Assembly: GCA_004143945.1 (NCBI GenBank)
Contig: SEHB01000012.1
Span: 62,001 to 126,000, forward strand
Length of the DNA: 64,000 bases
Direction of reading: 5' to 3'
DNA from: Lysobacteraceae bacterium
Lineage (GTDB): Bacteria > Pseudomonadota > Gammaproteobacteria > Xanthomonadales > Rhodanobacteraceae
Part shown: positions 1 through 64,000 of the stretch, one piece after another
Layout of the letters: the number at the start of each line of letters is the position of its first letter
Position numbering within the stretch: the stretch's first letter is position 1
Program-made: the position numbers and the translations under genes
Notes under the pieces: generated by a model
What the model saw: only the letters and a program-made list of their open reading frames with translations
The model's database searches: none
Told to the model about the DNA's origin: nothing

Positions 1-136
1 CGGGCGTTCGGCGCCGCTCCAGTGCACGCGCAAGCGCGGGCCAGGCGTCGGCTTGCGGCGTCGCGTCGGGCAGCGCGCGCAGCGCGAGGGCGAGTGGCGA
101 AGCCTCGTTGTTCACTGGGTGGTCGCTATCAGGCAT
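1..136 (-). CDS. N-terminal part of an anti-sigma-factor-like protein (cut by window edge)
   Basis: An ATG at 136 on the minus strand opens a frame that runs off the left edge, giving about 45 residues. It overlaps the last codons of the sigma factor upstream (stop at 112-114), which suggests translational coupling. The visible residues resemble the start of the protein at 38759-39241, which also follows an ECF sigma gene: here T-P-Q-A-D-A-W-P-A-L-A-R-A-L, there A-P-Q-T-D-L-W-Q-G-I-A-A-R-L. A role as the cognate anti-sigma factor, normally with a membrane segment further on, is inferred from this and from position. The remainder lies outside the window. Confidence 0.6.
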   Translation of the reverse strand, partial: MPDSDHPVNNEASPLALALRALPDATPQADAWPALARALERRRTP

Positions 137-693
137 GGCGCGCCCTCCTCCTCCGGTTGCAGCAGCGTGCGCAGTCGGCTGGAGCCGCGAGCGACCTGCG
201 ATTTCGAGAAGCTCGCCGTCTTGCCGGTCAGTTCGGCGATTTCGGCGTGCGTGTACTGTTCGACGTGGTAGAGCCAGAGCACGCTGCGCGTCAGCGCGGG
301 CAGTCGCTCGAGCGCGCGTTGCAGGCGCTGCGCATCGGCGAGCATCCACGGCGCCGGCGCATCGCCCGGCGTGTCGTCGCCGTCGGGCAGCGCTTCGAAC
401 GCGAGGCCGCGCTCGCGGCGCAGGCGCATCAGCGCCTCGTTGACGACGATCCGGCGCAGCCAGCCCCAGAAGGGCGCATCGCCGCGGAACTGCCCAATGC
501 GTTCGAGCACGTGCAGCATCGCGTCGTGCATCGCCTCGCGCGCATGGTCGGCGTCGCCGAGCATGCGCAGTGCGAGCGTGTAGGCGGGCTTCTCGAATGC
601 GCGATACACCACCTCGAGCGCGCCGGACTCGCCGCGGCGGGCGCGCGCGAGCACGGTGTCGGGAAGTTCGATCTGGAAGCTTGCGCTGCTCAC
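112..693 (-). CDS. ECF-family RNA polymerase sigma factor
   Basis: The 193-residue protein has the two-domain layout of extracytoplasmic-function sigma factors. Region 2 spans roughly residues 25-90 (A-Y-T-L-A-L-R-M-L-G-D, then F-W-G-W-L-R-R-I near 78). Region 4 spans about 125-180, with the helix-turn-helix around Y-T-H-A-E-I-A-E-L-T-G. It would direct core RNA polymerase to a small regulon when its anti-sigma partner releases it. The start is GTG; no better start is visible. It is transcribed away from the export operon at 913 and overlaps the partial anti-sigma-like gene downstream. The shared upstream region may carry regulation for both directions. The target promoters cannot be read from this window. 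Confidence 0.9.
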   Translation of the reverse strand: MSSASFQIELPDTVLARARRGESGALEVVYRAFEKPAYTLALRMLGDADHAREAMHDAMLHVLERIGQFRGDAPFWGWLRRIVVNEALMRLRRERGLAFEALPDGDDTPGDAPAPWMLADAQRLQRALERLPALTRSVLWLYHVEQYTHAEIAELTGKTASFSKSQVARGSSRLRTLLQPEEEGAPCLIATTQ

Positions 694-767
694 GGACGGT
701 CAGATGCGCCGACGCCGAAAAGGGTCGCGCCGCGTGTGCGGGATGCACCCGCACGCATCGGCGCGCG

Positions 768-808
768 CACTGTCCGCGCCTGTCCGGCGCGCGGTCGGAC
801 AGTGTCCG
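768..808. promoter_or_regulatory. Dyad array of TGTCCG sites, candidate activator-binding (UAS) region
   Basis: Four TGTCCG hexamers (three direct, one inverted) lie within about 40 bp. CACTGTCCG at 768-776 is the exact reverse complement of CGGACAGTG at 796-804, and CTGTCCG at 780-786 pairs with 796-802. The array sits about 60-90 bp upstream of the sigma-54 promoter at 857-873, a usual distance for an enhancer bound by an NtrC-type activator. Binding by the activator encoded at 7786-9165 is inferred. Confidence 0.5.
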
Positions 809-856
809 TGGTGCCAGACCCGCATGAAGTATCCCGTGAAATCAATGTGATACGTG

Positions 857-873
857 CTGGCATGGGGGTTGCT
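857..873 (+). promoter_or_regulatory. Sigma-54 (RpoN) -24/-12 promoter of the export operon
   Basis: CTGGCATGGGGGTTGCT matches the sigma-54 consensus YTGGCACG-N4-TTGCW at every defined base except one (T for the second C). GG at 859-860 and GC at 871-872 have the obligatory 10-bp spacing. Transcription would begin near 884, leaving a short leader before the adaptor start at 913. An NtrC-type activator and its kinase are encoded in the same gene run, which supports the call. Confidence 0.72.
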
Positions 874-912
874 ACAGGTCCTGCGACACGAATCCCGATG
901 GAGCTGCACCCG

Positions 913-2181
913 ATGATCCGCGACACCTCGGCCCAGGACCGCCAGTTCGTACCGCAGAAGAATCGTCGCAGGCAATGGATGTGGATCGGACTCGGCGTGG
1001 TCGCGTTCGCCGCGGTGCTCGCGGTCGTGCCGTCGGTGAAGCGCCTGGCCTCGGCGGACTCCTCGGCCAGCAGTGCGCGCCTGCGTATCGCCGAAGTCAA
1101 GCGCGGCACGCTCGTGCGCGACGTCTCGGTGCAGGGTCGCGTGGTCGCCGCGGTCGCGCCGACGTTGTACGCCCGCAGCGGCGGCACCGTGCGCCTCGAC
1201 GTGCACGCGGGCGACAAGGTCGCCAGGGGCGACGTGCTGGCCGAGATCGATTCGCCCGAACTGGCGAATCGGTTGCAGCAGGAGCGCGCGACCTTCGACA
1301 GCCTGAGCCTCGACGTGGAGCGCACCGCGATCGACAACCGCAAGGGCGAAGCCGCCGCGCAGATGGCGTACGAGCAGGCGCGCATCGATCGCGAGACCGC
1401 CGAACGCGAGGTCGAGCGCAACCAGAAGGCGTTCGAGCTCGGTGCGCAGTCGGAAATGACCGTGCTGCGCGCGAAGGACGCGCTGGCCAAGGCGAAGGTG
1501 GCCGAGTCCAACGCGCGCCACAACGTGCAGCTCGATCGCGAGAGCCTCGCATTCGAACTCAAGACCCGCCGCGTCGCGATGGAGCGCCAGAAGCTGCTCG
1601 TCGACGACCTCGTGCGCCAGGTCGACGAGCTGAAGCTGCGCGCGCCGGTCGATGGCCAGGTCGGCCAGCTGATCGTGCAGCAGCGCGCGAACGTCGCCGC
1701 CAACGCGCCGATCCTGACCGTCGTCGACCTCACGGCGCTCGAAGTCGAGGTGCAGGTGCCCGAAGTGTTCGCGCACGACCTCGGCGTCGGCATGTCGGCC
1801 GAGGTGCTCGAGGGCGGCGAGCGCTACGTCGGCGAGGTCAGCGCGATTTCGCCCGAGGTGCAGAACGGCCAGGTCACCGGCCGCATCCGCTTCGGCGAGC
1901 GCAAGCCCGCCGGCCTGCGCCAGAACCAGCAGCTCACGACGCGCATCCTCATGGACGAACACCCGGACGTGCTGCTGGTCGAACGCGGACCGTTCGTCGA
2001 CACCGGCGCCGGTCGCGTCGCCTACGTCGTGCGCGACGGCACTGCCGAACGCACCGCGATCCAGATCGGCGCCACCAGCCTCAACGCAGTCGAGATCGTC
2101 AGCGGCGTCAAGGAAGGCGACCGCATCGTGATCTCCGGCACCGACCAGTTCGATGGCGCGCAACGGATTGCACTCAATTGA
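913..2181 (+). CDS. Periplasmic adaptor (HlyD/MacA-type) of an ABC exporter
   Basis: A membrane-fusion protein of about 422 residues. A basic N-terminus is followed by one membrane helix (about residues 22-40), then a biotinyl-lipoyl-like half motif, a long Ala/Glu-rich coiled-coil hairpin (about 110-250), the second lipoyl half (L-R-A-P-V-D-G-Q-V-G) and a beta-barrel/membrane-proximal region. It would link the inner-membrane ABC transporter encoded next to an outer-membrane channel. I chose ATG 913 because GGAG lies nine bases upstream and because the sigma-54 promoter at 857-873 rules out starts at or before about 862; ATG 898 is the alternative. It is the first gene of the adaptor-ATPase-permease-permease operon. 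No TolC-type channel gene is in the window. Confidence 0.9.
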   Translation: MIRDTSAQDRQFVPQKNRRRQWMWIGLGVVAFAAVLAVVPSVKRLASADSSASSARLRIAEVKRGTLVRDVSVQGRVVAAVAPTLYARSGGTVRLDVHAGDKVARGDVLAEIDSPELANRLQQERATFDSLSLDVERTAIDNRKGEAAAQMAYEQARIDRETAEREVERNQKAFELGAQSEMTVLRAKDALAKAKVAESNARHNVQLDRESLAFELKTRRVAMERQKLLVDDLVRQVDELKLRAPVDGQVGQLIVQQRANVAANAPILTVVDLTALEVEVQVPEVFAHDLGVGMSAEVLEGGERYVGEVSAISPEVQNGQVTGRIRFGERKPAGLRQNQQLTTRILMDEHPDVLLVERGPFVDTGAGRVAYVVRDGTAERTAIQIGATSLNAVEIVSGVKEGDRIVISGTDQFDGAQRIALN

Positions 2182-2184
2182 AGC

Positions 2185-2289
2185 GGTGATTCGTGATTCG
2201 TGATCGGTGATTGGCAAAGGCCAGGCTCCTCCCGGCGTCCACCCGCCCAACCACGAATCACGAATCACCAATCACCAATCACCAATCGC
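2185..2289. repeat. Inverted heptad-repeat hairpin (GTGATTC/GGTGATT type), intra-operon
   Basis: The left arm (2185-2214) is a run of GTGATTC- and GTGATTGG-like units. The right arm (2249-2289) is a run of their complements (CACGAAT, CACCAAT). A spacer of about 35 bases separates them. The arms could form a long stem in the mRNA between the adaptor and ATPase genes. Related but not identical arrays occur at 3031, 4463, 9312, 21446 and 53662. Confidence 0.75.
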
Positions 2290-2332
2290 ACACCACTCAT
2301 CAAAACCAGAGTCACCAAGCGAGGCCACTCCG

Positions 2333-3070
<738 letters not shown>

Positions 3071-3111
3071 CCGCGTGACCGCCAGCCTTCTCCTGCACGA
3101 GGTGCACTGAC

Positions 3112-4458
3112 ATGTCTTCCACCCATCCCCAACCGCGAAACACGAGTGCAGGCATGCTGGGCTACTACCTCCAGCTCGGCCTGCGCAGCCTCAAGCGCAA
3201 TCCGGTGCTGACCGCGCTGATGGTCGTCGGCATCGCGCTCGGCATCGCCGCGAGCATGACGACGCTGACCGTGCTCCACCTGATGGGCAGCGATCCGATC
3301 CCGTGGAAGAGCGACAAGCTGCATTACGTGCAGCTGGACAACTGGAGCGCGGACCAGCCGTTCTACGACGACGGACGCCCGCCGGACCAGATCACCTACC
3401 GCGACGCGGTGGCGCTGACGGAAGCCGGCAAGGCCGACCGCCAGTCGGCGATGTTCAAGCTGTCACTTCCGATCCAGCCCGAAAACAAGGAACTGAAGCC
3501 GTTCCAGTCGCTCGGTCGCGTGGCCTACTCCGACTTCTTCGCGATGTTCGAGCCGCGCTTCAAGTACGGCGGTCCGTGGAACCGCGACCAGGACGACAGC
3601 CACGCGCGCGTGGTCGTGCTCGGCAAGGACATCAACGAGAAGCTGTTCGGCGGCCAGGACAGCACCGGTCGCAGCGTGCGCATGGACGGCAGCGACTACA
3701 CGATCGTCGGCGTTCTCGATGCGTGGAACCTGCGATCGCGCTACTACGACCTCACCAACGGCGCGTTCGCCGACCCGGACGAGTTCTTCATGCCGTTCAC
3801 GACCGCGCTCGACCTCAAGCAGCGCTCGAGCGGCAACAACAGCTGCTGGCGCTCGCCCGGCGATGGATGGGACGCCTACCTCGCATCCGATTGCGTGTGG
3901 ATGCAGATGTGGGTCGAACTCGATTCGCCCGCGCGGCTCGCCGAGTACAAGTCCTTCCTCGATTCCTACGTCAACGAGCAGAAGAAGCTCGGCCGCTTCC
4001 CGCGTCCGCTCAACAACCGCCTGCTCGACGTCAACCAGTGGATGGAGGACCAGCAGGTGGTGTCGCGAGACGTCGAAGTGCAGACCGGCCTCGGCTTCGC
4101 GTTCCTGGTCGTGTGCCTCGTGAACACGATCGGCCTGCTGCTCGCGAAATTCACGCGCAAGGCGGGCGAGATCGGCTTGCGCCGCGCGCTCGGCGCGAGC
4201 CGCCGCGACGTGTTCACGCAGTTCCTGGTCGAGTCGGGCGTCGTCGGCCTCAGCGGCGGGTTGCTCGGCCTGGTGCTGACGGGCCTCGGCCTCGTCGCGG
4301 TGCGCGCGCTGTACGAGGAATACCAGACCGTCGCGCACCTGGACTGGACGATGGTCCTGACCACCATCGGGCTCGCGATCCTCGCCGCGCTGCTCGCGGG
4401 GCTGTATCCGACCTGGCGCGCGTGCCGCGTGCAGCCGGCGGCGCAGTTGAAGATGTGA
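3112..4458 (+). CDS. ABC transporter permease 1 (MacB_PCD + FtsX)
   Basis: A 448-residue inner-membrane protein with the MacB/FtsX layout: one N-terminal membrane helix (about 34-56), a large periplasmic domain (about 60-320, with W/Y-rich stretches and D-S-T-G-R-S-V near 183), then three C-terminal helices forming the FtsX domain (about 325-440). The cytoplasmic loop carries the usual G-E-I-G-L-R-R-A-L-G-A-S coupling motif. GAGGTG precedes ATG 3112. It would pair with the permease at 4564 and the ATPase at 2333 in a MacB-like exporter split over three polypeptides, using energy from ATP for extrusion by a periplasmic piston rather than transport through the membrane. Substrate unknown. Confidence 0.9.
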   Translation: MSSTHPQPRNTSAGMLGYYLQLGLRSLKRNPVLTALMVVGIALGIAASMTTLTVLHLMGSDPIPWKSDKLHYVQLDNWSADQPFYDDGRPPDQITYRDAVALTEAGKADRQSAMFKLSLPIQPENKELKPFQSLGRVAYSDFFAMFEPRFKYGGPWNRDQDDSHARVVVLGKDINEKLFGGQDSTGRSVRMDGSDYTIVGVLDAWNLRSRYYDLTNGAFADPDEFFMPFTTALDLKQRSSGNNSCWRSPGDGWDAYLASDCVWMQMWVELDSPARLAEYKSFLDSYVNEQKKLGRFPRPLNNRLLDVNQWMEDQQVVSRDVEVQTGLGFAFLVVCLVNTIGLLLAKFTRKAGEIGLRRALGASRRDVFTQFLVESGVVGLSGGLLGLVLTGLGLVAVRALYEEYQTVAHLDWTMVLTTIGLAILAALLAGLYPTWRACRVQPAAQLKM

Positions 4459-4462
4459 AAGG

Positions 4463-4556
4463 CGGGGAATTGGGAAGCGGATCGGGAATTGCAGGAGCAT
4501 TCCCGCACCGAAACCCGCTCTACCCATTCCCCAACCCCTATTCCCCATTCCCGGAC
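4463..4556. repeat. Inverted heptad-repeat hairpin (GGGAATT/CCCATTC type), intra-operon
   Basis: The left arm (4463-4491) carries GGGGAATTGGGAAG-like units. The right arm (4524-4553) carries CATTCCCC/CTATTCCC units. The array fills the gap between the two permease genes and could fold into a stem-loop in the operon mRNA. Confidence 0.7.
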
Positions 4557-4563
4557 CAAAGCC

Positions 4564-5775
4564 ATGGAAATCCGCCCGATCCTCTCCGCGCTGATGCGCA
4601 GCAAGGTCTCGATGGTCCTGATCGGACTGCAGGTCGCGCTGACGCTCGCCATCGTCTGCAACGCGCTGTTCATCATCGGCCAGCGCCTCGATAACATGAA
4701 TCGGCCGAGCGGCATGAACGAGGCCGACACGTTCTGGCTGGGGAGTTCCGGCTTCGGACAGGGCTTCGATGCCAAGGCCGTGCAGCAGGCCGACCTCGCT
4801 CTCTTGCGCCAGCTGCCCGGCGTCGCGTCCGCGACGACCACCAATTCGGTCCCGCTCAGCGGCGGGGGCTGGAGCACCGGCATCAACCTGCAGCCGCAGC
4901 AAAACACCTCGACCGCCGACACCACGATCTACCTCGTCGATTCGCACGCGCTCGACACCTTCGGCTTCAAGCTCGTCGGCGGCCGCAACTTCAAGCCGGA
5001 GGAAGTCACCCGCACGACCTTCGGCGACCAGCTCAAGCCGGCTTCGATCATCGTTTCGAAGGCGCTCGCCGACGCCTTGTTCCCGGACGGCGACGCGCTC
5101 GGCAAGCAGGTGTACATGGACCAGGACCCGCCGACCAGCACGATCGTCGGCATCATCGAGCGCGCGCAGCAGCCGTGGGTATCGAGCGATTCGATCGAGA
5201 ACGCGACCCTGGTGCCGACCTACATGCCCTACGGCAACTATTCGCGCTACCTGGTGCGCGCCGAGCCCGGACGTCGCGACGAAGTGATGAAGTTGGCCGA
5301 GCAGAAGCTCTCGGAGGCCAACCCGAGCCGCATCGTCGGCCGCCTGCGCAGCATGGAACAGGTGCGCGAGGAGGCGTACGCAGGCGACCGCGCGATGGCG
5401 ATCATCCTCGGCGCGGTGATCGTCGCGTTGCTCGCGGTGACTGCGCTCGGCATCGTCGGCATGGCGAGCTTCTGGGTCGCGCAGCGCACGCGCCAGATCG
5501 GCACGCGCCGCGCGCTCGGCGCGACGCGCTTCGACATCCTGCGCTACTTCCAGACCGAGAATTTCATCATCACGACGCTGGGCCTCGTCGCGGGTGGCAT
5601 CCTCGCCTACGCGCTCAGCCTGTGGCTCATGCAGACCTATCAGGCACCGCGACTGCCCTGGTACTACGTGCCGGTCGGCTTCCTGAGCCTGTGGCTGCTG
5701 GGCCAGCTCGCCGTGCTCGGGCCGGCGCTGCGCGCATCGCGCGTGCCGCCCGCGGTCGCGACGCGCTCGGTCTGA
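4564..5775 (+). CDS. ABC transporter permease 2 (MacB_PCD + FtsX)
   Basis: A 403-residue permease of the same fold as its neighbour: an N-terminal helix (about 15-38), a periplasmic domain of roughly 230 residues, and three C-terminal helices. The FtsX cytoplasmic motif is seen as R-Q-I-G-T-R-R-A-L-G-A-T. The start is ATG 4564, just after the repeat; no strong ribosome-binding site is visible, so it may depend on coupling. With two non-identical permeases the transporter is probably a heterodimer. It ends the transporter part of the operon; a gap of 125 bases precedes the DUF885 gene. Substrate unknown. Confidence 0.9.
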   Translation: MEIRPILSALMRSKVSMVLIGLQVALTLAIVCNALFIIGQRLDNMNRPSGMNEADTFWLGSSGFGQGFDAKAVQQADLALLRQLPGVASATTTNSVPLSGGGWSTGINLQPQQNTSTADTTIYLVDSHALDTFGFKLVGGRNFKPEEVTRTTFGDQLKPASIIVSKALADALFPDGDALGKQVYMDQDPPTSTIVGIIERAQQPWVSSDSIENATLVPTYMPYGNYSRYLVRAEPGRRDEVMKLAEQKLSEANPSRIVGRLRSMEQVREEAYAGDRAMAIILGAVIVALLAVTALGIVGMASFWVAQRTRQIGTRRALGATRFDILRYFQTENFIITTLGLVAGGILAYALSLWLMQTYQAPRLPWYYVPVGFLSLWLLGQLAVLGPALRASRVPPAVATRSV

Positions 5776-5900
5776 ATGCACCGCCCGATGTTTTCGTGCA
5801 TGGCGTCCGGCACAGGAGCCGCGCGCCATGCCACGCGACAATGCGTTTCCAGCCCCGCCTTGCAAGAACACGCGCGGCCAAGCCGCCGAGGAGTCCATCC

Positions 5901-7709
5901 GTGAAGCCGATCTTTCCCCGCCGCGCCGGGTTCGCATTCGCCGCCGCGCTGCTCGCGGCATGTTCGACGGCTTCGGCCGCCGGCGACGACGTCGCCGCGC
6001 GCGTCGCCGCGCTCGATGCGCTGCTCGCCGAACAGTGGCAGCACCAGCTCAAGGAGTCGCCGGAGTTCGCGACGATGGTCGGCGATCCGCGCTACAACGA
6101 TCGCTGGAGCGATCTTTCGCTGGCCCACTTCGCGCAGCAGCGCAAGGACACCGAAGGGTTCCTCGCGCGCTTCAAGGCGATCGACGCGCGCGGATTCGCC
6201 GAGCAGGACCGGCTCAACCGCGACCTGATGGTGCGCCAGCTCGAGGACACGCTGGATTTCCTCGATCTGGAGCTGTACGAGATGCCGCTTGACCAGTTCT
6301 CGGGCATCCACCTGCAGGCCGCGCAATTCGTTTCGGCGATCCCGTTCAACACGACGCGCGACTACGAGAACTACATCGCGCGACTCGAGGCATTCCCGAA
6401 TGTGTTCGACCAGCTCACCGCGATCCTGCGCGAAGGCATGAAGGACGGGCTGATGCCGCCGCGGTTCCTGCTCGAGAAGGTCGCGACGCAGACGCGCGCG
6501 ATCTCGGAGCCCGCGGGCCTTGAAAGTGCGTTCGGCAAGCCCGCCGCGACATTCCCGGACGCGGTGCCGGAGGCCGACCGCAAGCGGCTGCGCGAAGCGA
6601 TCGTCAAGCTCGTGGACGACGGCGTCCGACCGGCGTATCGCAAGCTCGCGACGTTCGTCGAGACCGAGTACGCGCCGCGCGGGCGCACCGCACTCGGCGT
6701 CGAGTCATTGCCCGATGGAAAGCGACGCTACGCGTTCGCGATCGAACAGATGACGACGACCACGATGGAGGCCGAGGCGATCCACCAGCTCGGCCTGTCC
6801 GAAGTGGCACGCATCGAGCGCGAGCAGGAGGCGATCGCGCGCAAGCTCGGCGCGAAGGACCTCGCCGCGTTCCGCGCCTCGCTCGCGAAGGATCCGAAAC
6901 ATTTCGCGAAATCGCGCGAGCAGATCCTCGAGCTGTACCGCAAGTACATCGCGCAGATGGAGCCCAAGCTCCCGCAGCTGTTCGGCCTGCTGCCGAAGGC
7001 GCCGGTCGAGGTGCACGCGGTCGAGGAGTACCGCGAGAAGGAGGCGTCGGGCGCGCAGTACGTGCAGCCGACGCCGGACGGCTCGCGCCCGGGCCGGATC
7101 TACGTCAACACCGGCGATTTCGCCAAGCGTTCGCTGCTCTCGGTCGAGTCGACCGCGTACCACGAGGGCGTGCCGGGGCACCACATGCAGATCGCGATCG
7201 CGCAGGAACTGCCGTCGCTGCCGCCGTTCCGCCAGCAGGGCATCTACACCGCGTATGCCGAGGGCTGGGCGCTGTACTCCGAGCGCCTGGGCAAGGAAGT
7301 CGGCTTCTACCAGGACCCCTACAGCGACTACGGGCGCCTCTGCGACGAGCTGTTGCGTGCGGTGCGCCTGGTGCTGGACACCGGCGTCCACCACAAGGGC
7401 TGGACACGCGACCAGATGGTCGAGTATTTCCACAGCCACTCCTGCGAGGACGAGCCGAGCGTGCAGGCCGAGACCGACCGCTACATCGCGATGCCGGGCC
7501 AGGCGCTGGCCTACAAGCTCGGCCAGCTCAAGATCCTCGAGCTGCGCGAGCGCGCGAAGGCCGCGCTCGGCGAGCGCTTCGACATCCGCGCGTTCCACGA
7601 CCGCGTGCTCGACGGTGGCTCGCTGCCGCTGGACGTGCTCGAACAGCGCGTCGATGCCTGGATCGCGGCGACGCGCGCCTCGGCCGCAACGCCCGTGGCC
7701 GCGCGATGA
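5901..7709 (+). CDS. DUF885-family lipoprotein, putative metallo-hydrolase
   Basis: A 602-residue DUF885 protein. It starts with a lipoprotein signal (hydrophobic stretch ending L-L-A-A-C, lipobox Cys near residue 20), so it is probably anchored in the envelope. The family hallmark H-E-G-V-P-G-H-H is present near the middle, followed by E-G-W-A-L-Y-S-E; these match the zinc-binding H-E-x-x-H/E arrangement of gluzincin-like peptidases, and DUF885 is generally regarded as a peptidase-like family. GTG 5901 was chosen because GAGGAG lies just upstream and the frame before it has no signal peptide. It sits between the exporter and its putative regulators, so a link to processing the exported substrate is possible but only inferred. 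Confidence 0.9.
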   Translation: MKPIFPRRAGFAFAAALLAACSTASAAGDDVAARVAALDALLAEQWQHQLKESPEFATMVGDPRYNDRWSDLSLAHFAQQRKDTEGFLARFKAIDARGFAEQDRLNRDLMVRQLEDTLDFLDLELYEMPLDQFSGIHLQAAQFVSAIPFNTTRDYENYIARLEAFPNVFDQLTAILREGMKDGLMPPRFLLEKVATQTRAISEPAGLESAFGKPAATFPDAVPEADRKRLREAIVKLVDDGVRPAYRKLATFVETEYAPRGRTALGVESLPDGKRRYAFAIEQMTTTTMEAEAIHQLGLSEVARIEREQEAIARKLGAKDLAAFRASLAKDPKHFAKSREQILELYRKYIAQMEPKLPQLFGLLPKAPVEVHAVEEYREKEASGAQYVQPTPDGSRPGRIYVNTGDFAKRSLLSVESTAYHEGVPGHHMQIAIAQELPSLPPFRQQGIYTAYAEGWALYSERLGKEVGFYQDPYSDYGRLCDELLRAVRLVLDTGVHHKGWTRDQMVEYFHSHSCEDEPSVQAETDRYIAMPGQALAYKLGQLKILELRERAKAALGERFDIRAFHDRVLDGGSLPLDVLEQRVDAWIAATRASAATPVAAR

Positions 7710-7785
7710 CGCAGGCCGCTGCAACCGTTTCGCCCCGCGCCGCATCCCATGGCGCATGCGACCGTGCCACGACGACGAAGAAGCC

Positions 7786-9161
<1,376 letters not shown>

Positions 9162-9165
<4 letters not shown>

Positions 9166-9244
9166 GCTGGACGGCCAAAGGCCGGCCGGCGCGGTTTGCT
9201 TCGAACGCAAGGGATGCCGGCCGCGCTGCGCGCGTCCTGCCTAC
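9162..9244. repeat. GTAG-headed palindromic repeat (REP-like), about 83 bp
   Basis: It starts GTAGGCTGGACG and ends CGTCCTGCCTAC, with internal complementary GC-rich arms (GGCCGGCCGGCGC against GCCGGCCGCGC). It is a diverged copy of the two elements at 56410 and 56516. The TAG of its GTAG head is the stop codon of the regulator gene. Confidence 0.8.
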
Positions 9245-9311
9245 GGGTGGCGCGTCGGCCGCGCCCCTTCGCTTGCGCGCACGTGCTGACCTAGACTGCG
9301 TCCACTCCCGA

Positions 9312-9356
9312 CGCGGGATCACGCATTCCTGATCCGAATCCCGAATCCCGGTTCCA
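9312..9356. repeat. Short heptad-type inverted repeat before the kinase gene
   Basis: GCGGGATCACGCATTCC is followed by GATCCGAATCCCGAATCCCGG. The right arm contains two CGAATCC units like those of the other heptad arrays. It occupies the leader of the histidine kinase gene, just ahead of ATG 9360. Confidence 0.5.
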
Positions 9357-9359
9357 TCG

Positions 9360-10679
9360 ATGCGCCTCGCCTCTCTCGAAGGAAAACTCGCCGCCGCGCT
9401 CGCGGTCGCGATCGTCGTGGCTGCGGGCATCGCCGCGTTCGTGACGCTGTGGTCCGGCTCGCCCTGGCTCGGTGCGACGACGACGGTGCTGCTGCTTGCA
9501 CTGCCCGCGTTGCTGTTCGCGCGGGCGCTCGCGCGCCCGGTGGCCGCGTTGATCCGCGCGCTCTCCGGCAGCGTGGTCGCGTTCCGCGACGGCGACTTCA
9601 GCTTCTCGATCGGCTCGCGCCGAAGCGACGAAGTGGGCGACCTCGTCGCCGCCCACAACGAGCTTGGCCGCGTGCTGCGCGAGCAGCGCCAGCACCTGTT
9701 CCAGCGCGAGCTGCTGCTCGACACCGTCGTGCAGAACACGCCGACCGCGCTGGTGCTGGTGGAGCCGGGCGACCACATCGTCTACGCGAACCTCGCGGCG
9801 CGGCAGTTGCTCAACGCGGGTCGACCACTGACAGGCGACCGCTTCGCGGACGTCGTGGCGGCGGCGCCCGCGGCGCTGCGCAAGGCGATCGGGGATGGCG
9901 GCGACAGCCTGTTCAATGCGCCGTTCGAGAACGAGGAGGAAACCTTCCACCTCTCGCAGCGCGGGTTCAAGCTGCAGGGCCGGCCACACCGCCTCTACCA
10001 GCTCAAGCGCCTGACGCGCGAGCTCGCGCGCCAGGAAGTCGCGACCTGGAAGAAGGTCATCCGCGTGATCAGCCACGAGATCAACAACTCGCTCGGTCCG
10101 ATCCGCTCGCTGACGCACAGCGGACGCCAGTTCGCGAACCTCGCCGACACGCGCCGGCTCGCGACCGTGTTCGACACCATCGAGGAGCGCACGCGCCATC
10201 TCGAAGGCTTCATCCAGGGCTACGCGCGCTTCGCCAAGCTGCCGATGCCGCGACCGGCCGACGTGCCCTGGCCGGGTTTCCTCGATTCGCTCTCGCGCAG
10301 CTATGCCTTTCGCATCGCCGGACCGCTGCCGCCGGTGCCGGGCTGGTTCGACCGCGCGCAGGTCGAGCAGGTGCTGATCAACCTGCTCAAGAACGCCCAC
10401 GAGGCCGGTGGCCCGGGCGACGCGATCGAGTTGCGCGTCACCTGCAACGCGCGCGAACACCGCATCGAAGTCGCCGACCGCGGCAGCGGCATGACCGAAA
10501 CCGTGCTCGCGAACGCGCTGTTGCCGTTCTATTCGACCAAGCGTTCGGGGTCGGGCCTCGGCCTCGCGCTCGCGCGCGAGATCGCCGAGGCGCACGGTGG
10601 ACGCGTGAGCCTCGCCAACCGCGCGGGCGGCGGCCTCGCGGTGACGCTCGCGTTGCCGACCGCGCGCCAGGACGCCTGA
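9360..10679 (+). CDS. Membrane sensor histidine kinase, partner of the NtrC-type regulator
   Basis: A 439-residue kinase. It has two N-terminal membrane helices (about 8-30 and 38-56) with almost no periplasmic loop, then a HAMP-like linker (about 56-110), a PAS-like domain (about 118-215), a dimerisation/phospho-acceptor helix with H239 in V-I-S-H-E-I-N-N-S, and an HATPase domain with the N box (N-L-L-K-N-A-H-E-A), the G1 box (D-R-G-S-G-M) and the G2 box (G-S-G-L-G-L-A). The lack of a periplasmic sensor suggests it reads a membrane or cytoplasmic cue. It lies 194 bases after the regulator gene, across the REP and a heptad repeat, and should phosphorylate D52 of that regulator. No clear ribosome-binding site precedes ATG 9360. 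Confidence 0.92.
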   Translation: MRLASLEGKLAAALAVAIVVAAGIAAFVTLWSGSPWLGATTTVLLLALPALLFARALARPVAALIRALSGSVVAFRDGDFSFSIGSRRSDEVGDLVAAHNELGRVLREQRQHLFQRELLLDTVVQNTPTALVLVEPGDHIVYANLAARQLLNAGRPLTGDRFADVVAAAPAALRKAIGDGGDSLFNAPFENEEETFHLSQRGFKLQGRPHRLYQLKRLTRELARQEVATWKKVIRVISHEINNSLGPIRSLTHSGRQFANLADTRRLATVFDTIEERTRHLEGFIQGYARFAKLPMPRPADVPWPGFLDSLSRSYAFRIAGPLPPVPGWFDRAQVEQVLINLLKNAHEAGGPGDAIELRVTCNAREHRIEVADRGSGMTETVLANALLPFYSTKRSGSGLGLALAREIAEAHGGRVSLANRAGGGLAVTLALPTARQDA

Positions 10680-10701
10680 CCGCGCGCCTGCACGCTGCAC
10701 G

Positions 10702-10707
10702 TATACT
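10702..10707 (+). promoter_or_regulatory. Sigma-70 -10 element (TATACT) for the SPFH gene
   Basis: TATACT agrees with TATAAT at five of six bases and lies 34 bases ahead of ATG 10736. No good -35 hexamer is visible at the right spacing. It suggests that the SPFH/NfeD pair has its own promoter rather than reading on from the kinase gene. Confidence 0.45.
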
Positions 10708-10735
10708 GGGGCACGCCAGACACGGGAGGAGTGCC

Positions 10736-11713
10736 ATGGGACTCGGGGGATTGTTGCCGATCGTCATCGTCGCGGTCGCCGTGATCGTGCTCTACAAGCT
10801 CGTGCGCATCGTCCCGCAGGGCTACGAGTGGACGGTCGAGCGCTGGGGCAAGTACACGCACACGCTGACGCCGGGCTTCCACCTGCTGATCCCGGTCATG
10901 CAGAACGTCGGCCGCCGCATGAACATGATGGAGCAGGTCGTCGACGTGCCGTCGCAGGACGTGATCACGAAGGACAACGCGGTCGTCAAGGTCGACGGCG
11001 TCGTGTTCTTCCAGGTGCTGGACGCCGCGAAGGCCGCGTACGAGGTCGCGCAGCTCGAGATCGCGGTGATCAACCTCGTGATGACGAACATCCGCACCGT
11101 GCTCGGCTCGCTCGACCTCGACGAATCGCTGAGCAAGCGTGACCAGATCAACGCGGCGCTGCTCAAGGTCGTCGACGAGGCCACGCACCCGTGGGGCCTC
11201 AAGGTCACGCGCATCGAGCTCAAGGACATCCAGCCGCCGCGCGACCTCGTCGATTCGATGGCGCGCCAGATGAAGGCCGAGCGCGAGAAGCGCGCGAACA
11301 TCCTCGAGGCAGAGGGCTTTCGCCAGGCCGCGATCCTCAAGGCCGAAGGCGAGAAGCAGTCGATGATCCTCGCGGCCGAAGGCCAGAAGGAAGCCGCGTT
11401 CCGCGAGGCGGAGGCGCGCGAACGACTCGCGGCCGCCGAAGCGAAGGCGACCGATCTGGTGTCGGCGGCGATCGCCGACGGCAACATCAACGCGCTGAAC
11501 TACTTCGTCGCGAACAAGTACGTCGAGGCGCTCAAGGCGATGGCCGACTCGCCGAACCAGAAGATGCTGCTGATGCCGATCGAGGCCAGCGGCATCATCG
11601 GCTCGATGGCCGGCATCGCCGAGCTCGCGCGCAATGCGCTGTCCGAGCAGAACACGCAGCGTCCGCCGCCGCCCGCGCGCGCGCAGCCGCAACCGCCGCC
11701 GCTTCCGCGCTGA
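10736..11713 (+). CDS. SPFH/stomatin-family membrane protein (paraslipin, QmcA-like)
   Basis: A 325-residue band-7 protein. It has one N-terminal membrane helix (about 5-22), the SPFH domain (about 25-190, containing V-P-Q-G-Y-E-W-T-V-E-R-W-G-K and P-S-Q-D-V-I-T-K-D-N), then an Ala/Glu/Lys-rich coiled coil (about 190-255) and a Pro/Gln-rich tail. Such proteins form large ring oligomers in membrane microdomains and modulate membrane proteases or membrane order. GGGAGGAG precedes ATG 10736 by about five bases. The NfeD-type gene follows after 51 bases, the standard partnership for this family, so the two products probably form one complex. Confidence 0.94.
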   Translation: MGLGGLLPIVIVAVAVIVLYKLVRIVPQGYEWTVERWGKYTHTLTPGFHLLIPVMQNVGRRMNMMEQVVDVPSQDVITKDNAVVKVDGVVFFQVLDAAKAAYEVAQLEIAVINLVMTNIRTVLGSLDLDESLSKRDQINAALLKVVDEATHPWGLKVTRIELKDIQPPRDLVDSMARQMKAEREKRANILEAEGFRQAAILKAEGEKQSMILAAEGQKEAAFREAEARERLAAAEAKATDLVSAAIADGNINALNYFVANKYVEALKAMADSPNQKMLLMPIEASGIIGSMAGIAELARNALSEQNTQRPPPPARAQPQPPPLPR

Positions 11714-11764
11714 CCGCCCACGCCGCGCGTCGCGCGGCACCCGACCCATCGAGGCATCGCGTCC

Positions 11765-12205
11765 ATGGACAACCTCGTCGACAACTACGGCTGGTGGCTG
11801 CTCGCATTGGTGCTGGTCGCGGCCGAGATGATCGCGCCCGGCTACTTCCTGCTCTGGATCGGCATCGCCGCCGCGGTGATGGGACTGGTCATGCTGGTCG
11901 TGCCCGGACTCCCGGTGCTCGCGCAGGCGCTCGCGTTCGCGCTGCTGTCGATCGCGGCCTGCCTCGCCTACTGGAAATTCGTGCGCCCGCTGGCCGAGCA
12001 GCGCAACGACCAGCCGCTGCTCAACCAGCGCGGCCAGCGCATGGTCGGGCGTCGCGTGCTCGTCGTCGAAGCGATCGTCAACGGTCGCGGCAAGGTCGGC
12101 GTCGGCGACGGCCAGTGGCTCGCCGAGGGGCCCGACCTGCCGGTCGGGAGCGAGGTGGAAATCGTCGCGTTGCAGGGGACGACATTCACGGTGAAACCGG
12201 TCTGA
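11765..12205 (+). CDS. NfeD-family membrane protein
   Basis: A 146-residue short-form NfeD protein. It has two or three closely packed membrane helices (about 10-70) followed by a soluble OB-fold domain (about 85-146) with the typical M-V-G-R-R-V-L-V and G-S-E-V-E-I-V-A-L-Q-G-T-T pattern. NfeD partners of SPFH proteins are thought to act as adaptors in membrane quality control. The longer NfeD forms carry an N-terminal ClpP-like protease domain; none is present here. Co-transcription with the gene at 10736 is likely from spacing and order. Confidence 0.93.
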   Translation: MDNLVDNYGWWLLALVLVAAEMIAPGYFLLWIGIAAAVMGLVMLVVPGLPVLAQALAFALLSIAACLAYWKFVRPLAEQRNDQPLLNQRGQRMVGRRVLVVEAIVNGRGKVGVGDGQWLAEGPDLPVGSEVEIVALQGTTFTVKPV

Positions 12206-12285
12206 TCTCCTGTTTCCCGTGGTCTGCGGGTAAACCGACTCGCATCCTTGCGTGATTCGCCCGCATTCTCGCGGCTTCGATCTCT

Positions 12286-12352
12286 TGTGGGAGGGGCTTC
12301 AGCCCCGATGGGACGCGCGAAGAGCTCGGGACTGAAGTCCCTCCCGCAACAC
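12286..12352. repeat. Mirrored palindromic repeat (GTGGGAGGGGCTTCAGCCCC type)
   Basis: The left arm contains the small palindrome GGGGCTTCAGCCCC and the right arm GGGACTGAAGTCCC. The two arms are also inverted with respect to each other (GGGAGGGxCTTCAGxCCC in both readings). Elements of this look are common between genes in Lysobacterales and pseudomonads. It lies between nfeD and gcvT. Confidence 0.75.
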
Positions 12353-12406
12353 GCGTGGCCTTGGGCCGAATGCGCGGCGTCCGGAGACACGACACGCCGC
12401 ACCCGC

Positions 12407-12412
12407 GATAAT
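12407..12412 (+). promoter_or_regulatory. Possible -10 element (GATAAT) for gcvT
   Basis: GATAAT matches TATAAT at five of six positions, 32 bases before ATG 12445. No convincing -35 is seen. No glycine-riboswitch-like sequence is evident in this leader. Confidence 0.35.
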
Positions 12413-12444
12413 GCCCACCCATTCGAACGACGAAAGATCCCGCC

Positions 12445-13542
12445 ATGACCCAGAAGACCATCCTCAACGAAACCCACCGAGCGCTCGGCGCGAAGATGGT
12501 CGACTTCGGTGGATGGGACATGCCGATCAACTACGGCTCGCAGATCGAGGAGCACCATGCGGTGCGCCGCGACGCGGGCATGTTCGACGTCTCGCACATG
12601 ACCGTGGTCGACCTGCGGGGTGCGCGCACGCGCGATTTCCTGCGTCGCCTGCTCGCCAACGACATCGGCAAGCTCAAGGTCCACGGCAAGGCGCTGTACT
12701 CGTGCATGCTCGACGAGCGGGGCGGCGTGATCGACGATCTCATCGTCTACTTCCTCGCCGACGATTTCTTCCGCGTCGTCGTCAACGCCTCCACCCGCGA
12801 CAAGGACCTCGCATGGATCCGCGCGCAGGCGCAGCCGTTCGCGGTCGAAGTCAGCGAGCGCGACGACCTCGCGATGATCGCCGTGCAGGGACCGAACGCG
12901 CGCAACAAGGTGCTCGGCCTGCTCGGCGACGAAGCGCGCGCGAAGGCGGGGGCGCTCGGCAAGTTCGCCGCGGCCGACGTCGACGGGCCGGACTCGCCGC
13001 TGTTCATCGCGCGCACCGGCTACACCGGCGAAGACGGCTTCGAGATCGTGGTGCCCGAGGCGCATGCGGTCGCGCTCTGGAAGCGCCTCGCGGATGCGGG
13101 CGTGGTGCCGGCCGGACTCGGCGCGCGCGACACGTTGCGGCTCGAAGCCGGCATGAACCTCTACGGCCAGGACATGGACGCATCGGTGACGCCGTGGGAA
13201 GCCAACCTCGGCTGGACCGTCGCGCTCGGCGAGGGCCGCGATTTCATCGGCCGCGAAGCACTCGAGGCTCGGAAAGCGCGCGGTGACCACGGCGTGATGG
13301 TCGGCCTCGTGATGGACGAAAAAGGCGTGCTGCGCCACGGGCAGCGCGTCGCGACGCCGGCGGGTGACGGCGAAATCCTTTCCGGCAGCTTCTCCCCGAC
13401 GCTCGGCAAGTCGATCGCGTTCGCGCGCGTGCCTGCCGGCGCGAGCGGAACGCTGCAGGTCGACATCCGCGGCAAGCTCGTGCCGGTGCGCGTCGTGAAG
13501 TACCCGTTCGTGCGCGACGGCAAGGCCGGCGACGGGATCTGA
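12445..13542 (+). CDS. gcvT: Glycine cleavage system aminomethyltransferase (T protein)
   Basis: A 365-residue T protein. It transfers the methylene group from the aminomethyl-lipoyl H protein to tetrahydrofolate and releases ammonia. The N-terminus shows the family pattern ([21 protein letters not shown]), with F-D-V-S-H-M near residue 48 and [11 protein letters not shown] near 91. The central [12 protein letters not shown] and the C-terminal beta-barrel (P-T-L-G-K-S-I-A near 318) complete the fold at the usual length. gcvH follows after 66 bases. The P and L proteins are not in the window. Confidence 0.97.
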
Positions 13543-13573
13543 GCCACCCGTCGCGCGTCGCGATCGGCGTTGC

Positions 13574-13579
13574 TAGAAT
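13574..13579 (+). promoter_or_regulatory. Possible -10 element (TAGAAT) for gcvH
   Basis: TAGAAT in the gcvT-gcvH gap, 29 bases before ATG 13609, matches TATAAT at five of six bases. It hints at a separate gcvH promoter inside the gcv operon. No -35 match was found. Confidence 0.35.
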
Positions 13580-13608
13580 CCGAAGCGAACTCCCCGAGGA
13601 CACGTGCC

Positions 13609-14007
13609 ATGCAAGAGATTCCCGGCGACCTGAAGTTCCTGAAATCCCATGAGTGGGCGCGCGTCGAGGACAAGGGCACGGTGACCGTCGGCATTTCCGA
13701 CCACGCGCAAGGCCTGCTCGGCGATCTGGTCTACGTCGAGTTGCCGAGCGTCGGCGACACGGTCAAGGCCGGCAACGCGTGCGCGGTGGTGGAGTCGGTC
13801 AAGGCCGCCTCCGATGTGTACGCGCCGGTGTCCGGCGAGATCGTCGCGATCAACGAGGCGCTGCCGGACAAGCCGGAGACGATCAACGAGGACGCATACG
13901 GCGATGGCTGGCTGTTCGTGATCAAGCCGGACAATCTCGCCGAGGACCAGGACGAGCTGCTGGACCCGGACGCGTACGCCGAACTGATCGAGAACGACGA
14001 ACACTGA
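13609..14007 (+). CDS. gcvH: Glycine cleavage system H protein
   Basis: A 132-residue lipoyl carrier that shuttles the aminomethyl intermediate between the P, T and L proteins. The lipoylation site is K65 in [10 protein letters not shown], within the sandwich-barrel fold that spans nearly the whole protein. The length and the [10 protein letters not shown] and W-L-F-V-I-K-P motifs are standard. ATG 13609 has GAGGA eight bases upstream. Expression together with gcvT is likely. A strong hairpin follows at 14016-14040. Confidence 0.97.
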
Positions 14008-14015
14008 GCGCCAGC

Positions 14016-14040
14016 GCAGCCGTGCTGCCTGCACGGCTGC
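14016..14040 (+). terminator. Hairpin after gcvH
   Basis: GCAGCCGTGC (14016-14025) and GCACGGCTGC (14031-14040) form a perfect 10-bp stem with a five-base loop, starting nine bases after the gcvH stop. No T-run follows, so termination may be incomplete or the hairpin may stabilise the 3' end. Confidence 0.6.
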
Positions 14041-14555
14041 ATCCCTCGCCGCGACGTCCGTCTGCGGCGACATCTTCGACTTCCCCTGCGAAAAGCCGCC
14101 TCGTCGCGATCATCGCGAGGGCGGCGCGTGCCGCATCGGTTCGCGCGCGCGTTCATTCGAACCTGTTCGCATGCGCATCCGAGGCACGTGCTCGCGCGTC
14201 GATCGCGACATCGGCGAACGCGTCCTGCGATGCGTGATCGCCGCATTCGACTGCTCGGACGACACCTTCGCGCGCGCTTCGCCGATGCCGGTGAAGTGCC
14301 GCGCGGGATCCGCCGGGATCGCGTTCGACGCGCGCGAAGCGCATCCGGCGCGTCCGCGGCGAAGGTCGCGTTCATCCCCCGGACAGCCGCCCCGCGCGTC
14401 GCCGGGGTGGTCTTGCGCAACGTGCGTGCGCAGTTGCTCCACTGCGTCGATCACGGCGCGCGCACGCACGCGCATGGCTGCGCGCAATCACGCGAATCGC
14501 ATCCTGCTGCAGGGAATACCGCATGTTTTGCGCCCAATGGACGCCAGATTGTTGC
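14041..14555. other. Long stretch without a recognisable gene between gcvH and metJ
   Basis: Several open frames cross this region on both strands, but none has a family signature, ribosome-binding site or believable composition; they are Arg/Ala-rich as expected of GC-rich noncoding DNA. Only the met boxes and the promoter downstream of it are recognisable. A long 5' leader or a decayed gene are the alternatives. Confidence 0.5.
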
Positions 14556-14587
14556 GGACGCCCAGACGTATGGACGTCCATACGAAA
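14556..14587. promoter_or_regulatory. Tandem met boxes (MetJ operator) upstream of metJ
   Basis: Four adjoining 8-mers, GGACGCCC, AGACGTAT, GGACGTCC and ATACGAAA, compare with the MetJ box AGACGTCT at 5, 7, 6 and 4 of 8 positions. The central part is also the 16-bp palindrome GTATGGACGTCCATAC. Tandem 8-bp boxes are how MetJ dimers bind side by side. The array lies about 95 bp upstream of the visible metJ promoter, so it would act at a distance or on a promoter I cannot see. Confidence 0.6.
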
Positions 14588-14679
14588 CGACAGTGCGGAG
14601 GTGCGCGCGGGGTCGCCGGGGTGCTCGCGGAGGCGTTTCGGAGGGGTGCGGGAACTGCTTGTTTAGCCTAAGAAATTTG

Positions 14680-14708
14680 TTGACACGCGCGCTTGACAGT
14701 AATAGTTT
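14680..14708 (+). promoter_or_regulatory. Sigma-70 promoter of the metJ-H1 gene
   Basis: TTGACA (14680-14685, perfect -35) is followed after 17 bases by TAGTTT (14703-14708, weak -10). A second TTGACA at 14693 has no partner. Transcription would start near 14715, about 25 bases before ATG 14741. The local sequence is clearly more AT-rich than its surroundings. Confidence 0.6.
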
Positions 14709-14740
14709 CTGCGCCGGCGTGACGAATTGACAAAGGAATC

Positions 14741-15193
14741 ATGACGGCAACACGCTTCATCGATCCCTACATCGAACACGGTACGAAGGCCGGCTCGGTG
14801 AAGAAGATCACGGTGTCGGTCCCGTTCCACGTACTGAAGCTTCTGTCCGACGAACGGACCCGCCGCCAGGTCGGCAACTTGCGCCACGCCACCAACAGCG
14901 ACTTGCTGTGCGAAGCATTCCTTCACGCTTTTACTGGGCAACCACTGCCAACTGACGAGGAGCTAAGACGCGATATGGCCATGAAGAAAGCAGCTGCAAA
15001 GCGGAAACCCGCCAAGAAGGCCGCCGCCAAGAAGTCGGCGAAGAAGACCACCGCCCGCAAGACCACCGCACGGGCCAAGACCGCAACCGCCCGCAAGACC
15101 GGCGCTGCGAAGAAGCCGGCGGCCAAGAAGAGGGCCGTGAAGAAGGCGGCCAAGAAGGCCACCGTGAAGAAGGCCGCAAAGAAGGCCAAGTAA
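14741..15193 (+). CDS. metJ: MetJ methionine repressor fused to a histone-H1-like Lys/Ala tail
   Basis: Residues 1-78 are a MetJ ribbon-helix-helix repressor. K-K-I-T-V-S-V (21-27) is the DNA-reading beta strand, and [22 protein letters not shown] and F-T-G-Q-P-L-P follow as in E. coli MetJ. The last helix of classical MetJ (about 25 residues) is missing. In its place residues 79-150 are an almost pure Lys/Ala/Thr/Arg tail with K-K-A-A-A-K and A-K-K repeats, like bacterial H1-type proteins (HctB/AlgP type). The product should repress methionine genes with S-adenosylmethionine as corepressor; the tail probably adds non-specific DNA binding. AAGGA precedes ATG 14741. Met boxes lie upstream, and matching boxes precede metX at 34209. 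GAGGAG (14957-14962) ahead of Met79 could also allow a separate 72-residue H1-like protein. Confidence 0.93.
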
Positions 15194-15201
15194 TCACGAC
15201 T

Positions 15202-15232
15202 CGGGCCGGCCACCACGAGGTGGCCCGGTCCA
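15202..15232 (+). terminator. Hairpin terminator after the metJ-H1 gene
   Basis: GGCCACC and GGTGGCC form a perfect 7-bp stem around ACGA, with partial pairing extending outward, nine bases after the stop codon. There is no T-run. Confidence 0.55.
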
Positions 15233-15461
15233 GCTGACGGCCCGCGCCTTCGTGGCCGGGCCGATCAGCAAACGCGACATCGCATCACCGCATCACCGCG
15301 ACACGAAAGCAAAAGCTTCATTCGGAAACCGAATTACTCTCCCTGCGGATACGCCCAGCGCAGGGAGAGGATTTCCCCTCCGCTCCCGCGACACTCCCTC
15401 CGCTTGCCCCCGCCCCTCTGCACCATCGAGCCGCTCGCCGGCGGCTGCGCGGCGCGCGCGA

Positions 15462-16646
15462 TCAACGCGAGAGGAGGATCGCCAGCGGCTGCGCCTCGGG
15501 CATGCGCTCGGCGATGATCTTCGCGCAGCTCAGGAGTGGCACCGCGATCAGCAGTCCGGTCGCGCCCCATGCCCAGCCGAGCACGACCAGTGCGAGCAGT
15601 ACCATCACGGGATCGAGTGCGAGGCTGCGACCGACCAGGTGGGGCGTGACGATCTGGCCCTCGATCGCATGCAACACGAGGAACGCGCCGGGTCCGGCCA
15701 ATGCCTGCCACGGCGAGCTGAACTCGACGAAGCCCGCGAACGCGAGAAGTACCGCGGTCACGAGCGGGCCGATGAATGGCGCGTAGTTGAGCAGCGCCGC
15801 GATTCCACCCCACAGCAGCGGATCGGGCACCTCAAGCAGGTACAGGACGATCGCGGTCGCGATGCCGAGACCGACATTGATCAGCGTGATCGTGATCATG
15901 TACAGCGACAACTCGTGCTGCGCCTGGCGCGTCGCCGCGACGAGATCTCGCTTCGCGCGCAGGTGGGGCGCGAGCGTCACGAACTTGCGCAGCAGCCCGT
16001 CTCCGTGGAGCAGGAACAGGAACGCCAGGAAGATCGTCACGACGGTCTCGGCGATCAGCGCGGGCGCCGCCGCGATCGCTTGCGCCGCGAGGCTCGGCTT
16101 CGTATCGACGACCTGCTTGGGCTCGTCGCCCGCGATGCCCGCGAGCTTGCCCAGTTGCTCGGATGCCTTGCTCGCAGCCTGCAGAGGCTGGCGCAGCTCA
16201 CGCAAGGAAGACTCCAGGTGCGCCATCGCGCGCGGCGCTCGCGCGGCCCACTCGCGTGCGGGTGGCGCGAGCGCCGCGAACACCGTGCCGAGCAGGGTCA
16301 CGACGAACGCGATCGCGAGCAGCGATCCGATCACGCGCGGGATGTGCCAGCGCTCGAGCGCCCTGACCGCGGGGGCGAACACGAGTCCGATCAGGATCGC
16401 GACGAGGATCGGCACCAGGACGACGTCGGCGAGCACGCAGGTGTAGACGACGAGGAACGCGACGATCACGCGGAGCAGGCGCCTGCATCCCGAGATCGGA
16501 TCGGTGGCCTCCGTCGCAGCGGGTGGAGCCGCCGCGATGGTCGCCGCAACTTCCGCTTCGGAAACCGCGTCGATCAAGGCTGTGGGCGTGGCTGCAGCCT
16601 CACCCTCCGCCGGCGTGCCGGGTGTCGCGGGCGGAACGGCGTTCAT
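15462..16646 (-). CDS. AI-2E-family (PerM-like) inner-membrane permease
   Basis: A 394-residue polytopic protein. A soluble Ala/Pro-rich N-terminus of about 55 residues is followed by two long hydrophobic hairpins (about 58-135), an amphipathic cytoplasmic segment with E-S-S-L-R-E-L-R and a cluster of membrane helices after residue 205. The family motif appears as N-Y-A-P-F-I-G-P near 295 and the end as L-D-P-V-M-V-L-L-A-L-V. Members transport varied small solutes; TqsA exports autoinducer-2 and others act as Na+/H+ antiporters, so substrate cannot be assigned. Its ATG overlaps the stop of the preceding small gene by four bases, placing it last in the yqjDEK-like operon. Confidence 0.9.
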   Translation of the reverse strand: MNAVPPATPGTPAEGEAAATPTALIDAVSEAEVAATIAAAPPAATEATDPISGCRRLLRVIVAFLVVYTCVLADVVLVPILVAILIGLVFAPAVRALERWHIPRVIGSLLAIAFVVTLLGTVFAALAPPAREWAARAPRAMAHLESSLRELRQPLQAASKASEQLGKLAGIAGDEPKQVVDTKPSLAAQAIAAAPALIAETVVTIFLAFLFLLHGDGLLRKFVTLAPHLRAKRDLVAATRQAQHELSLYMITITLINVGLGIATAIVLYLLEVPDPLLWGGIAALLNYAPFIGPLVTAVLLAFAGFVEFSSPWQALAGPGAFLVLHAIEGQIVTPHLVGRSLALDPVMVLLALVVLGWAWGATGLLIAVPLLSCAKIIAERMPEAQPLAILLSR

Positions 16647-16954
16647 GCATCGCCCCCGTCGGTGGCCGTCGCTTTGCTTTCATGCAGCAGGCCGCTGCCG
16701 ACGACCAGCGCCCCGATCGGAAGCCGCAGCATGCCGATGATGCGCAATGCCCCTGCGCCGGCGCGCAACAGCCCGCGCACGGGCACCCGTGCGATCACCA
16801 GGCCCGCGCCGAAGCCGCTGCCGAGCAGCCATGCGCCGCGATGGCGACGCAGCCGTGCGCGCAACCGCGCGATGCCCGACTGGCTGCGCGCGCGCAGGTA
16901 GAGCACGCGCGCTTCCGCCAACCGTGCCTCGCGAAGGCGTTCGCTGCGACTCAT
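16643..16954 (-). CDS. Small basic membrane protein (YqjK-like position and layout)
   Basis: A 103-residue protein with an Arg/Glu/Ala-rich helical N-terminus (about 1-38) and a hydrophobic region (about 42-92) with Gly-rich helices. It overlaps the YqjE-like gene upstream and the permease downstream by four bases each, so translation is coupled. In E. coli the order yqjD-yqjE-yqjK ends in a small basic membrane protein of about this size. The sequence match to YqjK is too weak to go beyond that. ATG 16954 was chosen because of the four-base overlap; the longer frame upstream has no sensible start. Confidence 0.75.
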   Translation of the reverse strand: MSRSERLREARLAEARVLYLRARSQSGIARLRARLRRHRGAWLLGSGFGAGLVIARVPVRGLLRAGAGALRIIGMLRLPIGALVVGSGLLHESKATATDGGDA

Positions 16955-17379
16955 GTCGGCGCGTGGCCCACGCGCTGCAGCATGCGGCGCGTGCGCGGCA
17001 GGCCGATGTCGCGCCAGCAGTTGCGCATCGCGTAGAGGACGCTGCCGACACCGGCGAGGTTGGCCAGTGCGACGCTGCCGATGCCGAGGAACACGCTGCC
17101 GGTGAGCTCGAAGATGCCGGCCGCGATCGCCGCGCTCGCTGCGAGCCACGCACCGACTCCGAAGAACACCAGCGCGAACGCAAGCCACAGCAGCAGCATC
17201 GCGCTGCTGCGCGCGAGGCGCAGCTCGGCGCGGAACAGGTTAAACGCCGCGCCCACCGCGTGCACGGCCTGGGTGACCGCGTCACGCGCGGATGCGACAT
17301 CGTCGGCCAGCGCTTCTGCACCCGACGCGCGAGGTGGCGACTGCTCCGGGGTCCGCCCGCCCTCGGATGGCGCGTCCAT
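16951..17379 (-). CDS. YqjE-like phage-holin-3_6 family membrane protein
   Basis: A 142-residue protein. A polar N-terminus (1-35) is followed by an amphipathic helix (A-F-N-L-F-R-A-E-L-R-L-A) and two membrane helices (about 58-85 and 93-116), the usual pattern of the YqjE/Phage_holin_3_6 family, which despite its name is a housekeeping envelope protein. It starts just after the YqjD-like stop and overlaps the next gene by four bases. Function in the family is unsettled; the YqjD partner associates with ribosomes at the inner membrane in stationary phase. Confidence 0.85.
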   Translation of the reverse strand: MDAPSEGGRTPEQSPPRASGAEALADDVASARDAVTQAVHAVGAAFNLFRAELRLARSSAMLLLWLAFALVFFGVGAWLAASAAIAAGIFELTGSVFLGIGSVALANLAGVGSVLYAMRNCWRDIGLPRTRRMLQRVGHAPT

Positions 17380-17381
17380 GG

Positions 17382-17678
17382 TCAGCGACGGCGCATCGCG
17401 CGCGAAACGATCACGCCGGCGACGAACGCGATGCCGAACGCGGCCAGCGGGTGCTCGCGTACCTGCTCGCCGATCGCGCTGCCGAGCGTGCGCGCGCCTT
17501 CGCCGAGGCGTGCACCCGCGTCGCGCAGGTCTTCCTCGAGGCGCGCGCCGTTGTCACGCAGCTTGTCGCGCAGGCGGTTGAACTCGCCCTTGCCCGCATC
17601 GATGCTCTCCTCGACCGCATCGACGACTTCTTCGCCCGCGTCGTCCAGTTGCTCGCGCGCTTCACGTAGGCTGGCCAT
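17382..17678 (-). CDS. YqjD/ElaB-like protein (DUF883)
   Basis: A 98-residue protein rich in Glu/Asp/Arg heptads (about 1-70, probably a helical bundle) with one C-terminal membrane helix preceded by the family signature V-R-E-H-P-L-A-A-F-G. The E. coli homologues YqjD and ElaB are tail-anchored inner-membrane proteins that bind ribosomes and rise in stationary phase. GGAGGA lies upstream of ATG 17678, and a TATGCT -10-like hexamer (minus strand, 17744-17749) lies about 65 bases ahead. First gene of a four-gene operon running to 15462. Confidence 0.9.
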   Translation of the reverse strand: MASLREAREQLDDAGEEVVDAVEESIDAGKGEFNRLRDKLRDNGARLEEDLRDAGARLGEGARTLGSAIGEQVREHPLAAFGIAFVAGVIVSRAMRRR

Positions 17679-18047
17679 GGTGCTTCCTCCTTCGCTGGTG
17701 GGTCCCCTGCTGCATCGCGTCGTCCGCGACGGCAAGGGAGCGCAGCATAGGGCGATCAAACTGAACCGCCGGCCGCCGCCGGCGGCGACACGGCCGGCCG
17801 GGCCATCCTGGCGACGCGAAGCGCGTTGCAGCGGGATCCGGGTGCGGGCAAACACGTGGTCGCGTGCGCCACGCTTCCACTTGGGCGGATCGCGACCGTC
17901 GCCGGTTCGACTGGAGGCGCGCGTTTTCGGGGACGCCGCGCGCCGACGGGGCCGATCAATGGCGCGCATTGTGCATCCAGTCCGATACGTTACTCTTGTG
18001 GCTGCGGCGTCGCCGCGGATGTCCATGTCTTTGCGGAGGGTGGGGAT
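17679..18047. other. Divergent intergenic region between yqjD-like and tonB-like genes
   Basis: No gene is seen in 369 bases. It holds a minus-strand -10-like hexamer (AGCATA at 17744-17749, read TATGCT), a GC-rich palindrome cluster around 17765-17805 (GCCGGCCGCCGCCGGCGGC and GGCCGGCCGGGCC), and the GGAGGG ribosome-binding site of the tonB-like gene at 18035-18040. Confidence 0.5.
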
Positions 18048-19106
18048 ATGCCGGAATCCATCGGCAAGTGCGACACGACTTTCGGCCGGATGGCCAGGCG
18101 CGATCGCCAGCGTGGCGTGGCAAAGGGCGCGCTGATCGCGATCGTGCTCGGCCTCGCCCTGGTCGGCGCGGCGGCGTGGTGGTTCCTGATGCGCCCGGCG
18201 CAGGTGGCGACCGCGCCAGGTACAGGGGCAACCGCAACTGCACCGACCGACGCATCCGCGCCCGATGCGGCGGCCACCACGGCGGCACCGGCTGCCGACA
18301 GCCTCAGCGTCAACGACCTCTATCGCGAAGCGCGAACCGCGATGAGCGAGAACCGCATGGTCGCGCCGCCTGGTCGCAATGCACTCGAGTATTACCTCGC
18401 GATCCTCGCGCGCCAGCCCGATGACACCGGCGCGACCGACGCGCTGCGCGAACTGTTCCCGTTCGCGACCGGCAGCGCCGAGGACCAGATCAACAGCGGC
18501 GACTTCGACGAAGCGGACCGCATCATGACCCTGCTCGCGAAGGCCGATCCGAGCAACTACACGTTGACGATCCTGCGCAGCAAGCTCGATTCCAAGCGCC
18601 GGCAGGCCGAACGCGAGCTCGCGCAGAAGGAGCAGCAGGAAGCGGCCGCGGCTGCTGCCGCTGCGCGCGCGCAGGCGGCGCCTGCCGCAGCCGGCACGAC
18701 GGCTGCAGCCGACGAGACCGCTCCGGCTGCCAGCACGGCAGCTCCCGCGACCACACCTGCGCCGGTTGCGAGCACGACGCCGCCGCCGGCTGCAACGCCG
18801 CCGCCGGCGCCCGCGCCGGAACCGGTCGGCGAAACGCGCGACGCACGCGTGGTCACGCCGCCGCGTCCTTCCTATCCGCCCAATGCGGTGCGCAACCGCC
18901 AGAACGGCTGGGTCGAGGTCGAGTTCACGGTGACCGAAAGCGGCAGCGTGCAGAACGTGCGCGTCGTGAGTTCGGAGCCGCCGCGCGTGTTCGACCGCGA
19001 GGCGATCCGCGCGGTGCAGCAGGCGAAATTCGAAGCAAGGCTCGAGCGTGGGCAGCCGGTGTCGTCGACCTTGCGCCGTCGCATCGAATTCAAGCTCGGC
19101 AGCTGA
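18048..19106 (+). CDS. TonB-family energy transducer with TPR-like middle domain
   Basis: A 352-residue protein. A basic N-terminus (about 1-26) and one membrane helix (about 27-47) are followed by an Ala/Thr/Pro linker, a helical repeat-like region (about 83-195), a second Ala/Pro-rich spacer and a C-terminal TonB domain (about 268-352) with R-P-S-Y-P-P-N-A-V and G-W-V-E-V-E-F-T-V. The C-terminal domain would touch TonB boxes of outer-membrane receptors. The helical insert is unlike classical TonB and no exbB/exbD genes are near, so it may be a specialised transducer or only TonB-fold. GGAGGG precedes ATG 18048. Confidence 0.87.
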   Translation: MPESIGKCDTTFGRMARRDRQRGVAKGALIAIVLGLALVGAAAWWFLMRPAQVATAPGTGATATAPTDASAPDAAATTAAPAADSLSVNDLYREARTAMSENRMVAPPGRNALEYYLAILARQPDDTGATDALRELFPFATGSAEDQINSGDFDEADRIMTLLAKADPSNYTLTILRSKLDSKRRQAERELAQKEQQEAAAAAAAARAQAAPAAAGTTAAADETAPAASTAAPATTPAPVASTTPPPAATPPPAPAPEPVGETRDARVVTPPRPSYPPNAVRNRQNGWVEVEFTVTESGSVQNVRVVSSEPPRVFDREAIRAVQQAKFEARLERGQPVSSTLRRRIEFKLGS

Positions 19107-19121
19107 CCCACTCGTGCACCG

Positions 19122-19150
19122 CCCGAGGCCGGAACCGTTCCGGCTTCGGG
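19122..19150 (+). terminator. Terminator hairpin after the tonB-like gene
   Basis: GCCGGAA-CCG-TTCCGGC (19128-19144) forms a perfect stem that extends outward through CCCGA/TCGGG after one mismatch. No T-run follows. Confidence 0.65.
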
Positions 19151-19299
19151 CAGGCGAAGGCGAGGTGGCCGCGCAGGCCGCGACCGCGAGCCCACGGATC
19201 GAAAGCTGAAGCCGCGCGCGCATCGCGGCGGCGCGCCGCTGTCACGCCTGCGCGTGGACCGTCATATTCGGACAATGGGGGTTCACGAATGCGCCGCGC

Positions 19300-20694
19300 T
19301 CAGCCGCCAGTGCGCCCGCTATCGTCCTGCTCGTCGAGTCCGGCCCAGTTGACCTCGGGCAGGCCGAGGTAGCGGTCGAGCAGCATCGGCAGCAGGCCGG
19401 ATGGCAGCGCCGATTCGCAGTTCCAGAGCATCACCACGCCGAGGCGATCCTCCGGCAGGAACGCGATCATCGCGCGATAGCCCTGCACCGCGCCCGCGTG
19501 GAACACCATCGTGCGCCCGGCGTAGTCGTAGATGCGCCAGCCGAGCGCGTAGCGCGCTTCGTTGAGCCGCCCGCGCCGCCACGGCGATGAACGCGTCTCG
19601 CGCTCGGTTTCGACCAGCGGCGCGTGCAGCACTTCGAGCAGGTCGTGCGAGAGCACGTCGGGGCGTCCGCCCATCTGCGCGATCAGCCATTGCGACATGT
19701 CGCGCACGCTTGCGTTCACGCCGGCCGCAGGCGCGACCCGGTAGTAGTTCTCGTTCGGCAGGAACGCGTTCCAGCCCGCGTTGCCGCGTCGATGCGGGCG
19801 CGCCCACTTGGGCGAACCGAGCAGCGCGTCGCGTCCGTAGGTGGCGCCGTGCATGCGCAGCGGATGGAACAGGCGCTTCTCGACCTGGTGCGAGAAGAAA
19901 TCGCCGGTGGTCGCGAACGTGATGTCGCCGACCAGGCTGTAGGCGATGTTCTGGTAGTTGTAGCAATCGCCGACCGGGCAGGCCAGCGGAACTTCGTGCA
20001 GGCGCCCGACCAGCAGTTCGTAGGGTTCGTCCTGCTCGAGCAGCCGGTCGTAGGTGTTGTGCGGGAGGCCGACGCGATGGCTGAGGATGTCGCGCACGGT
20101 CACGCGGTTGCCGTTCGCGACATCGTTCAACGTGAAGGTCGGCAGCAGGTCCGCGACGCGCGTTCCCCAGCCGAGCCGGCCTTCCTCGACGAGCAGGCCG
20201 GCCATCGCCGCCGCGAATGCCTTGGACAGCGACGCGATGCGGAACACCGTGTCCCCATCGACCGGCTCGCGCGTCTGCCAGTCGGCGAAGCCGATGCCGC
20301 GCTCGAGCACGACGCGGTCGTCCTTGACGATCGCGGTCGCGAGGCCGGCAACGTCGCCGGTCGATTCGATGCCGTCGAGCCAGCCGTCGAAATCACGCAC
20401 GACGGCCTGGATGTCGCGCGAGATCGAACGCTCGTCGACGACCGGCACGATCACCGGCAGTGGCTGCACGACATTCCTGGCGCGCGTGCCGGCGCGCACC
20501 TTGCGCCCCGGCGTCGAACGCACGCTGTGGCTGACCGACGCCGCCTTCGCGTGCGTGGCCTTGGCGGCCGGCGCTTTGGCGCTGGCCGCGGGCTTGCTCG
20601 CGGGAGCCGAAGCGGCGAGCACGGGTGCGGTGGCGAACAGCGCCAGCGCGAGGGCCGCGCAGAGTGCGGCGGCGGTGGTCGGGGTACGGCTCAA
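19300..20694 (-). CDS. Secreted serine hydrolase, class C beta-lactamase/esterase family
   Basis: About 464 residues. A cleavable signal peptide (hydrophobic, ending near A-P-V-L-A-A) is followed by a Lys/Ala/Ser-rich linker and the serine-hydrolase fold. The catalytic S-x-x-K is S-L-S-K in R-I-A-S-L-S-K-A-F; the Y-x-N motif is Y-Q-N, and H-A-G takes the place of K-T-G, the pattern of periplasmic DD-peptidase/esterase-like members rather than resistance AmpC. I place the start at TTG 20694 because GGAG lies six bases before it; TTG 20700 is directly adjacent to the GGAG. It is divergent from lemA and has no obvious operon partner. Confidence 0.88.
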   Translation of the reverse strand: MSRTPTTAAALCAALALALFATAPVLAASAPASKPAASAKAPAAKATHAKAASVSHSVRSTPGRKVRAGTRARNVVQPLPVIVPVVDERSISRDIQAVVRDFDGWLDGIESTGDVAGLATAIVKDDRVVLERGIGFADWQTREPVDGDTVFRIASLSKAFAAAMAGLLVEEGRLGWGTRVADLLPTFTLNDVANGNRVTVRDILSHRVGLPHNTYDRLLEQDEPYELLVGRLHEVPLACPVGDCYNYQNIAYSLVGDITFATTGDFFSHQVEKRLFHPLRMHGATYGRDALLGSPKWARPHRRGNAGWNAFLPNENYYRVAPAAGVNASVRDMSQWLIAQMGGRPDVLSHDLLEVLHAPLVETERETRSSPWRRGRLNEARYALGWRIYDYAGRTMVFHAGAVQGYRAMIAFLPEDRLGVVMLWNCESALPSGLLPMLLDRYLGLPEVNWAGLDEQDDSGRTGG

Positions 20695-20855
20695 GTCCAA
20701 CTCCGGGGGTCTCGCGACCCGCGTGATATGCTCGGAAACAGCCCTATCCTAGCAGTTTCGGGCCAACGGATCGGCGTCGCGACGGCTTCCTGCCGCGCGC
20801 GCGGGTCGAAACCGACGACCGCCGCGGCGGGCGCACAACGAGGGGGATTCAAGCG

Positions 20856-21443
20856 ATGGGTTCGCTCATTTTCCTGGTCATCCTGGTGGGCTTCGCGTTG
20901 TATGCGATCGGCCTCTACAACGGGCTCGTCGGCGGGCGCAACGCGTACAAGAATGCGTTCGCGCAGATCGATGTGCAGCTCACCCGGCGCTACGACCTGA
21001 TCCCGAACCTCGTCGAGACCGCGAAGGGCTACATGAAGCACGAGCGCGAGACGCTCGAAGCCGTGATCCTCGCGCGCAATGCGGCGGTGTCGGGCCTGTC
21101 GGCGGCCAAGGCGAATCCCGGTGACGCCGCCGCGATGCAGCAGCTCGCGGGGGCCGACAACGCGCTCACGCAGACGCTCGGCCGCCTGTTCGCGTTGTCC
21201 GAGGCCTACCCCGACCTCAAGGCCAACCAGAACATGATGCAGCTCAGCGAAGAGCTGACCACGACCGAGAACAAGGTCGCGTTCGCGCGCCAGGCGTACA
21301 ACGACGCGGTGATGGACTACAACAACCGCCGCGAGATGTTCCCGGGTTCGGTGGTGGCCAGCATGTTCGCGTTCCAGCCCGCCGAACTCCTGCAGATCGA
21401 ATCCGAGACCAAGCGCGAAGTTCCGAAGGTGTCGTTCTCTTGA
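20856..21443 (+). CDS. LemA-family membrane protein
   Basis: A 195-residue LemA protein. An N-terminal membrane helix (about 3-22) is followed by the family core Y-N-G-L-V, then I-D-V-Q-L-T-R-R-Y-D-L-I-P-N-L-V-E-T-A-K-G-Y, and long helices ending in Y-N-N-R-R-E-M-F-P-G and F. These proteins form elongated helical bundles outside the membrane; their job is unknown. It lies 105 bases ahead of an M48 protease gene, a pairing seen widely. The gap between them is a G-rich heptad repeat (21446-21541). Confidence 0.95.
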   Translation: MGSLIFLVILVGFALYAIGLYNGLVGGRNAYKNAFAQIDVQLTRRYDLIPNLVETAKGYMKHERETLEAVILARNAAVSGLSAAKANPGDAAAMQQLAGADNALTQTLGRLFALSEAYPDLKANQNMMQLSEELTTTENKVAFARQAYNDAVMDYNNRREMFPGSVVASMFAFQPAELLQIESETKREVPKVSFS

Positions 21444-21445
21444 GC

Positions 21446-21541
21446 GGGGAATGGGGAACAGGGAACAGGGAATAGGGAGAGCGAACGGGGAAGCCTGGCT
21501 TCGGCTTCGACCATTCCCTGTTCCGCATTCCCCATTCCCGG
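21446..21541. repeat. Heptad-repeat hairpin with G-quadruplex motif between lemA and the M48 gene
   Basis: The left arm has five G-runs (21446-49, 21453-56, 21461-63, 21468-70, 21475-77) separated by AAT, AACA, AACA and AATA, an ideal G-quadruplex pattern on the coding strand. The right arm (21511-21541, CCATTCCCTG...CCCCATTCCC) is its complement, so a hairpin is the competing fold. It begins three bases after the lemA stop and ends eight before ATG 21549. Confidence 0.8.
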
Positions 21542-21548
21542 CCTTCCG

Positions 21549-23489
21549 ATGAACTTCTTCGCGCACCAGGCCCAGGCGCGGCGGCAGACGCGGCGCATGC
21601 TCGTGATGTTCGCGCTTGCGGTGATCATGATCGTCGCCGTGATCGATGTCGTGCTGCTGGCGGTGATCGACCGCGACGGCCAGGGCATCGGGCCGGGCGG
21701 TCTCGCGCTCGCGAGCGCGGCGGTGCTGCTCGTGATCGTGCTCGGGTCGCTGTACCGGATCGCGACGTTGCGCGGCGGCGGTGCCGCGGTCGCGCGGCAG
21801 CTCGGCGGTACGCAGGTCGGAGGCGGTGCGCGCAACTTCGCGCATCGCCGCCTGTACAACGTGGTCGAGGAAATCTCGATCGCGGCGGGCGTGCCGATGC
21901 CCGAGGTGTTCGTGCTCGAGCAGGAGGCCGGCATCAATGCGTTCGCATCGGGCTACGCACCGACCGATGCCGCGATAACGGTGACGCGTGGCGCGCTCGA
22001 GAAGCTCACGCGCGAGGAACTGCAGGGTGTCATCGGCCACGAGTTCAGCCACGTGCTCAATGGCGACATGCGCCTGAACATCCGCCTGATCGGCGTGGTG
22101 TTCGGGATCGTCGTGATCGCGACGATCGGCCGCAAGATCGCCGAACTCGCAGCGCACGGGCGCGGCAAGGATGCGGCCGTCCCGGCGCTGCTCGGGCTCG
22201 CGCTGTTCGTCGTCGGCTACATCGGCGTCGTGCTCGCGCGCATGATCAAGGCCTCGGTATCGCGCCAGCGGGAGTATCTCGCCGACGCCTCGGCGGTGCA
22301 GTTCACGCGCCAGACCGAAGGCATCGCGGGTGCGCTCAAGAAGATCGCCGGCCTCGCCGAGGGTTCGCGCCTCGCGAGCAGCGAAAAGGAAGAGGTCGCT
22401 CACATGCTGTTCGGCGACGGCGTCGGCTACTTCGCGCTGTTCGCGACCCATCCGAAGATCGAGCTGCGCATCAAGCGGCTCGATCCGGCGTTCGACGCGG
22501 AGGAACTGGATCGCATTGCCGCTGCGTGGACGCAACCGGTGCGGGTCAACGGCGACGCGCGCGAGGAGGCCGGCGTCTCGATCGCGGGCTTCGCACCCGC
22601 GATCCCGACCGAACGCAAACGCGAAGCGTCCGCGCCGACGTTGCCGTCGGCCGAGGCCCGCCTCGAGCTGTCGCCGGCCGCGGTGGTCGAGCAGGTCGGC
22701 AATCCGGGCAGTGACGACCGGCGCGCTGCGCGCGCCTTGCGCGACACGATCCCCGCACCCTTGCGCGAAGCGGCGTGGCAGGGCGGGCAGGCGGTGCCGC
22801 TGGTCCTGGCGCTCGTGCTCGATGCGGACCATGCGGTGCGCGAACGCCAGCTCGAGCTGGTCGCCGAACGCCATGACGCGGGCACGCGCGACCTCGTCGC
22901 CGCGCTCGCGCTCGAACTCGACCAGCTGCATCCGATGCAGCGCCTGCCGCTGGCCGCGCTCGCGTTCCCGGCGCTTCGGCGCAGGCCGCGTGCCGACGTG
23001 CATGCGGCGGCGGCGAGCCTGGACGCGTTGATCCACGCGGACGGACGCGTCGGGCTCGACGAGTACTGCCTCGCGACGCTGGTGCGCCTGCAGGTGATCG
23101 AATCCCTCGATCCCGCGCGCAACACGCGCACCGGGCGCGTCAAGCTTCCCGCGGTCGAAGCGGAACTGCGCGACCTGCTCGCGATCCTCGCGCGGCATGG
23201 CCACCGCGACGAGGAGTCGGCGCGACGTGCCTGGGTGGATGGCATGCGCGAGGCGCTTCCCGGCGCGACCGCGCGTTTCGCGCCGCCGGAACGCTTCGTC
23301 GAGGCGCTCGATCGTGCGCTGCCACGGCTCGACCTGCTGGCCCCGGCGGGCAAGCAACTGGTGGTGTCGGCGATGACGCGCGCGATCAGTGCCGACGGCG
23401 AGGTCACGGTGGCCGAATCGGAACTGCTGCGAACGGTCTGCGCGGCGCTGCATTGCCCGCTGCCGCCGATCCTGCACGGCGCGGCCTGA
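21549..23489 (+). CDS. M48 (HtpX-like) membrane metalloprotease with C-terminal TerB-like region
   Basis: A 646-residue protein. Two N-terminal membrane helices (about 17-75) are followed by the M48 catalytic domain with H-E-F-S-H (near residue 163) as the zinc site and E-Y-L-A-D-A-S-A-V downstream as the third ligand region; two more hydrophobic helices lie between. After about residue 340 comes an additional alpha-helical half not found in HtpX, ending in D-G-E-V-T-V-A-E-S-E-L-L-R-T, which resembles the metal-binding end of TerB-like domains. It probably cleaves membrane proteins, working with LemA encoded upstream. Length is about twice that of HtpX. Confidence 0.9.
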   Translation: MNFFAHQAQARRQTRRMLVMFALAVIMIVAVIDVVLLAVIDRDGQGIGPGGLALASAAVLLVIVLGSLYRIATLRGGGAAVARQLGGTQVGGGARNFAHRRLYNVVEEISIAAGVPMPEVFVLEQEAGINAFASGYAPTDAAITVTRGALEKLTREELQGVIGHEFSHVLNGDMRLNIRLIGVVFGIVVIATIGRKIAELAAHGRGKDAAVPALLGLALFVVGYIGVVLARMIKASVSRQREYLADASAVQFTRQTEGIAGALKKIAGLAEGSRLASSEKEEVAHMLFGDGVGYFALFATHPKIELRIKRLDPAFDAEELDRIAAAWTQPVRVNGDAREEAGVSIAGFAPAIPTERKREASAPTLPSAEARLELSPAAVVEQVGNPGSDDRRAARALRDTIPAPLREAAWQGGQAVPLVLALVLDADHAVRERQLELVAERHDAGTRDLVAALALELDQLHPMQRLPLAALAFPALRRRPRADVHAAAASLDALIHADGRVGLDEYCLATLVRLQVIESLDPARNTRTGRVKLPAVEAELRDLLAILARHGHRDEESARRAWVDGMREALPGATARFAPPERFVEALDRALPRLDLLAPAGKQLVVSAMTRAISADGEVTVAESELLRTVCAALHCPLPPILHGAA

Positions 23490-23572
23490 GCGGGAGTTCG
23501 CGACCGGCCTGCGCTGTTGCAGCAATTGCGATTTGCGCGCAACGTAACGTGGCATCGGGCAGACTCCCGTCC

Positions 23573-25834
23573 ATGAACCTGCACGTCTCCCTCCAGCGGG
23601 AAACCGACGAACTGCTGCAGCGACCGAACCTGCGGCTGCGCATCGGCGAGCATGTCGTCGATCTCGGCGCGCTGCGCGTGCTGACGCGCCCCGACCATCC
23701 GCGCCTGACCAGCAAGGCCGCGGCGGTGCTCGTCGAACTGGTGCGGCACGCGGGCAACACGCTCACGCGCGACGAACTGCTCGATCGCGTCTGGAAGGGG
23801 CGCTGTCCGACGCCCGACGTCCTGACCCAGGCAGTCAAGGAGCTGCGCCGCGCGTTCGACGACGACCAGCGCACGCCGCGCTACATCGAGACGATTCCGA
23901 AAGTGGGATACCGGCTGCTCGCGCGCGTGCTGGTGGTCGAATCGCATGACGGCGGCGTGTTCGTCGAAGTCGAGGGGTTGCCTTCCGATCAGGATGCGCC
24001 GGCAGCGGTCGATGGCGGGGGTGTCGCCACCGCGGCGCGCGTCGAGGCGGCGTCGCCGCGTGCGCGCAGGGGCGCGCTGTCCGCCGTGCTCGTGCTCGGC
24101 GTGCTCGCGCTCGCCAGCGTCCTGTTCCTGCGCCAGCGCCACGACGCGCCAGACGCGCGCGCAGTGGCCACAGCGGGTGCACCTTCGCAAGGCGGCTGGC
24201 GCGCGCTGGACCTGCGCGCGCTGACGTCCGCCCCGGGCGCGGAGCGCAGGCCGCGCATCGCGCCCGACGGCACACGCATCGCATTCGGCATCCTCGATCC
24301 GGAAACCGGGTTCGACCGTATCGTGGTGCGCTCGATCGAGCCGTCGCAGAACGTGCATCTCACGCCGGGCCGCAACAGCCACGAGGCGCTGCCGGCGTGG
24401 TCGCCCGACGGCACGCGCATCGCGTTCGAGCGCCTGCAGCAACCCGGCTGCACGATGCACGTGGCCGCGAGCCTCGGCGGCGGCGAACGCGACATCCGCG
24501 GCTGCAGCGATTTCCGCGCGAACTACTACGACTGGACGCCCGATGGCCGCGGCCTCGTGACCTCCGATCGCGCGTCGCCGGGCGGCGGGCGCGCGATCGC
24601 GATGCTCGACCTCGACCGAGAAGGCCTCGAGTTCCTCGCGTACGAGCGTGCGGACGACGACCAGGACCTCGACCCGCGTTTTTCGCCGGATGGTCGCCTG
24701 ATCGCGTTCCGGCGCGGCCTTTTGCCGTACAGCGACCTCTACGTGATGGCCGCCGATGGCAGCGGCGTGCGACGCGTCACGCACGTCGCCGCACGCATTC
24801 GCGGCCATGCGTGGACGCGCGACGGACGCGCGCTCGTGTTCGGGTCCGACCACGATGGACCGACGTCGCTGCACGTGGTCGATCTGGACGATGGCGTGGT
24901 CGCGCCGCTCGGCGTCGTCGGCGAATTCCCCGACACCTCGCGTGCCGACGATCGCGTCGTGTTCGAGATCCCGCGCACGCAGAGCGTGCTTTCGCGCATC
25001 GTGTTGTCGACCGATGCCCCATCGGCACCGGTCGCGCTGGCGCCATCGACCGGCGATGATTTCGCCCCGGCGGTGTCGCCCGACGGCAGTCGCGTCGTGT
25101 TCGTGTCGGACCGCAGCCGCCAGCACCAGCTCTGGCTGCACGACTTCGCGAGCGGCGAGGTGCGTCCGCTCACCGACTCGGCGAACACTGCGGTGACGGC
25201 GCCTTCGTGGACGCTCGATGGTCGCAGCGTGGTCGCGGTGGAGCGCGATCGCGACGCGCGGCGGCTGGTCGAGATCGATGTGGCAACCTTGCGCCGTCGC
25301 GTGCTGACCGCGCCGTCGGACAACGTGTTGACCGGCATGCCCGCGATCGACGCCGACAGCTACCTCCTCGTCAGCGGCAATTCCGGTCGCGACAACCGGC
25401 TCGAACTGGTACGCAATCCCGGCCTTCCGCAGGAATCGCGACAGCTGCTCGCCGAGGGGGTCGCGCGCGTGCAGCTCGATGCAGCCTCGCGCTCGGCGTA
25501 CTTCACCACGAGCGCGGAGCGGGGACTGTTCCGCATTGCACTCGACGGCGGCGCGGTCGAACCGGTCAGCAACGCGATCACGGCGCTGAGTTCCGGCTGG
25601 CAGCTCGTCGACGGCAGCGTCTGGTACATCGCCGACATCGAAGTCGACAGCGCGCGCCTGCACGCGCTCGATCCGGCCAGCGGAGAAGACCGCGTGATCA
25701 CGCGTTTCGATGCGATCCTGCGCGACCTCGCCTTCAGCGTGATGCCGGATCGGCGCAGCATCATCGGCGTGCCGTTCCGCAGCGAGGATACCGACGTCGG
25801 CGTGTTCCGGCTGGAACGCGCCGATACGCGCTGA
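23573..25834 (+). CDS. Membrane-bound OmpR-type regulator (CadC-like) with TolB-like beta-propeller
   Basis: A 753-residue one-component regulator. The N-terminal winged helix (about 20-122) contains R-D-E-L-L-D-R-V-W-K-G and Y-I-E-T-I-P-K-V-G-Y-R, the standard end of the Trans_reg_C fold. A single membrane helix (about 163-182) follows. The periplasmic part is a series of PD40/TolB-like blades with repeated P-D-G-T-R-I-A-F and S-P-D-G-R/S-x-I/V motifs. It probably senses an envelope signal and binds promoter DNA directly from the membrane, as CadC does. ATG 23573 lacks a strong ribosome-binding site. Its targets are not evident; no obviously linked gene follows it. Confidence 0.9.
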   Translation: MNLHVSLQRETDELLQRPNLRLRIGEHVVDLGALRVLTRPDHPRLTSKAAAVLVELVRHAGNTLTRDELLDRVWKGRCPTPDVLTQAVKELRRAFDDDQRTPRYIETIPKVGYRLLARVLVVESHDGGVFVEVEGLPSDQDAPAAVDGGGVATAARVEAASPRARRGALSAVLVLGVLALASVLFLRQRHDAPDARAVATAGAPSQGGWRALDLRALTSAPGAERRPRIAPDGTRIAFGILDPETGFDRIVVRSIEPSQNVHLTPGRNSHEALPAWSPDGTRIAFERLQQPGCTMHVAASLGGGERDIRGCSDFRANYYDWTPDGRGLVTSDRASPGGGRAIAMLDLDREGLEFLAYERADDDQDLDPRFSPDGRLIAFRRGLLPYSDLYVMAADGSGVRRVTHVAARIRGHAWTRDGRALVFGSDHDGPTSLHVVDLDDGVVAPLGVVGEFPDTSRADDRVVFEIPRTQSVLSRIVLSTDAPSAPVALAPSTGDDFAPAVSPDGSRVVFVSDRSRQHQLWLHDFASGEVRPLTDSANTAVTAPSWTLDGRSVVAVERDRDARRLVEIDVATLRRRVLTAPSDNVLTGMPAIDADSYLLVSGNSGRDNRLELVRNPGLPQESRQLLAEGVARVQLDAASRSAYFTTSAERGLFRIALDGGAVEPVSNAITALSSGWQLVDGSVWYIADIEVDSARLHALDPASGEDRVITRFDAILRDLAFSVMPDRRSIIGVPFRSEDTDVGVFRLERADTR

Positions 25835-25973
25835 AGCGTTCGCAGGCACCGTTTGCCGCAATTTCGATCACGCGCGCCGAACGCCTGCGCAACCCCCGGA
25901 CGACGCGCCGGATGCAGAATTTCCCTGCCCTCCAACGGGCAGATGTGTCACAGCATCGAAGTGCGAAACCCTC
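25835..25973. other. 3' region of the CadC-like gene before its terminator
   Basis: About 140 bases without a gene. Small complementary stretches (GTTCGCAGGC near 25840, GCCTGCGCAAC near 25883; GCCCTCCAACGGGC near 25927) could give local structure. Either an untranslated 3' tail or an independent small RNA ending at the terminator at 25974-26016 is possible; no promoter is clear. Confidence 0.35.
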
Positions 25974-26016
25974 GGCGGGACACCGGGTTCGGGACCTTGG
26001 TGCCCGCCTTTTTTTT
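25974..26016 (+). terminator. Rho-independent terminator
   Basis: GGCGGG(A)CACC pairs with GGTGCCCGCC, with one bulged A, and is followed directly by eight Ts (26009-26016). It is the cleanest intrinsic terminator of the first half of the window. CCCTCGG/CCGAGGG flank it, extending the symmetry to the other strand. Confidence 0.9.
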
Positions 26017-26131
26017 GCACCGAGGGCTGGAGCCGTGGAGAGTCCCTCGCACGCGCCCGCAGCAGGCCAGCCTCGCAACGGCCACGACCCGGACGGCGTG
26101 CCGGGGCCTGAATCGCAAGAACACTTCTCAC

Positions 26132-26158
26132 GTGCTCCGCGTGCTCCGCGTGCTCCGC
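26132..26158. repeat. Three tandem copies of GTGCTCCGC
   Basis: Three exact 9-bp units at 26132-26140, 26141-26149 and 26150-26158, preceded by a partial unit, end three bases before the DUF1223 stop codon. No function is apparent. Confidence 0.85.
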
Positions 26159-26161
26159 GTG

Positions 26162-26926
26162 TCAATCCCGCTGTTCCGCCCCGCGGCTTCGAACTGCCTG
26201 CCCGGGATCCGCGAGGCATGCAGCGAGGGGGAGCCGGACGACCTGCACGACATCGCCGCTGCGGCGTTCCTGCACGAACGCGACGATGCTCGCGTTCGCG
26301 AGGTCGGCATCCGCGGGCACGCGCAGCCGTGCTTCGTATGCACGCGCGGGGCGCGCCTCGTCGAACGCGCGCACGACATGATCGTGCGCGAGGCGCACGC
26401 CGCGGTTCTCGCCGCCGCCGACCTGGTTCGACAGTCCGTCTTCGGTGAGTGCGACGGCGACCGCGTGGTCGGCGCCGGCATCCGTCTCGACTGCGACCGC
26501 GAGCACGTCGCCGCGCGTCACCGAGAACGACAGCGCGGGTGCCGCCAGCGCAGGCGGTTCGGGCGGTGGTGCCTTCGGCCAGTCCTTCCACAGCCGCCCG
26601 TCGACGAACACCTGCGGCGTGTAGACGATGCCGCGCCTCGAGCGCCCCACCGATTCGCGTTGGCGCGCCACGAAACGTGGGTCCGCATAGGGGTCGTGCC
26701 AGTCGCGCGTATCCCAGTAGTCGACATGGAACTCGAGCGGCGCGTAGCCCGCGTTTCCGCGCAGCGTCGAGAGCCAGCGTTCCGCCGGCGGGCAGGAACT
26801 GCAGCCCTCGCTCGTGTAGAGCTCGACCAGGTGCGGGCGTTGCGCGCCCGCACGCGCGACGCAGGTCGCGTGCGCCGCGGTGATGCCGGACGCAGCGAGC
26901 AGGCCCGCCAGCAGGAGTACGCGCAT
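26162..26926 (-). CDS. Secreted DUF1223 protein with thioredoxin-like CxxC
   Basis: A 254-residue DUF1223 protein. A signal peptide (M-R-V-L-L-L-A-G-L-L-A-A-S-G) leads into a thioredoxin-like fold with the motif S-E-G-C-S-S-C-P-P-A, a CxxC pair in the redox position (about residues 42-45). W-D-T-R-D-W-H-D-P and Y-T-P-Q-V-F-V-D-G are family hallmarks. The role of the family is not established; a periplasmic thiol function is plausible. ATG 26926 follows GAGGAGAGAGG. The gene is divergent from the AraC-type regulator, which might control it, though no operator was recognised. Confidence 0.9.
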   Translation of the reverse strand: MRVLLLAGLLAASGITAAHATCVARAGAQRPHLVELYTSEGCSSCPPAERWLSTLRGNAGYAPLEFHVDYWDTRDWHDPYADPRFVARQRESVGRSRRGIVYTPQVFVDGRLWKDWPKAPPPEPPALAAPALSFSVTRGDVLAVAVETDAGADHAVAVALTEDGLSNQVGGGENRGVRLAHDHVVRAFDEARPARAYEARLRVPADADLANASIVAFVQERRSGDVVQVVRLPLAACLADPGQAVRSRGAEQRD

Positions 26927-27258
26927 GCCTCTCTCCTCTTGATGTTGACGCTCCGAGCATAGGCAGCCGCCCGGACGCGTTCGTTGCGAAGGTTGCGCGC
27001 CGGGCCGCCATCCGGCGCTGCGCCGAGCGCGGGCGCGCGCCGGGACCGGTGGCGTCCCGACGCCGTTGGGGTGTCGGATGGCGGCGTCGAGGCCAGCGCC
27101 GCGGCCGATCGCGCACTGACGGCCGCGGCGCAACCCCTTGAACATCGGAGATTTCATCGCGATGCCGGATCGATCTCCGCCCGATTTCGTCCGGATTTCC
27201 TGACCCCCGGGCGATCGACGCGTATTCCGCCAGGACCCGTCGATTCGCAGGAGGTCGC
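26927..27258. other. Divergent region between DUF1223 and araC-like genes
   Basis: No gene in 332 bases. On the minus strand, AGCATA (26956-26961, read TATGCT) could be the -10 of the DUF1223 gene. On the plus strand only the AGGAGG ribosome-binding site of the AraC gene (27249-27254) is clear. Confidence 0.45.
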
Positions 27259-28140
27259 ATGCCCCTCGTCATCCACCATCTCGGCCACGGCGCGAGCCTT
27301 GAACTCGCCGCCGCATCGCTGCGCGTGGGCGGCGCGCCCGCCGTCGCGATCGTGCGCGGAGGTGGCCGCGGTTGCAGCCTGCGCGTCGAAGGCCCGGTGC
27401 TCGGCTTCTGGTTGCCGTTGCGGGGTCGCCTCCAACTGGGTCCCGCGGCGGAGATCGCCTGCGGCAGTGGAGAAGTGCGCGCCTGCGAGACCGAACCGCG
27501 CGTGCGTGCGGTCGGGCGTGGTGCTGCGATCTGGCTCGCGGTGGTCGGTTCCCCGGCCGCGTGGCGCATGACGCTGGCCGGATGGCCGGGGGTGCCGATC
27601 GAACCGCTGCTGCTGCCGGCCGTGCACGGCGCCGATCGTGCGATGCGCATCGATGCGTTGGCGCTCGCGCGTTGCACGTCGCATGCCGATGCGGAGCCCG
27701 CTCTCGATGCGGTGCTCGACCGCGTGCTCGCGCTGCAATCGGGATTCGATGCGGCGATCGCGCGCTGCCCGGGTCGCACCTGGGCCCAACGCCGGCAGGT
27801 GTTCCTCAGGTTGCAGCGCGTGCGCAACTACGTCGCGACGCACTGCCACCTCGATCTCGACAACGACGCGCTCGCGGCGATGGCGAACTACTCGTCCTGG
27901 CATTTCATCCGCGCGTTCCGGTCCGCCTACGGAGAGACGCCGCACGCCTACCTCGTGCGCATGCGCCTGGAGCACGCGCGCAGGTTGCTGCGCACGAGCC
28001 CGCTCGCGATCGCGGAGATCGCGCTGGCCAGCGGATTCGAGAACCGCTGTGCGTTCTCGCGCCTGTTCCGCCAGCATTTCGGCACCACCGCGGGCGCCTT
28101 GCGACGGCAGTCCGCGGTCCCGCTCGCGGCGGCCGGCTGA
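27259..28140 (+). CDS. AraC-family transcriptional regulator
   Basis: A 293-residue regulator. The C-terminal third (about 190-290) is the paired helix-turn-helix of the AraC family: A-A-M-A-N-Y-S-S-W-H-F-I-R-A-F near 212, then the second motif around I-A-E-I-A-L-A-S-G-F-E-N-R-C-A-F-S-R-L-F. The N-terminal two thirds are a poorly conserved effector domain with a beta-rich start, of unknown ligand. AGGAGG precedes ATG 27259 by four bases, a strong ribosome-binding site. A frameshifted TonB receptor gene follows in the same direction after 131 bases and may have been a target. Confidence 0.92.
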   Translation: MPLVIHHLGHGASLELAAASLRVGGAPAVAIVRGGGRGCSLRVEGPVLGFWLPLRGRLQLGPAAEIACGSGEVRACETEPRVRAVGRGAAIWLAVVGSPAAWRMTLAGWPGVPIEPLLLPAVHGADRAMRIDALALARCTSHADAEPALDAVLDRVLALQSGFDAAIARCPGRTWAQRRQVFLRLQRVRNYVATHCHLDLDNDALAAMANYSSWHFIRAFRSAYGETPHAYLVRMRLEHARRLLRTSPLAIAEIALASGFENRCAFSRLFRQHFGTTAGALRRQSAVPLAAAG

Positions 28141-28271
28141 CGCAGCCAGCAATCTCGGCAACGCGGGCGACCCGGCAGCGGCAACGTGGCGCCTTCACGC
28201 GTTTTTAAGGTTCGTCCGACGGTGCCGCGTTGCGCGGCGCCTCTTTCGCTTGGCGACAGGAGAACCAGAAA

Positions 28272-31059
28272 ATGAGAAACACACTGCTCCGGGATGCGGT
28301 GCGCCGCGGCTTGCGGACGTACGGATGCACGGGCGCGGCACTCGCGCTCGGTGGCTTCGCGGGCGCTGCGCTCGCACAGGACGCCGGCCAGTCGGCCGAT
28401 AGCCAGCAGCTCGAAACGATCACGGTGACGGGTTCGAACATCCGTCGCGTCGACATCGAAACCTCGAACCCGGTCGTCACGATCGACAGGGCCGCGATCG
28501 AGAAGACCGGCAAGCTGACCCTCGGTGACCTCGTGCAATCGCTGCCGGCGGTCACCGGCCCGAACATGAATCCGCAGATCAACAATTCGGGTGGTACCGG
28601 CTTCTCGAGCATCGGCCTGCGCGGCCTCGGTTCGCCGCGCACGCTCGTGCTGATCAACGGCCACCGCTTCCTCAGCGGGGATCCGAACGCGATCCCGGCC
28701 AACATGGTCGAGCGCATCGAAGTGCTGACTTCGGGTGCGTCGGCCGTATACGGCTCGGATGCGATCGCGGGCGTCGTGAACTTCATCCTGCGCAGCGAGC
28801 ACGTCCGGCGGCAACTTCTCGACCTTCGTCGGCGGCTCTCCTTCTTCGCCGTACGGCTTCATCGCGATCCCCGATGCGTTCCTCGACCTGTTCCCGGGCT
28901 GCGATTCGGGCTACATCGCGCGGAACCCCGAATCCAGCGGCATGAATGTCGCGACGGACTACCATTGCTACCGGTTCTCGCCGGATGTGAACGGACCGAG
29001 CGACCTCTACAACTACGCGACGGTCAACCTCGTGCTGACCCCGCAGGAACGCACCGGCCTGTTCCTCAATGGCCACTACAAGCTGACCGACAACATCGAG
29101 GCCTATCTCTCGGTGCTCAGCAACCGGACCTCGGCCTCGTTCCAGCTCGCACCCGCCGTGTACGGCGCGATCTATGGCGCAGTCGTGTCGGCGGACAGCT
29201 ACTACAACCCGTTCGGCGTCGAGATGTCGCCGGCCACCGGCGACGTGTTCCGTGCGCGCCTCGCGTCCCTCGGCAGCCGCGCCGCGTCCAACGGCATCGC
29301 GAACAACCAGGTCTCGACCGGCCTGCGCGGCTCGTTCGACGTGTGGAACGACTACCAGTGGAACTGGGAGGTCGGATACGACTACGGGCACGTCCACCTC
29401 AGCAGCAAGACGCTCGGCCTGCCGGGCCTCGGCATCCTCAACCAGGGCACCGGGCCGTCGTTCCTCGATCCGGATACCGGCCTCGTGACCTGCGGCACGC
29501 CCGACGATCCGATCCCGAACTGCCGTGCGTTCAATCCGTTCAACCTGCAGGATCCGAACACGGTCGCCGCGCTGCTCGAATCGCAGCAAATCGGCGTCAG
29601 CCAGCAGTTCCAGATCCAGAAGGTCAAGCGCTTCGACCTCAACGGCGGCCTGTTCGAACTGCCGGGCGGCACCGTGCAGCTCGCGCTCGGCGTGAGCAAG
29701 CGCGACGAGTACATCCACTCGAACGTCGACACCAGCCTGCTGATCGACTTCAACGGCAACTGCGCGCTCGGCAGCCAGTGCGCCTCGGCGCTGCAGGGCG
29801 GCTACGACGTCAAGGAAGCCTACGCCGAGCTGTTCATCCCGATCGTCAAGGACATCCCGTTCCTGCACGCGTTGAACCTGACGCTGGGCGACCGCTACTC
29901 GAAGTTCAGCTCGTTCGGCAGCACCAACAACACCAAGATCGCGCTCGAGTGGCGTCCGATCGAAGACCTGCTGCTGCGCGGCACGATGTCGGAGGTGTTC
30001 CGCGCGCCGACCATCGGCAACATCTTCGCCGGCGCGGGCAGCGATGCGCCGCGCATCTCGCGCGACCCGTGCGACTACTCGGGCACCGGCACCAATCCGA
30101 TGGCAGGCCACCCGGGCTGCGTCGGCGTGCCGACCACCGGCCCGTTCCTCAACACCGCGGTGCAGAACAATTCTCAGCTCAACGCGATCGCGTCGGGTTC
30201 GGCCTTCGCGGGCTTCCCGATCGGTCCGGAGTACGGCAAGTCGTTCGACTTCGGCGTGGTGTATGACCCGAACTGGCTGGAAGGCCTTTCGGTCAGCGCG
30301 GACCTGTGGCGCCTCTACCTCAACAACAACATCGTGAACATCGGTGCGCAGCAGGTCATCGACCTCTGCTTCGCCGGCCAGGAACAGTTCTGCCCGTTGA
30401 TCCGTCGCTTCCAGTCCGGTGACACGCAGGGCAACATCCAGACCCTGCTCGAGCCGACCGGCAACCTCGGCCGCCTCGACGTCAGCGGCGTGGACTTCGC
30501 GCTCAACTACCGCCTGCCGGAGTTCTCGTTCGGTCGCTTCAACGTCGCGCTCAACGCGACCTACATGACGAAGTACGACCTGCAGACGGCGCCGGGCCTC
30601 GACGGCAACACCGTGTACCACTACGCGGGCCACTTCATGAACTACGGTTCGGCGCAGGCAGCCGCATGCCCGGGTGCAGGCGGCGGCATCTGCCTGTTCC
30701 CGCGCTGGCGCGCGCAGTCGTCGATCGGATGGCAGCTCGGCGCGTTCGATGCGACGTGGAACATGCGCTACATCGGTGGTTACCGCATGGGTTCGCCCGC
30801 GCCTTCGCAGGACACGTTCCCGTGGGGCACGGATGCGATCGGCCAGTTCCAGGACTACGGCTCGACGACGTACCACGACATCCAGTTCGGCTACAACCTC
30901 GAGGCGCTCAACACGCGCTTCGACGTCGGCGTCAACAATGTCGGCGACAAGCAGCCGCCGCTGCTGTACGCGAACAACACGCTGAACGCCAATACCAATC
31001 CGACGGACTACGACATGCTCGGCCGCTACTACTTCGGCCGCGTCACCGTGAAGTTCTGA
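28272..31059 (+). pseudogene. TonB-dependent receptor, frameshifted with a probable internal deletion
   Basis: The first part (28272 to about 28800) encodes a signal peptide, a TonB-box/plug entry (L-E-T-I-T-V-T-G-S-N-I-R-R-V) and most of the plug, ending in Y-G-S-D-A-I-A-G-V-V-N-F-I-L-R-S. The rest of the barrel (from about 28801, with T-S-G-G-N-F-S-T-F) continues in another frame to the aromatic C-terminus F-G-R-V-T-V-K-F at 31059. A TGA at 28777 in the second frame places the break between 28780 and about 28805. Receptors of this group normally carry several dozen residues here (first barrel strands) that are absent, so a deletion not divisible by three is likelier than a single-base slip. 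It may be a recent pseudogene or an assembly collapse. Both sides look otherwise intact. AGGAGA precedes ATG 28272. Confidence 0.85.
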
Positions 31060-31165
31060 TCGGCGTTACCGGCCCCGCCCGTCGCCGCCTCGCGGTGGCG
31101 GGCGGTCCGCCTTGCACGATCCCGCCGCGTCGGGGAGCATTGGCGCCCCCGTCGCCGGCCCCCAC

Positions 31166-31723
31166 ATGTCTTCTTCCCGCGATCCCGTCCATGCCCGCCT
31201 CGAGGAGCTGTTCGTGGCCTACGGCGCGCGCGTCAGGCGCCTGCTCGGCACCTATGGCCTCGACAAGCACGGCATCGATGCGGCCGACGTGGAGCAGGAA
31301 GTCCGCATCCGGCTCTGGCACGCGATCGAGCGTGACCGGTCCGGGGCCTTCCATGCGTCTTATGTGCAGAGGGTAGTGGCGACCACGGTCATCGACGCGC
31401 TGAGGCGCGCCGAAGTCAGGGCCGCCGAGCCGCTGCCCGAAGAGGATGACGAGCGCGTCGATTTCGGCCGGGATGGCCCGGTGGGCCCCGACCGCAGTGC
31501 CGGCGACTCCGAGAGGATGCGCGGCCTGAAGCAGTGCCTGGAAGGCCTGCCGGAACGGCGACGACTCGCCGTGGAGCTGCAACTGCAGGGTTTTTCGCTG
31601 CAGGAAATCGCCGATCTCGCCGGGATAGCCTCGGTCGAGGCGGCAAGGAAACTGGTATCGCGCGGGATGGAGGAGCTCAAGGCCCGCCTGCGCGAACTCG
31701 GATACGGTGACTTCGAAGACTGA
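31166..31723 (+). CDS. ECF-type RNA polymerase sigma factor
   Basis: A 185-residue sigma factor. Region 2 (about 10-80) contains V-E-Q-E-V-R-I-R-L-W-H-A-I, and region 4 (about 120-175) contains L-P-E-R-R-R-L-A-V-E-L and the helix-turn-helix around F-S-L-Q-E-I-A-D-L-A-G. Between them lies an acidic linker rich in Asp/Glu. The ATG at 31166 lacks a clear ribosome-binding site, so the true start could be a few codons upstream. A membrane protein that is probably its anti-sigma factor starts six bases after its stop. It follows the TonB receptor gene, as cell-surface-signalling sigma factors often do, but no FecR-like C-terminal domain is seen. Confidence 0.88.
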   Translation: MSSSRDPVHARLEELFVAYGARVRRLLGTYGLDKHGIDAADVEQEVRIRLWHAIERDRSGAFHASYVQRVVATTVIDALRRAEVRAAEPLPEEDDERVDFGRDGPVGPDRSAGDSERMRGLKQCLEGLPERRRLAVELQLQGFSLQEIADLAGIASVEAARKLVSRGMEELKARLRELGYGDFED

Positions 31724-31728
31724 ATGCG

Positions 31729-32277
31729 ATGAACGACCTCTCACTTTCCAGCCTGTATCGCCGCATGACCGGCCGCGCCGTCGACACGAGCATCGATGCC
31801 GACGCGATCTGCGCGGCAGCGAGCGGCTCCGACCTGCCCGCCGATCGACGCGAAGCCGTCGCCGCGGTCTTCGCGCGATCGAGCGCACACGCCTCGCTCG
31901 CACGGATGCTGCGCGCGCTGGAGCCCGAGTCCGCGGCACTCGCGACGGCAGTCGCGGCCCGGTCCCATGTCGCGCATCCCTCGCGCTCGCGCGACGCGCG
32001 CGTGGCCGCCGGCGCACGGCGTCCGCTGCAGGGCCGGCATCGCATGCGCTGGGTCGGCGCGATCGCCGCGTGCTTCGTGTTCGCTTTCGCGCTGAACTTC
32101 CGCCACGGCGAAGCACCCGTGCACTGGGACGACGTTTCGGCCTCGGCGGACAGCGTCGCGTTGCCGGACCGCATCTTCACCACGCAGGACCGCATCTTCG
32201 CGTCGCTCGATGCGCCTGCACCCGCGCCGGCGCAGTCGGACCGGCTGTTCCAGGCTGATTTCGCGATCGGCGGTTGA
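31729..32277 (+). CDS. Probable membrane anti-sigma factor
   Basis: A 182-residue single-pass protein: a cytoplasmic N-terminus (1-106), one membrane helix (about 107-124) and a short periplasmic tail. This topology and the position directly after the sigma gene support an anti-sigma role; no zinc-finger motif is visible. The tail repeats D-R-I-F twice (D-R-I-F-T-T-Q, D-R-I-F-A-S-L) and ends with D-R-L-F-Q-A-D-F. This resembles the C-terminal D-R-I-F-A-D-G-F-E of the secreted protein at 58564-60129, though a link is only speculative. The first ATG (31724) stops at once; ATG 31729 gives the full frame. Confidence 0.72.
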   Translation: MNDLSLSSLYRRMTGRAVDTSIDADAICAAASGSDLPADRREAVAAVFARSSAHASLARMLRALEPESAALATAVAARSHVAHPSRSRDARVAAGARRPLQGRHRMRWVGAIAACFVFAFALNFRHGEAPVHWDDVSASADSVALPDRIFTTQDRIFASLDAPAPAPAQSDRLFQADFAIGG

Positions 32278-32315
32278 CGCCGACGCACTGCATCGCCCCG
32301 ATGATGCACGCGGAC

Positions 32316-32333
32316 GCCCGGCCCCGGCCGGGC
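32316..32333. terminator. Palindromic terminator between convergent genes
   Basis: GCCCGGCC-CC-GGCCGGGC forms a perfect 8-bp stem with a two-base loop between the ends of the anti-sigma gene (plus) and prfC (minus). It may serve both directions; no T-run follows on either side. Confidence 0.6.
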
Positions 32334-32367
32334 ATTCGCGTTTCAGGCCAGGCGGGTTCGCCTCGCC

Positions 32368-33975
<1,608 letters not shown>

Positions 33976-34208
33976 GGGTGCGGGCGAGGGGTCCGGGGAA
34001 CCGGACATGATAGCAGGCCGTGCGCTGGGCACGCCGGCGCGGCCGCAAGGCGCGCCGGGGCCGTCCGGACCGCGCCGGGGCTTCGACGCCATGCGCACGC
34101 GGCCTTGCTGGAACCCGCGTGGGCCAGGCCTCGCGGGAGGGACTCAACGCCCGATCGATCGCGCATGCCGTGTACGTCAGGTCGTGGAGCGCACGCGCAC
34201 TGCATTGC
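33976..34208. other. Intergenic region between prfC and the met operator
   Basis: No gene. It is the 5' side of prfC and precedes the met-box array at 34209-34232. No other motif was recognised. Confidence 0.45.
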
Positions 34209-34232
34209 GGACGTATAGACGTCTAAACGGCC
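34209..34232. promoter_or_regulatory. Tandem met boxes (MetJ operator) of the metX operon
   Basis: Three adjoining 8-mers read GGACGTAT, AGACGTCT and AAACGGCC. The middle one is a perfect MetJ box; the outer ones match 6 and 5 of 8 positions. The array abuts the -35 hexamer at 34234, so bound repressor would hinder RNA polymerase. It shares its box pattern with the array upstream of metJ-H1. Confidence 0.75.
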
Positions 34233-34233
34233 A

Positions 34234-34262
34234 TTGACGGCTGGAGCCGGCGCGGCTAGAGT
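34234..34262 (+). promoter_or_regulatory. Sigma-70 promoter of the metX operon
   Basis: TTGACG (34234-34239) and TAGAGT (34257-34262) are separated by 17 bases and match the consensus at 5 and 4 of 6 positions. Transcription would start near 34269, a few bases before the first strand of the SAM riboswitch. Confidence 0.72.
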
Positions 34263-34272
34263 GCGCTCCTCG

Positions 34273-34383
34273 CCCATCGAGACCGGCTGAGGGACAGGCC
34301 CTTTGACGCCGGGGCAACCAGCGGATCCGTCCGCAAGGTGCCAAATCCCGCGGGGATCGCGTTGCGATCCGCCGAGAGATGGG
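34273..34383 (+). promoter_or_regulatory. SAM-I (S-box) riboswitch aptamer
   Basis: The closing helix is CCCATC (34273-34278) with GATGGG (34378-34383). Between them the conserved core is seen in order: GAGGGACAGGCCC, then TGACGCCGGGGCAACC, AAGGTGCCAAATCC and GAGAGATGGG, with a variable hairpin GGGATCGCGTTGCGATCC in the P4 position. This is the S-box order and spacing. It should bind S-adenosylmethionine and lower expression of metX-metB-hom when it is plentiful. Confidence 0.92.
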
Positions 34384-34424
34384 TTGCAGCACCGTCGCGC
34401 CCGCAGGGCGCGCCGCGCGCAGCA

Positions 34425-34469
34425 GCCGCTCCCGGATCGCAGGCCGAACGGGCAGCCACGAGGAGCGGC
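34425..34469 (+). promoter_or_regulatory. Expression platform: anti-Shine-Dalgarno helix before metX
   Basis: GCCGCTCC (34425-34432) is exactly complementary to GGAGCGGC (34462-34469), which contains most of the GAGGAG ribosome-binding site of metX (34460-34465, five bases before ATG 34471). A T-run terminator is absent, so ligand-dependent masking of translation start is the simplest mechanism. How the aptamer controls this helix is inferred. Confidence 0.6.
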
Positions 34470-34470
34470 G

Positions 34471-35496
34471 ATGTCGGCACTGTTCGAACCTTGCGATGCG
34501 CCCGCGCCTGCGGGCGCGCCCCTGGCCACGCGTGCATGCACGGTCGCGCGAGGCGCGCAGTCGATCACCCTGCGTCCGTGGCATGCCGCGTCCGCGTGCA
34601 GCGTGCGCCTGCGCTGGAGCCTGCACGGACCGGCGTCGGCGCCGTGGGTGATCGTGCAGGGTGGCATCTCGGCCGATCGCGAAGTCGCCGCCGATGCGGG
34701 TGCCGGCGCGACCGGCTGGTGGAGCGGGATCGTCGGACCCGGCCTCGCGATCGACACCCGGCGCGTGCGCGTGCTGGCCGTCGACTGGCTCGAGCGCGCG
34801 GACCTCGCGGATGCGCGCGCGATCGACAGCCGCGACCAGGCGAACGCGATCGCGGCACTGCTCGACGCGTTCGAGGTGCGATGCGTGCGCGCATTCGTCG
34901 GTGCCTCCTACGGCGCGATGGTCGGCCTCGCGCTCGCGGCGCTGCATCCGCGCCGGCTTGCACGCCTCGTCGCGATTTCGGGTGCGCATCGCGCGCATCC
35001 GTTGAGCACCGCGCTGCGCAACCTGCAGCGGGACATCGTGCGGCTCGCGACCGCCGCGGGCGATGCGCGCGCGGGCCTGGACCTCGCACGGCGTCTCGCG
35101 ATGACGACCTATCGCAGCGAACGCGAATTCGCCGAGCGCTGCGGCGGCGAGCCTGCGTTCTGCGGCGGACGCTACCGCTTCGCCGGGGAGGACTGGCTCG
35201 CCGCGGCCGGCGCGCGTTTCGCCGAACGCTTCGATCCGGATCGATTCCTGTCGCTGTCCGAGTCGATCGACCTGCATCGCGTCGAGCCGGGCGACGTGCG
35301 CGTGCCGACGACGCTGGTCGGCATCCCGTCCGACCGGGTCGTGCCGTTGGCGGACCTGTGCGAACTGCAGCGCGGATGCGGCGCTCCCGCGACGCTGCAC
35401 GTGCTCGATTCGCGCTACGGGCACGACGCGTTCCTCAAGGAACCGCTCGCGATCGGAAACCTGCTGCGTGAAATCCTCGAACCGACCGGAGCCTGA
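34471..35496 (+). CDS. metX: Homoserine O-acyltransferase (MetX family, probably O-succinyl)
   Basis: A 341-residue alpha/beta hydrolase-fold acyltransferase. It activates the hydroxyl of homoserine in the first committed step of methionine synthesis. The triad is S146 in G-A-S-Y-G-A-M, D288 in I-P-S-D-R-V and H318 in Y-G-H-D-A-F, and the oxyanion region is I-V-Q-G-G-I-S. MetX enzymes of this order are reported to use succinyl-CoA rather than acetyl-CoA, which sequence alone cannot settle here. ATG 34471 has GAGGAG five bases upstream. Expression should fall with high S-adenosylmethionine through both met boxes and the riboswitch. metB follows at once. Confidence 0.92.
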   Translation: MSALFEPCDAPAPAGAPLATRACTVARGAQSITLRPWHAASACSVRLRWSLHGPASAPWVIVQGGISADREVAADAGAGATGWWSGIVGPGLAIDTRRVRVLAVDWLERADLADARAIDSRDQANAIAALLDAFEVRCVRAFVGASYGAMVGLALAALHPRRLARLVAISGAHRAHPLSTALRNLQRDIVRLATAAGDARAGLDLARRLAMTTYRSEREFAERCGGEPAFCGGRYRFAGEDWLAAAGARFAERFDPDRFLSLSESIDLHRVEPGDVRVPTTLVGIPSDRVVPLADLCELQRGCGAPATLHVLDSRYGHDAFLKEPLAIGNLLREILEPTGA

Positions 35497-35497
35497 C

Positions 35498-36682
35498 ATG
35501 AACCGAACTCCCACCACCGCCGCCGTGCGCGCGGGCATCGAAAGCGACAGCCAGCACGGCGCCGTCGTGCCGCCGCTGCACCTCAGCACGAACTTCACGT
35601 TCGAGGGACTCGGTCGGCGCCGTCGCCACGATTACACGCGCAGCGGCAACCCGACGCGCGACCTGCTCGGCGAGGCGCTCGCGGAACTCGAGCATGGGGC
35701 GACTGGCATCGTCACAGCGAGCGGCATGGCGGCCGTCGCGCTGGTGCTGCAGCTCGTGCCCGAGGGCGGACTCGTGCTGGCCGCGCACGACTGCTACGGC
35801 GGCACCTGGCGCCTGCTCGATGCATGGGCGCGCAAGGGACGCCTGCGCGTCGAGTTCGTCGATCTCACCGACGCCTCGGTGGCCGCCGCAGCGCTGCGGC
35901 GCGCGCCTTCGCTCGTGTGGATCGAAACGCCGTCCAATCCGCTGCTGCGCATCAGCGACATCTCAGCGCTGGCGCAGGCGGCGCGCGCGGCGGGCGCGCT
36001 GTGCGTCGTCGACAACACGTTCCTGTCGCCGGCGCTGCAACGCCCGCTCGAGCTCGGTGCCGACGTCGTCGTGCACTCGACCACCAAGTACATCAACGGC
36101 CACGGTGACGTCGTCGGCGGAGCGGTGGTCGCGCGCGAAGCGGCCGTCGGCGCCGAGCTCGCCTGGTGGGCGAACTGCATCGGCCTCGCAGGCGCGCCGT
36201 TCGACAGCTACATGACACTGCGCGGACTGCGCACGCTCGCGGCGCGCATGCGCGTGCACGAAGACAATGCGGCCGGCGTCGCGGCCCTGCTCGCCGCGCA
36301 TCCGTCCGTCGCGCGCGTCTACTGGCCCGGCCTCGCGACGCATCGCGGGCATGCGCTCGCCACGCGCCAGCAGGCCGGCTACGGCGCGATGCTCGCGTTC
36401 GAACTCGCGGGCGGCCACGCGGCGATCGCGGCGTTCCTCGACGGCCTGCGCTACTTCTCGCTGGCCGAGTCGCTCGGCGGCGTCGAAAGCCTCGTCGCGC
36501 ATCCGGCGACGATGACGCACGCGTCGATGGCGCCGGAAGCTCGGCGCGCCGCGGGCATCGGCGACGGCCTGCTGCGCCTGTCGGTCGGCATCGAGGCCGC
36601 GGGCGACCTCTGCACCGACCTCGCCGCCGCGCTCTCGCGTGCGCAAGCGGTCGCGCCGGTGCCGTGCGGGGCCGCCGCGTGA
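35498..36682 (+). CDS. metB: Cystathionine gamma-synthase (Cys/Met PLP enzyme)
   Basis: A 394-residue PLP enzyme of the Cys/Met metabolism family. It joins the acylated homoserine with cysteine to give cystathionine; O-acylhomoserine sulfhydrylase is an alternative. The PLP lysine is in S-T-T-K-Y-I-N-G-H near residue 200, the tyrosine/arginine pair in Y-T-R-S-G-N-P-T-R near 46, and the C-terminal E-S-L-G-G-V-E-S-L substrate segment is intact. GGAG lies before ATG 35498, two bases after the metX stop. Its stop overlaps the GTG start of hom, so metX-metB-hom is one operon. Confidence 0.93.
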   Translation: MNRTPTTAAVRAGIESDSQHGAVVPPLHLSTNFTFEGLGRRRRHDYTRSGNPTRDLLGEALAELEHGATGIVTASGMAAVALVLQLVPEGGLVLAAHDCYGGTWRLLDAWARKGRLRVEFVDLTDASVAAAALRRAPSLVWIETPSNPLLRISDISALAQAARAAGALCVVDNTFLSPALQRPLELGADVVVHSTTKYINGHGDVVGGAVVAREAAVGAELAWWANCIGLAGAPFDSYMTLRGLRTLAARMRVHEDNAAGVAALLAAHPSVARVYWPGLATHRGHALATRQQAGYGAMLAFELAGGHAAIAAFLDGLRYFSLAESLGGVESLVAHPATMTHASMAPEARRAAGIGDGLLRLSVGIEAAGDLCTDLAAALSRAQAVAPVPCGAAA

Positions 36683-37761
36683 ATGCGGCCAGGCGACTGG
36701 ACAGGTGCCACGACACCGCGATCGCATTGCTCGGCACCGGCGGCGTCGGCGCTGCCCTGCTGCGCCGGCTCGCGACGCCGGAGGCCGTCGGGCTGCGGCT
36801 CGTCGCGCTGGCCGATTCGCGGCGCCAATGGTCCGATGCGGCCGGCATCGATCCGCGCAGCGCGTGCCGTGATCTCGACGCGCGCGGCGCGCCGCGCGAA
36901 GCGCGCGACATCGCCAGCGCGCTCGCGCGCAGCGGGGCGCGCCGGTGCGTCGTCGTCGATGCGACAGCGAACGAAGCCGTCGCCGCCTGCCATGCCGGGT
37001 GGCTCGCAGCCGGCTACCACGTCGTCAGCGCGAACAAGGCCGCGCTCGCAGGCAGCCACGCCGCGTGGTCGGCGCTGCAATGCGCACGCGCGAGCGGCGC
37101 GCGGTACGGCGATGCAGCCACGGTCGGCGCGGGATTGCCGGTGCTCTCGACGCTGCGCCGCCTGCGCGCGTGCGGCGACCGCGTGCTCGCGATCGAAGGC
37201 GTGTTCTCGGGCTCGCTGTCGTGGCTGTTCAACGGCTTCGACGGCAGCCGACCCTTCTCGGAGCGTGTGCGCGAAGCGCAGGCTCGCGGCTACACCGAGC
37301 CCGACCCGCGTCTCGATCTCGCCGGCATCGACGTCGCGCGCAAGCTGCTGATCCTCGCGCGAAGCGCAGGCCAGCTGCTCGAGCCCGTCGACGTCGAGTG
37401 CGACGGCCTCGTGCCGGACGCGCTGCGCGATGTCGACCGCGAACGCGTCCTCTCGCGCATGCACGAACTCGACGGACCGCTCGAGCAGCGTCGGCGCGAT
37501 GCGGCGCGTCGTGGCCGCGTGTTGAGGTTCGGCGCGCGCTGGTCCGAAGGCGAGGCGCGCGTCGGGCTGGTCGAAGTCGCGAGCGACGATCCACTCGCAC
37601 GATTGCAGGGCACCGACAACCTGTTCGCGCTGACCACGCGCAGCTATCGCGAGCGGCCGCTGCTGATCCAGGGTCCGGGAGCCGGCGTCGAGGTCACCGC
37701 GCAGGCACTGCTCGGCGACCTGCTCGCGGTGCGTGGTGGCGAGGCGCGCGCGGCGGCGTGA
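36679..37761 (+). CDS. hom: Homoserine dehydrogenase
   Basis: A 360-residue monofunctional homoserine dehydrogenase. It reduces aspartate semialdehyde to homoserine, the substrate for MetX. The nucleotide-binding start is L-L-G-T-G-G-V-G (about 17-24), the catalytic region contains S-A-N-K-A-A-L and A-T-V-G-A-G-L-P-V, and G-V-F-S-G-S-L-S-W and E-P-D-P-R-L-D-L-A-G-I-D-V-A-R-K follow as in ThrA/Hom. No aspartokinase or ACT regulatory domain is attached, so feedback control by threonine is not expected from sequence. GTG 36679 overlaps the metB stop by four bases. Confidence 0.94.
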   Translation: MNAARRLDRCHDTAIALLGTGGVGAALLRRLATPEAVGLRLVALADSRRQWSDAAGIDPRSACRDLDARGAPREARDIASALARSGARRCVVVDATANEAVAACHAGWLAAGYHVVSANKAALAGSHAAWSALQCARASGARYGDAATVGAGLPVLSTLRRLRACGDRVLAIEGVFSGSLSWLFNGFDGSRPFSERVREAQARGYTEPDPRLDLAGIDVARKLLILARSAGQLLEPVDVECDGLVPDALRDVDRERVLSRMHELDGPLEQRRRDAARRGRVLRFGARWSEGEARVGLVEVASDDPLARLQGTDNLFALTTRSYRERPLLIQGPGAGVEVTAQALLGDLLAVRGGEARAAA

Positions 37762-37838
37762 ACCGGGTCCGCGCGTCGCGCACTGCCGCCGGAAGGAAAG
37801 GGCGTCGTGCCCGCCGTCGCCGCGATGGGGCGGCGGTG

Positions 37839-38741
37839 CTACTGCTTGCGGATGTCGATGTTGCCGCTGAAGGTCTCGATGCGGACGTTGCCGCTGCCGC
37901 TGCCCGCGCTCGCTTCGAGCGAGCTGCCCGGGCCATGGTCGGGTTCGGTCACGTCGCCGAAATCGCTGCGGATGCGGCCGCTGAAGCTCGAGGCCGAGAG
38001 CCGCGCCGAGACCGCGGCGGGCAGGTACAGGTGCACGTCGCCGCTCATCGATTCCACTTCGACGCGCACGCCGTCGCCGGCAGCGCCGCGCAGGTTGATA
38101 TCGCCTGACACGGTGCCTGCGTTGAGTTCGCGGTAGGCCGCGCCTTCGGCGTCGATATCGCCCGACACCGTTTCGAAACTCATCTCGCCGCCGAGCCCGC
38201 GTGCGCGGATGTTGCCGGACACGCTCTCGATGTTCGAATGGGTCGCGTGGCTGCCGGCGACGTCGACATCGCCGCTGACGCTGTCGACCTCGATGTCGCG
38301 CGCGCCGCTGTCAAGGCGCAGGTTGCCGCTGACCGATTCCACGTCGAGTCGCCGTCCGGCCACGCCCGACAGCGTGACGTCGGCGCTGACCACTTCGATG
38401 CGCATCTCGGCGGCGTTCGGAACCTTGATGTCGAGCAGCGTGTCGCCCATGCGCGAATCGGCGCCCCAGCTGAACCAGCCCTGCTTTTCCGGCGCCTGCA
38501 CCTTGATCGTCAGGTGCGAGCCACCGCCTTCGACGAGCAGCCCCTTGGCGCCGTCGCCGAGCGTGCCGGTGACCTGCACTTCGGGCCGGTCCCAGCCGGT
38601 CACCGTCACGGCGCCCTTGATGTTGGATACCTCGATGCGCGCATCCGCATCGACGGCGCGCTTCTGGTCGATCGGCGTGCCCGCGTACACGCTGCCGCAC
38701 AGCAGCAGGGGCAGGGTCTTGAGAACGGAATGACGGTTCAT
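37839..38741 (-). CDS. Secreted DUF4097-type beta-helix protein
   Basis: A 300-residue protein with a signal peptide (hydrophobic, to about G-S-V-Y-A). The rest consists of short beta-strands in repeats of the form V-E-S-V-S-G-N, V-D-S-V-S-G-D and F-E-T-V-S-G-D-I, the hallmark of DUF4097/YvlB-like stacked beta structures. It ends I-D-I-R-K-Q. It is the third gene after a sigma factor and its probable anti-sigma factor, so it may contribute to an envelope stress response. ATG 38741 has GGAG eight bases upstream; an ATG at 38762, overlapping the upstream stop, is the alternative. Confidence 0.88.
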   Translation of the reverse strand: MNRHSVLKTLPLLLCGSVYAGTPIDQKRAVDADARIEVSNIKGAVTVTGWDRPEVQVTGTLGDGAKGLLVEGGGSHLTIKVQAPEKQGWFSWGADSRMGDTLLDIKVPNAAEMRIEVVSADVTLSGVAGRRLDVESVSGNLRLDSGARDIEVDSVSGDVDVAGSHATHSNIESVSGNIRARGLGGEMSFETVSGDIDAEGAAYRELNAGTVSGDINLRGAAGDGVRVEVESMSGDVHLYLPAAVSARLSASSFSGRIRSDFGDVTEPDHGPGSSLEASAGSGSGNVRIETFSGNIDIRKQ

Positions 38742-38758
38742 CGGGTGGGCTCCACGGT

Positions 38759-39241
38759 TCATCCGGCGCTGGCGCCGAAGCGCTCGAGTTTCATGCGTTG
38801 TGCGTGCGTGCGATTGAGCAGGCTGACGAGGAATACCGCATCGGGTCGCTGCTCGAGCGCCTGCGCGAGCTCGTCCTGGGCCGAATCGAGGACCAGCGAG
38901 GCGGCGAGTACGCGCGGATCGCTGCCGCGCGTACGCGCGATGTCCACTGCTTCGCTCGGCGACACGCGCTGCACCACCTGGCGATCCGTCGGCGTGGCAT
39001 CGGCGGTGGCCGGCACCGACACCGTTCGCGACCGGCTTTCCAGCACCACGCCGGCCGAAACCGCGAGCAGCAGCGCCGCGGCGGCGGCCAGCGGCAGCGC
39101 GTGCCGGCGGCGTGCCGGCGTTGTGCGCGTGCCGGCATCCGGTTCGGCGAGGCGTGCGGCGATGCCCTGCCACAGGTCCGTTTGCGGTGCGCGATCGGCC
39201 TTCAGGTCCCGCAGGCGTCGCTGGATCTCGAAATCGTTCAT
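38759..39241 (-). CDS. Probable anti-sigma factor, single-pass membrane protein
   Basis: A 160-residue protein. A cytoplasmic, charged N-terminus (about 1-47) is followed by one membrane helix (about 48-67) and a periplasmic helical tail. It overlaps the ECF sigma gene upstream by four bases (ATG within the stop), which argues for coupled production as sigma and anti-sigma. No zinc-binding HxxxCxxC is seen. Its N-terminal pattern is similar to the partial protein at 1-136, which also follows an ECF sigma gene. The following DUF4097 gene begins within 20 bases. Confidence 0.8.
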   Translation of the reverse strand: MNDFEIQRRLRDLKADRAPQTDLWQGIAARLAEPDAGTRTTPARRRHALPLAAAAALLLAVSAGVVLESRSRTVSVPATADATPTDRQVVQRVSPSEAVDIARTRGSDPRVLAASLVLDSAQDELAQALEQRPDAVFLVSLLNRTHAQRMKLERFGASAG

Positions 39242-39798
39242 GCCGCTGCTCCGAGCATGCGCCGCAGCAAGCCACGCGCGCGATGCAATTGTGCCTTGGA
39301 AGAACCGACCGCCATGCCGAGTTCGCGTCCGATCTCTTCGTGCTTCCAGCCTTCCACGTCGTGCAACACGAGGACGGCGCGTGCGCGCGGCGGCAGGTTC
39401 GCGACCGCCTGCTCGAGGTCGGCGCGCTCGCCAGCGCAGAATGGCGTGACCGGCTCGCTCGCGGCTTCGAGCACCTCGCTCTCGACCGTGTCCTCGGGAT
39501 CACGCGCGCGCAGGTCCATCAGCGCGACATTCACCGCGAGGCGATGCAGCCAGGTCGAGAACGCGCTTTCGAAGCGGAAGCTGCCGAGTTTCTGCCAGGC
39601 GCGCACGAAGGCTTCCTGGGTCAGCTCCTCGGCGCGCGCCTCGTTCATGCCGGACAGGCGCCAGACCGCGCCGTGCACGCGCCCTGCATGGCGCCGGTAG
39701 AGCGCCTCGAACGCGCGCATGTCGCCGCCCGCTGCGCGTCGCACGAGCTCGGCGTCGGGAGATTCCGGTACCGATCCGGCACGGGGCGCGTCGCTCAT
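39238..39798 (-). CDS. ECF-family RNA polymerase sigma factor (RpoE-like)
   Basis: About 186 residues. Region 2 (about 15-85) contains F-E-A-L-Y-R-R-H-A-G-R-V-H and A-E-E-L-T-Q-E-A-F-V-R-A-W-Q; S-T-W-L-H-R-L-A-V-N marks its end. Region 4 (about 125-180) contains L-P-P-R-A-R-A-V-L-V-L-H-D-V and the helix-turn-helix E-E-I-G-R-E-L-G. ATGs at 39810 and 39828 would lengthen the N-terminus; none has a clear ribosome-binding site. It heads a sigma/anti-sigma/DUF4097 operon with four-base overlaps. Confidence 0.92.
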   Translation of the reverse strand: MSDAPRAGSVPESPDAELVRRAAGGDMRAFEALYRRHAGRVHGAVWRLSGMNEARAEELTQEAFVRAWQKLGSFRFESAFSTWLHRLAVNVALMDLRARDPEDTVESEVLEAASEPVTPFCAGERADLEQAVANLPPRARAVLVLHDVEGWKHEEIGRELGMAVGSSKAQLHRARGLLRRMLGAAA

Positions 39799-39923
39799 CG
39801 GCAGTGGCATGGCAAGGCAGGCATCCATCTTGCCAGCTTGGATGCAGCAATGCGGTGCAAGGTTTAGCGGTCCAGGCCGGGTCGCAGGCTCGACGCGCAG
39901 CGCGGCCGCACGCGTGCCGCGCA

Positions 39924-39946
39924 CCGGCCGACCTTCGGTCGACCGG
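39924..39946 (-). terminator. Hairpin after pckG
   Basis: CCGGCCGACC-TTC-GGTCGACCGG forms a 10-bp stem with one mismatch, 12 bases beyond the pckG stop on the minus strand. No T-run follows. Confidence 0.55.
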
Positions 39947-39958
39947 CCGGCGTCGGGC

Positions 39959-41743
39959 TCAGCCAGTGGCGGTCTTGCGCGCGGGCTCACCGGCTGCGGC
40001 GAGCGCGGCGGCAACACGTTGCTGCTCGGCCCGCAGTTTCGCGGGTGTGCGCGTTCCGAACGTGTCGAGGTAGCGACCGATGTCGGCGACTTCGTCGGCC
40101 CAGGCGGCGGTGTCCACGTCGAGCAGCGCGTCGAGTGCATCGTCGGCGAGCGCGAGGCCCTCGACCTGCAGGTCGCCGCTGCCTGGAACGAGGCCGATCG
40201 GCGTTTCATCCGCGCCGACGTTGCCGGTGCAGCGGTCGATGATCCATTCGAGCACGCGCAGGTTGTCGCCGAAGCCCGGCCACAGGAACTTGCCGTCGGC
40301 GCCCTTGCGGAACCAGTTGACGTGGAAGATCTTCGGCAGCTTCGCGCCGGCACGGTCGAACGACAGCCAGTGCGCGAAATAGTCGCCGTAGTTGTATCCG
40401 CAGAACGGCTTCATCGCCATCGAATCGCGGCGCAGCACGCCGACCGCGCCGGTCGCGGCGGCGGTGGTCTCGGACCCCATCGCGGCACCGACGAGCACGC
40501 CATGCGCCCAGTCGCGCGCCTCGAACACGAGCGGCACGAGTGACGGACGCCGCCCGCCGAAGATGATCGCGGAGATCGGCACGCCTTGCGGATCCTCCGC
40601 GTGCGGCGACCAGCTCGGGCATTGGCGCGCGGATACCGTGAACCGCGAGTTGGGATGCGCGGCCGGTCCGCTGCCCGGATCGTACGCACGCCCCTGCCAG
40701 TCGGTGGCCGGCTTGCCCTCGGGCAGTCCTTCCCACCACGGCTGGTTGTCGGACGTCAGCGCGACATTGGTGAAGATCGTGTCGCGCTGGATCGTCGCGA
40801 GCGCGTTCGGGTTGGTCGACGTGCTCGTCCCCGGCGCGACGCCGAAGAAGCCGGCCTCGGGATTGATCGCGTAAAGGCGACCGTCGGCGCCGGGGCGCAT
40901 CCAGCAGATGTCGTCGCCGACCGTCCACACCTTCCAGCCCGCCTCGCGGTAGCTCGCCGGCGGGATCAGCATCGCGAGGTTGGTCTTGCCGCAGGCGGAC
41001 GGGAACGCGGCGGCGACGTAGTGCGTCTCGCCGCGCGGGTTCTCGATGCCGACGATCAGCATGTGTTCGGCGAGCCAGCCTTCCTCGCGTGCCTGCCAGC
41101 TCGCGATGCGCAGTGCGTGGCACTTCTTGCCGAGCAGCGCATTGCCGCCGTAGCCGGAGCCGTAGGACTTGATCGTGAGCTCTTCGGGGAAATGCATGAT
41201 GAAGCGCCGCTCCGGATCGAGTTCGCCGATCGAGTGCAGGCCCTTGACGAACGAACCCTCGCGTTCGATGCGCGCGAGCGCCGCGGCGCCCATGCGCGTC
41301 ATGATGCGCATGTTCGCGACGACGTACGGCGAGTCGGTGATCTCGACGCCGCAGCGAGACAGCGGCGAATCGATCGGACCCATGCAGTAGGGCACCACAT
41401 ACAACGTGCGCCCCTGCATGCAGCCGTCGAACAGCGCGTCGATCTTCGCGTGCGCTTCGTCCGGCGCCATCCAGTGGTTGTTCGGGCCCGCGTCGTCGCG
41501 CTCGCGCGTGCAGACCAGGGTCAGGTGCTCGACGCGCGCGACGTCGGCCGGGTGCGAACGGTGCAGGTGGCAGCCCGGGTGCGTCGACGGGTTCAGCGGC
41601 ATCAGCGTGCCGTCGGCGACCATCGAAGCGGTCAGCGCCTCCGATTCGGCCGCCGAGCCGTCGCACCAATGGATCGAATCGGGGCGGGTCAGGCGGGCGA
41701 CGTCTTCGACCCACCGGTTCAAGGCTTCTAGCTGACTGGGCAT
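39959..41743 (-). CDS. pckG: Phosphoenolpyruvate carboxykinase (GTP)
   Basis: A 594-residue GTP-dependent PEP carboxykinase. It converts oxaloacetate to PEP and CO2 in gluconeogenesis (or the reverse). The kinase P-loop F-P-S-A-C-G-K-T-N with the reactive cysteine of the GTP class, the metal/oxaloacetate site S-Y-G-S-G-Y-G-G-N-A-L-L-G-K-K and the guanine-binding region F-C-G-Y-N-Y-G-D-Y are all present. The length is typical. ATG 41743 was chosen; M-P-A-V-P from 41758 is an alternative. No strong ribosome-binding site is seen. It is followed by a hairpin and stands alone. Confidence 0.97.
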   Translation of the reverse strand: MPSQLEALNRWVEDVARLTRPDSIHWCDGSAAESEALTASMVADGTLMPLNPSTHPGCHLHRSHPADVARVEHLTLVCTRERDDAGPNNHWMAPDEAHAKIDALFDGCMQGRTLYVVPYCMGPIDSPLSRCGVEITDSPYVVANMRIMTRMGAAALARIEREGSFVKGLHSIGELDPERRFIMHFPEELTIKSYGSGYGGNALLGKKCHALRIASWQAREEGWLAEHMLIVGIENPRGETHYVAAAFPSACGKTNLAMLIPPASYREAGWKVWTVGDDICWMRPGADGRLYAINPEAGFFGVAPGTSTSTNPNALATIQRDTIFTNVALTSDNQPWWEGLPEGKPATDWQGRAYDPGSGPAAHPNSRFTVSARQCPSWSPHAEDPQGVPISAIIFGGRRPSLVPLVFEARDWAHGVLVGAAMGSETTAAATGAVGVLRRDSMAMKPFCGYNYGDYFAHWLSFDRAGAKLPKIFHVNWFRKGADGKFLWPGFGDNLRVLEWIIDRCTGNVGADETPIGLVPGSGDLQVEGLALADDALDALLDVDTAAWADEVADIGRYLDTFGTRTPAKLRAEQQRVAAALAAAGEPARKTATG

Positions 41744-42214
41744 GGGAACGGCAGGCATCCGCGAATGCCCGCAGGAAATGAAGGATGAAACGACGTTAGC
41801 CGCGGCGGCAGGCCAATGCAAGGCGGGTTGCCGCAAACGTCGGCACCCCCTCGGGATGCGGCCGTTTTCCCCGGCTTGTGTCCGCTTCGTTGCGGGAAAA
41901 GGGCGGGTCGTTGAAGAGATCCGTCATGGCGCGTTGCAGCAATGGCGATTTGAAAGAGTCAAGTGCCTCCGGGCATATTTCGCGAAAAATAATTGCCCGC
42001 CATTAAGCTTTCGTATAAGTTCGTTCAAGGGCTGGTTGCGCGCCGGGGAGCTGCATGGCGCGCGCCCGCCTCCCTCCATGAATCGTGCCGGTGGCGGTGC
42101 CGCCGGTGGGTCCGCCTTGCGGGTCGTTCCCGCGCGCGGCGCATTCGTGGGCGGGGGCTGGACGCCACGTTGCATGTGTGTCGACCGACATCCATTGGGA
42201 GAGGGGAAATGCTG
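41744..42214. other. Divergent region and long leader before the Oar-like receptor gene
   Basis: No gene in 471 bases. A plausible plus-strand promoter is TTGAAA (41950-41955) with CATATT (41974-41979) at 18 bases; TATAAG (42014-42019) is another -10-like hexamer. This would leave a leader of roughly 190-230 bases. The AT-rich island at about 41975-42020 stands out. The ribosome-binding site GAGGGG lies at 42201-42206. Confidence 0.5.
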
Positions 42215-45200
42215 ATGAGCAATCCGACAGTTCCTTCGTATCGGAGAATGGGTTTCAAGCGCACCGCACTGGGCATGGCGATCGGGCTGTGCATCATGTC
42301 CGGCACCGTCCATGGCCAGGCCGTCACCGGCAGCATCTACGGCAGCACCGGCGCCAATAGCGCCGTCGTGATCGAGAACCTCGACACCGGTGCGAAGACC
42401 GAGGTCACGGCCGACTCGAACGGGCGCTTCAATGCGTCCTCGCTGCCGAATGGCCGCTACAAGGTCAGCTCGAACGGCATGGAACGCGACAACGTGCGCG
42501 TCGTCGCGGGGCAGGGCGTGGACGTCGGATTCACCAGCTCGGCCGACGAAACCGCGCTGTCGACGATCACCGTCACCGGCGCCGTCAACGCGATCGACGT
42601 CACCACGGTCGAGTCCAAGCTCACGCTGACCAAGGAATTCCTGCAGCAGGTGCCGGTCGCACCGAACATCACGCAGATCGCGCTGCTCGCGCCGGGCGTG
42701 ATCCAGGGTGACTCGCGCTACGGCAACGTCGCGGTGTTCACGGGTTCGTCGGCTTCCGAGAACGCGTACTACATCAACGGTTTTCCGGTCACGCAGTCGC
42801 TGACCCAGTTCGGCTACACCGAGCTCCCGTACAACTCGATCGACTCGATCCAGGTCTCGACCGGCAGCTACGGCGTCGAGTACGGCCGCGCGACCGGCGG
42901 CGTCGTCAGCATCATCACGAGCACCGGCAGCAACGAGTGGAAGGCGGGCGGCCAGGTCCGTTATCGCCCGAGTTCGATGGCAGCAGGCGCGAAGGACATC
43001 TACTACGGGCCGAACGGGCGTGAAGGCCTCGAATGGGGCAATGCCGGTCAGATCGCCCAGTACCAGGACGAGGGCATCGACGAGCGTTCGTACTCTGCGT
43101 ATCTGAGCGGCCCGATCATCAAGGATCGCCTGTTCTTCTACGCAGCAGGCGAATTCATCCAGCAGAGCGACGGCCTCGTGCGCTTCCTCGCTTCGAGCGC
43201 GAACAACGTCAATACCTCGCGCGCGAGCGGCTGGCGCGAGTACGACTATGAACTGCCCCGCTGGCTCGGCAAGGTCGACTGGTACATCACCGACAACCAT
43301 CGCCTCGAAATCACGGGGCTGCAGGACCGCAGCCGCGAGGACGAGGACTACAACGGCTTCGACTACGCGACGTTCGAGGAAGACATCGGCGATCCGGTGT
43401 CGGGTTACAAGCGCGATCGCAAGACGCGCACCTACATCGCGAATTACACCGGCAACCTGACCGACGATCTCACGGTGTCGGCCATGTACGGCAAGTCCAA
43501 GACCGACTTCGCCGGCAGCCCCAAGGGCTACGATCCGAACTGTCCTGAGATCTCGGTCACTGCGGGTGCCGAAATCCCGGGCCTCACCTACGGGACCTGC
43601 CAGTTCTCGACCGCCCCGGGCTTCCTCGCCGGTCGCTACGACGAGAACAAGGCGTTTCGCCTCGACATCGAGTTCCGCGCCGGCGATCACACATTCAAGG
43701 CCGGTTGGGACTCCACCAAGGCGAATTCACTCGTCGGTTCGGCGAACTACAACATCAACTACCCGGGCGCGCTCGGTGAATCGTTCGCCGGCGGCTATCG
43801 CTGGACCTATTACCGGGCGGACGATCCGAACGAGCCGATCTACGAGCCCCAGGGCGTGGGTTCTCCTGCGTCCGCGGGCGGTTACGGTGCGGATGGCTAC
43901 TACGTGATCCGCAACATCGGGCTCAACGTGTCGCGTCCGCACGTCGAGCAGACCGCGCAGTACATCAAGGATTCGTGGCAGGTCACCGACAACGTGCTGC
44001 TCGAACTCGGCCTGCGCAACGAGCAGTTCGAGAACTTCTCCAGCGACGGCACGGCGTTCATCGACTTCAACAAGCAGCTCGCGCCGCGCTTCGGCGCGAT
44101 CTGGGACGTGAACGGTGATTCGACGCTCAAGGTGTACGGCAGCCTCGGCCGCTACCACCTCGCGTTGCCGAACAACGTCGCGCGTCGCGGCGTCGATGGC
44201 GCGACCAACACGTCGGAAGCGTTCGTGTACTCGGGCATCGACCCGGTCACGGGTGCGCCGACGGGGCTGATCGCGCTCGGTCCGGTCTACTCGCCGAACA
44301 ACGAGTTCGGCCAGAGCCGCGACGGTCGCAGCTTCGCCCCGACGAGCCTCAAGTCGCACTTCCAGGACACGCTCGTGCTCGGTGCCGAGAAGGTGCTCGA
44401 CTTCGCGGACACCTCGTTCAACAGCGGCGCGAAGCTGACCTTCTCGCGACTCGGCAGCGCGATCGACGACTTCTGCGATGCGCGTCCGGTGCTCGAGTGG
44501 GCGCAGGGCCATCCGGAGTACACGGAAGAGCAGATCGCGGGTGCAGCCGACTTCTTCGGCCACTGCGTGCTGATCAATCCGGGCGAAGCCAACACCTACG
44601 AGTACGACATCGACGGTGACGGCCAGTACGACACGATCCACCTGACCCGCGACATGCTGAAGTTCCCGAAGCTCAAGCGTGACTACCTCGCGCTCGACTT
44701 CTTCCTCGAGCGGCCGTTCGACGGCACCTGGTATGCGCGCGTCGACTACGTCTGGTCGAAGCTCAAGGGCAACCTCGAGGGCCAGCTGAACTCCGACATC
44801 GGCCAGATCGACGTGTCCACGACGCTCGCGGGCGACTACTGGGAACTCGCGACGAATTCGAGCGGCTACCTGCCAAACGATCGTCGCCACCAGTTGAAGC
44901 TCAACGGCTACTGGCAGTTCCTGCCGGAGTTCGGCGTCGGCGGCGTGTTCAGCTACGCATCGGGTCGTCCGATGAACTGCCGCGGTGCGTTCCCGAACAT
45001 CGATCCGGACAGCCCGAACTACGGTTCGTACCACTTCTTCTGCGACGGCGTGGCGGTTCCGCGCGGCACCTATGGGCGACTGCCGCCCACGGTCCGCCTG
45101 GACCTGAGCTTCCGCTATCGCCCGCAGTGGCAGGAAGGCCTCGAGTTCGGCTTCAACGTCTACAACGTCGCGAACCGCCAGTCGGTCGCGAACGTCAACG

Positions 45201-45322
45201 AGCTCTACAACCAGGGTCAGAGCGCAACCACGCTCAATGCCAACTGGCTGCGCGTGCAGAGCTACACCGCGCCGCGCTACGCGGAGTTCGTGATTCGCTA
45301 CGACTGGGGTTCGGCCAAGTAA
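42215..45322 (+). CDS. Oar-like TonB-dependent outer-membrane receptor
   Basis: A 1035-residue protein. A signal peptide (about 10-35, ending V-H-G-Q-A) is followed by a carboxypeptidase-regulatory-like beta-sandwich (about 36-100, with G-S-I-Y-G and L-P-N-G-R-Y-K-V), a plug domain (about 105-250, with I-T-V-T-G and V-E-Y-G-R-A-T-G-G-V-V) and a long beta-barrel ending with aromatic strands. This order is that of the Oar/TonB group typical of myxobacteria and Lysobacterales. Ligand unknown; peptides or glycans are common guesses. ATG 42215 has GAGGGG eight bases upstream; ATG 42209 is too close. A strong terminator follows at 45501. Confidence 0.93.
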   Translation: MSNPTVPSYRRMGFKRTALGMAIGLCIMSGTVHGQAVTGSIYGSTGANSAVVIENLDTGAKTEVTADSNGRFNASSLPNGRYKVSSNGMERDNVRVVAGQGVDVGFTSSADETALSTITVTGAVNAIDVTTVESKLTLTKEFLQQVPVAPNITQIALLAPGVIQGDSRYGNVAVFTGSSASENAYYINGFPVTQSLTQFGYTELPYNSIDSIQVSTGSYGVEYGRATGGVVSIITSTGSNEWKAGGQVRYRPSSMAAGAKDIYYGPNGREGLEWGNAGQIAQYQDEGIDERSYSAYLSGPIIKDRLFFYAAGEFIQQSDGLVRFLASSANNVNTSRASGWREYDYELPRWLGKVDWYITDNHRLEITGLQDRSREDEDYNGFDYATFEEDIGDPVSGYKRDRKTRTYIANYTGNLTDDLTVSAMYGKSKTDFAGSPKGYDPNCPEISVTAGAEIPGLTYGTCQFSTAPGFLAGRYDENKAFRLDIEFRAGDHTFKAGWDSTKANSLVGSANYNINYPGALGESFAGGYRWTYYRADDPNEPIYEPQGVGSPASAGGYGADGYYVIRNIGLNVSRPHVEQTAQYIKDSWQVTDNVLLELGLRNEQFENFSSDGTAFIDFNKQLAPRFGAIWDVNGDSTLKVYGSLGRYHLALPNNVARRGVDGATNTSEAFVYSGIDPVTGAPTGLIALGPVYSPNNEFGQSRDGRSFAPTSLKSHFQDTLVLGAEKVLDFADTSFNSGAKLTFSRLGSAIDDFCDARPVLEWAQGHPEYTEEQIAGAADFFGHCVLINPGEANTYEYDIDGDGQYDTIHLTRDMLKFPKLKRDYLALDFFLERPFDGTWYARVDYVWSKLKGNLEGQLNSDIGQIDVSTTLAGDYWELATNSSGYLPNDRRHQLKLNGYWQFLPEFGVGGVFSYASGRPMNCRGAFPNIDPDSPNYGSYHFFCDGVAVPRGTYGRLPPTVRLDLSFRYRPQWQEGLEFGFNVYNVANRQSVANVNELYNQGQSATTLNANWLRVQSYTAPRYAEFVIRYDWGSAK

Positions 45323-45500
45323 CCACGGCTGGATCGTCGATGCACGCGGGACGGTGGCGCGAACGCGCCACCGCTTCCGCGCGATGTCGACCCTCGGACA
45401 CAACAAGGACGTCCCCGACCCATCCACGAGATGCGAGCGGGGAACCCGCACTCCGCCGTTCGGCAGGCGTGCCGTCCGGAACGGCTCTCCAACGTCACTC

Positions 45501-45529
45501 AGCCCGGTCGGAAGCCGGGCTTTTTTTTT
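45501..45529 (+). terminator. Rho-independent terminator after the Oar-like gene
   Basis: AGCCCGG-TCGGAAG-CCGGGCT is followed by a run of nine Ts starting at 45521. It is 178 bases after the receptor stop and close to the 3' end of the convergent tetR-like gene. Confidence 0.9.
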
Positions 45530-45565
45530 CCCGTCGAAAGGACGTTCGAGGCGCCGGCCGGATGC

Positions 45566-46162
45566 TCAACGCGGAATCAGGATCTCGATGAAATCCCTGA
45601 TGTAGGCCTCGAACTCCTCGTGGCTCATGCGCGGCTGCCCGACTTGCGCGAGCTGGATGAAACCCACGTAGGCCGAGTAGGCGAGGCGTGCGCGGTTCGC
45701 TGCCGTCACGGGATCGAACCCGGCCTGGCGGAACGCATCGGTCACGAAGTCGATTCGCCGCTGCGACACGCGTTCGACCAGCGGCCCGATCAAGGGCTGG
45801 TCCAGCGCCTTGAACAACGCGGCGAACACCGCGTGCGACTGATGCTTGTGGCTGACCTGGCGCACGAGCTCGCGCACGCGTTCGCGCGGATCGGACACCG
45901 CTTCGATCGGCGCGATCACGTGCTCTTCGTCGTTGCGCTCCCAGCGATCGATCGCGGCCTGGATCAGCGCCTCGCGCGTCGGGAAATGCCAGTAGAAGCT
46001 GCCCTTGGTCACGCCGAGCCGGCGCGCGAGCGGCTCGACCGCGACCGCCGCGAGACCGCTTTCGGCGAGGACGTCGAGGGCGGCCTGTTCCCAGTCCGCG
46101 GCCGACAGCCGGTTGCGTTGATCGAGCTTTGCGCGCGGTGACGGTGCGTTGATGGGCTCCAT
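45566..46162 (-). CDS. TetR-family regulator, probable repressor of fadE
   Basis: About 198 residues. The N-terminal helix-turn-helix (about 25-60) reads A-A-L-D-V-L-A-E-S-G, L-A-R-R-L-G-V-T-K-G-S-F-Y-W-H-F, the TetR hallmark. The C-terminal helices form a ligand pocket of unknown specificity. The gene is divergent from fadE, and a 7-bp inverted repeat (ACCATAC/GTATGGT) covers the fadE -10, so it likely represses fatty-acid degradation until an acyl-CoA-like ligand binds. ATG 46177 (M-H-T-W-R) is an alternative start. Confidence 0.88.
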   Translation of the reverse strand: MEPINAPSPRAKLDQRNRLSAADWEQAALDVLAESGLAAVAVEPLARRLGVTKGSFYWHFPTREALIQAAIDRWERNDEEHVIAPIEAVSDPRERVRELVRQVSHKHQSHAVFAALFKALDQPLIGPLVERVSQRRIDFVTDAFRQAGFDPVTAANRARLAYSAYVGFIQLAQVGQPRMSHEEFEAYIRDFIEILIPR

Positions 46163-46264
46163 CCGCCAAGTGTGCATGAGCGCCTGCGAAGCGCAAAGCG
46201 CCGGAAGTCATCCGCGACCATTTTGCGAGCAAAAACAATCGTGTAATTTCTGAACGCCGGCGTA

Positions 46265-46293
46265 TTGACTTGCCCCTGAAGCGACACCATACT
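46265..46293 (+). promoter_or_regulatory. Sigma-70 promoter of fadE
   Basis: TTGACT (46265-46270) and CATACT (46288-46293) are 17 bases apart and match the consensus at 5 and 4 of 6 positions. Transcription would begin near 46300, about 45 bases before ATG 46345. Confidence 0.7.
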
Positions 46294-46305
46294 TTAGCGT
46301 ATGGT
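46286..46305. promoter_or_regulatory. Palindromic operator overlapping the fadE -10
   Basis: ACCATAC-TTTAGC-GTATGGT is a perfect 7-bp inverted repeat with a six-base spacer, overlapping the -10 and the start site. Size and symmetry fit a TetR dimer. The divergent TetR gene at 45566 is the natural binder. Confidence 0.65.
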
Positions 46306-46344
46306 CAAGCCGTTGGTGGCTTCCGCGCGCAACCGGAGACTTCG

Positions 46345-48813
46345 ATGATTGCACTGATTCCGTTCCTCGCCGGCGTCGTCGTTTCGCTCATCGCGGCCTA
46401 CCTGCGCGTGCGGTTGCTGCCATGGACGCTCGCGACGGCGGCGGCGATCATCGTCGCCGGCATGCTCGTCCATGCGCCTGTCCTCGCAGTGGCGATGGCA
46501 GCGCTCGTGCTCGGCGCGATCGCGATCCCGCTCAACCTGCCCGAGTTCCGGCGCCGCAAGCTCAGCGCGCCGCTGCTCGCGCTGTTCCGCAAGGCCCTGC
46601 CGCAGTTGTCCCCGACCGAGCAGATCGCGCTCGATGCAGGCACGGTCGGCTTCGAGGGCGAGTTGTTCAGCGGCAAGCCCGACTGGTCGAAACTGCTCGC
46701 GCAACCAAAGCCGGAACTGTCGGTCGAGGAGCAGGCGTTCCTCGATGGGCCCGTCGAGGAACTCTGCGCGATGGTCGACGACTGGCAGATCACGCACGAA
46801 CTCGCCGACCTGCCGCCCGAGATCTGGGACTACCTCGGGAAGCATCGCTTCTTCGGCATGATCATCCCGAAGAAGTACGGCGGCCTCGAGTTCTCCGCGC
46901 TCGCGCAGGCCGCGGTGCTGCAGAAGCTCATGGGCGTCTCCGGCTCGCTCGCAGTGACCGTCGGAGTCCCGAACTCGCTCGGTCCAGGCGAACTGCTGCT
47001 GCACTACGGCACCGACGAACAGCGCGACCATTACCTGCCGCGCCTCGCCGACGGCCGCGAGATCCCGTGCTTCGCGCTGACCGGCCCGTACGCGGGTTCG
47101 GACGCCACCTCGATCCCCGACTACGGCATCGTCTGCAAGGGCGAATGGAACGGCGCCAACGTCGTCGGCGTGCGCCTGACGTTCGACAAGCGCTACATCA
47201 CGCTCGCGCCGATCGCGACCCTGTTCGGCCTCGCGTTCCGCATGCACGATCCCGAGCACCTGCTCGGCGACGTCGACGACCTCGGTATCACGCTTGCATT
47301 GCTGCCGCACGACACGAAGGGGCTCGAGTTCGGTCGTCGCCATTTCCCGCTCAACGCCGCGTTCCATAACGGACCGGTGCGCGGCAAGGACGTGTTCGTC
47401 CCGCTCTCGCAACTGATCGGCGGGGCCGACATGGCGGGACAGGGCTGGCGCATGCTCGTCGAGTGCCTTTCGGTCGGGCGCGGCATCACGCTGCCGTCCA
47501 ATGCGGCGGGCGGCGTCAAGGCCGGCGCGATCGCGTCCGGCGCGTACGCGCGCATCCGCAAGCAGTTCGGCATCGCGATCGGCCGCTTCGAAGGCGTGGA
47601 AGAGGCGCTCGCACGCATCGGCGGGCATACCTACGCGATCAGCGCGCTCGCGCGTGCGAGCGCGGCCGCGGTCGATCGCGGCGAGAAGCCCGCGGTGCCG
47701 TCGGCGATCGCGAAGTACCACACGACCGAACTCGGTCGCGACGTCGCCAAGGACGTGATGGACGTGCACGGCGGCAAGGCGGTGCAGCTCGGTCCGAAAA
47801 ACTACGCCGGACGCGCGTGGCAGACCGCGCCGATCGCGATCACTGTCGAAGGCGCGAACATCATGACGCGCAGCCTCATGATCTTCGGACAGGGCGCGAT
47901 CCGCTGCCATCCGTGGGTGCTCAAGGAAATGGAAGCGGTCAGGCTGTCCGACTACCGCGCCTCGCTCAAGGCGTTCGATGCGGCGCTGTTCGGCCACATC
48001 GGCTTCGCGATCTCGAACGCGGTGCGCAGCCTCGTGCTCGGCCTCACGTTCGCGCGCATCGGGCGCGTGCCGGGCGATGCGTATGCGCGCCGCTACTACC
48101 GCAAGCTCAACCGCTACGCGGCCGCGCTCGCGCTGGTCGCGGACACCTCGATGCTGATCCTCGGCGGCAAGCTCAAGTTCAAGGAGAAGATCTCGGCCCG
48201 GCTCGGGGACGTGCTCTCGAATCTCTACATCGCGAGCGCAATGCTCAAGCGCTACGAGGACCAGGGCCGCCCGGTCGCGGATCGTCCGCTGCTCGCGTGG
48301 GCGTTCCATGATTGCGTCCATCGCATGCAGGGTGCGCTCGACGGCGTGCTGCGCAACTTCCCGGTGCGCCCGGTCGCGTGGGTGCTGCGCGCACTCGTGT
48401 TCCCGTTCGGTCGGCGCGAAGTGCCGCCGTCGGACCGCCTCGGCCACCGCGTCGCGGCGATCCTGTGCGCACCGAACGAGGCACGCACGCGCCTCGGCGA
48501 GTGGGTCTACCTGACGCCGAGCGCGAACAATCCGATCGGCCGCATGGACGCGTTGCTTCCGGACGTGATCGCGGCCGAGCCGGTCGAGCGCAAGTTGCTC
48601 AAGGCGATGAAGGCGGGCGAGCTCGCCGGGTACGACTTCGACGCGCAACTCGCCGATGCCGTAGCGAAGGGCATCCTGAGCGCGGCCGAGCGCGACCTGC
48701 TCGCACGCGTGCGCGCGGCGAGCTTCGAGTTCATCTCGGTCGACGATTTCGATCCGGCCGAACTCGCGGCGAACCGGCGCAGCAAGCCGTCGTCGCTGCG
48801 TTCGGTGGCCTGA
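46345..48813 (+). CDS. fadE: Acyl-CoA dehydrogenase (FadE type)
   Basis: An 822-residue FadE-like enzyme that introduces the trans-2 double bond in the first step of fatty-acid beta-oxidation, with FAD as cofactor and ETF as electron acceptor. N-terminal membrane-associated helices (about 3-65) precede the acyl-CoA dehydrogenase domains (about 80-570), with F-G-M-I-I-P-K-K-Y-G-G-L and D-V-M-D-V-H-G-G-K-A among conserved motifs, and a FadE-specific C-terminal domain (DUF1974). The length equals E. coli FadE. ATG 46345 has GGAG eight bases upstream. A thioesterase gene overlaps its end. Regulation by the divergent TetR protein is expected from the operator on its promoter. Confidence 0.95.
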   Translation: MIALIPFLAGVVVSLIAAYLRVRLLPWTLATAAAIIVAGMLVHAPVLAVAMAALVLGAIAIPLNLPEFRRRKLSAPLLALFRKALPQLSPTEQIALDAGTVGFEGELFSGKPDWSKLLAQPKPELSVEEQAFLDGPVEELCAMVDDWQITHELADLPPEIWDYLGKHRFFGMIIPKKYGGLEFSALAQAAVLQKLMGVSGSLAVTVGVPNSLGPGELLLHYGTDEQRDHYLPRLADGREIPCFALTGPYAGSDATSIPDYGIVCKGEWNGANVVGVRLTFDKRYITLAPIATLFGLAFRMHDPEHLLGDVDDLGITLALLPHDTKGLEFGRRHFPLNAAFHNGPVRGKDVFVPLSQLIGGADMAGQGWRMLVECLSVGRGITLPSNAAGGVKAGAIASGAYARIRKQFGIAIGRFEGVEEALARIGGHTYAISALARASAAAVDRGEKPAVPSAIAKYHTTELGRDVAKDVMDVHGGKAVQLGPKNYAGRAWQTAPIAITVEGANIMTRSLMIFGQGAIRCHPWVLKEMEAVRLSDYRASLKAFDAALFGHIGFAISNAVRSLVLGLTFARIGRVPGDAYARRYYRKLNRYAAALALVADTSMLILGGKLKFKEKISARLGDVLSNLYIASAMLKRYEDQGRPVADRPLLAWAFHDCVHRMQGALDGVLRNFPVRPVAWVLRALVFPFGRREVPPSDRLGHRVAAILCAPNEARTRLGEWVYLTPSANNPIGRMDALLPDVIAAEPVERKLLKAMKAGELAGYDFDAQLADAVAKGILSAAERDLLARVRAASFEFISVDDFDPAELAANRRSKPSSLRSVA

Positions 48814-49283
48814 TCCTGGCCAGCACCGCGCTCGCGCTGTTCCAGCGGTTCGGCGCCAGCGCGCCGGGCCGCTGGCTCGTATCACGACTGGTATGCCTGC
48901 GCGCGCCGTACTTCGCGTCGATCGCGCCGCGCATCGAGCGGCTTGAACCGGGCCTGTGCGTCGTCACCATCCGCGACCGCCGCGCGGTGCGCAACCACAT
49001 CGGCACGGTACACGCGATCGCGCTCTGCAACATGGCCGAGCTCGCAGGCGGACTCGCGACCGACGCCGCGATGCCGTCGACGATGCGCTGGATCCCGAAA
49101 GGCATGAGCGTGCGCTACCTGCGCAAGGCGCGCGGACAGATGACCGCGACCGCGCGCATCGACCCTCTGGTGGCCCGTGTCGATGCGCACGAGTCGCAGG
49201 CACGCATCGCGATCGCGGATGCCGCGGGCGAGACGGTGTTCGAGGCCGACATCGCGATGTGGATCTCGCCGCGCACGTCGTGA
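48810..49283 (+). CDS. DUF4442 hotdog-fold thioesterase-like protein
   Basis: About 157 residues of a DUF4442 hotdog fold: P-Y-F-A-S-I-A-P-R-I near 30, then R-N-H-I-G-T-V-H-A-I-A-L-C-N-M-A-E near 60, which holds the His and active-helix region, and beta strands to the end. It likely hydrolyses acyl-CoA, consistent with coupling to fadE. No ATG, GTG or TTG is available near the family N-terminus; CTG 48810, which overlaps the fadE stop as CTGA, is the most sensible start and would be translationally coupled. The start is therefore uncertain; CTG 48816 is another choice. Confidence 0.78.
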   Translation: MILASTALALFQRFGASAPGRWLVSRLVCLRAPYFASIAPRIERLEPGLCVVTIRDRRAVRNHIGTVHAIALCNMAELAGGLATDAAMPSTMRWIPKGMSVRYLRKARGQMTATARIDPLVARVDAHESQARIAIADAAGETVFEADIAMWISPRTS

Positions 49284-49452
49284 GCATCGCGCGGCAGCGG
49301 CGACGAAACCCGCAGCGGGGCGGTCGCGGCGTCACCCGTCCGACGGAATGCACCGATTCCTGTCCGCAGGAGGGCCGCAGGCGCGACCACCCGCGCCACG
49401 CAACCGACCACCGGCGCGCGTCCGCATCAGGACGGTCGCGGCTTCGCCGCTC

Positions 49453-50865
49453 CTACTCGAAGCTGTCGCGAAACACGAGGTCGTCCTCGGTCGCGCACGC
49501 CGCGATGGCCTCGCGCGCGAGTGGCTCGACTCCGACGGTTACCGGCGTCGCCACGATCGAAACCGGCGTGATCGCCGGCGTCCACGCGAGCTCGCCGACC
49601 TGCGTGTCGGTCGCGGTGCCGAAGCCTTCGTAGCTGCCTTCCTCGCACAGCAGGCCCTCACCGTCGTCGGCATCGACGCGATTGGCGGATTCGAACACGC
49701 GTGCGTCGTCCTCGCGCATCGCACCGAGCGCGAGCAGCAGGCCGCCGTCGCCTCCTGCGATCGCGCCGCTTGGAAACACCTGGTTCTGCGTCGGGTAGCG
49801 TCGCTGCAGCGTGATGCCGAGGTCGGCATCGAGGTGCATGAGTACGGTACCGGTCTCGCCGACTTCACCATTCGCTTCGCCGTAGAGCAGGGTGCCGCCG
49901 CCGGGCGCGGCTGCGACGTCGGCCACATTGAAGAACGGCAGCAGCGTGCGTTCGGCGGCCGGCGCGAGATCGCTGCCGAGTCGATGCAGGTAGAAGAAAT
50001 TGGGCCCGAATGCGGTCCGACGCCCCGCGAGCACGAAGCCCGCGCCGTCGTGGACCAGGCGCAGCGCGGACGCGCGAATGCCGGCGCTCACGGGATGAGA
50101 GATCAGACGACTCGATGCGACCGCGCCGGCGTCCGTGAGCGCCACGATGCCGTCACCCGCTTCGAACCCGCCCGTGCCATCCCGGCGCACTTCGAGCGCG
50201 ACCGCCTCGCCTCCACCCGCGAGCGCAATGACGTCGGCGCCGCGCTCGTGCGCCTCCGGCGTGCCGAGCATGCGCGCGTCCGCAAGCTCGCCGGTCGCCA
50301 CGTCGACGCTCGCTAGGAATGCATCGCCGTCGCCCGCCACGCCTTCGACGACCGGCTGGATGCCACCGACCAGCAGCGGCGCGCGACCCTCGCGCGCGCG
50401 CAGCCAGGCGTCCTCGAACGTCGCATCGGCGTGTGTGTAGCGTCGACTCCAGACGACGCCGAGGCCCGCGTCGAGCCGCACGAGGAACAGCGCCTGCGGC
50501 AGGCCGAAGGACGCATCGTGGTCGATGCCGGCGACCAGCACGTGGCCGGCGCCGAGGTCGACCAGCGAGCGCGCGCTCCACGAGCGCCCGTCCGACGGTA
50601 CGAGCGCGAACGCGGCGACTTGCGCACCGCCCGCTTCGCGCAGCACGAGGTAGGGCAGCGCGCTGTTGTCTTCCGCGATGCGCGTGCCGAGCGTGAGCCA
50701 GCGCCCGTCGCTGCGGAAGATCGCGTCCGCGACGCGCAGGTCGATCCCCGGATCGCCGAGCGCGACGCCATCCGAGAATCGACCGGATTCCGCCGCCGCA
50801 GGCGCCGAGAAGAGGGTGGCAGCTGCGAAGGCGAGGCAAGCGCAGAGGCGGAGGGCGTGCGTCAT
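49453..50865 (-). CDS. Secreted protein of unknown function with C-terminal F-R-D-S-F-E
   Basis: A 470-residue protein with a signal peptide (to about P-A-A-A-E-S). The body looks like repeated beta blades with patterns such as D-G-R-S-W-S-A-R and G-G-G-T-L-L-Y-G, perhaps a propeller, but no family is recognised. It ends in D-D-L-V-F-R-D-S-F-E, the C-terminal signature also found as D-R-I-F-A-D-G-F-E near the end of the protein at 58564. Start ATG 50865. The gene stands alone, 119 bases before the fghA 3' end on the same strand. Surface display or a sorting signal is possible but not shown. Confidence 0.82.
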   Translation of the reverse strand: MTHALRLCACLAFAAATLFSAPAAAESGRFSDGVALGDPGIDLRVADAIFRSDGRWLTLGTRIAEDNSALPYLVLREAGGAQVAAFALVPSDGRSWSARSLVDLGAGHVLVAGIDHDASFGLPQALFLVRLDAGLGVVWSRRYTHADATFEDAWLRAREGRAPLLVGGIQPVVEGVAGDGDAFLASVDVATGELADARMLGTPEAHERGADVIALAGGGEAVALEVRRDGTGGFEAGDGIVALTDAGAVASSRLISHPVSAGIRASALRLVHDGAGFVLAGRRTAFGPNFFYLHRLGSDLAPAAERTLLPFFNVADVAAAPGGGTLLYGEANGEVGETGTVLMHLDADLGITLQRRYPTQNQVFPSGAIAGGDGGLLLALGAMREDDARVFESANRVDADDGEGLLCEEGSYEGFGTATDTQVGELAWTPAITPVSIVATPVTVGVEPLAREAIAACATEDDLVFRDSFE

Positions 50866-50984
50866 CGGGATTCCGTCGAGGGGGACGATCCAGCAGGACG
50901 GAAGAACGGGCCGGGTCCGTCGCAGGCTCGCGCGCGGAGTGCGATGAAGCGCTGTGTGGCGGCGCCGAAGCGAAGCGCCGCGAC

Positions 50985-51833
50985 TCAATCGGCGAGCGCG
51001 CGCGCGTGGTGCCGCAGGTGGTCGCCGACGAAACTCTGCACGAACCAGTAGCTGTGGTCGTAGCCGGGACGTCGCCGCAGTTCGAGCGCCTGGCCGGCTT
51101 CGCTGCAGACACGTTCGAGGCGCTCGGGCTGCAACTGCTCGTCGAGGAATTTGTCGGCCTCGCCCTGGTCGACGAGCAGGGTGCCCGGGAAACGCGCGCC
51201 ATCCGCGAGCAGCGCGCACGCATCGTAGCCGCGCCATGCTTCGCGGTTCTCGCCGAGGTAGCGCGGCAGCGCCTTGTGGCCCCACGGCACCAGCGAAGGC
51301 GCGACGATCGGCGCGAACGCGGAGACCGACCGGTAGCGCTGCGGATGGCGCAGCGCGATCACGAGCGCGCCGTGCCCGCCCATCGAATGCCCGAAGATGC
51401 CTTGCCGGGTCGTATCCGCCGCGTCGAAGTGCCGGCCGACGAGCCCGGGCAATTCGTCGGTGACGTAGGCGTGCATGCGGAAGCGCGTGGCGTACGCGGG
51501 TGTCGTCGCATCGAGGTAGAAACCGGCGCCCTCGCCGAACTCCCAGTCGCCCGTCGCGCCATCGATGCCGGTCGCGCGCGGACTGGTGTCGGGCGTGACG
51601 AGCACGATCCCGAGCTCGGCCGCGAGCCGCTGCGCGCCCGCCTTGATCGCGAAGGTCTCCTCGTTGCAGGTCAGGCCCGCGAGGTAGTACAGCACCGGCG
51701 CGCGCGCGCCTTGCGCGAGCGGCGGCCGGTACACGCCGAAGCGCATGTCGCCGCCGGTCTCGGACGAGGCATGGCGGTAGAAGCCCTGCGTGCCGCCGAA
51801 GCAGCGCTGCTCGGAAAGGATCTCGATGTCCAT
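50985..51833 (-). CDS. fghA: S-formylglutathione hydrolase
   Basis: A 282-residue esterase D-type hydrolase that cleaves S-formylglutathione to formate and glutathione, the second step of glutathione-dependent formaldehyde detoxification. S150 in G-H-S-M-G-G-H is the nucleophile, D227 in Q-G-E-A-D-K and H260 in G-Y-D-H-S-Y complete the triad, and Y-Y-L-A-G-L-T-C-N-E-E forms the oxyanion loop. Length is standard. The usual neighbour, the formaldehyde-activating dehydrogenase gene frmA/adhC, is not in this window. Confidence 0.95.
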   Translation of the reverse strand: MDIEILSEQRCFGGTQGFYRHASSETGGDMRFGVYRPPLAQGARAPVLYYLAGLTCNEETFAIKAGAQRLAAELGIVLVTPDTSPRATGIDGATGDWEFGEGAGFYLDATTPAYATRFRMHAYVTDELPGLVGRHFDAADTTRQGIFGHSMGGHGALVIALRHPQRYRSVSAFAPIVAPSLVPWGHKALPRYLGENREAWRGYDACALLADGARFPGTLLVDQGEADKFLDEQLQPERLERVCSEAGQALELRRRPGYDHSYWFVQSFVGDHLRHHARALAD

Positions 51834-51871
51834 CGGGAAGTCCGTGGTGTCGGCCGAAACCGAAGTCTAGC

Positions 51872-51877
51872 TATGAT
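51872..51877 (+). promoter_or_regulatory. -10 element (TATGAT) for the Nudix gene
   Basis: TATGAT matches TATAAT at five of six bases and lies 26 bases before ATG 51904. GGAG (51894-51897) is the ribosome-binding site. No -35 match was identified. Confidence 0.4.
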
Positions 51878-51903
51878 GCCCGGTTTGCGCTGCGGAGCCC
51901 GCC

Positions 51904-52392
51904 ATGCCCTACACGCCGATCGTCGCGACCCTCGGTTACGTGTTGTCGCCGGATCGCCGGCGCGTGTTGATGATCCATCGCAATGCGCGCCCCGATGACC
52001 ACCATCTCGGCAAGTACAACGGCCTCGGCGGCAAGATCGACCCGCACGAGGACGTGCTCGCGGGCATGCGGCGCGAGATCCGCGAGGAGGCGGGGATCGA
52101 GTGCGTCGGACTCGCGCTGCGCGGGACGATCAACTGGCCCGGCTTCGGCAAGCAGGGCGAGGACTGGCTCGGCTTCGTGTTCCTCGTGCACGCGTTCGAA
52201 GGCACGCCGTTCGCGCACAACGCCGAGGGTGCGCTCGAATGGGTCGAACTCGCGCGGCTGCACGACCTGCCGATGTGGGAAGGCGACCGCCATTTCCTGC
52301 CGCTGGTGTTCGACGCGGATCCGCGGCCGTTCCACGGCGTGATGCCGTATCGCGACGGACGCATGCAGTCGTGGAGCTATTCGCGTGCCTGA
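51904..52392 (+). CDS. Nudix hydrolase (MutT/8-oxo-dGTPase-like)
   Basis: A 162-residue protein with a complete Nudix box (about residues 43-65): G-K-I-D-P-H-E at the start and R-E-I-R-E-E-A-G-I at the end, fitting GX5EX7REUXEEXGU. The flanking L-G-K-Y-N-G-L-G-G and W-P-G-F-G-K-Q-G-E-D-W are typical of the vertebrate MTH1-like group that hydrolyses oxidised purine nucleotides. Substrate remains inferred. GGAG lies six bases upstream of ATG 51904. Its 3' end overlaps that of the convergent MFS gene by 16 bases. Confidence 0.92.
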   Translation: MPYTPIVATLGYVLSPDRRRVLMIHRNARPDDHHLGKYNGLGGKIDPHEDVLAGMRREIREEAGIECVGLALRGTINWPGFGKQGEDWLGFVFLVHAFEGTPFAHNAEGALEWVELARLHDLPMWEGDRHFLPLVFDADPRPFHGVMPYRDGRMQSWSYSRA

Positions 52393-53651
52393 GCCTCGGG
52401 CGCGGGCGCGCGTGCGGCGATCGCGCGCGCGGCCTGCCACCCGACCCACCCCGACGCGGATGCCGCGAGCATCGCGAGCGCAGCCAGCCCCGGCACCGTC
52501 GCGCCGATCGCGCGCAGCCCATTGAGGCCGCTGGTGATCGCGAGGTCGCCGAAGCGCCATACCGAGGTGTCGATGAAGTTCTTGGTCTTGTAGCGCGTCT
52601 CCGCGTCGACCTGCGTGTAGAGCGTGTCGAGCGCGGGCTTGAAGATGCCGTATGCGCTCGCGCGCGTGATCATCGCGACGAGTGCGATCCAGGGCCCCCC
52701 GATGACGACGAGCCCTGCCAGCATCACCGCCTTGACCGCACCGTCGAGCGCGAGCGCAGGCGCGGAGCCGAAGCGCACCATCAGCGCGCGCGTCACCGTG
52801 ACCTGCAGCAGCGCCTGCAGGATGTTCGCGCCGAGGTCGATGCTGGCCGCGAAGTCCGTGCGCTGCTCGCGCGTTGCGTAGGTCGCGCCGCTGTAGTCGG
52901 CCAGCAGCGCGTAGATCACGGTGCCGACCGCATCGCCGAGCAGCATCAGCAGCGCGAAGCGCCGCATCAGCGGCGATTTCACGGTCTCGATCGCGCCCGC
53001 GATGAAACTGCCACCGATCACGCGCTCGTCGCGGCGCTCGTCGCCGGCGACCGGATGGCGCTTGGACCAGGCCGAGAGCCAGAGGATGCATGCGACCGAG
53101 AGTCCGAGCAGCAGCGAGGACACCACGAGCAGGCCGGATACGCCGATCGCGAACACCAGCGCCTTGGTCAGCGCCGGCCCCGCGATCGCGCCGGCCGCGC
53201 CGCCGAGCGCGATGACCGGGAACAGCCGCCGCGCCTGTTCGGCATCGAACAGGTCCGCCATGAAGCTCCAGAACACCGACACCACGAACAGGTTGAACAC
53301 GCTGCCGTAGACGAAGAATGCGATCCCGAGCATGCGCGCGTCGACCGCATCCTGGGCACGGAACAGCGGGATGAACGCGACCATGCACGCGATGAAGAAC
53401 AGGTACACGATCGGCACGAAATGGCGGCGCTTGAAACGCGCGACGAGCGCGCCGAACAGCGGCGCGAGCGCGAACGTCGCCACGAACGTCGCCGCGTAGA
53501 AGATCGGCAGCGCGGTCGACCCGACTGCGGCCACCAGCTGGTCGCGCACGGGCCGGATCACGTAGTACGCCGCGAGCACGAGGAAGAAGAATGCGAACGA
53601 CACGCCCACGGCGAACCACTCGTGGCGCTGGATGGCGGGACGGTTCGGCAC
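52377..53651 (-). CDS. MFS-type transporter, nucleotide-translocase-like
   Basis: A 424-residue protein with about 12 predicted membrane helices. The start resembles the ATP/ADP-translocase-like branch of the major facilitator superfamily: Y-Y-V-I-R-P-V-R-D-Q near residue 30, F-W-S-F-M-A-D-L-F near 125, and R-L-F-P-V-I-A-L-G-G-A-A-G near 142, then a second half of related pattern. It probably exchanges a small anion; the substrate is unknown and nucleotide transport is not assumed in free-living relatives. GTG 53651 is the apparent start, without a visible ribosome-binding site. Confidence 0.85.
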   Translation of the reverse strand: MPNRPAIQRHEWFAVGVSFAFFFLVLAAYYVIRPVRDQLVAAVGSTALPIFYAATFVATFALAPLFGALVARFKRRHFVPIVYLFFIACMVAFIPLFRAQDAVDARMLGIAFFVYGSVFNLFVVSVFWSFMADLFDAEQARRLFPVIALGGAAGAIAGPALTKALVFAIGVSGLLVVSSLLLGLSVACILWLSAWSKRHPVAGDERRDERVIGGSFIAGAIETVKSPLMRRFALLMLLGDAVGTVIYALLADYSGATYATREQRTDFAASIDLGANILQALLQVTVTRALMVRFGSAPALALDGAVKAVMLAGLVVIGGPWIALVAMITRASAYGIFKPALDTLYTQVDAETRYKTKNFIDTSVWRFGDLAITSGLNGLRAIGATVPGLAALAMLAASASGWVGWQAARAIAARAPAPEAQARE

Positions 53652-53661
53652 GTGATCGTGG

Positions 53662-53697
53662 GGCCGGGAATGGGGAATGGAGAATAGGGAATAGGGC
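53662..53697. repeat. G-rich heptad repeat arm (GGGAATG type)
   Basis: Consecutive GGGAATGGGGAATGG / GAATAGGGAATAGGG units form a single arm; the complementary arm is not present nearby. It sits in the divergent gap before the MFS gene. Confidence 0.75.
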
Positions 53698-53832
53698 GGG
53701 GCAAGTACATCGCGGTGATGCCGGCATCACGCGCGCCCTCACCCCGGCCCGGGAAGCGATGCGGCCTGCAGTCGAAGTCGAACGCCTCGTCACGGACGCT
53801 TCAAGCCTGTTTCCCGCTTGCCCGGGCACACT

Positions 53833-53838
53833 CATAAT
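53833..53838 (+). promoter_or_regulatory. -10 element (CATAAT) six bases before the MOSC start codon
   Basis: CATAAT matches TATAAT at five of six positions. With ATG 53845 only six bases downstream, transcription would start at or next to the start codon, implying a leaderless mRNA. No ribosome-binding site is seen, in agreement. A proper -35 was not found. Confidence 0.45.
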
Positions 53839-53844
53839 CCGGTC

Positions 53845-54663
53845 ATGTCCGCGACCCTCGCCTCGCTCCATGCCTACCCGTTGAAGTCCGGTGCGCCGCT
53901 CACGCTCGATGCGGCCAAGCTCGAGGCGCGCGGTATCGCGGGCGACCGGCGCTGGATGCTCGTCGACGCGAACGGCAGGTTCGTGACCGGCCGGCAGTTC
54001 GCGCGCCTGCCGCTCGTGCGCGCGCGGCCCCGCGAAGACGGCGCGCTCGTCGTCGATGCGCCGGGCATGCCGACGATCGCGGTCACGCCGCCCGCGCCCG
54101 AGGGCGAGCGCGTCGCGACCGCGGTCTGGCAGGCCGAGGTCACGCCACTTCTCGCCGATGCGGGCGCGCACGCGTGGTTCTCGCGCTTCCTCGGCGTGCC
54201 GGTGCGGCTCGTGCACATGGATCAGCGCTGCGACCGGCGCGTCGTGCAGATGTACGAGGGCCGCTACGGTCGCGAGGAAGACCGCGTGAGCTTCGCCGAT
54301 GCATTCCCGCTGCTGCTGGTGTCGCAGGCCGCGCTCGACCAGCTCAACGAGAAGCTCGCGCAACCGGTGCCGATGTTGCGCTTCCGGCCCAACCTCGTGA
54401 TCGCGGGAACCGCGCCGCACGCGGAAGACGGTTGGCGCCGCATCCGCATCGGTGCGATCGAGTTCGACGTGGTCAAGGCCTGCACGCGTTGCGTGTTCAC
54501 GACGGTCGATTTCGAACGCGGCGAGCGCGACCCGTCCGGCGAACCCCTGCGCACGTTGACGACCTATCGCCGCACCCCCGACGGCGTCACTTTCGGCCAG
54601 AACCTGATCCCGCGCGGCACCGGCATCCTCCGTACCGGCGACCCGGTCGAAATCCTCTCGTAG
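53845..54663 (+). CDS. MOSC-domain protein (YcbX-like)
   Basis: A 272-residue protein with an N-terminal MOSC_N beta-barrel (about 1-115; Y-P-L-K-S-G and R-W-M-L-V-D) and a MOSC domain (about 130-272). F-R-P-N-L-V-I-A-G and the conserved cysteine in K-A-C-T-R-C-V-F-T-T near 215 bind the molybdenum cofactor in relatives. The family reduces N-hydroxylated compounds or acts in molybdenum-cofactor sulfuration. The mRNA may be leaderless. The stop codon TAG is the head of the GTAG repeat at 54660. Confidence 0.93.
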   Translation: MSATLASLHAYPLKSGAPLTLDAAKLEARGIAGDRRWMLVDANGRFVTGRQFARLPLVRARPREDGALVVDAPGMPTIAVTPPAPEGERVATAVWQAEVTPLLADAGAHAWFSRFLGVPVRLVHMDQRCDRRVVQMYEGRYGREEDRVSFADAFPLLLVSQAALDQLNEKLAQPVPMLRFRPNLVIAGTAPHAEDGWRRIRIGAIEFDVVKACTRCVFTTVDFERGERDPSGEPLRTLTTYRRTPDGVTFGQNLIPRGTGILRTGDPVEILS

Positions 54664-54751
54664 GAGCGCACCCTGTGCGCGATCGCGGGGATTTCGTGCA
54701 CCCGGGAACTACCGGTTTCCTGCGCGGATCGCCCACAGGGTGGGCTCCTAC
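54660..54751. repeat. GTAG-headed palindromic repeat (GTAGGAGC type), about 92 bp
   Basis: It begins GTAGGAGCGCACCCTGTGCGCGATCGC and ends GCGGATCGCCCACAGGGTGGGCTCCTAC when read across, the arms being inverted complements. The TAG of the head is the stop codon of the MOSC gene. It differs in sequence from the GTAGGCTGG elements but has the same design. Confidence 0.85.
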
Positions 54752-54832
54752 CGGGTCGTCGATGGTGGCTCCCGCGATGCATGCGGCAAATGCTGGAGTA
54801 ACCGCTCTAACCCTCCCGCCTACCCTCGACCC

Positions 54833-56413
54833 ATGACGTATGACTACGTGATCGTCGGTGCGGGTTCCGCCGGATGCGTGCTGGCCAATCGCCTGAGTGC
54901 GAACCCCGCCCACCGCGTGCTGCTGCTCGAGGCCGGCGGTCGCGACTGGCATCCGTTCATCCACATGCCGGCGGGGCTTGCGAAGCTCGCGGGCAACACG
55001 CGCGTCAACTGGAACTACACGACCGAGCCCGAACCGAACCTCGATGGACGTCGCCTCTGGTGGCCGCGCGGCAAGGTGCTCGGTGGCTCGAGTTCGATCA
55101 ACGCGATGTGCTACACGCGCGGCGTCGCGCGCGACTACGACGAGTGGGCGAAGGCGACCGGCGATCCGCGCTGGGCATGGGCCTCGGTACTCGATCTGTT
55201 CAAGCGCAGCGAAGGCAATACGCGCGGTGCCGATGCTTTCCACGGCGGCGATGGCCCGCTCACGGTCGCGCCGCTGCGCCACCACAACGTGCTGTCGCAG
55301 GCATTCATCGACGCCGCAGTGGCCGCGGGGCATCCACGCAACGACGATTTCAACGGCGCTCACCAGCAGGGCTTCGGCTACTACGCGGTGACCCAACGCA
55401 ATGGCGCGCGCTGCTCGGCCGCGGTCGCATACCTTCGTCCCGCGCTCGCGCGACCGAACCTGGAACTGCGTACCGGCGCGCACGTGACGCGCGTGCTGCT
55501 CGACGGACATCGCGCGGTCGGCGTCGAGTTGCGCCGTCGCGGACGCCTCGAGCGCGTCGACGCCAATTGCACGATCCTCGCGGGCGGGGCAGTCAACTCA
55601 CCGCAGCTGCTGATGCTGTCCGGAGTCGGCGCCGCCGATGAACTGCGCGCGCACGACATCGCGTTGCGACACGAGCTGCCGGGCGTCGGCGCGAACCTGC
55701 AGGATCATCTCGACATCTGCACGCTCGTGCGTTCGACCCGACCGGTGACCTACGACCGCATCAGCGACATCGCGGTCGCGCTGCGCTTCCTGCTGCGTCG
55801 CGACGGCATCGGCAGCTCGAACATCGCGGAGGCCGGGGGCTTCGTGCGCTCGCGCCTGGCCGAGGACGAGCGCAGCGATCTTCAGTTCCACTTCGTACCG
55901 GCGCTGCTCGACGACCACGGCCGCAATCGCCTGGACGGTTACGGCTATACCGTGCACGCGTGCCCATTGCGACCGCGCAGTCGTGGTGCGATCCGGCTGC
56001 GCTCGGCCGATCCCGCCGCACCGCCCGCGATCCGTCCGAACTACCTCGGCGACGCCGACGGCCACGATCTGCGCATGATGATCGAAGGCGCGCGCGTCGC
56101 GCGTGGCATCCTCGCGCAGGCGCCGTTCGCGTCGTACCGCGGGGATGAAGTCTTTCCCGGCGTCGACACCCGCGACGACGCCGGCTTCGCCGCTTTCATC
56201 CGGCGCAAGGCCGAGACGATCTACCACCCGGTCGGCACCTGCCGCATGGGCAACGACGCGATGGCGGTCGTCGACAGCGAATTGCGCGTGCGCGGGCTCG
56301 ACGGGCTGCGCGTCGTCGACGCGTCGATCATGCCGAACCTCGTCAGCGGCAACACCAACGCGCCGACGATGATGATCGCCGAGCACGCGTCGGATCTGAT
56401 CCGCGCCTCGTAG
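54833..56413 (+). CDS. GMC-family FAD oxidoreductase (choline/alcohol dehydrogenase type)
   Basis: A 526-residue flavoprotein. The FAD-binding start is Y-V-I-V-G-A-G-S-A-G-C-V-L-A (about 5-18), then L-L-E-A-G-G near 37 and G-G-S-S-S-I-N-A-M near 87. The second GMC signature (L-A-G-G-A-V-N-S-P-Q-L-L-M-L-S-G-V-G) is near 250, and the C-terminal catalytic His/Asn region H-P-V-G-T-C-R-M-G and S-G-N-T-N-A-P-T-M-M is intact. It oxidises an alcohol, possibly choline or an aliphatic alcohol; no betaine operon is near. No clear ribosome-binding site precedes ATG 54833. Its TAG stop is the head of the GTAG repeat at 56410. Confidence 0.93.
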   Translation: MTYDYVIVGAGSAGCVLANRLSANPAHRVLLLEAGGRDWHPFIHMPAGLAKLAGNTRVNWNYTTEPEPNLDGRRLWWPRGKVLGGSSSINAMCYTRGVARDYDEWAKATGDPRWAWASVLDLFKRSEGNTRGADAFHGGDGPLTVAPLRHHNVLSQAFIDAAVAAGHPRNDDFNGAHQQGFGYYAVTQRNGARCSAAVAYLRPALARPNLELRTGAHVTRVLLDGHRAVGVELRRRGRLERVDANCTILAGGAVNSPQLLMLSGVGAADELRAHDIALRHELPGVGANLQDHLDICTLVRSTRPVTYDRISDIAVALRFLLRRDGIGSSNIAEAGGFVRSRLAEDERSDLQFHFVPALLDDHGRNRLDGYGYTVHACPLRPRSRGAIRLRSADPAAPPAIRPNYLGDADGHDLRMMIEGARVARGILAQAPFASYRGDEVFPGVDTRDDAGFAAFIRRKAETIYHPVGTCRMGNDAMAVVDSELRVRGLDGLRVVDASIMPNLVSGNTNAPTMMIAEHASDLIRAS

Positions 56414-56496
56414 GCTGGACGACCGAAGGTCGGCCGGCGCCGTTCGCGCTGCGGTTGGATCCGGGACGCCGGCCGCGCTGCGCGCGGCCAGCCTAC
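56410..56496. repeat. GTAG-headed palindromic repeat, copy 1
   Basis: An 87-bp element starting GTAGGCTGGACGACCGAAGG and ending GCGGCCAGCCTAC. It is almost identical to copy 2 (56516-56602), and related to 9162-9244. Its head supplies the GMC stop codon. Confidence 0.9.
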
Positions 56497-56515
56497 ACGA
56501 GCGATGCCTCTCTTC

Positions 56516-56602
56516 GTAGGCTGGACGACCGAAGGTCGGCCGGCGCCGTTCGCGCTGCGGTTGGATCCGGGACGCCGGCCGCGCTGCGCGCGTCCAGCCT
56601 AC
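56516..56602. repeat. GTAG-headed palindromic repeat, copy 2
   Basis: An 87-bp tandem copy, 19 bases after copy 1, ending GCGTCCAGCCTAC. The reverse complement of its end (GTAGGCTGG) supplies the TAG stop of etfA on the minus strand (56599-56601), so the pair exactly fills the space between two convergent genes. Confidence 0.9.
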
Positions 56603-57543
56603 AGCGCGGCGGTGAGCTCCGGCACGATCTTGAACAGGTCGCCGGCAAGTCCGAAGTCCGCGACCTCGAAAATCGGCGCATCCGCATCCTTGTTGATCGC
56701 GACGATCGTGCCGGCGTCCTTGATGCCGGTCAGGTGCTGGATCGCGCCGCTGATGCCGATCGCGAAATAGAGCTCCGGTGCGATGATCTTGCCGGTCTGC
56801 CCGACCTGCAAGTCGCTCGGCACGTACCCCGCATCGACCGCCGCGCGCGACGCGCCGACCGCCGCGCCGAGCTTGTCGGCGAGCGCATAGATGATCGAGA
56901 AGCCGTCGGAAGAACCGAGCGCGCGACCGCCCGAGACCACGCGCGACGCGGCCTGCAGGTCGGGGCGATCGCTCTTGCCCTGCGCGAGTCCGACGTAGCG
57001 CGTATGCGTCGGCAACGCGACGTCGAGCGCAAGCGGTTCGACCGGCGCGGCGTTCGCGCCGCTCGCCGCAGCCGCGTAGGACGCGGTGCGCACGGTCGCG
57101 ACGAGGATCGCATCGGCGGGCGCCTCGACCGTGACGATCGCATTGCCCGCGTAGATCGGCCGCTTGAACGTGTACGCGCCTTCGACCGCCGACAGGTCGG
57201 ACACCTGCGCGACGCCGAGCAGCGCGGCAACACGCGGCATCAGGTCCTTGCCGAACGTCGTCGACGGCGCGAGCACATGCGTGTAACCGCCTTTCGCGGC
57301 CGCGGCGACCTGCGGTGCGAGGATCGCGGCGAGCGGATTCGCGTTCTCCGCGCGCGCGACCGCGAGTACCTTCGCCACGCCATCGATCCTCGCGGCTTCA
57401 CCGGCGACCGCGGCGGGATCGGCGGCCAGTACCAGCACCTCGATCGCGTCGGCCTTCAGTTCCTTCGCGCAACTCACGCAGCGCGCGGTGCTCGCATTGA
57501 GCGCGCCATCGAGGTGCTCGGCGACAATCAGGATCTTGCTCAT
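56599..57543 (-). CDS. etfA: Electron transfer flavoprotein, alpha subunit
   Basis: A 314-residue FAD-binding subunit of ETF, which takes electrons from acyl-CoA dehydrogenases and passes them to ETF-quinone oxidoreductase. The C-terminal FAD domain contains [31 protein letters not shown] and [10 protein letters not shown], all family signatures. It follows etfB after 51 bases on the same strand. The FadE enzyme encoded at 46345 is a likely donor. The stop lies in the end of a GTAG repeat. Confidence 0.97.
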
Positions 57544-57594
57544 GGCTCGTGTCTCTCTTCGTATGCGGTGGCGGCGCGAGGCGGCCGCGGTGGA

Positions 57595-58341
57595 TCAGAG
57601 CAGGCCCTTTGCCTTCAACGCAGACACCAGCTCCGCGACGTCCTTGACCATCACGCCCTTGCTGCGCTTCGCGGGCGCGGCGAACGTCGTGGCTTTCAGA
57701 TGGTCGCCCGACTCGACGCCAAGGCTCGCGAATTCGATCGTCTCGATCGGCTTGGACTTCGCCTTCATGATGTCGGGCAGCTTGATGAAGCGCGGCTCGT
57801 TGAGGCGCAGGTCGGTGGTGACCACCGCGGGCAGGTCCACTTCGATCGTCTCGAGGCCCGCGTCCACTTCGCGCGTGACCTTCGCGACGCCGCCTTCGAC
57901 CTCGACCTTCGACGCGAACGTCGCCTGCGGGCGGTCCCACAGCGCGGCGAGCATCTGACCGGTCTGGTTGCAGTCGTCGTCGATCGCCTGCTTGCCGAGC
58001 AGCACGATGCCGGGTTGCTCCTTCTCGACGATCTTGAGCAGCGCGCGCGCGGCGGTGAGCGGCTGGATCGCCTCGCCCGTGACGACGTGGATCGCGCGGT
58101 TCGCGCCCATCGCGAGGCCGTTGCGGATATGCGCCTGCGCATCGGCGGGGCCGATCGTGACGACGACGACCTCCTCGGCAATGCCCTTTTCGCGCAGCCG
58201 CAGCGCCTCCTCGAGCGCGATGTCGTCGAACGGGTTGGCGGACAGCTTGACGCCGTCGGTGACCACGCCGGAACCGTCCGGCTTGACCTGGATGCGCACG
58301 TTGTAATCGACGACGCGCTTGTAGCCGACCAGGATCTTCAT
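57595..58341 (-). CDS. etfB: Electron transfer flavoprotein, beta subunit
   Basis: A 248-residue beta subunit. The start M-K-I-L-V-G-Y-K-R-V-V-D, the AMP-binding region G-K-Q-A-I-D-D-D-C-N-Q-T-G-Q, and the recognition loop near T-D-L-R-L-N-E-P-R-F-I-K-L are all present. With the alpha subunit it forms the soluble electron carrier of beta-oxidation. ATG 58341 fits the family start. Upstream frame extension to 58425 lacks conservation. First gene of etfB-etfA. Confidence 0.97.
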   Translation of the reverse strand: MKILVGYKRVVDYNVRIQVKPDGSGVVTDGVKLSANPFDDIALEEALRLREKGIAEEVVVVTIGPADAQAHIRNGLAMGANRAIHVVTGEAIQPLTAARALLKIVEKEQPGIVLLGKQAIDDDCNQTGQMLAALWDRPQATFASKVEVEGGVAKVTREVDAGLETIEVDLPAVVTTDLRLNEPRFIKLPDIMKAKSKPIETIEFASLGVESGDHLKATTFAAPAKRSKGVMVKDVAELVSALKAKGLL

Positions 58342-58447
58342 CGGGTGTCGAACCTCGCTGCGGATCGCGCGGCCGCAAGGGGCCGGCGCAAAGAACGGCG
58401 ATTTTAACGGAAAGGACGTCTCCACGCTGCGCCGCGAGGGAGCGGCA

Positions 58448-58486
58448 GGTTGTCCACAGCCGGCGTGGACAGGCCTGTGGACAACC
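58448..58486. repeat. Perfect 12-bp inverted repeat containing DnaA-box-like TTGTCCACA
   Basis: GGTTGTCCACAG (58448-58459) and CTGTGGACAACC (58475-58486) are exact inverted copies around 15 bases that contain a third GTGGACA. Each arm has TTGTCCACA, one base away from the E. coli DnaA box TTATCCACA. It lies between the 3' end of the secreted protein gene and the 5' end of etfB. It could be a terminator stem for the former or a DnaA-binding pair; the sequence does not decide. Confidence 0.6.
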
Positions 58487-58563
58487 CGTGGGTGACGCCC
58501 GGATCGCTCGGCGCCATGCGCGTGTGGCGCGATTGCGCAGAGAACGACCAGCGCGCCGCCGAC

Positions 58564-60129
58564 TCAGCCAGGCGGAGGCCCGGCTTCGAATCCGTCGGCG
58601 AAGATCCGATCCGGCACGACTTCGACCGCGCCGATGTCGCAGCCCGCTCCGTGCGGGCGCGCGACGCCGCGCTGGTCGGCGGCCTGCATGCAGGCCGCGG
58701 TCGCGATCGCATCGATCGCCGCGCTGGCCGCGCCGGGCAACATCGTCGGCGTGGGACCGCCGTTGTCCTGCAACGGACCCAGGTCGACGGGCTCACCGCC
58801 GACGAGGTTGGCCGAGCCGGACCATGCCACGCCCGCATCGATGTCGGCGCCGCTGGCCGCGGAGTTGCCCGCGATGATCGACCGATCGATCGCGCCGGTG
58901 CCGGTTCCGCCTATGCCACCGCCCGCGCCACCGGTGCCGTTCGATGCCAGCGTGGCGTGATCGAGTTGCAGCGTCGCGGCCGGCGCCAGGTAGACGCCGC
59001 CGCCGCCCTGCGCGGCCTGGTTGCCGGCGATCGTCGTGTTGACGGCGGCGAGCGCGCCTTCGGCAAACGCTGCACCACCGACGTAGCGGGCGGAATTCGC
59101 ACTGATCGTGGACTGGTCGAGCACCATCCCGGCGCCATTGAGCACGTGCAGGCCGCCTCCGCTGTAGTAGGCCTGGTTCGACGAGACGATGCTGCGCAGC
59201 AGGCTCGCGGACGCACCGACCTGGAGGCCGGCGCCGCGCTTCCCGGTATTGCCGCTGATCGTGCTGTCGACCACGGCGAGCATGCCGCCGGCGTTGATGC
59301 CGCCCCCGTGCGAAACGGCCCACTCGCCATTCTCCGTGATGCGGCTCGCCGACACCGTCGCGGCGCCGACGGCGTGGACGCCACCACCGAGGTAGGCGAC
59401 GTTGTTGTCGATCGTGCAGCGGGTCAGCGCAAGGGCGCCGCCGAGCGATGCGATGCCGCCGCCGCCGTAGCCGGCGCGATTGCCGCTGACGCGGCTGTCG
59501 ACCATCGCGAGGTCGGACGCTTCCATGCAGACGCCGCCTCCTTCGCGGCGACCGCCGCAGAGCGGTGGCAGGGCATCGCCGTTGCGGAGTGCGAGGCCCT
59601 TGAGTTCGAGCAGGCCGCCGGCGGGTGCGGTGCCGCGCAGCACGCCGAACGCGTGGGCCGCGCCTTCGGGGCGCGCGATCGTCACGCCGTCGGCGTACTG
59701 GCCGGAGCCGGTTCCGCGCCACTCGCTGCCGTCGATCGTGAGCCGCGCCGCGCTGATGACCAGCGTGCCGCCGAGCCCGCCGGTCGAATCGGCCGAGTCC
59801 GCCAAGGTGACGGTTCCCGGCGTGGCCGCGCCGCTGATCGCGGAGGCGGCGAAGGTGAGGCTGTCGTCGATGCCGAACGGTCCACCGCTGTTCTGGCACG
59901 CGCCGACCGGGCTGCCGATGTTGAACGAGAGGATCGCCTGCCGAAGCGTGCAGGTGGCGGGCGAGGCGGCATCGGTGTCGTCGGGCGAGGTGACGACGAG
60001 GGTGGCGGCTTGGGCAGCCATCGGCGCCATCACGGCCAGCAGCGCAGACGCGAGTCGGCGCCGCTGCACGCGCAGCGAGGCGGGCCCCGCAGGGAGAAGG
60101 CGCTGCGACGCAAGTGGCGGTGCCGGCAT
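58564..60129 (-). CDS. Secreted parallel-beta-helix protein ending in the F-A-D-G-F-E signature
   Basis: A 521-residue protein. A signal peptide (about 20-45, ending M-A-A-Q-A-A) is followed by a C-T-L-R-Q-A-I start typical of polymorphic-membrane/choice-of-anchor beta-helix proteins, then repeats such as S-G-N-R-A-G-Y-G-G-G-G-I, I-S-G-N-T-G-K-R-G-A-G-L and I-A-G-N-Q-A-A-Q-G-G-G-G-V of a right-handed beta helix. Near the end is G-P-L-Q-D-N-G-G-P-T-P-T-M and then D-R-I-F-A-D-G-F-E followed by six residues. Probably exposed or released; function unknown. ATG 60129 with GGGAG nine bases upstream is favoured over the longer frame. Confidence 0.87.
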   Translation of the reverse strand: MPAPPLASQRLLPAGPASLRVQRRRLASALLAVMAPMAAQAATLVVTSPDDTDAASPATCTLRQAILSFNIGSPVGACQNSGGPFGIDDSLTFAASAISGAATPGTVTLADSADSTGGLGGTLVISAARLTIDGSEWRGTGSGQYADGVTIARPEGAAHAFGVLRGTAPAGGLLELKGLALRNGDALPPLCGGRREGGGVCMEASDLAMVDSRVSGNRAGYGGGGIASLGGALALTRCTIDNNVAYLGGGVHAVGAATVSASRITENGEWAVSHGGGINAGGMLAVVDSTISGNTGKRGAGLQVGASASLLRSIVSSNQAYYSGGGLHVLNGAGMVLDQSTISANSARYVGGAAFAEGALAAVNTTIAGNQAAQGGGGVYLAPAATLQLDHATLASNGTGGAGGGIGGTGTGAIDRSIIAGNSAASGADIDAGVAWSGSANLVGGEPVDLGPLQDNGGPTPTMLPGAASAAIDAIATAACMQAADQRGVARPHGAGCDIGAVEVVPDRIFADGFEAGPPPG

Positions 60130-60221
60130 CGGTGGAACTCCCGCTTGGCGCGCCGCGGCGGCGCATCCTCCTGTACGCGGGATCGGGCCCGATCCCCGCA
60201 CATGACCGTCCCGCGCCACTT

Positions 60222-61118
60222 TCAAACGGAGACGCGTGCCAGCAGCACCTCGGCGAAGCGGCGCGCGCTGCCCGGCGCGTGCGCGAAGAACAGCGAGGGT
60301 TCCGCGAGTTCGAGTTCGAGCAGCCGCGGACGTCCGTCGCGGTCCTCGATCAGGTCGACGCGCGCATAGGCGGGTACCGGCGTGAACGGCAGCGCGTCGA
60401 GCACAGCCTGCGCGAGCCCGCGCTCTGCCGCGTGAGGTTCGCGTGCGCGGATGTCCTCGGTCGCGAACAGCGCCTGGGTCCAGTCCTCGCCGGCGCGCAG
60501 CAGCGGGCCCTTGCGGATCGCATGACTGAATTCGCCGTCGAAGTACACGAGTGCGGTCTCGCCGCGTTCATCTACACGTTCGAGGTAGGGTTGCAGCAGC
60601 GCGCTGCGGCCCGCGGCGAGCAGGCGTTCGAGATGCGCCAGCGCGGCCGCGGTCGCGCCGCGCGCGTGGCGTTGCGCATCGCGCGATCCCGCGCCGATGC
60701 AGGGCTTGATCACGAACCACGATTCCTCGACGCGGTGGACGAACGCCGCAAGGGCCGCGCGCGCGTCCTCGCCGGGTTCCACGAAGACGCTCGGCACGAT
60801 CTCGATGCCGCCCCGTTCGAGCTCGGCGAGATAGTGCTTGTCGGTGTTCCAGCGCAGCACGCCCTGAGGATTCAGAAGTCGCGTGCGCTGCGCGACCTGC
60901 GCCGCCCACGCGAGGAACTCGGCGGGGCGGTCGGTGTAGTCCCAGGTCGATCGCACCACCGCCGCGTCGACGCCAGCCCATTCGAAGCCCGCATCGTCCC
61001 AGTCGACGATCGCGACCTCGGCGCCCGCCTCGCGCAGCGCCTCGTCCAGCGGTGCGAGGTCTTCGTCGAGCGCGCGTGCGGCAGCGACGGTCACGAGGGC
61101 GATGCGGGGTGTGGTCAT
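60222..61118 (-). CDS. ATP-grasp-fold enzyme of unknown substrate
   Basis: A 298-residue protein with the ATP-grasp layout: an N-terminal domain (about 1-90) with V-R-S-T-W-D-Y near residue 57, a lid/ATP region (about 100-210) with N-T-D-K-H-Y and F-V-I-K-P-C-I-G-A-G-S, and a metal-binding C-terminus with R-V-D-L-I-E-D and L-E-L-E-L-A-E-P-S. This resembles carboxylate-amine ligases of the RimK/glutathione-synthetase group, in a branch with no well-established substrate. It stands alone on the minus strand. ATG 61118 was chosen from domain start; a longer frame exists. Confidence 0.85.
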   Translation of the reverse strand: MTTPRIALVTVAAARALDEDLAPLDEALREAGAEVAIVDWDDAGFEWAGVDAAVVRSTWDYTDRPAEFLAWAAQVAQRTRLLNPQGVLRWNTDKHYLAELERGGIEIVPSVFVEPGEDARAALAAFVHRVEESWFVIKPCIGAGSRDAQRHARGATAAALAHLERLLAAGRSALLQPYLERVDERGETALVYFDGEFSHAIRKGPLLRAGEDWTQALFATEDIRAREPHAAERGLAQAVLDALPFTPVPAYARVDLIEDRDGRPRLLELELAEPSLFFAHAPGSARRFAEVLLARVSV

Positions 61119-61202
61119 GCGGATGCTCGGCGTGCGGATCGCCAAGCATCGCATGCGCGCAACGTCCGCGGGAGGGCGCCGCGCGATTCGCAGGCGTGTC
61201 CC

Positions 61203-62303
61203 TCAGGCGCCCACGCAGACGCGCTTGCCGTCCGCGTTCCAGACGCTCAGCGTGCCGGGCTTGCCTGCGTAGAGATCCATGCGCGCGCAACTTCCACGCC
61301 CGTTGCTTTCGTCGATTTCCACGTTCCAGGTCGCGATCGCGCTGCTGCGCTCGCTGCCGGTGCGCAGTGTCGTGTAGAAGGAGTCGCCGCTGTGGTTGAA
61401 GTACAGGTTCATGCCCTGCGGACCGCCCTGGTTCCACTCGCCCGCGAGTCGAAGTTCACCCCTCGCGTTGAATTCGATGAGACCTTCGCCGCGGAAACCG
61501 TCGTGCTCGACCACGACCAGCGCCTGCCCCTGGCGAAGTTCGCGCACGCGCGCGGGCGCGCTGCCGTCACTCGCGCCGCTGGCAGTCGTCGTCGCATGCG
61601 TCCCGGTTGCCGCGCCGGAGGCTGCCGGCGTGGCACCCGCTGCACGCGGCGCCGCCGACGATGGGTTGCCGCCGCCGAGATCGACGAGCACGAAATTGTC
61701 GAACACCGCGCTGGTGCCGGCCATCTGCTCGCCCGCGACGAGCAACCCGCTGCGCCCGCCGCGCAGTTCCGAGTCGCTCGCTTCGATGCGGCTGCCGCCG
61801 GTCGCCGAGAGGCGCAGCGTGTCGCCGTTGCACTCGACCGTGAAGCGCGTGTCGACGCTGCCCGCCATCACGCTGTTGACGCGACCTTGCGCGAGCGGCG
61901 TCGGCTTCCCGTCCTTGACCTTCACGATCAGCAGCACGGCGTCGCCGCGCGCGATGAAGCCGTAGAAGTTCTCCATGTCCCGAGCGCGGCACGCGACTCC
62001 GCCGGCACCGGCGCCGATGCCCGCATACAGGAACATGTCGGTTTCGATGCGCACGTTGTCGCCGCTGGCCTGGCGCGGCGCCGGCACCAGCCCGAACGTG
62101 TCGTCCTTCACCGGCGTGAGCTGGTACTGGCCGCTGTCGGTGTAGACGCTGAAGCCGGCGTCGCTGTCGCGCGTGGCGGCGACGTTGGGCCAGCCGCTTG
62201 CGCTGTCGCTGAAGTCGTCCTGCAGGACGCGCGTGTCGGCCGCTGCGGTCGATGCCGCGAAGGCGAGCAGTGCGGTCGCGAGGACCAGGCGTGAGGTGTC
62301 CAT
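61203..62303 (-). CDS. Secreted two-domain protein, N-terminal jelly-roll (DUF1080/LamG-like)
   Basis: A 366-residue protein with a signal peptide (to about A-S-T-A-A-A). Residues 25-205 look like a concanavalin/LamG-like sandwich: D-D-F-S-D-S-A-S-G-W-P, then N-F-Y-G-F-I-A-R-G and F-D-N-F-V-L. An Ala/Thr linker (about 210-255) leads to a second beta-rich domain (about 265-366) of unknown family. No catalytic motif is seen. AAAGGAG lies before ATG 62303. Function unknown; carbohydrate or envelope binding is a possibility. Confidence 0.78.
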   Translation of the reverse strand: MDTSRLVLATALLAFAASTAAADTRVLQDDFSDSASGWPNVAATRDSDAGFSVYTDSGQYQLTPVKDDTFGLVPAPRQASGDNVRIETDMFLYAGIGAGAGGVACRARDMENFYGFIARGDAVLLIVKVKDGKPTPLAQGRVNSVMAGSVDTRFTVECNGDTLRLSATGGSRIEASDSELRGGRSGLLVAGEQMAGTSAVFDNFVLVDLGGGNPSSAAPRAAGATPAASGAATGTHATTTASGASDGSAPARVRELRQGQALVVVEHDGFRGEGLIEFNARGELRLAGEWNQGGPQGMNLYFNHSGDSFYTTLRTGSERSSAIATWNVEIDESNGRGSCARMDLYAGKPGTLSVWNADGKRVCVGA

Positions 62304-62460
62304 CGAAGCTCCTTTGCGTCGGCTACGGTGCCGCGTCCGTTCGCAGTACGCGATGCCGCGGCGATTCCTCCGACCCTGCGCACGCAGCGCGACGCTCGTG
62401 GACGCGACGCGCGGGCGCGGAGGATCGGCTGCTCCCTTGCGTACCTGGTTGGAACCCACG

Positions 62461-62958
62461 ATGGACGAGATGCCGATGCCGAACCCTGTCGACCCGCACC
62501 GGATGCCCGCCTCGGTCGCCCATCGCAGGCCCTTGTGGATCGGCGCGCTGCTCGCGCCCTGGGCCGGACCGGTGGCGCTGACCTTTGCGGCGTGGGGGCA
62601 CAGTGCGCTCGTGGGTGCGCCGCGGATGGGCGGAAACGAAGCGGTCGAGTTCCTCGCGTTCGCACTCGCACTCGGCTTGCCGGTCTCCTACGCTGGGATG
62701 TTCGCGTTCGGCTGGCCATTCGCGCTGTGGCTGCGTCGGCGCGGAATGCTGGCCGCCCCGGTGCTCTGCCTCGCAGGCGCGGCGGCTGGAGCCGTCGTGT
62801 TGCCGCTCGGCGTGCGCGCACTCGACGCGCACATCGCGCTCGCGGCGCAGGCGGCCGCGGGCGCGATCGCGGGCGGCGGCGTCGCGCTCGCATTCAGCCT
62901 CGCGTGCGGCATCCGCTGGAGGCGCCCCGCATTGCCGGATCGCACCAAGTCGCAATGA
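62461..62958 (+). CDS. Small four-helix membrane protein, unknown function
   Basis: A 165-residue protein with a short polar N-terminus and about four hydrophobic segments (about 30-50, 62-90, 98-117 and 127-150). No family motif is recognised. ATG 62461 is the likely start; no good ribosome-binding site is present. It ends 31 bases before the sigma factor gene and might be co-regulated, but the -10-like hexamer at 62978 suggests that gene has its own promoter. Confidence 0.6.
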   Translation: MDEMPMPNPVDPHRMPASVAHRRPLWIGALLAPWAGPVALTFAAWGHSALVGAPRMGGNEAVEFLAFALALGLPVSYAGMFAFGWPFALWLRRRGMLAAPVLCLAGAAAGAVVLPLGVRALDAHIALAAQAAAGAIAGGGVALAFSLACGIRWRRPALPDRTKSQ

Positions 62959-62977
62959 CGCGGCGCCGCGTCTCCCC

Positions 62978-62983
62978 TATGCT
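62978..62983 (+). promoter_or_regulatory. -10-like hexamer (TATGCT) directly before the sigma gene
   Basis: TATGCT lies six bases ahead of ATG 62990, so a transcript starting there would be leaderless. It is a weaker match than the one at 53833, and no -35 was found. Confidence 0.3.
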
Positions 62984-62989
62984 TGCCCG

Positions 62990-63562
62990 ATGCACGCGAG
63001 CGCGGACGACATCACCGGCTGGATCCGGGACTGGCAGGAGGGCGATGCCGCGGCGCGCGACCGCGTGTTCACGCGGCTGTACGGCGAACTCAAGCGGCTC
63101 GCGGCGACCGTGCTGCGCGGCGAGTCGGGCCACGACACGCTGCAGCCGACCGCGCTGCTCAACGACGCCTTGATCAAGCTCGCCTGCGCCGCGCGTGCCC
63201 CGGCGGCCGAGGACCGCGGGCATTTCGCGCGCATCGTCGCGCGCGCGATGCGCCAGGTGCTGGTTGATCGCGCGCGCCGCAAGCTGGCCGAGAAGCGCGG
63301 CAGCGGCGAGGCGCCGCTGTCGCTCGAAGGACACGATGTCGCGTTGACCGCGAGCCCGTCCGAGCTGGTCGCGCTCGACGATGCGCTGGCGGTGCTGGCG
63401 AAGCTCGACGCGCGCGCGGCCAGCGTGGTCGAGCTGCGCGTGTTCGCCGGACTCACGATCGACGAGACCGCGCAGGCACTCGGCATCCATCCGTCGGCGG
63501 TCAATCGCGAATGGGCGCATGCGAGCGCATGGCTGAAGACGCAACTGGCGGCGCCGGCCTGA
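62990..63562 (+). CDS. ECF sigma factor of the kinase-associated (TIGR02999-like) type
   Basis: A 190-residue sigma factor. Region 2 starts with I-T-G-W-I-R-D-W-Q-E-G-D, then L-Y-G-E-L-K-R-L-A-A near 35 and L-Q-P-T-A-L-L-N-D-A near 58. R-A-M-R-Q-V-L-V-D-R-A-R follows at about 92, and region 4 has V-V-E-L-R-V-F-A-G-L-T-I-D-E-T-A near 150. This pattern is that of the sigma-70 X6/TIGR02999 group, which is typically encoded next to a Ser/Thr kinase. Such a kinase gene follows after 30 bases. The start may be leaderless. Confidence 0.9.
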   Translation: MHASADDITGWIRDWQEGDAAARDRVFTRLYGELKRLAATVLRGESGHDTLQPTALLNDALIKLACAARAPAAEDRGHFARIVARAMRQVLVDRARRKLAEKRGSGEAPLSLEGHDVALTASPSELVALDDALAVLAKLDARAASVVELRVFAGLTIDETAQALGIHPSAVNREWAHASAWLKTQLAAPA

Positions 63563-63592
63563 CGACGCGCGCGCCGGTGCATGCGGAGGGGC

Positions 63593-64000
63593 ATGGACGA
63601 ACGCGAATACCAGCGACGCAAGGACGCCTTCCAGGCGCTGCTCGACCTCGCGCCTGCCGCGCGCGAGCAGCGACTCGCGGCGATCGCGGCCACCGATGCG
63701 CAACTGGCCGATGCGTTGCGTCGGCAGCTGCGCGGCGCGGCGTCGACGCTGCCACTGCTCGACCGCGTCGGCGACGAGGCTGCGCTTCCCGAGATCGCCC
63801 ATTACCGCCTCGTGCGCGAGCTCGGCCGCGGCGGCATGGGCCGCGTCTGGCTGGCCGAGCGGCGCCTCGGCGATGCGGTGCAGCCGGTCGCGCTGAAGCG
63901 CATCCTGCATGGCGCCTGGACCACGGAAGACCGTCGCCGCTTCGAGCGCGAGCGGCGCATCCTCGCGGGCCTCGCACATCCGAACATCGCCGCGCTCGTC
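63593..64000 (+). CDS. Ser/Thr protein kinase (N-terminal part, cut by window edge)
   Basis: The frame from ATG 63593 runs off the right edge with 136 residues visible. A helical N-terminus (1-65) is followed by the kinase N-lobe: Y-R-L-V-R-E-L-G-R-G-G-M-G-R-V (about 71-85) is the Gly-rich loop, K102 in V-A-L-K the ATP-binding Lys, and E120 in F-E-R-E-R-R-I-L the alpha-C Glu region. L-A-H-P-N-I-A follows. GGAGGGG precedes the start. As in related loci, the kinase probably controls the ECF sigma factor encoded upstream, and would carry C-terminal repeats beyond the window. Confidence 0.9.
   Translation, partial: MDEREYQRRKDAFQALLDLAPAAREQRLAAIAATDAQLADALRRQLRGAASTLPLLDRVGDEAALPEIAHYRLVRELGRGGMGRVWLAERRLGDAVQPVALKRILHGAWTTEDRRRFERERRILAGLAHPNIAALV

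Follow-up and report, generated by a model that had tools for sequence, protein, structure and literature searches.

MetJ is the textbook repressor that shuts off methionine production. How SAM activates it is disputed, one account invoking positive charge and the other the damping of motions that link loop 1 and helix C (PMC2775130; papers cited by PMC number are quoted throughout from excerpts of their text). A 2014 regulon study described MetJ in six gammaproteobacterial groups and SamR in Xanthomonadales (PMC4239095). Among proteins with histone H1-like tails, HupB needs its tail for nucleoid association (PMC5676037), and the lysine repeats of actinobacterial TopA confer processivity (PMC7398561). 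Such tails are already known on AlgP, PhaF, HupB and TopA, and what is new in the present study is an H1-like tail on a textbook repressor. We found no description of a Lys/Ala tail on MetJ, or of double SAM control, in the searchable literature, which leaves most subscription papers outside, and the excerpts of a 2011 MetJ study (PMC3228920) contain no word beginning xanthomonad, extension or tail.

The MetJ core, its tail and their distribution

The window, the whole 64,000-nucleotide stretch of Rhodanobacteraceae DNA analysed here, carries metJ downstream of gcvT and gcvH; most of the named Rhodanobacteraceae metJ loci examined likewise have a gcvH motif upstream of metJ on its strand. The features at metJ are as follows.

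14564..14579, + strand: tandem met boxes upstream of metJ (3 mismatches to AGACGTCTAGACGTCT); boxes also present in most relatives
14680..14708, + strand: likely metJ promoter, TTGACA-N17-TAGTTT, conserved in the alignment
14741..15193, + strand: entire metJ reading frame including the Lys/Ala tail (150 aa and stop codon)
14741..14965, + strand: MetJ core, codons 1-75 (ending ...LPTDEEL), from PF01340 and the alignment with 1cma
14966..15190, + strand: Lys/Ala-rich tail, 75 residues, 33 K+R, 1 acidic

The frame runs from ATG to TAA through 150 codons with no internal stop, and its product scores 130.8 bits against PF01340 (cut-off 25) and 135.3 bits against NCBIfam NF003622 (cut-off 110). Because it passes the latter model, databases probably already name such proteins MetJ. 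The window protein matches the E. coli chain of 1cma from residue 5 to residue 80 (6-81 in E. coli) and no further, and in this alignment the E. coli ribbon and SAM-site residues (K23, T25, R42 and 59-67) are identical in the window protein. An earlier note, made from the letters of this DNA, had assigned residues 1-78 to MetJ; the core is indeed intact, and its end is refined to about residue 77-80. The in-frame fusion that the note described is confirmed, since there is a single 150-codon frame, both MetJ models are passed and the same architecture recurs in 92 of 92 distinct family proteins that reach a stop codon. We conclude from the sequence that the window metJ is most likely the working methionine repressor of Rhodanobacteraceae.

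Of the 75 residues that follow DEEL in the window, 26 are K, 7 are R, 25 are A and a single one is D, giving a charge of about +32 per chain, and in this composition the likeness to H1 and AlgP pointed out in the earlier note holds. The regular tandem KPAA repeats by which AlgP and PhaF are recognized were not found in the window tail, in which KPAA occurs once only and the remainder consists of irregular KKAAK-type units. With hmmscan, the H1-like models PF07382, NF038052 and NF038053 gave 25.3 (cut-off 40), 18.4 (135) and 17.5 (80) bits, respectively, and in a six-frame search the same stretch scored 39.8 against the HC2 model, or 40.3 counting neighbours (cut-off 40). Judged by its composition, the tail resembles HC2 and other H1-like proteins; HC2 membership was not assigned, as two scores lie under the cut-off and one at it, in a match based on composition. 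In an AlphaFold model of the tailed MetJ, built from 15 sequences, the mean pLDDT was 50.5. The same genome encodes a topoisomerase I (L157) that likewise ends in a Lys/Ala-rich tail, and further small H1-like Lys/Ala-rich reading frames (L155, L158 and L159).

MetJ was found in 227 of 233 Rhodanobacteraceae genomes (family f1) and in 26 of 26 genera, and the six genomes without a match are 79-93% complete. We examined 116 metJ loci of this family, 105 of which reached a stop codon and yielded 92 distinct proteins; the other 11 end at a contig edge (L114 after 188 residues, the remaining ten after 77-100) and stand outside the 92, and L119, read open only from mid-core, contributes its tail to the 92 and stays outside the tree with its core. 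All 92 distinct complete proteins carry a Lys/Ala tail, which extends 37-312 residues beyond DEEL (median 97.5) and has a net charge of +17 to +104. Past the first four residues, the pooled tails (8,709 residues) contain 4 D, 1 H, and no E, aromatic residue or Cys. An assembly error, missed stop or frameshift at residues 78-81 is ruled out by the tail in 92 of 92 distinct complete proteins. The tailed MetJ is the rule in Rhodanobacteraceae, neither an artefact nor unique, and the idea that the fusion is an oddity of one sequence has to be given up.

Beyond this family, an order-level draw returned MetJ in 116 of 298 genomes, f1 among them, and outside f1 only in families f9 and f11. The 16 MetJ proteins of f9 and f11 that were read are tail-less and, at 79-96 aa, not long enough to include the C-terminal helix region. 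The region of E. coli type is absent from the window MetJ as well. The earlier note was right that the normal C-terminal helix is missing, the region being replaced by the tail, but the absence is not peculiar to the fusion, since tail-less MetJ of two other families shares it. Helix loss is for this reason best read from the sequences as a matter separate from tail gain, and the tail as a substitute for the lost helix is ruled out by the two helix-less families without a tail. Because tail-less members without the helix region pass PF01340, this region is no defining MetJ trait. A class-wide draw gave MetJ in 5 of 370 genomes. The MetJ of genome G729 covers the Pfam model to its end. In the order to which this genome belongs, MetJ occurs in 210 of 247 genomes, and of the matches listed for that order, the ten with the longest open frames all lack a Lys/Ala tail; their C-terminal region is normal in ten of ten, and the surplus length lies upstream (L204 having a SENEKA repeat as well). 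In L204 (genome G976, of another order than the window), MetJ with a normal C-terminal region is followed by the SENEKA repeats and no cationic tail. The bare-core MetJ of 79-96 aa, from which the C-terminal helix region is missing, is encoded at loci L056-L060 and L032-L042 in the two other families of the window's order.

In a tree of MetJ cores (109 rows, 71 columns), with many forks unresolved and a bootstrap not yet entirely stable, a branch supported at 96/92 separates the 78 tailed rows from all the others, which fits a single gain of the tail. Twelve close pairs with equal tail length, which have members in common, gave a pooled pN/pS of 0.18 for the tail and 0.12 for the core, with two pairs reaching tail ratios of 0.50 and 0.76, and the tail substitutions in close pairs fell chiefly within A, T, V, S and K/R. 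The low pN/pS and this pattern of substitution argue that the tail is translated and constrained, its make-up being held rather than its sequence. As far as these comparisons go, the sequence and length of the tail are free and its composition is kept.

Operators, promoters and the SAM-I riboswitch

The putative targets of the repressor lie at the met operon, which stands in the same window, and at metJ itself. The met operon comprises the following features.

34209..34232, + strand: met-box array before the met operon, two of its boxes clear and the third weak
34234..34262, + strand: likely met operon promoter, TTGACG-N17-TAGAGT, with TTGAC at the matching place in 51/51 loci
34271..34385, + strand: SAM-I riboswitch, RF00162, 76.1 bits (gathering score 44.4)
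34471..35496, + strand: metX-like alpha/beta hydrolase, PF00561 (searched from 34414); start inferred from the open reading frame, acyltransferase role likewise inferred
35498..36682, + strand: metB-like Cys/Met metabolism PLP enzyme, PF01053
36682..37761, + strand: homoserine dehydrogenase, PF00742 and PF03447; start not settled

The operator at 34209 to which the earlier note had pointed proved real, a met-box pair situated beside the -35 of the operon for the metX-like enzyme, the metB-like enzyme and homoserine dehydrogenase. Three met-box pair matches were obtained in 0 of 100 shuffles of the window, and genome-wide the pattern gave four matches per strand (three in the window, one on another contig) and the control two. 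The SAM riboswitch directly downstream of the operator was missing from the earlier note. SAM-I riboswitches were found in 113 of 117 f1 genomes and in 26 of 26 genera, and 51 upstream regions were compared, namely those of the best 30 of the 113 riboswitch genomes (one re-anchored), 20 for the remaining genera, and the window. In all 51, representing 26 genera, the riboswitch is preceded at a distance of 49-63 bases by a met-box pair with at most four mismatches, and TTGAC lies -1 to 9 bases after the met-box 16-mer; where the gap between 16-mer and TTGAC is longer, a third box fills it in the examples displayed. On every criterion of sequence that we tested, the tailed MetJ is a met repressor. 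Because the met operon is preceded both by a SAM-I riboswitch and by an operator for MetJ, one operon appears to face two SAM sensors in series. In 62 of the 71 genomes with metJ and the met operon on one contig the two are at most 110 kb apart, and in 34 more genomes they are on different contigs.

Upstream of metJ, TTGAC[AG] stands at the likely promoter in 98 of 99 distinct Rhodanobacteraceae upstream regions (two loci whose upstream sequence is too short are outside this survey). A consensus promoter scan of positions 14000-15300 returned no promoter-like site, and the metJ -10 is weak; the metJ promoter is thus assigned because of conservation only. Met boxes with at most five mismatches precede metJ in 86 of the 99 distinct regions, as against 2 of 99 shuffles, and a looser met-box pattern gave fewer forward matches than its control (25 vs 30). 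In the window the boxes start 116 bp upstream of the -35, and an unanchored search placed their start at 112-116 in 54 of the 86 regions, at 120-131 in 25 and at other values in 7; the jumps of about 8 and 16 in this distance suggest arrays of more than two boxes. When the search was biased to 109-117 bases before the -35, 65 of the 86 had a pair with at most five mismatches and 12 had no fitting pair (at least nine). Within the region 14564-14703 of the window, the spacer between the boxes and the -35 is not conserved in sequence, and a shared RNA structure from operator to metJ promoter was unsupported, as the folds of 24 loci differ and the mean z is -1.6, calculated against single-base shuffles in which dinucleotides are not kept. 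The 13 regions without a good met box, which retain the tail, include the named Luteibacter loci examined and some from Dyella and Rhodanobacter; in three loci of genus g16, probably Luteibacter, the operator is present at the met operon.

Proposed mechanism and its alternatives

The reading that we favor, with a probability of roughly 0.5, is that of a met-box repressor whose tails add non-specific DNA contact and whose target operon has a riboswitch as its second SAM layer. SAM-bound MetJ dimers on the tandem met boxes beside the met operon -35 would exclude RNA polymerase, and the SAM-I riboswitch in the leader would act on those transcripts that escape, such that SAM would work twice. The tails, presumably disordered, would touch flanking or passing DNA regardless of its sequence, and these contacts could prolong residence and aid in finding and holding a few operators in a GC-rich genome. 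Because only charge and composition would matter under this proposal, tail length and order could drift freely. The loss of the helix would be a separate event for which the tail gives no replacement. The non-specific affinity for DNA that the earlier note attributed to the tail is likely, on composition and on analogy with HupB and actinobacterial TopA only, with the similar tail of the genome's own topoisomerase I in its favor, and its further suggestions of bridging, condensation or coupling to the nucleoid state found no direct support. MetJ protein has been detected by proteomics in strain R12, in a study with Rhodanobacter (PMC12146267), and we infer that R12 is the Rhodanobacter of that study. 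Counted against a role for the tail are that tail-less MetJ elsewhere works on met boxes without one, and that the tail is kept where metJ itself lacks a good met box, in 13 of 99 regions. In addition, point mutations adding positive charge to E. coli MetJ did not replace SAM (PMC2775130), so that specific binding may gain little from charge by itself.

It is also conceivable, though unlikely, that the tails bridge or condense DNA, making MetJ a sequence-addressed nucleoid protein that, once anchored on met boxes, pulls in nearby DNA, for example the metJ promoter about 100 bp from its own operator. The HC2-like and H1-like composition of the tail would suit such a role, as would the remote metJ boxes, at 116 bp in the window and 112-116 bp in 54 of 86 loci, with most of the remaining distances off by roughly one or two box lengths. 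However, a second promoter near the remote metJ operator is possible, and at the met operon the boxes adjoin the -35 in 51 of 51 loci, where occlusion suffices; the position of the 34209 operator beside the -35 fits plain occlusion of RNA polymerase, with condensation unneeded. More doubtful still is the fullest form of this idea, in which a metabolite-specific repressor became, once, a sequence-addressed nucleoid protein, SAM setting the anchor, the tails gathering neighbouring DNA, the remote operator about 100 bp upstream acting on the metJ promoter, and methionine control thereby being tied to the state of the nucleoid.

We regard as rather improbable, by analogy with AlgP, that the tail binds another polyanion, either polyphosphate or an RNA such as the nascent riboswitch leader, which would tie methionine control to starvation or to RNA. 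AlgP, with its KPAA tail, sits on polyphosphate granules, whose even spacing depends on the AlgP C-terminus (PMC9239181), and in 51 of 51 loci no more than about 65 bases separate the met operator from a structured leader RNA, but the AlgP repeats are regular KPAA and the window tail is irregular. Equally improbable in our estimation is a tail of little function, a low-complexity sequence that slippage creates and resizes and that is tolerated at an unimportant C-terminus. The range of lengths from 37 to 312 residues and the tandem repeats present in the tail DNA are what slippage would leave, and the unrelated SENEKA repeat at the end of the L204 MetJ, in another order, could be a parallel case. 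Slippage of this kind is difficult to reconcile with 0 losses among 92 distinct proteins, with tails almost free of acidic residues and devoid of aromatic ones, and with the pooled tail pN/pS of 0.18.

Significance and comparison with known systems

Both views of SAM activation could be tested directly on a repressor that naturally lacks helix C and bears tens of extra positive charges per chain. Helix C is also lacking from the bare-core MetJ of f9 and f11, although the models of SAM allostery assign it a part (PMC2775130). The tail is in addition an example of a low-complexity sequence kept by composition alone throughout a bacterial family, MetJ is extended beyond the groups of the regulon study (PMC4239095), and two sensors of SAM, one a protein and the other an RNA, are placed on the same promoter in 26 genera.

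E. coli MetJ (PF01340, NF003622; 1cma, 1mj2) aligns with the window protein without gaps over 76 residues of the core, shares residues 59-67, which lie near the sulphur of SAM (PMC2775130), and likewise has met-box operators; the window protein differs from it in having a cationic tail in place of the C-terminal helix region. Pseudomonas AlgP and PhaF resemble the tailed MetJ in joining a folded or helical N-terminal part to a long Lys/Ala-rich C-terminal region (PMC9239181), but differ in their N-terminal domains, in their regular KPAA repeats and in their role in positioning granules. Mycobacterial HupB and actinobacterial topoisomerase I also combine a DNA-acting protein with an H1-like or lysine-repeat tail (PMC5676037, PMC7398561). 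They are, however, a nucleoid protein and an enzyme, not operator-specific repressors under metabolite control. Xanthomonas campestris belongs to the same order as the window bacterium. Its met operon too has a SAM-I-like leader in the 5'UTR (PMC6230763). In the excerpts of that study the strain is said to lack metJ and the promoter does not mediate the response (PMC6230763), whereas the promoter in the window bears a MetJ operator.
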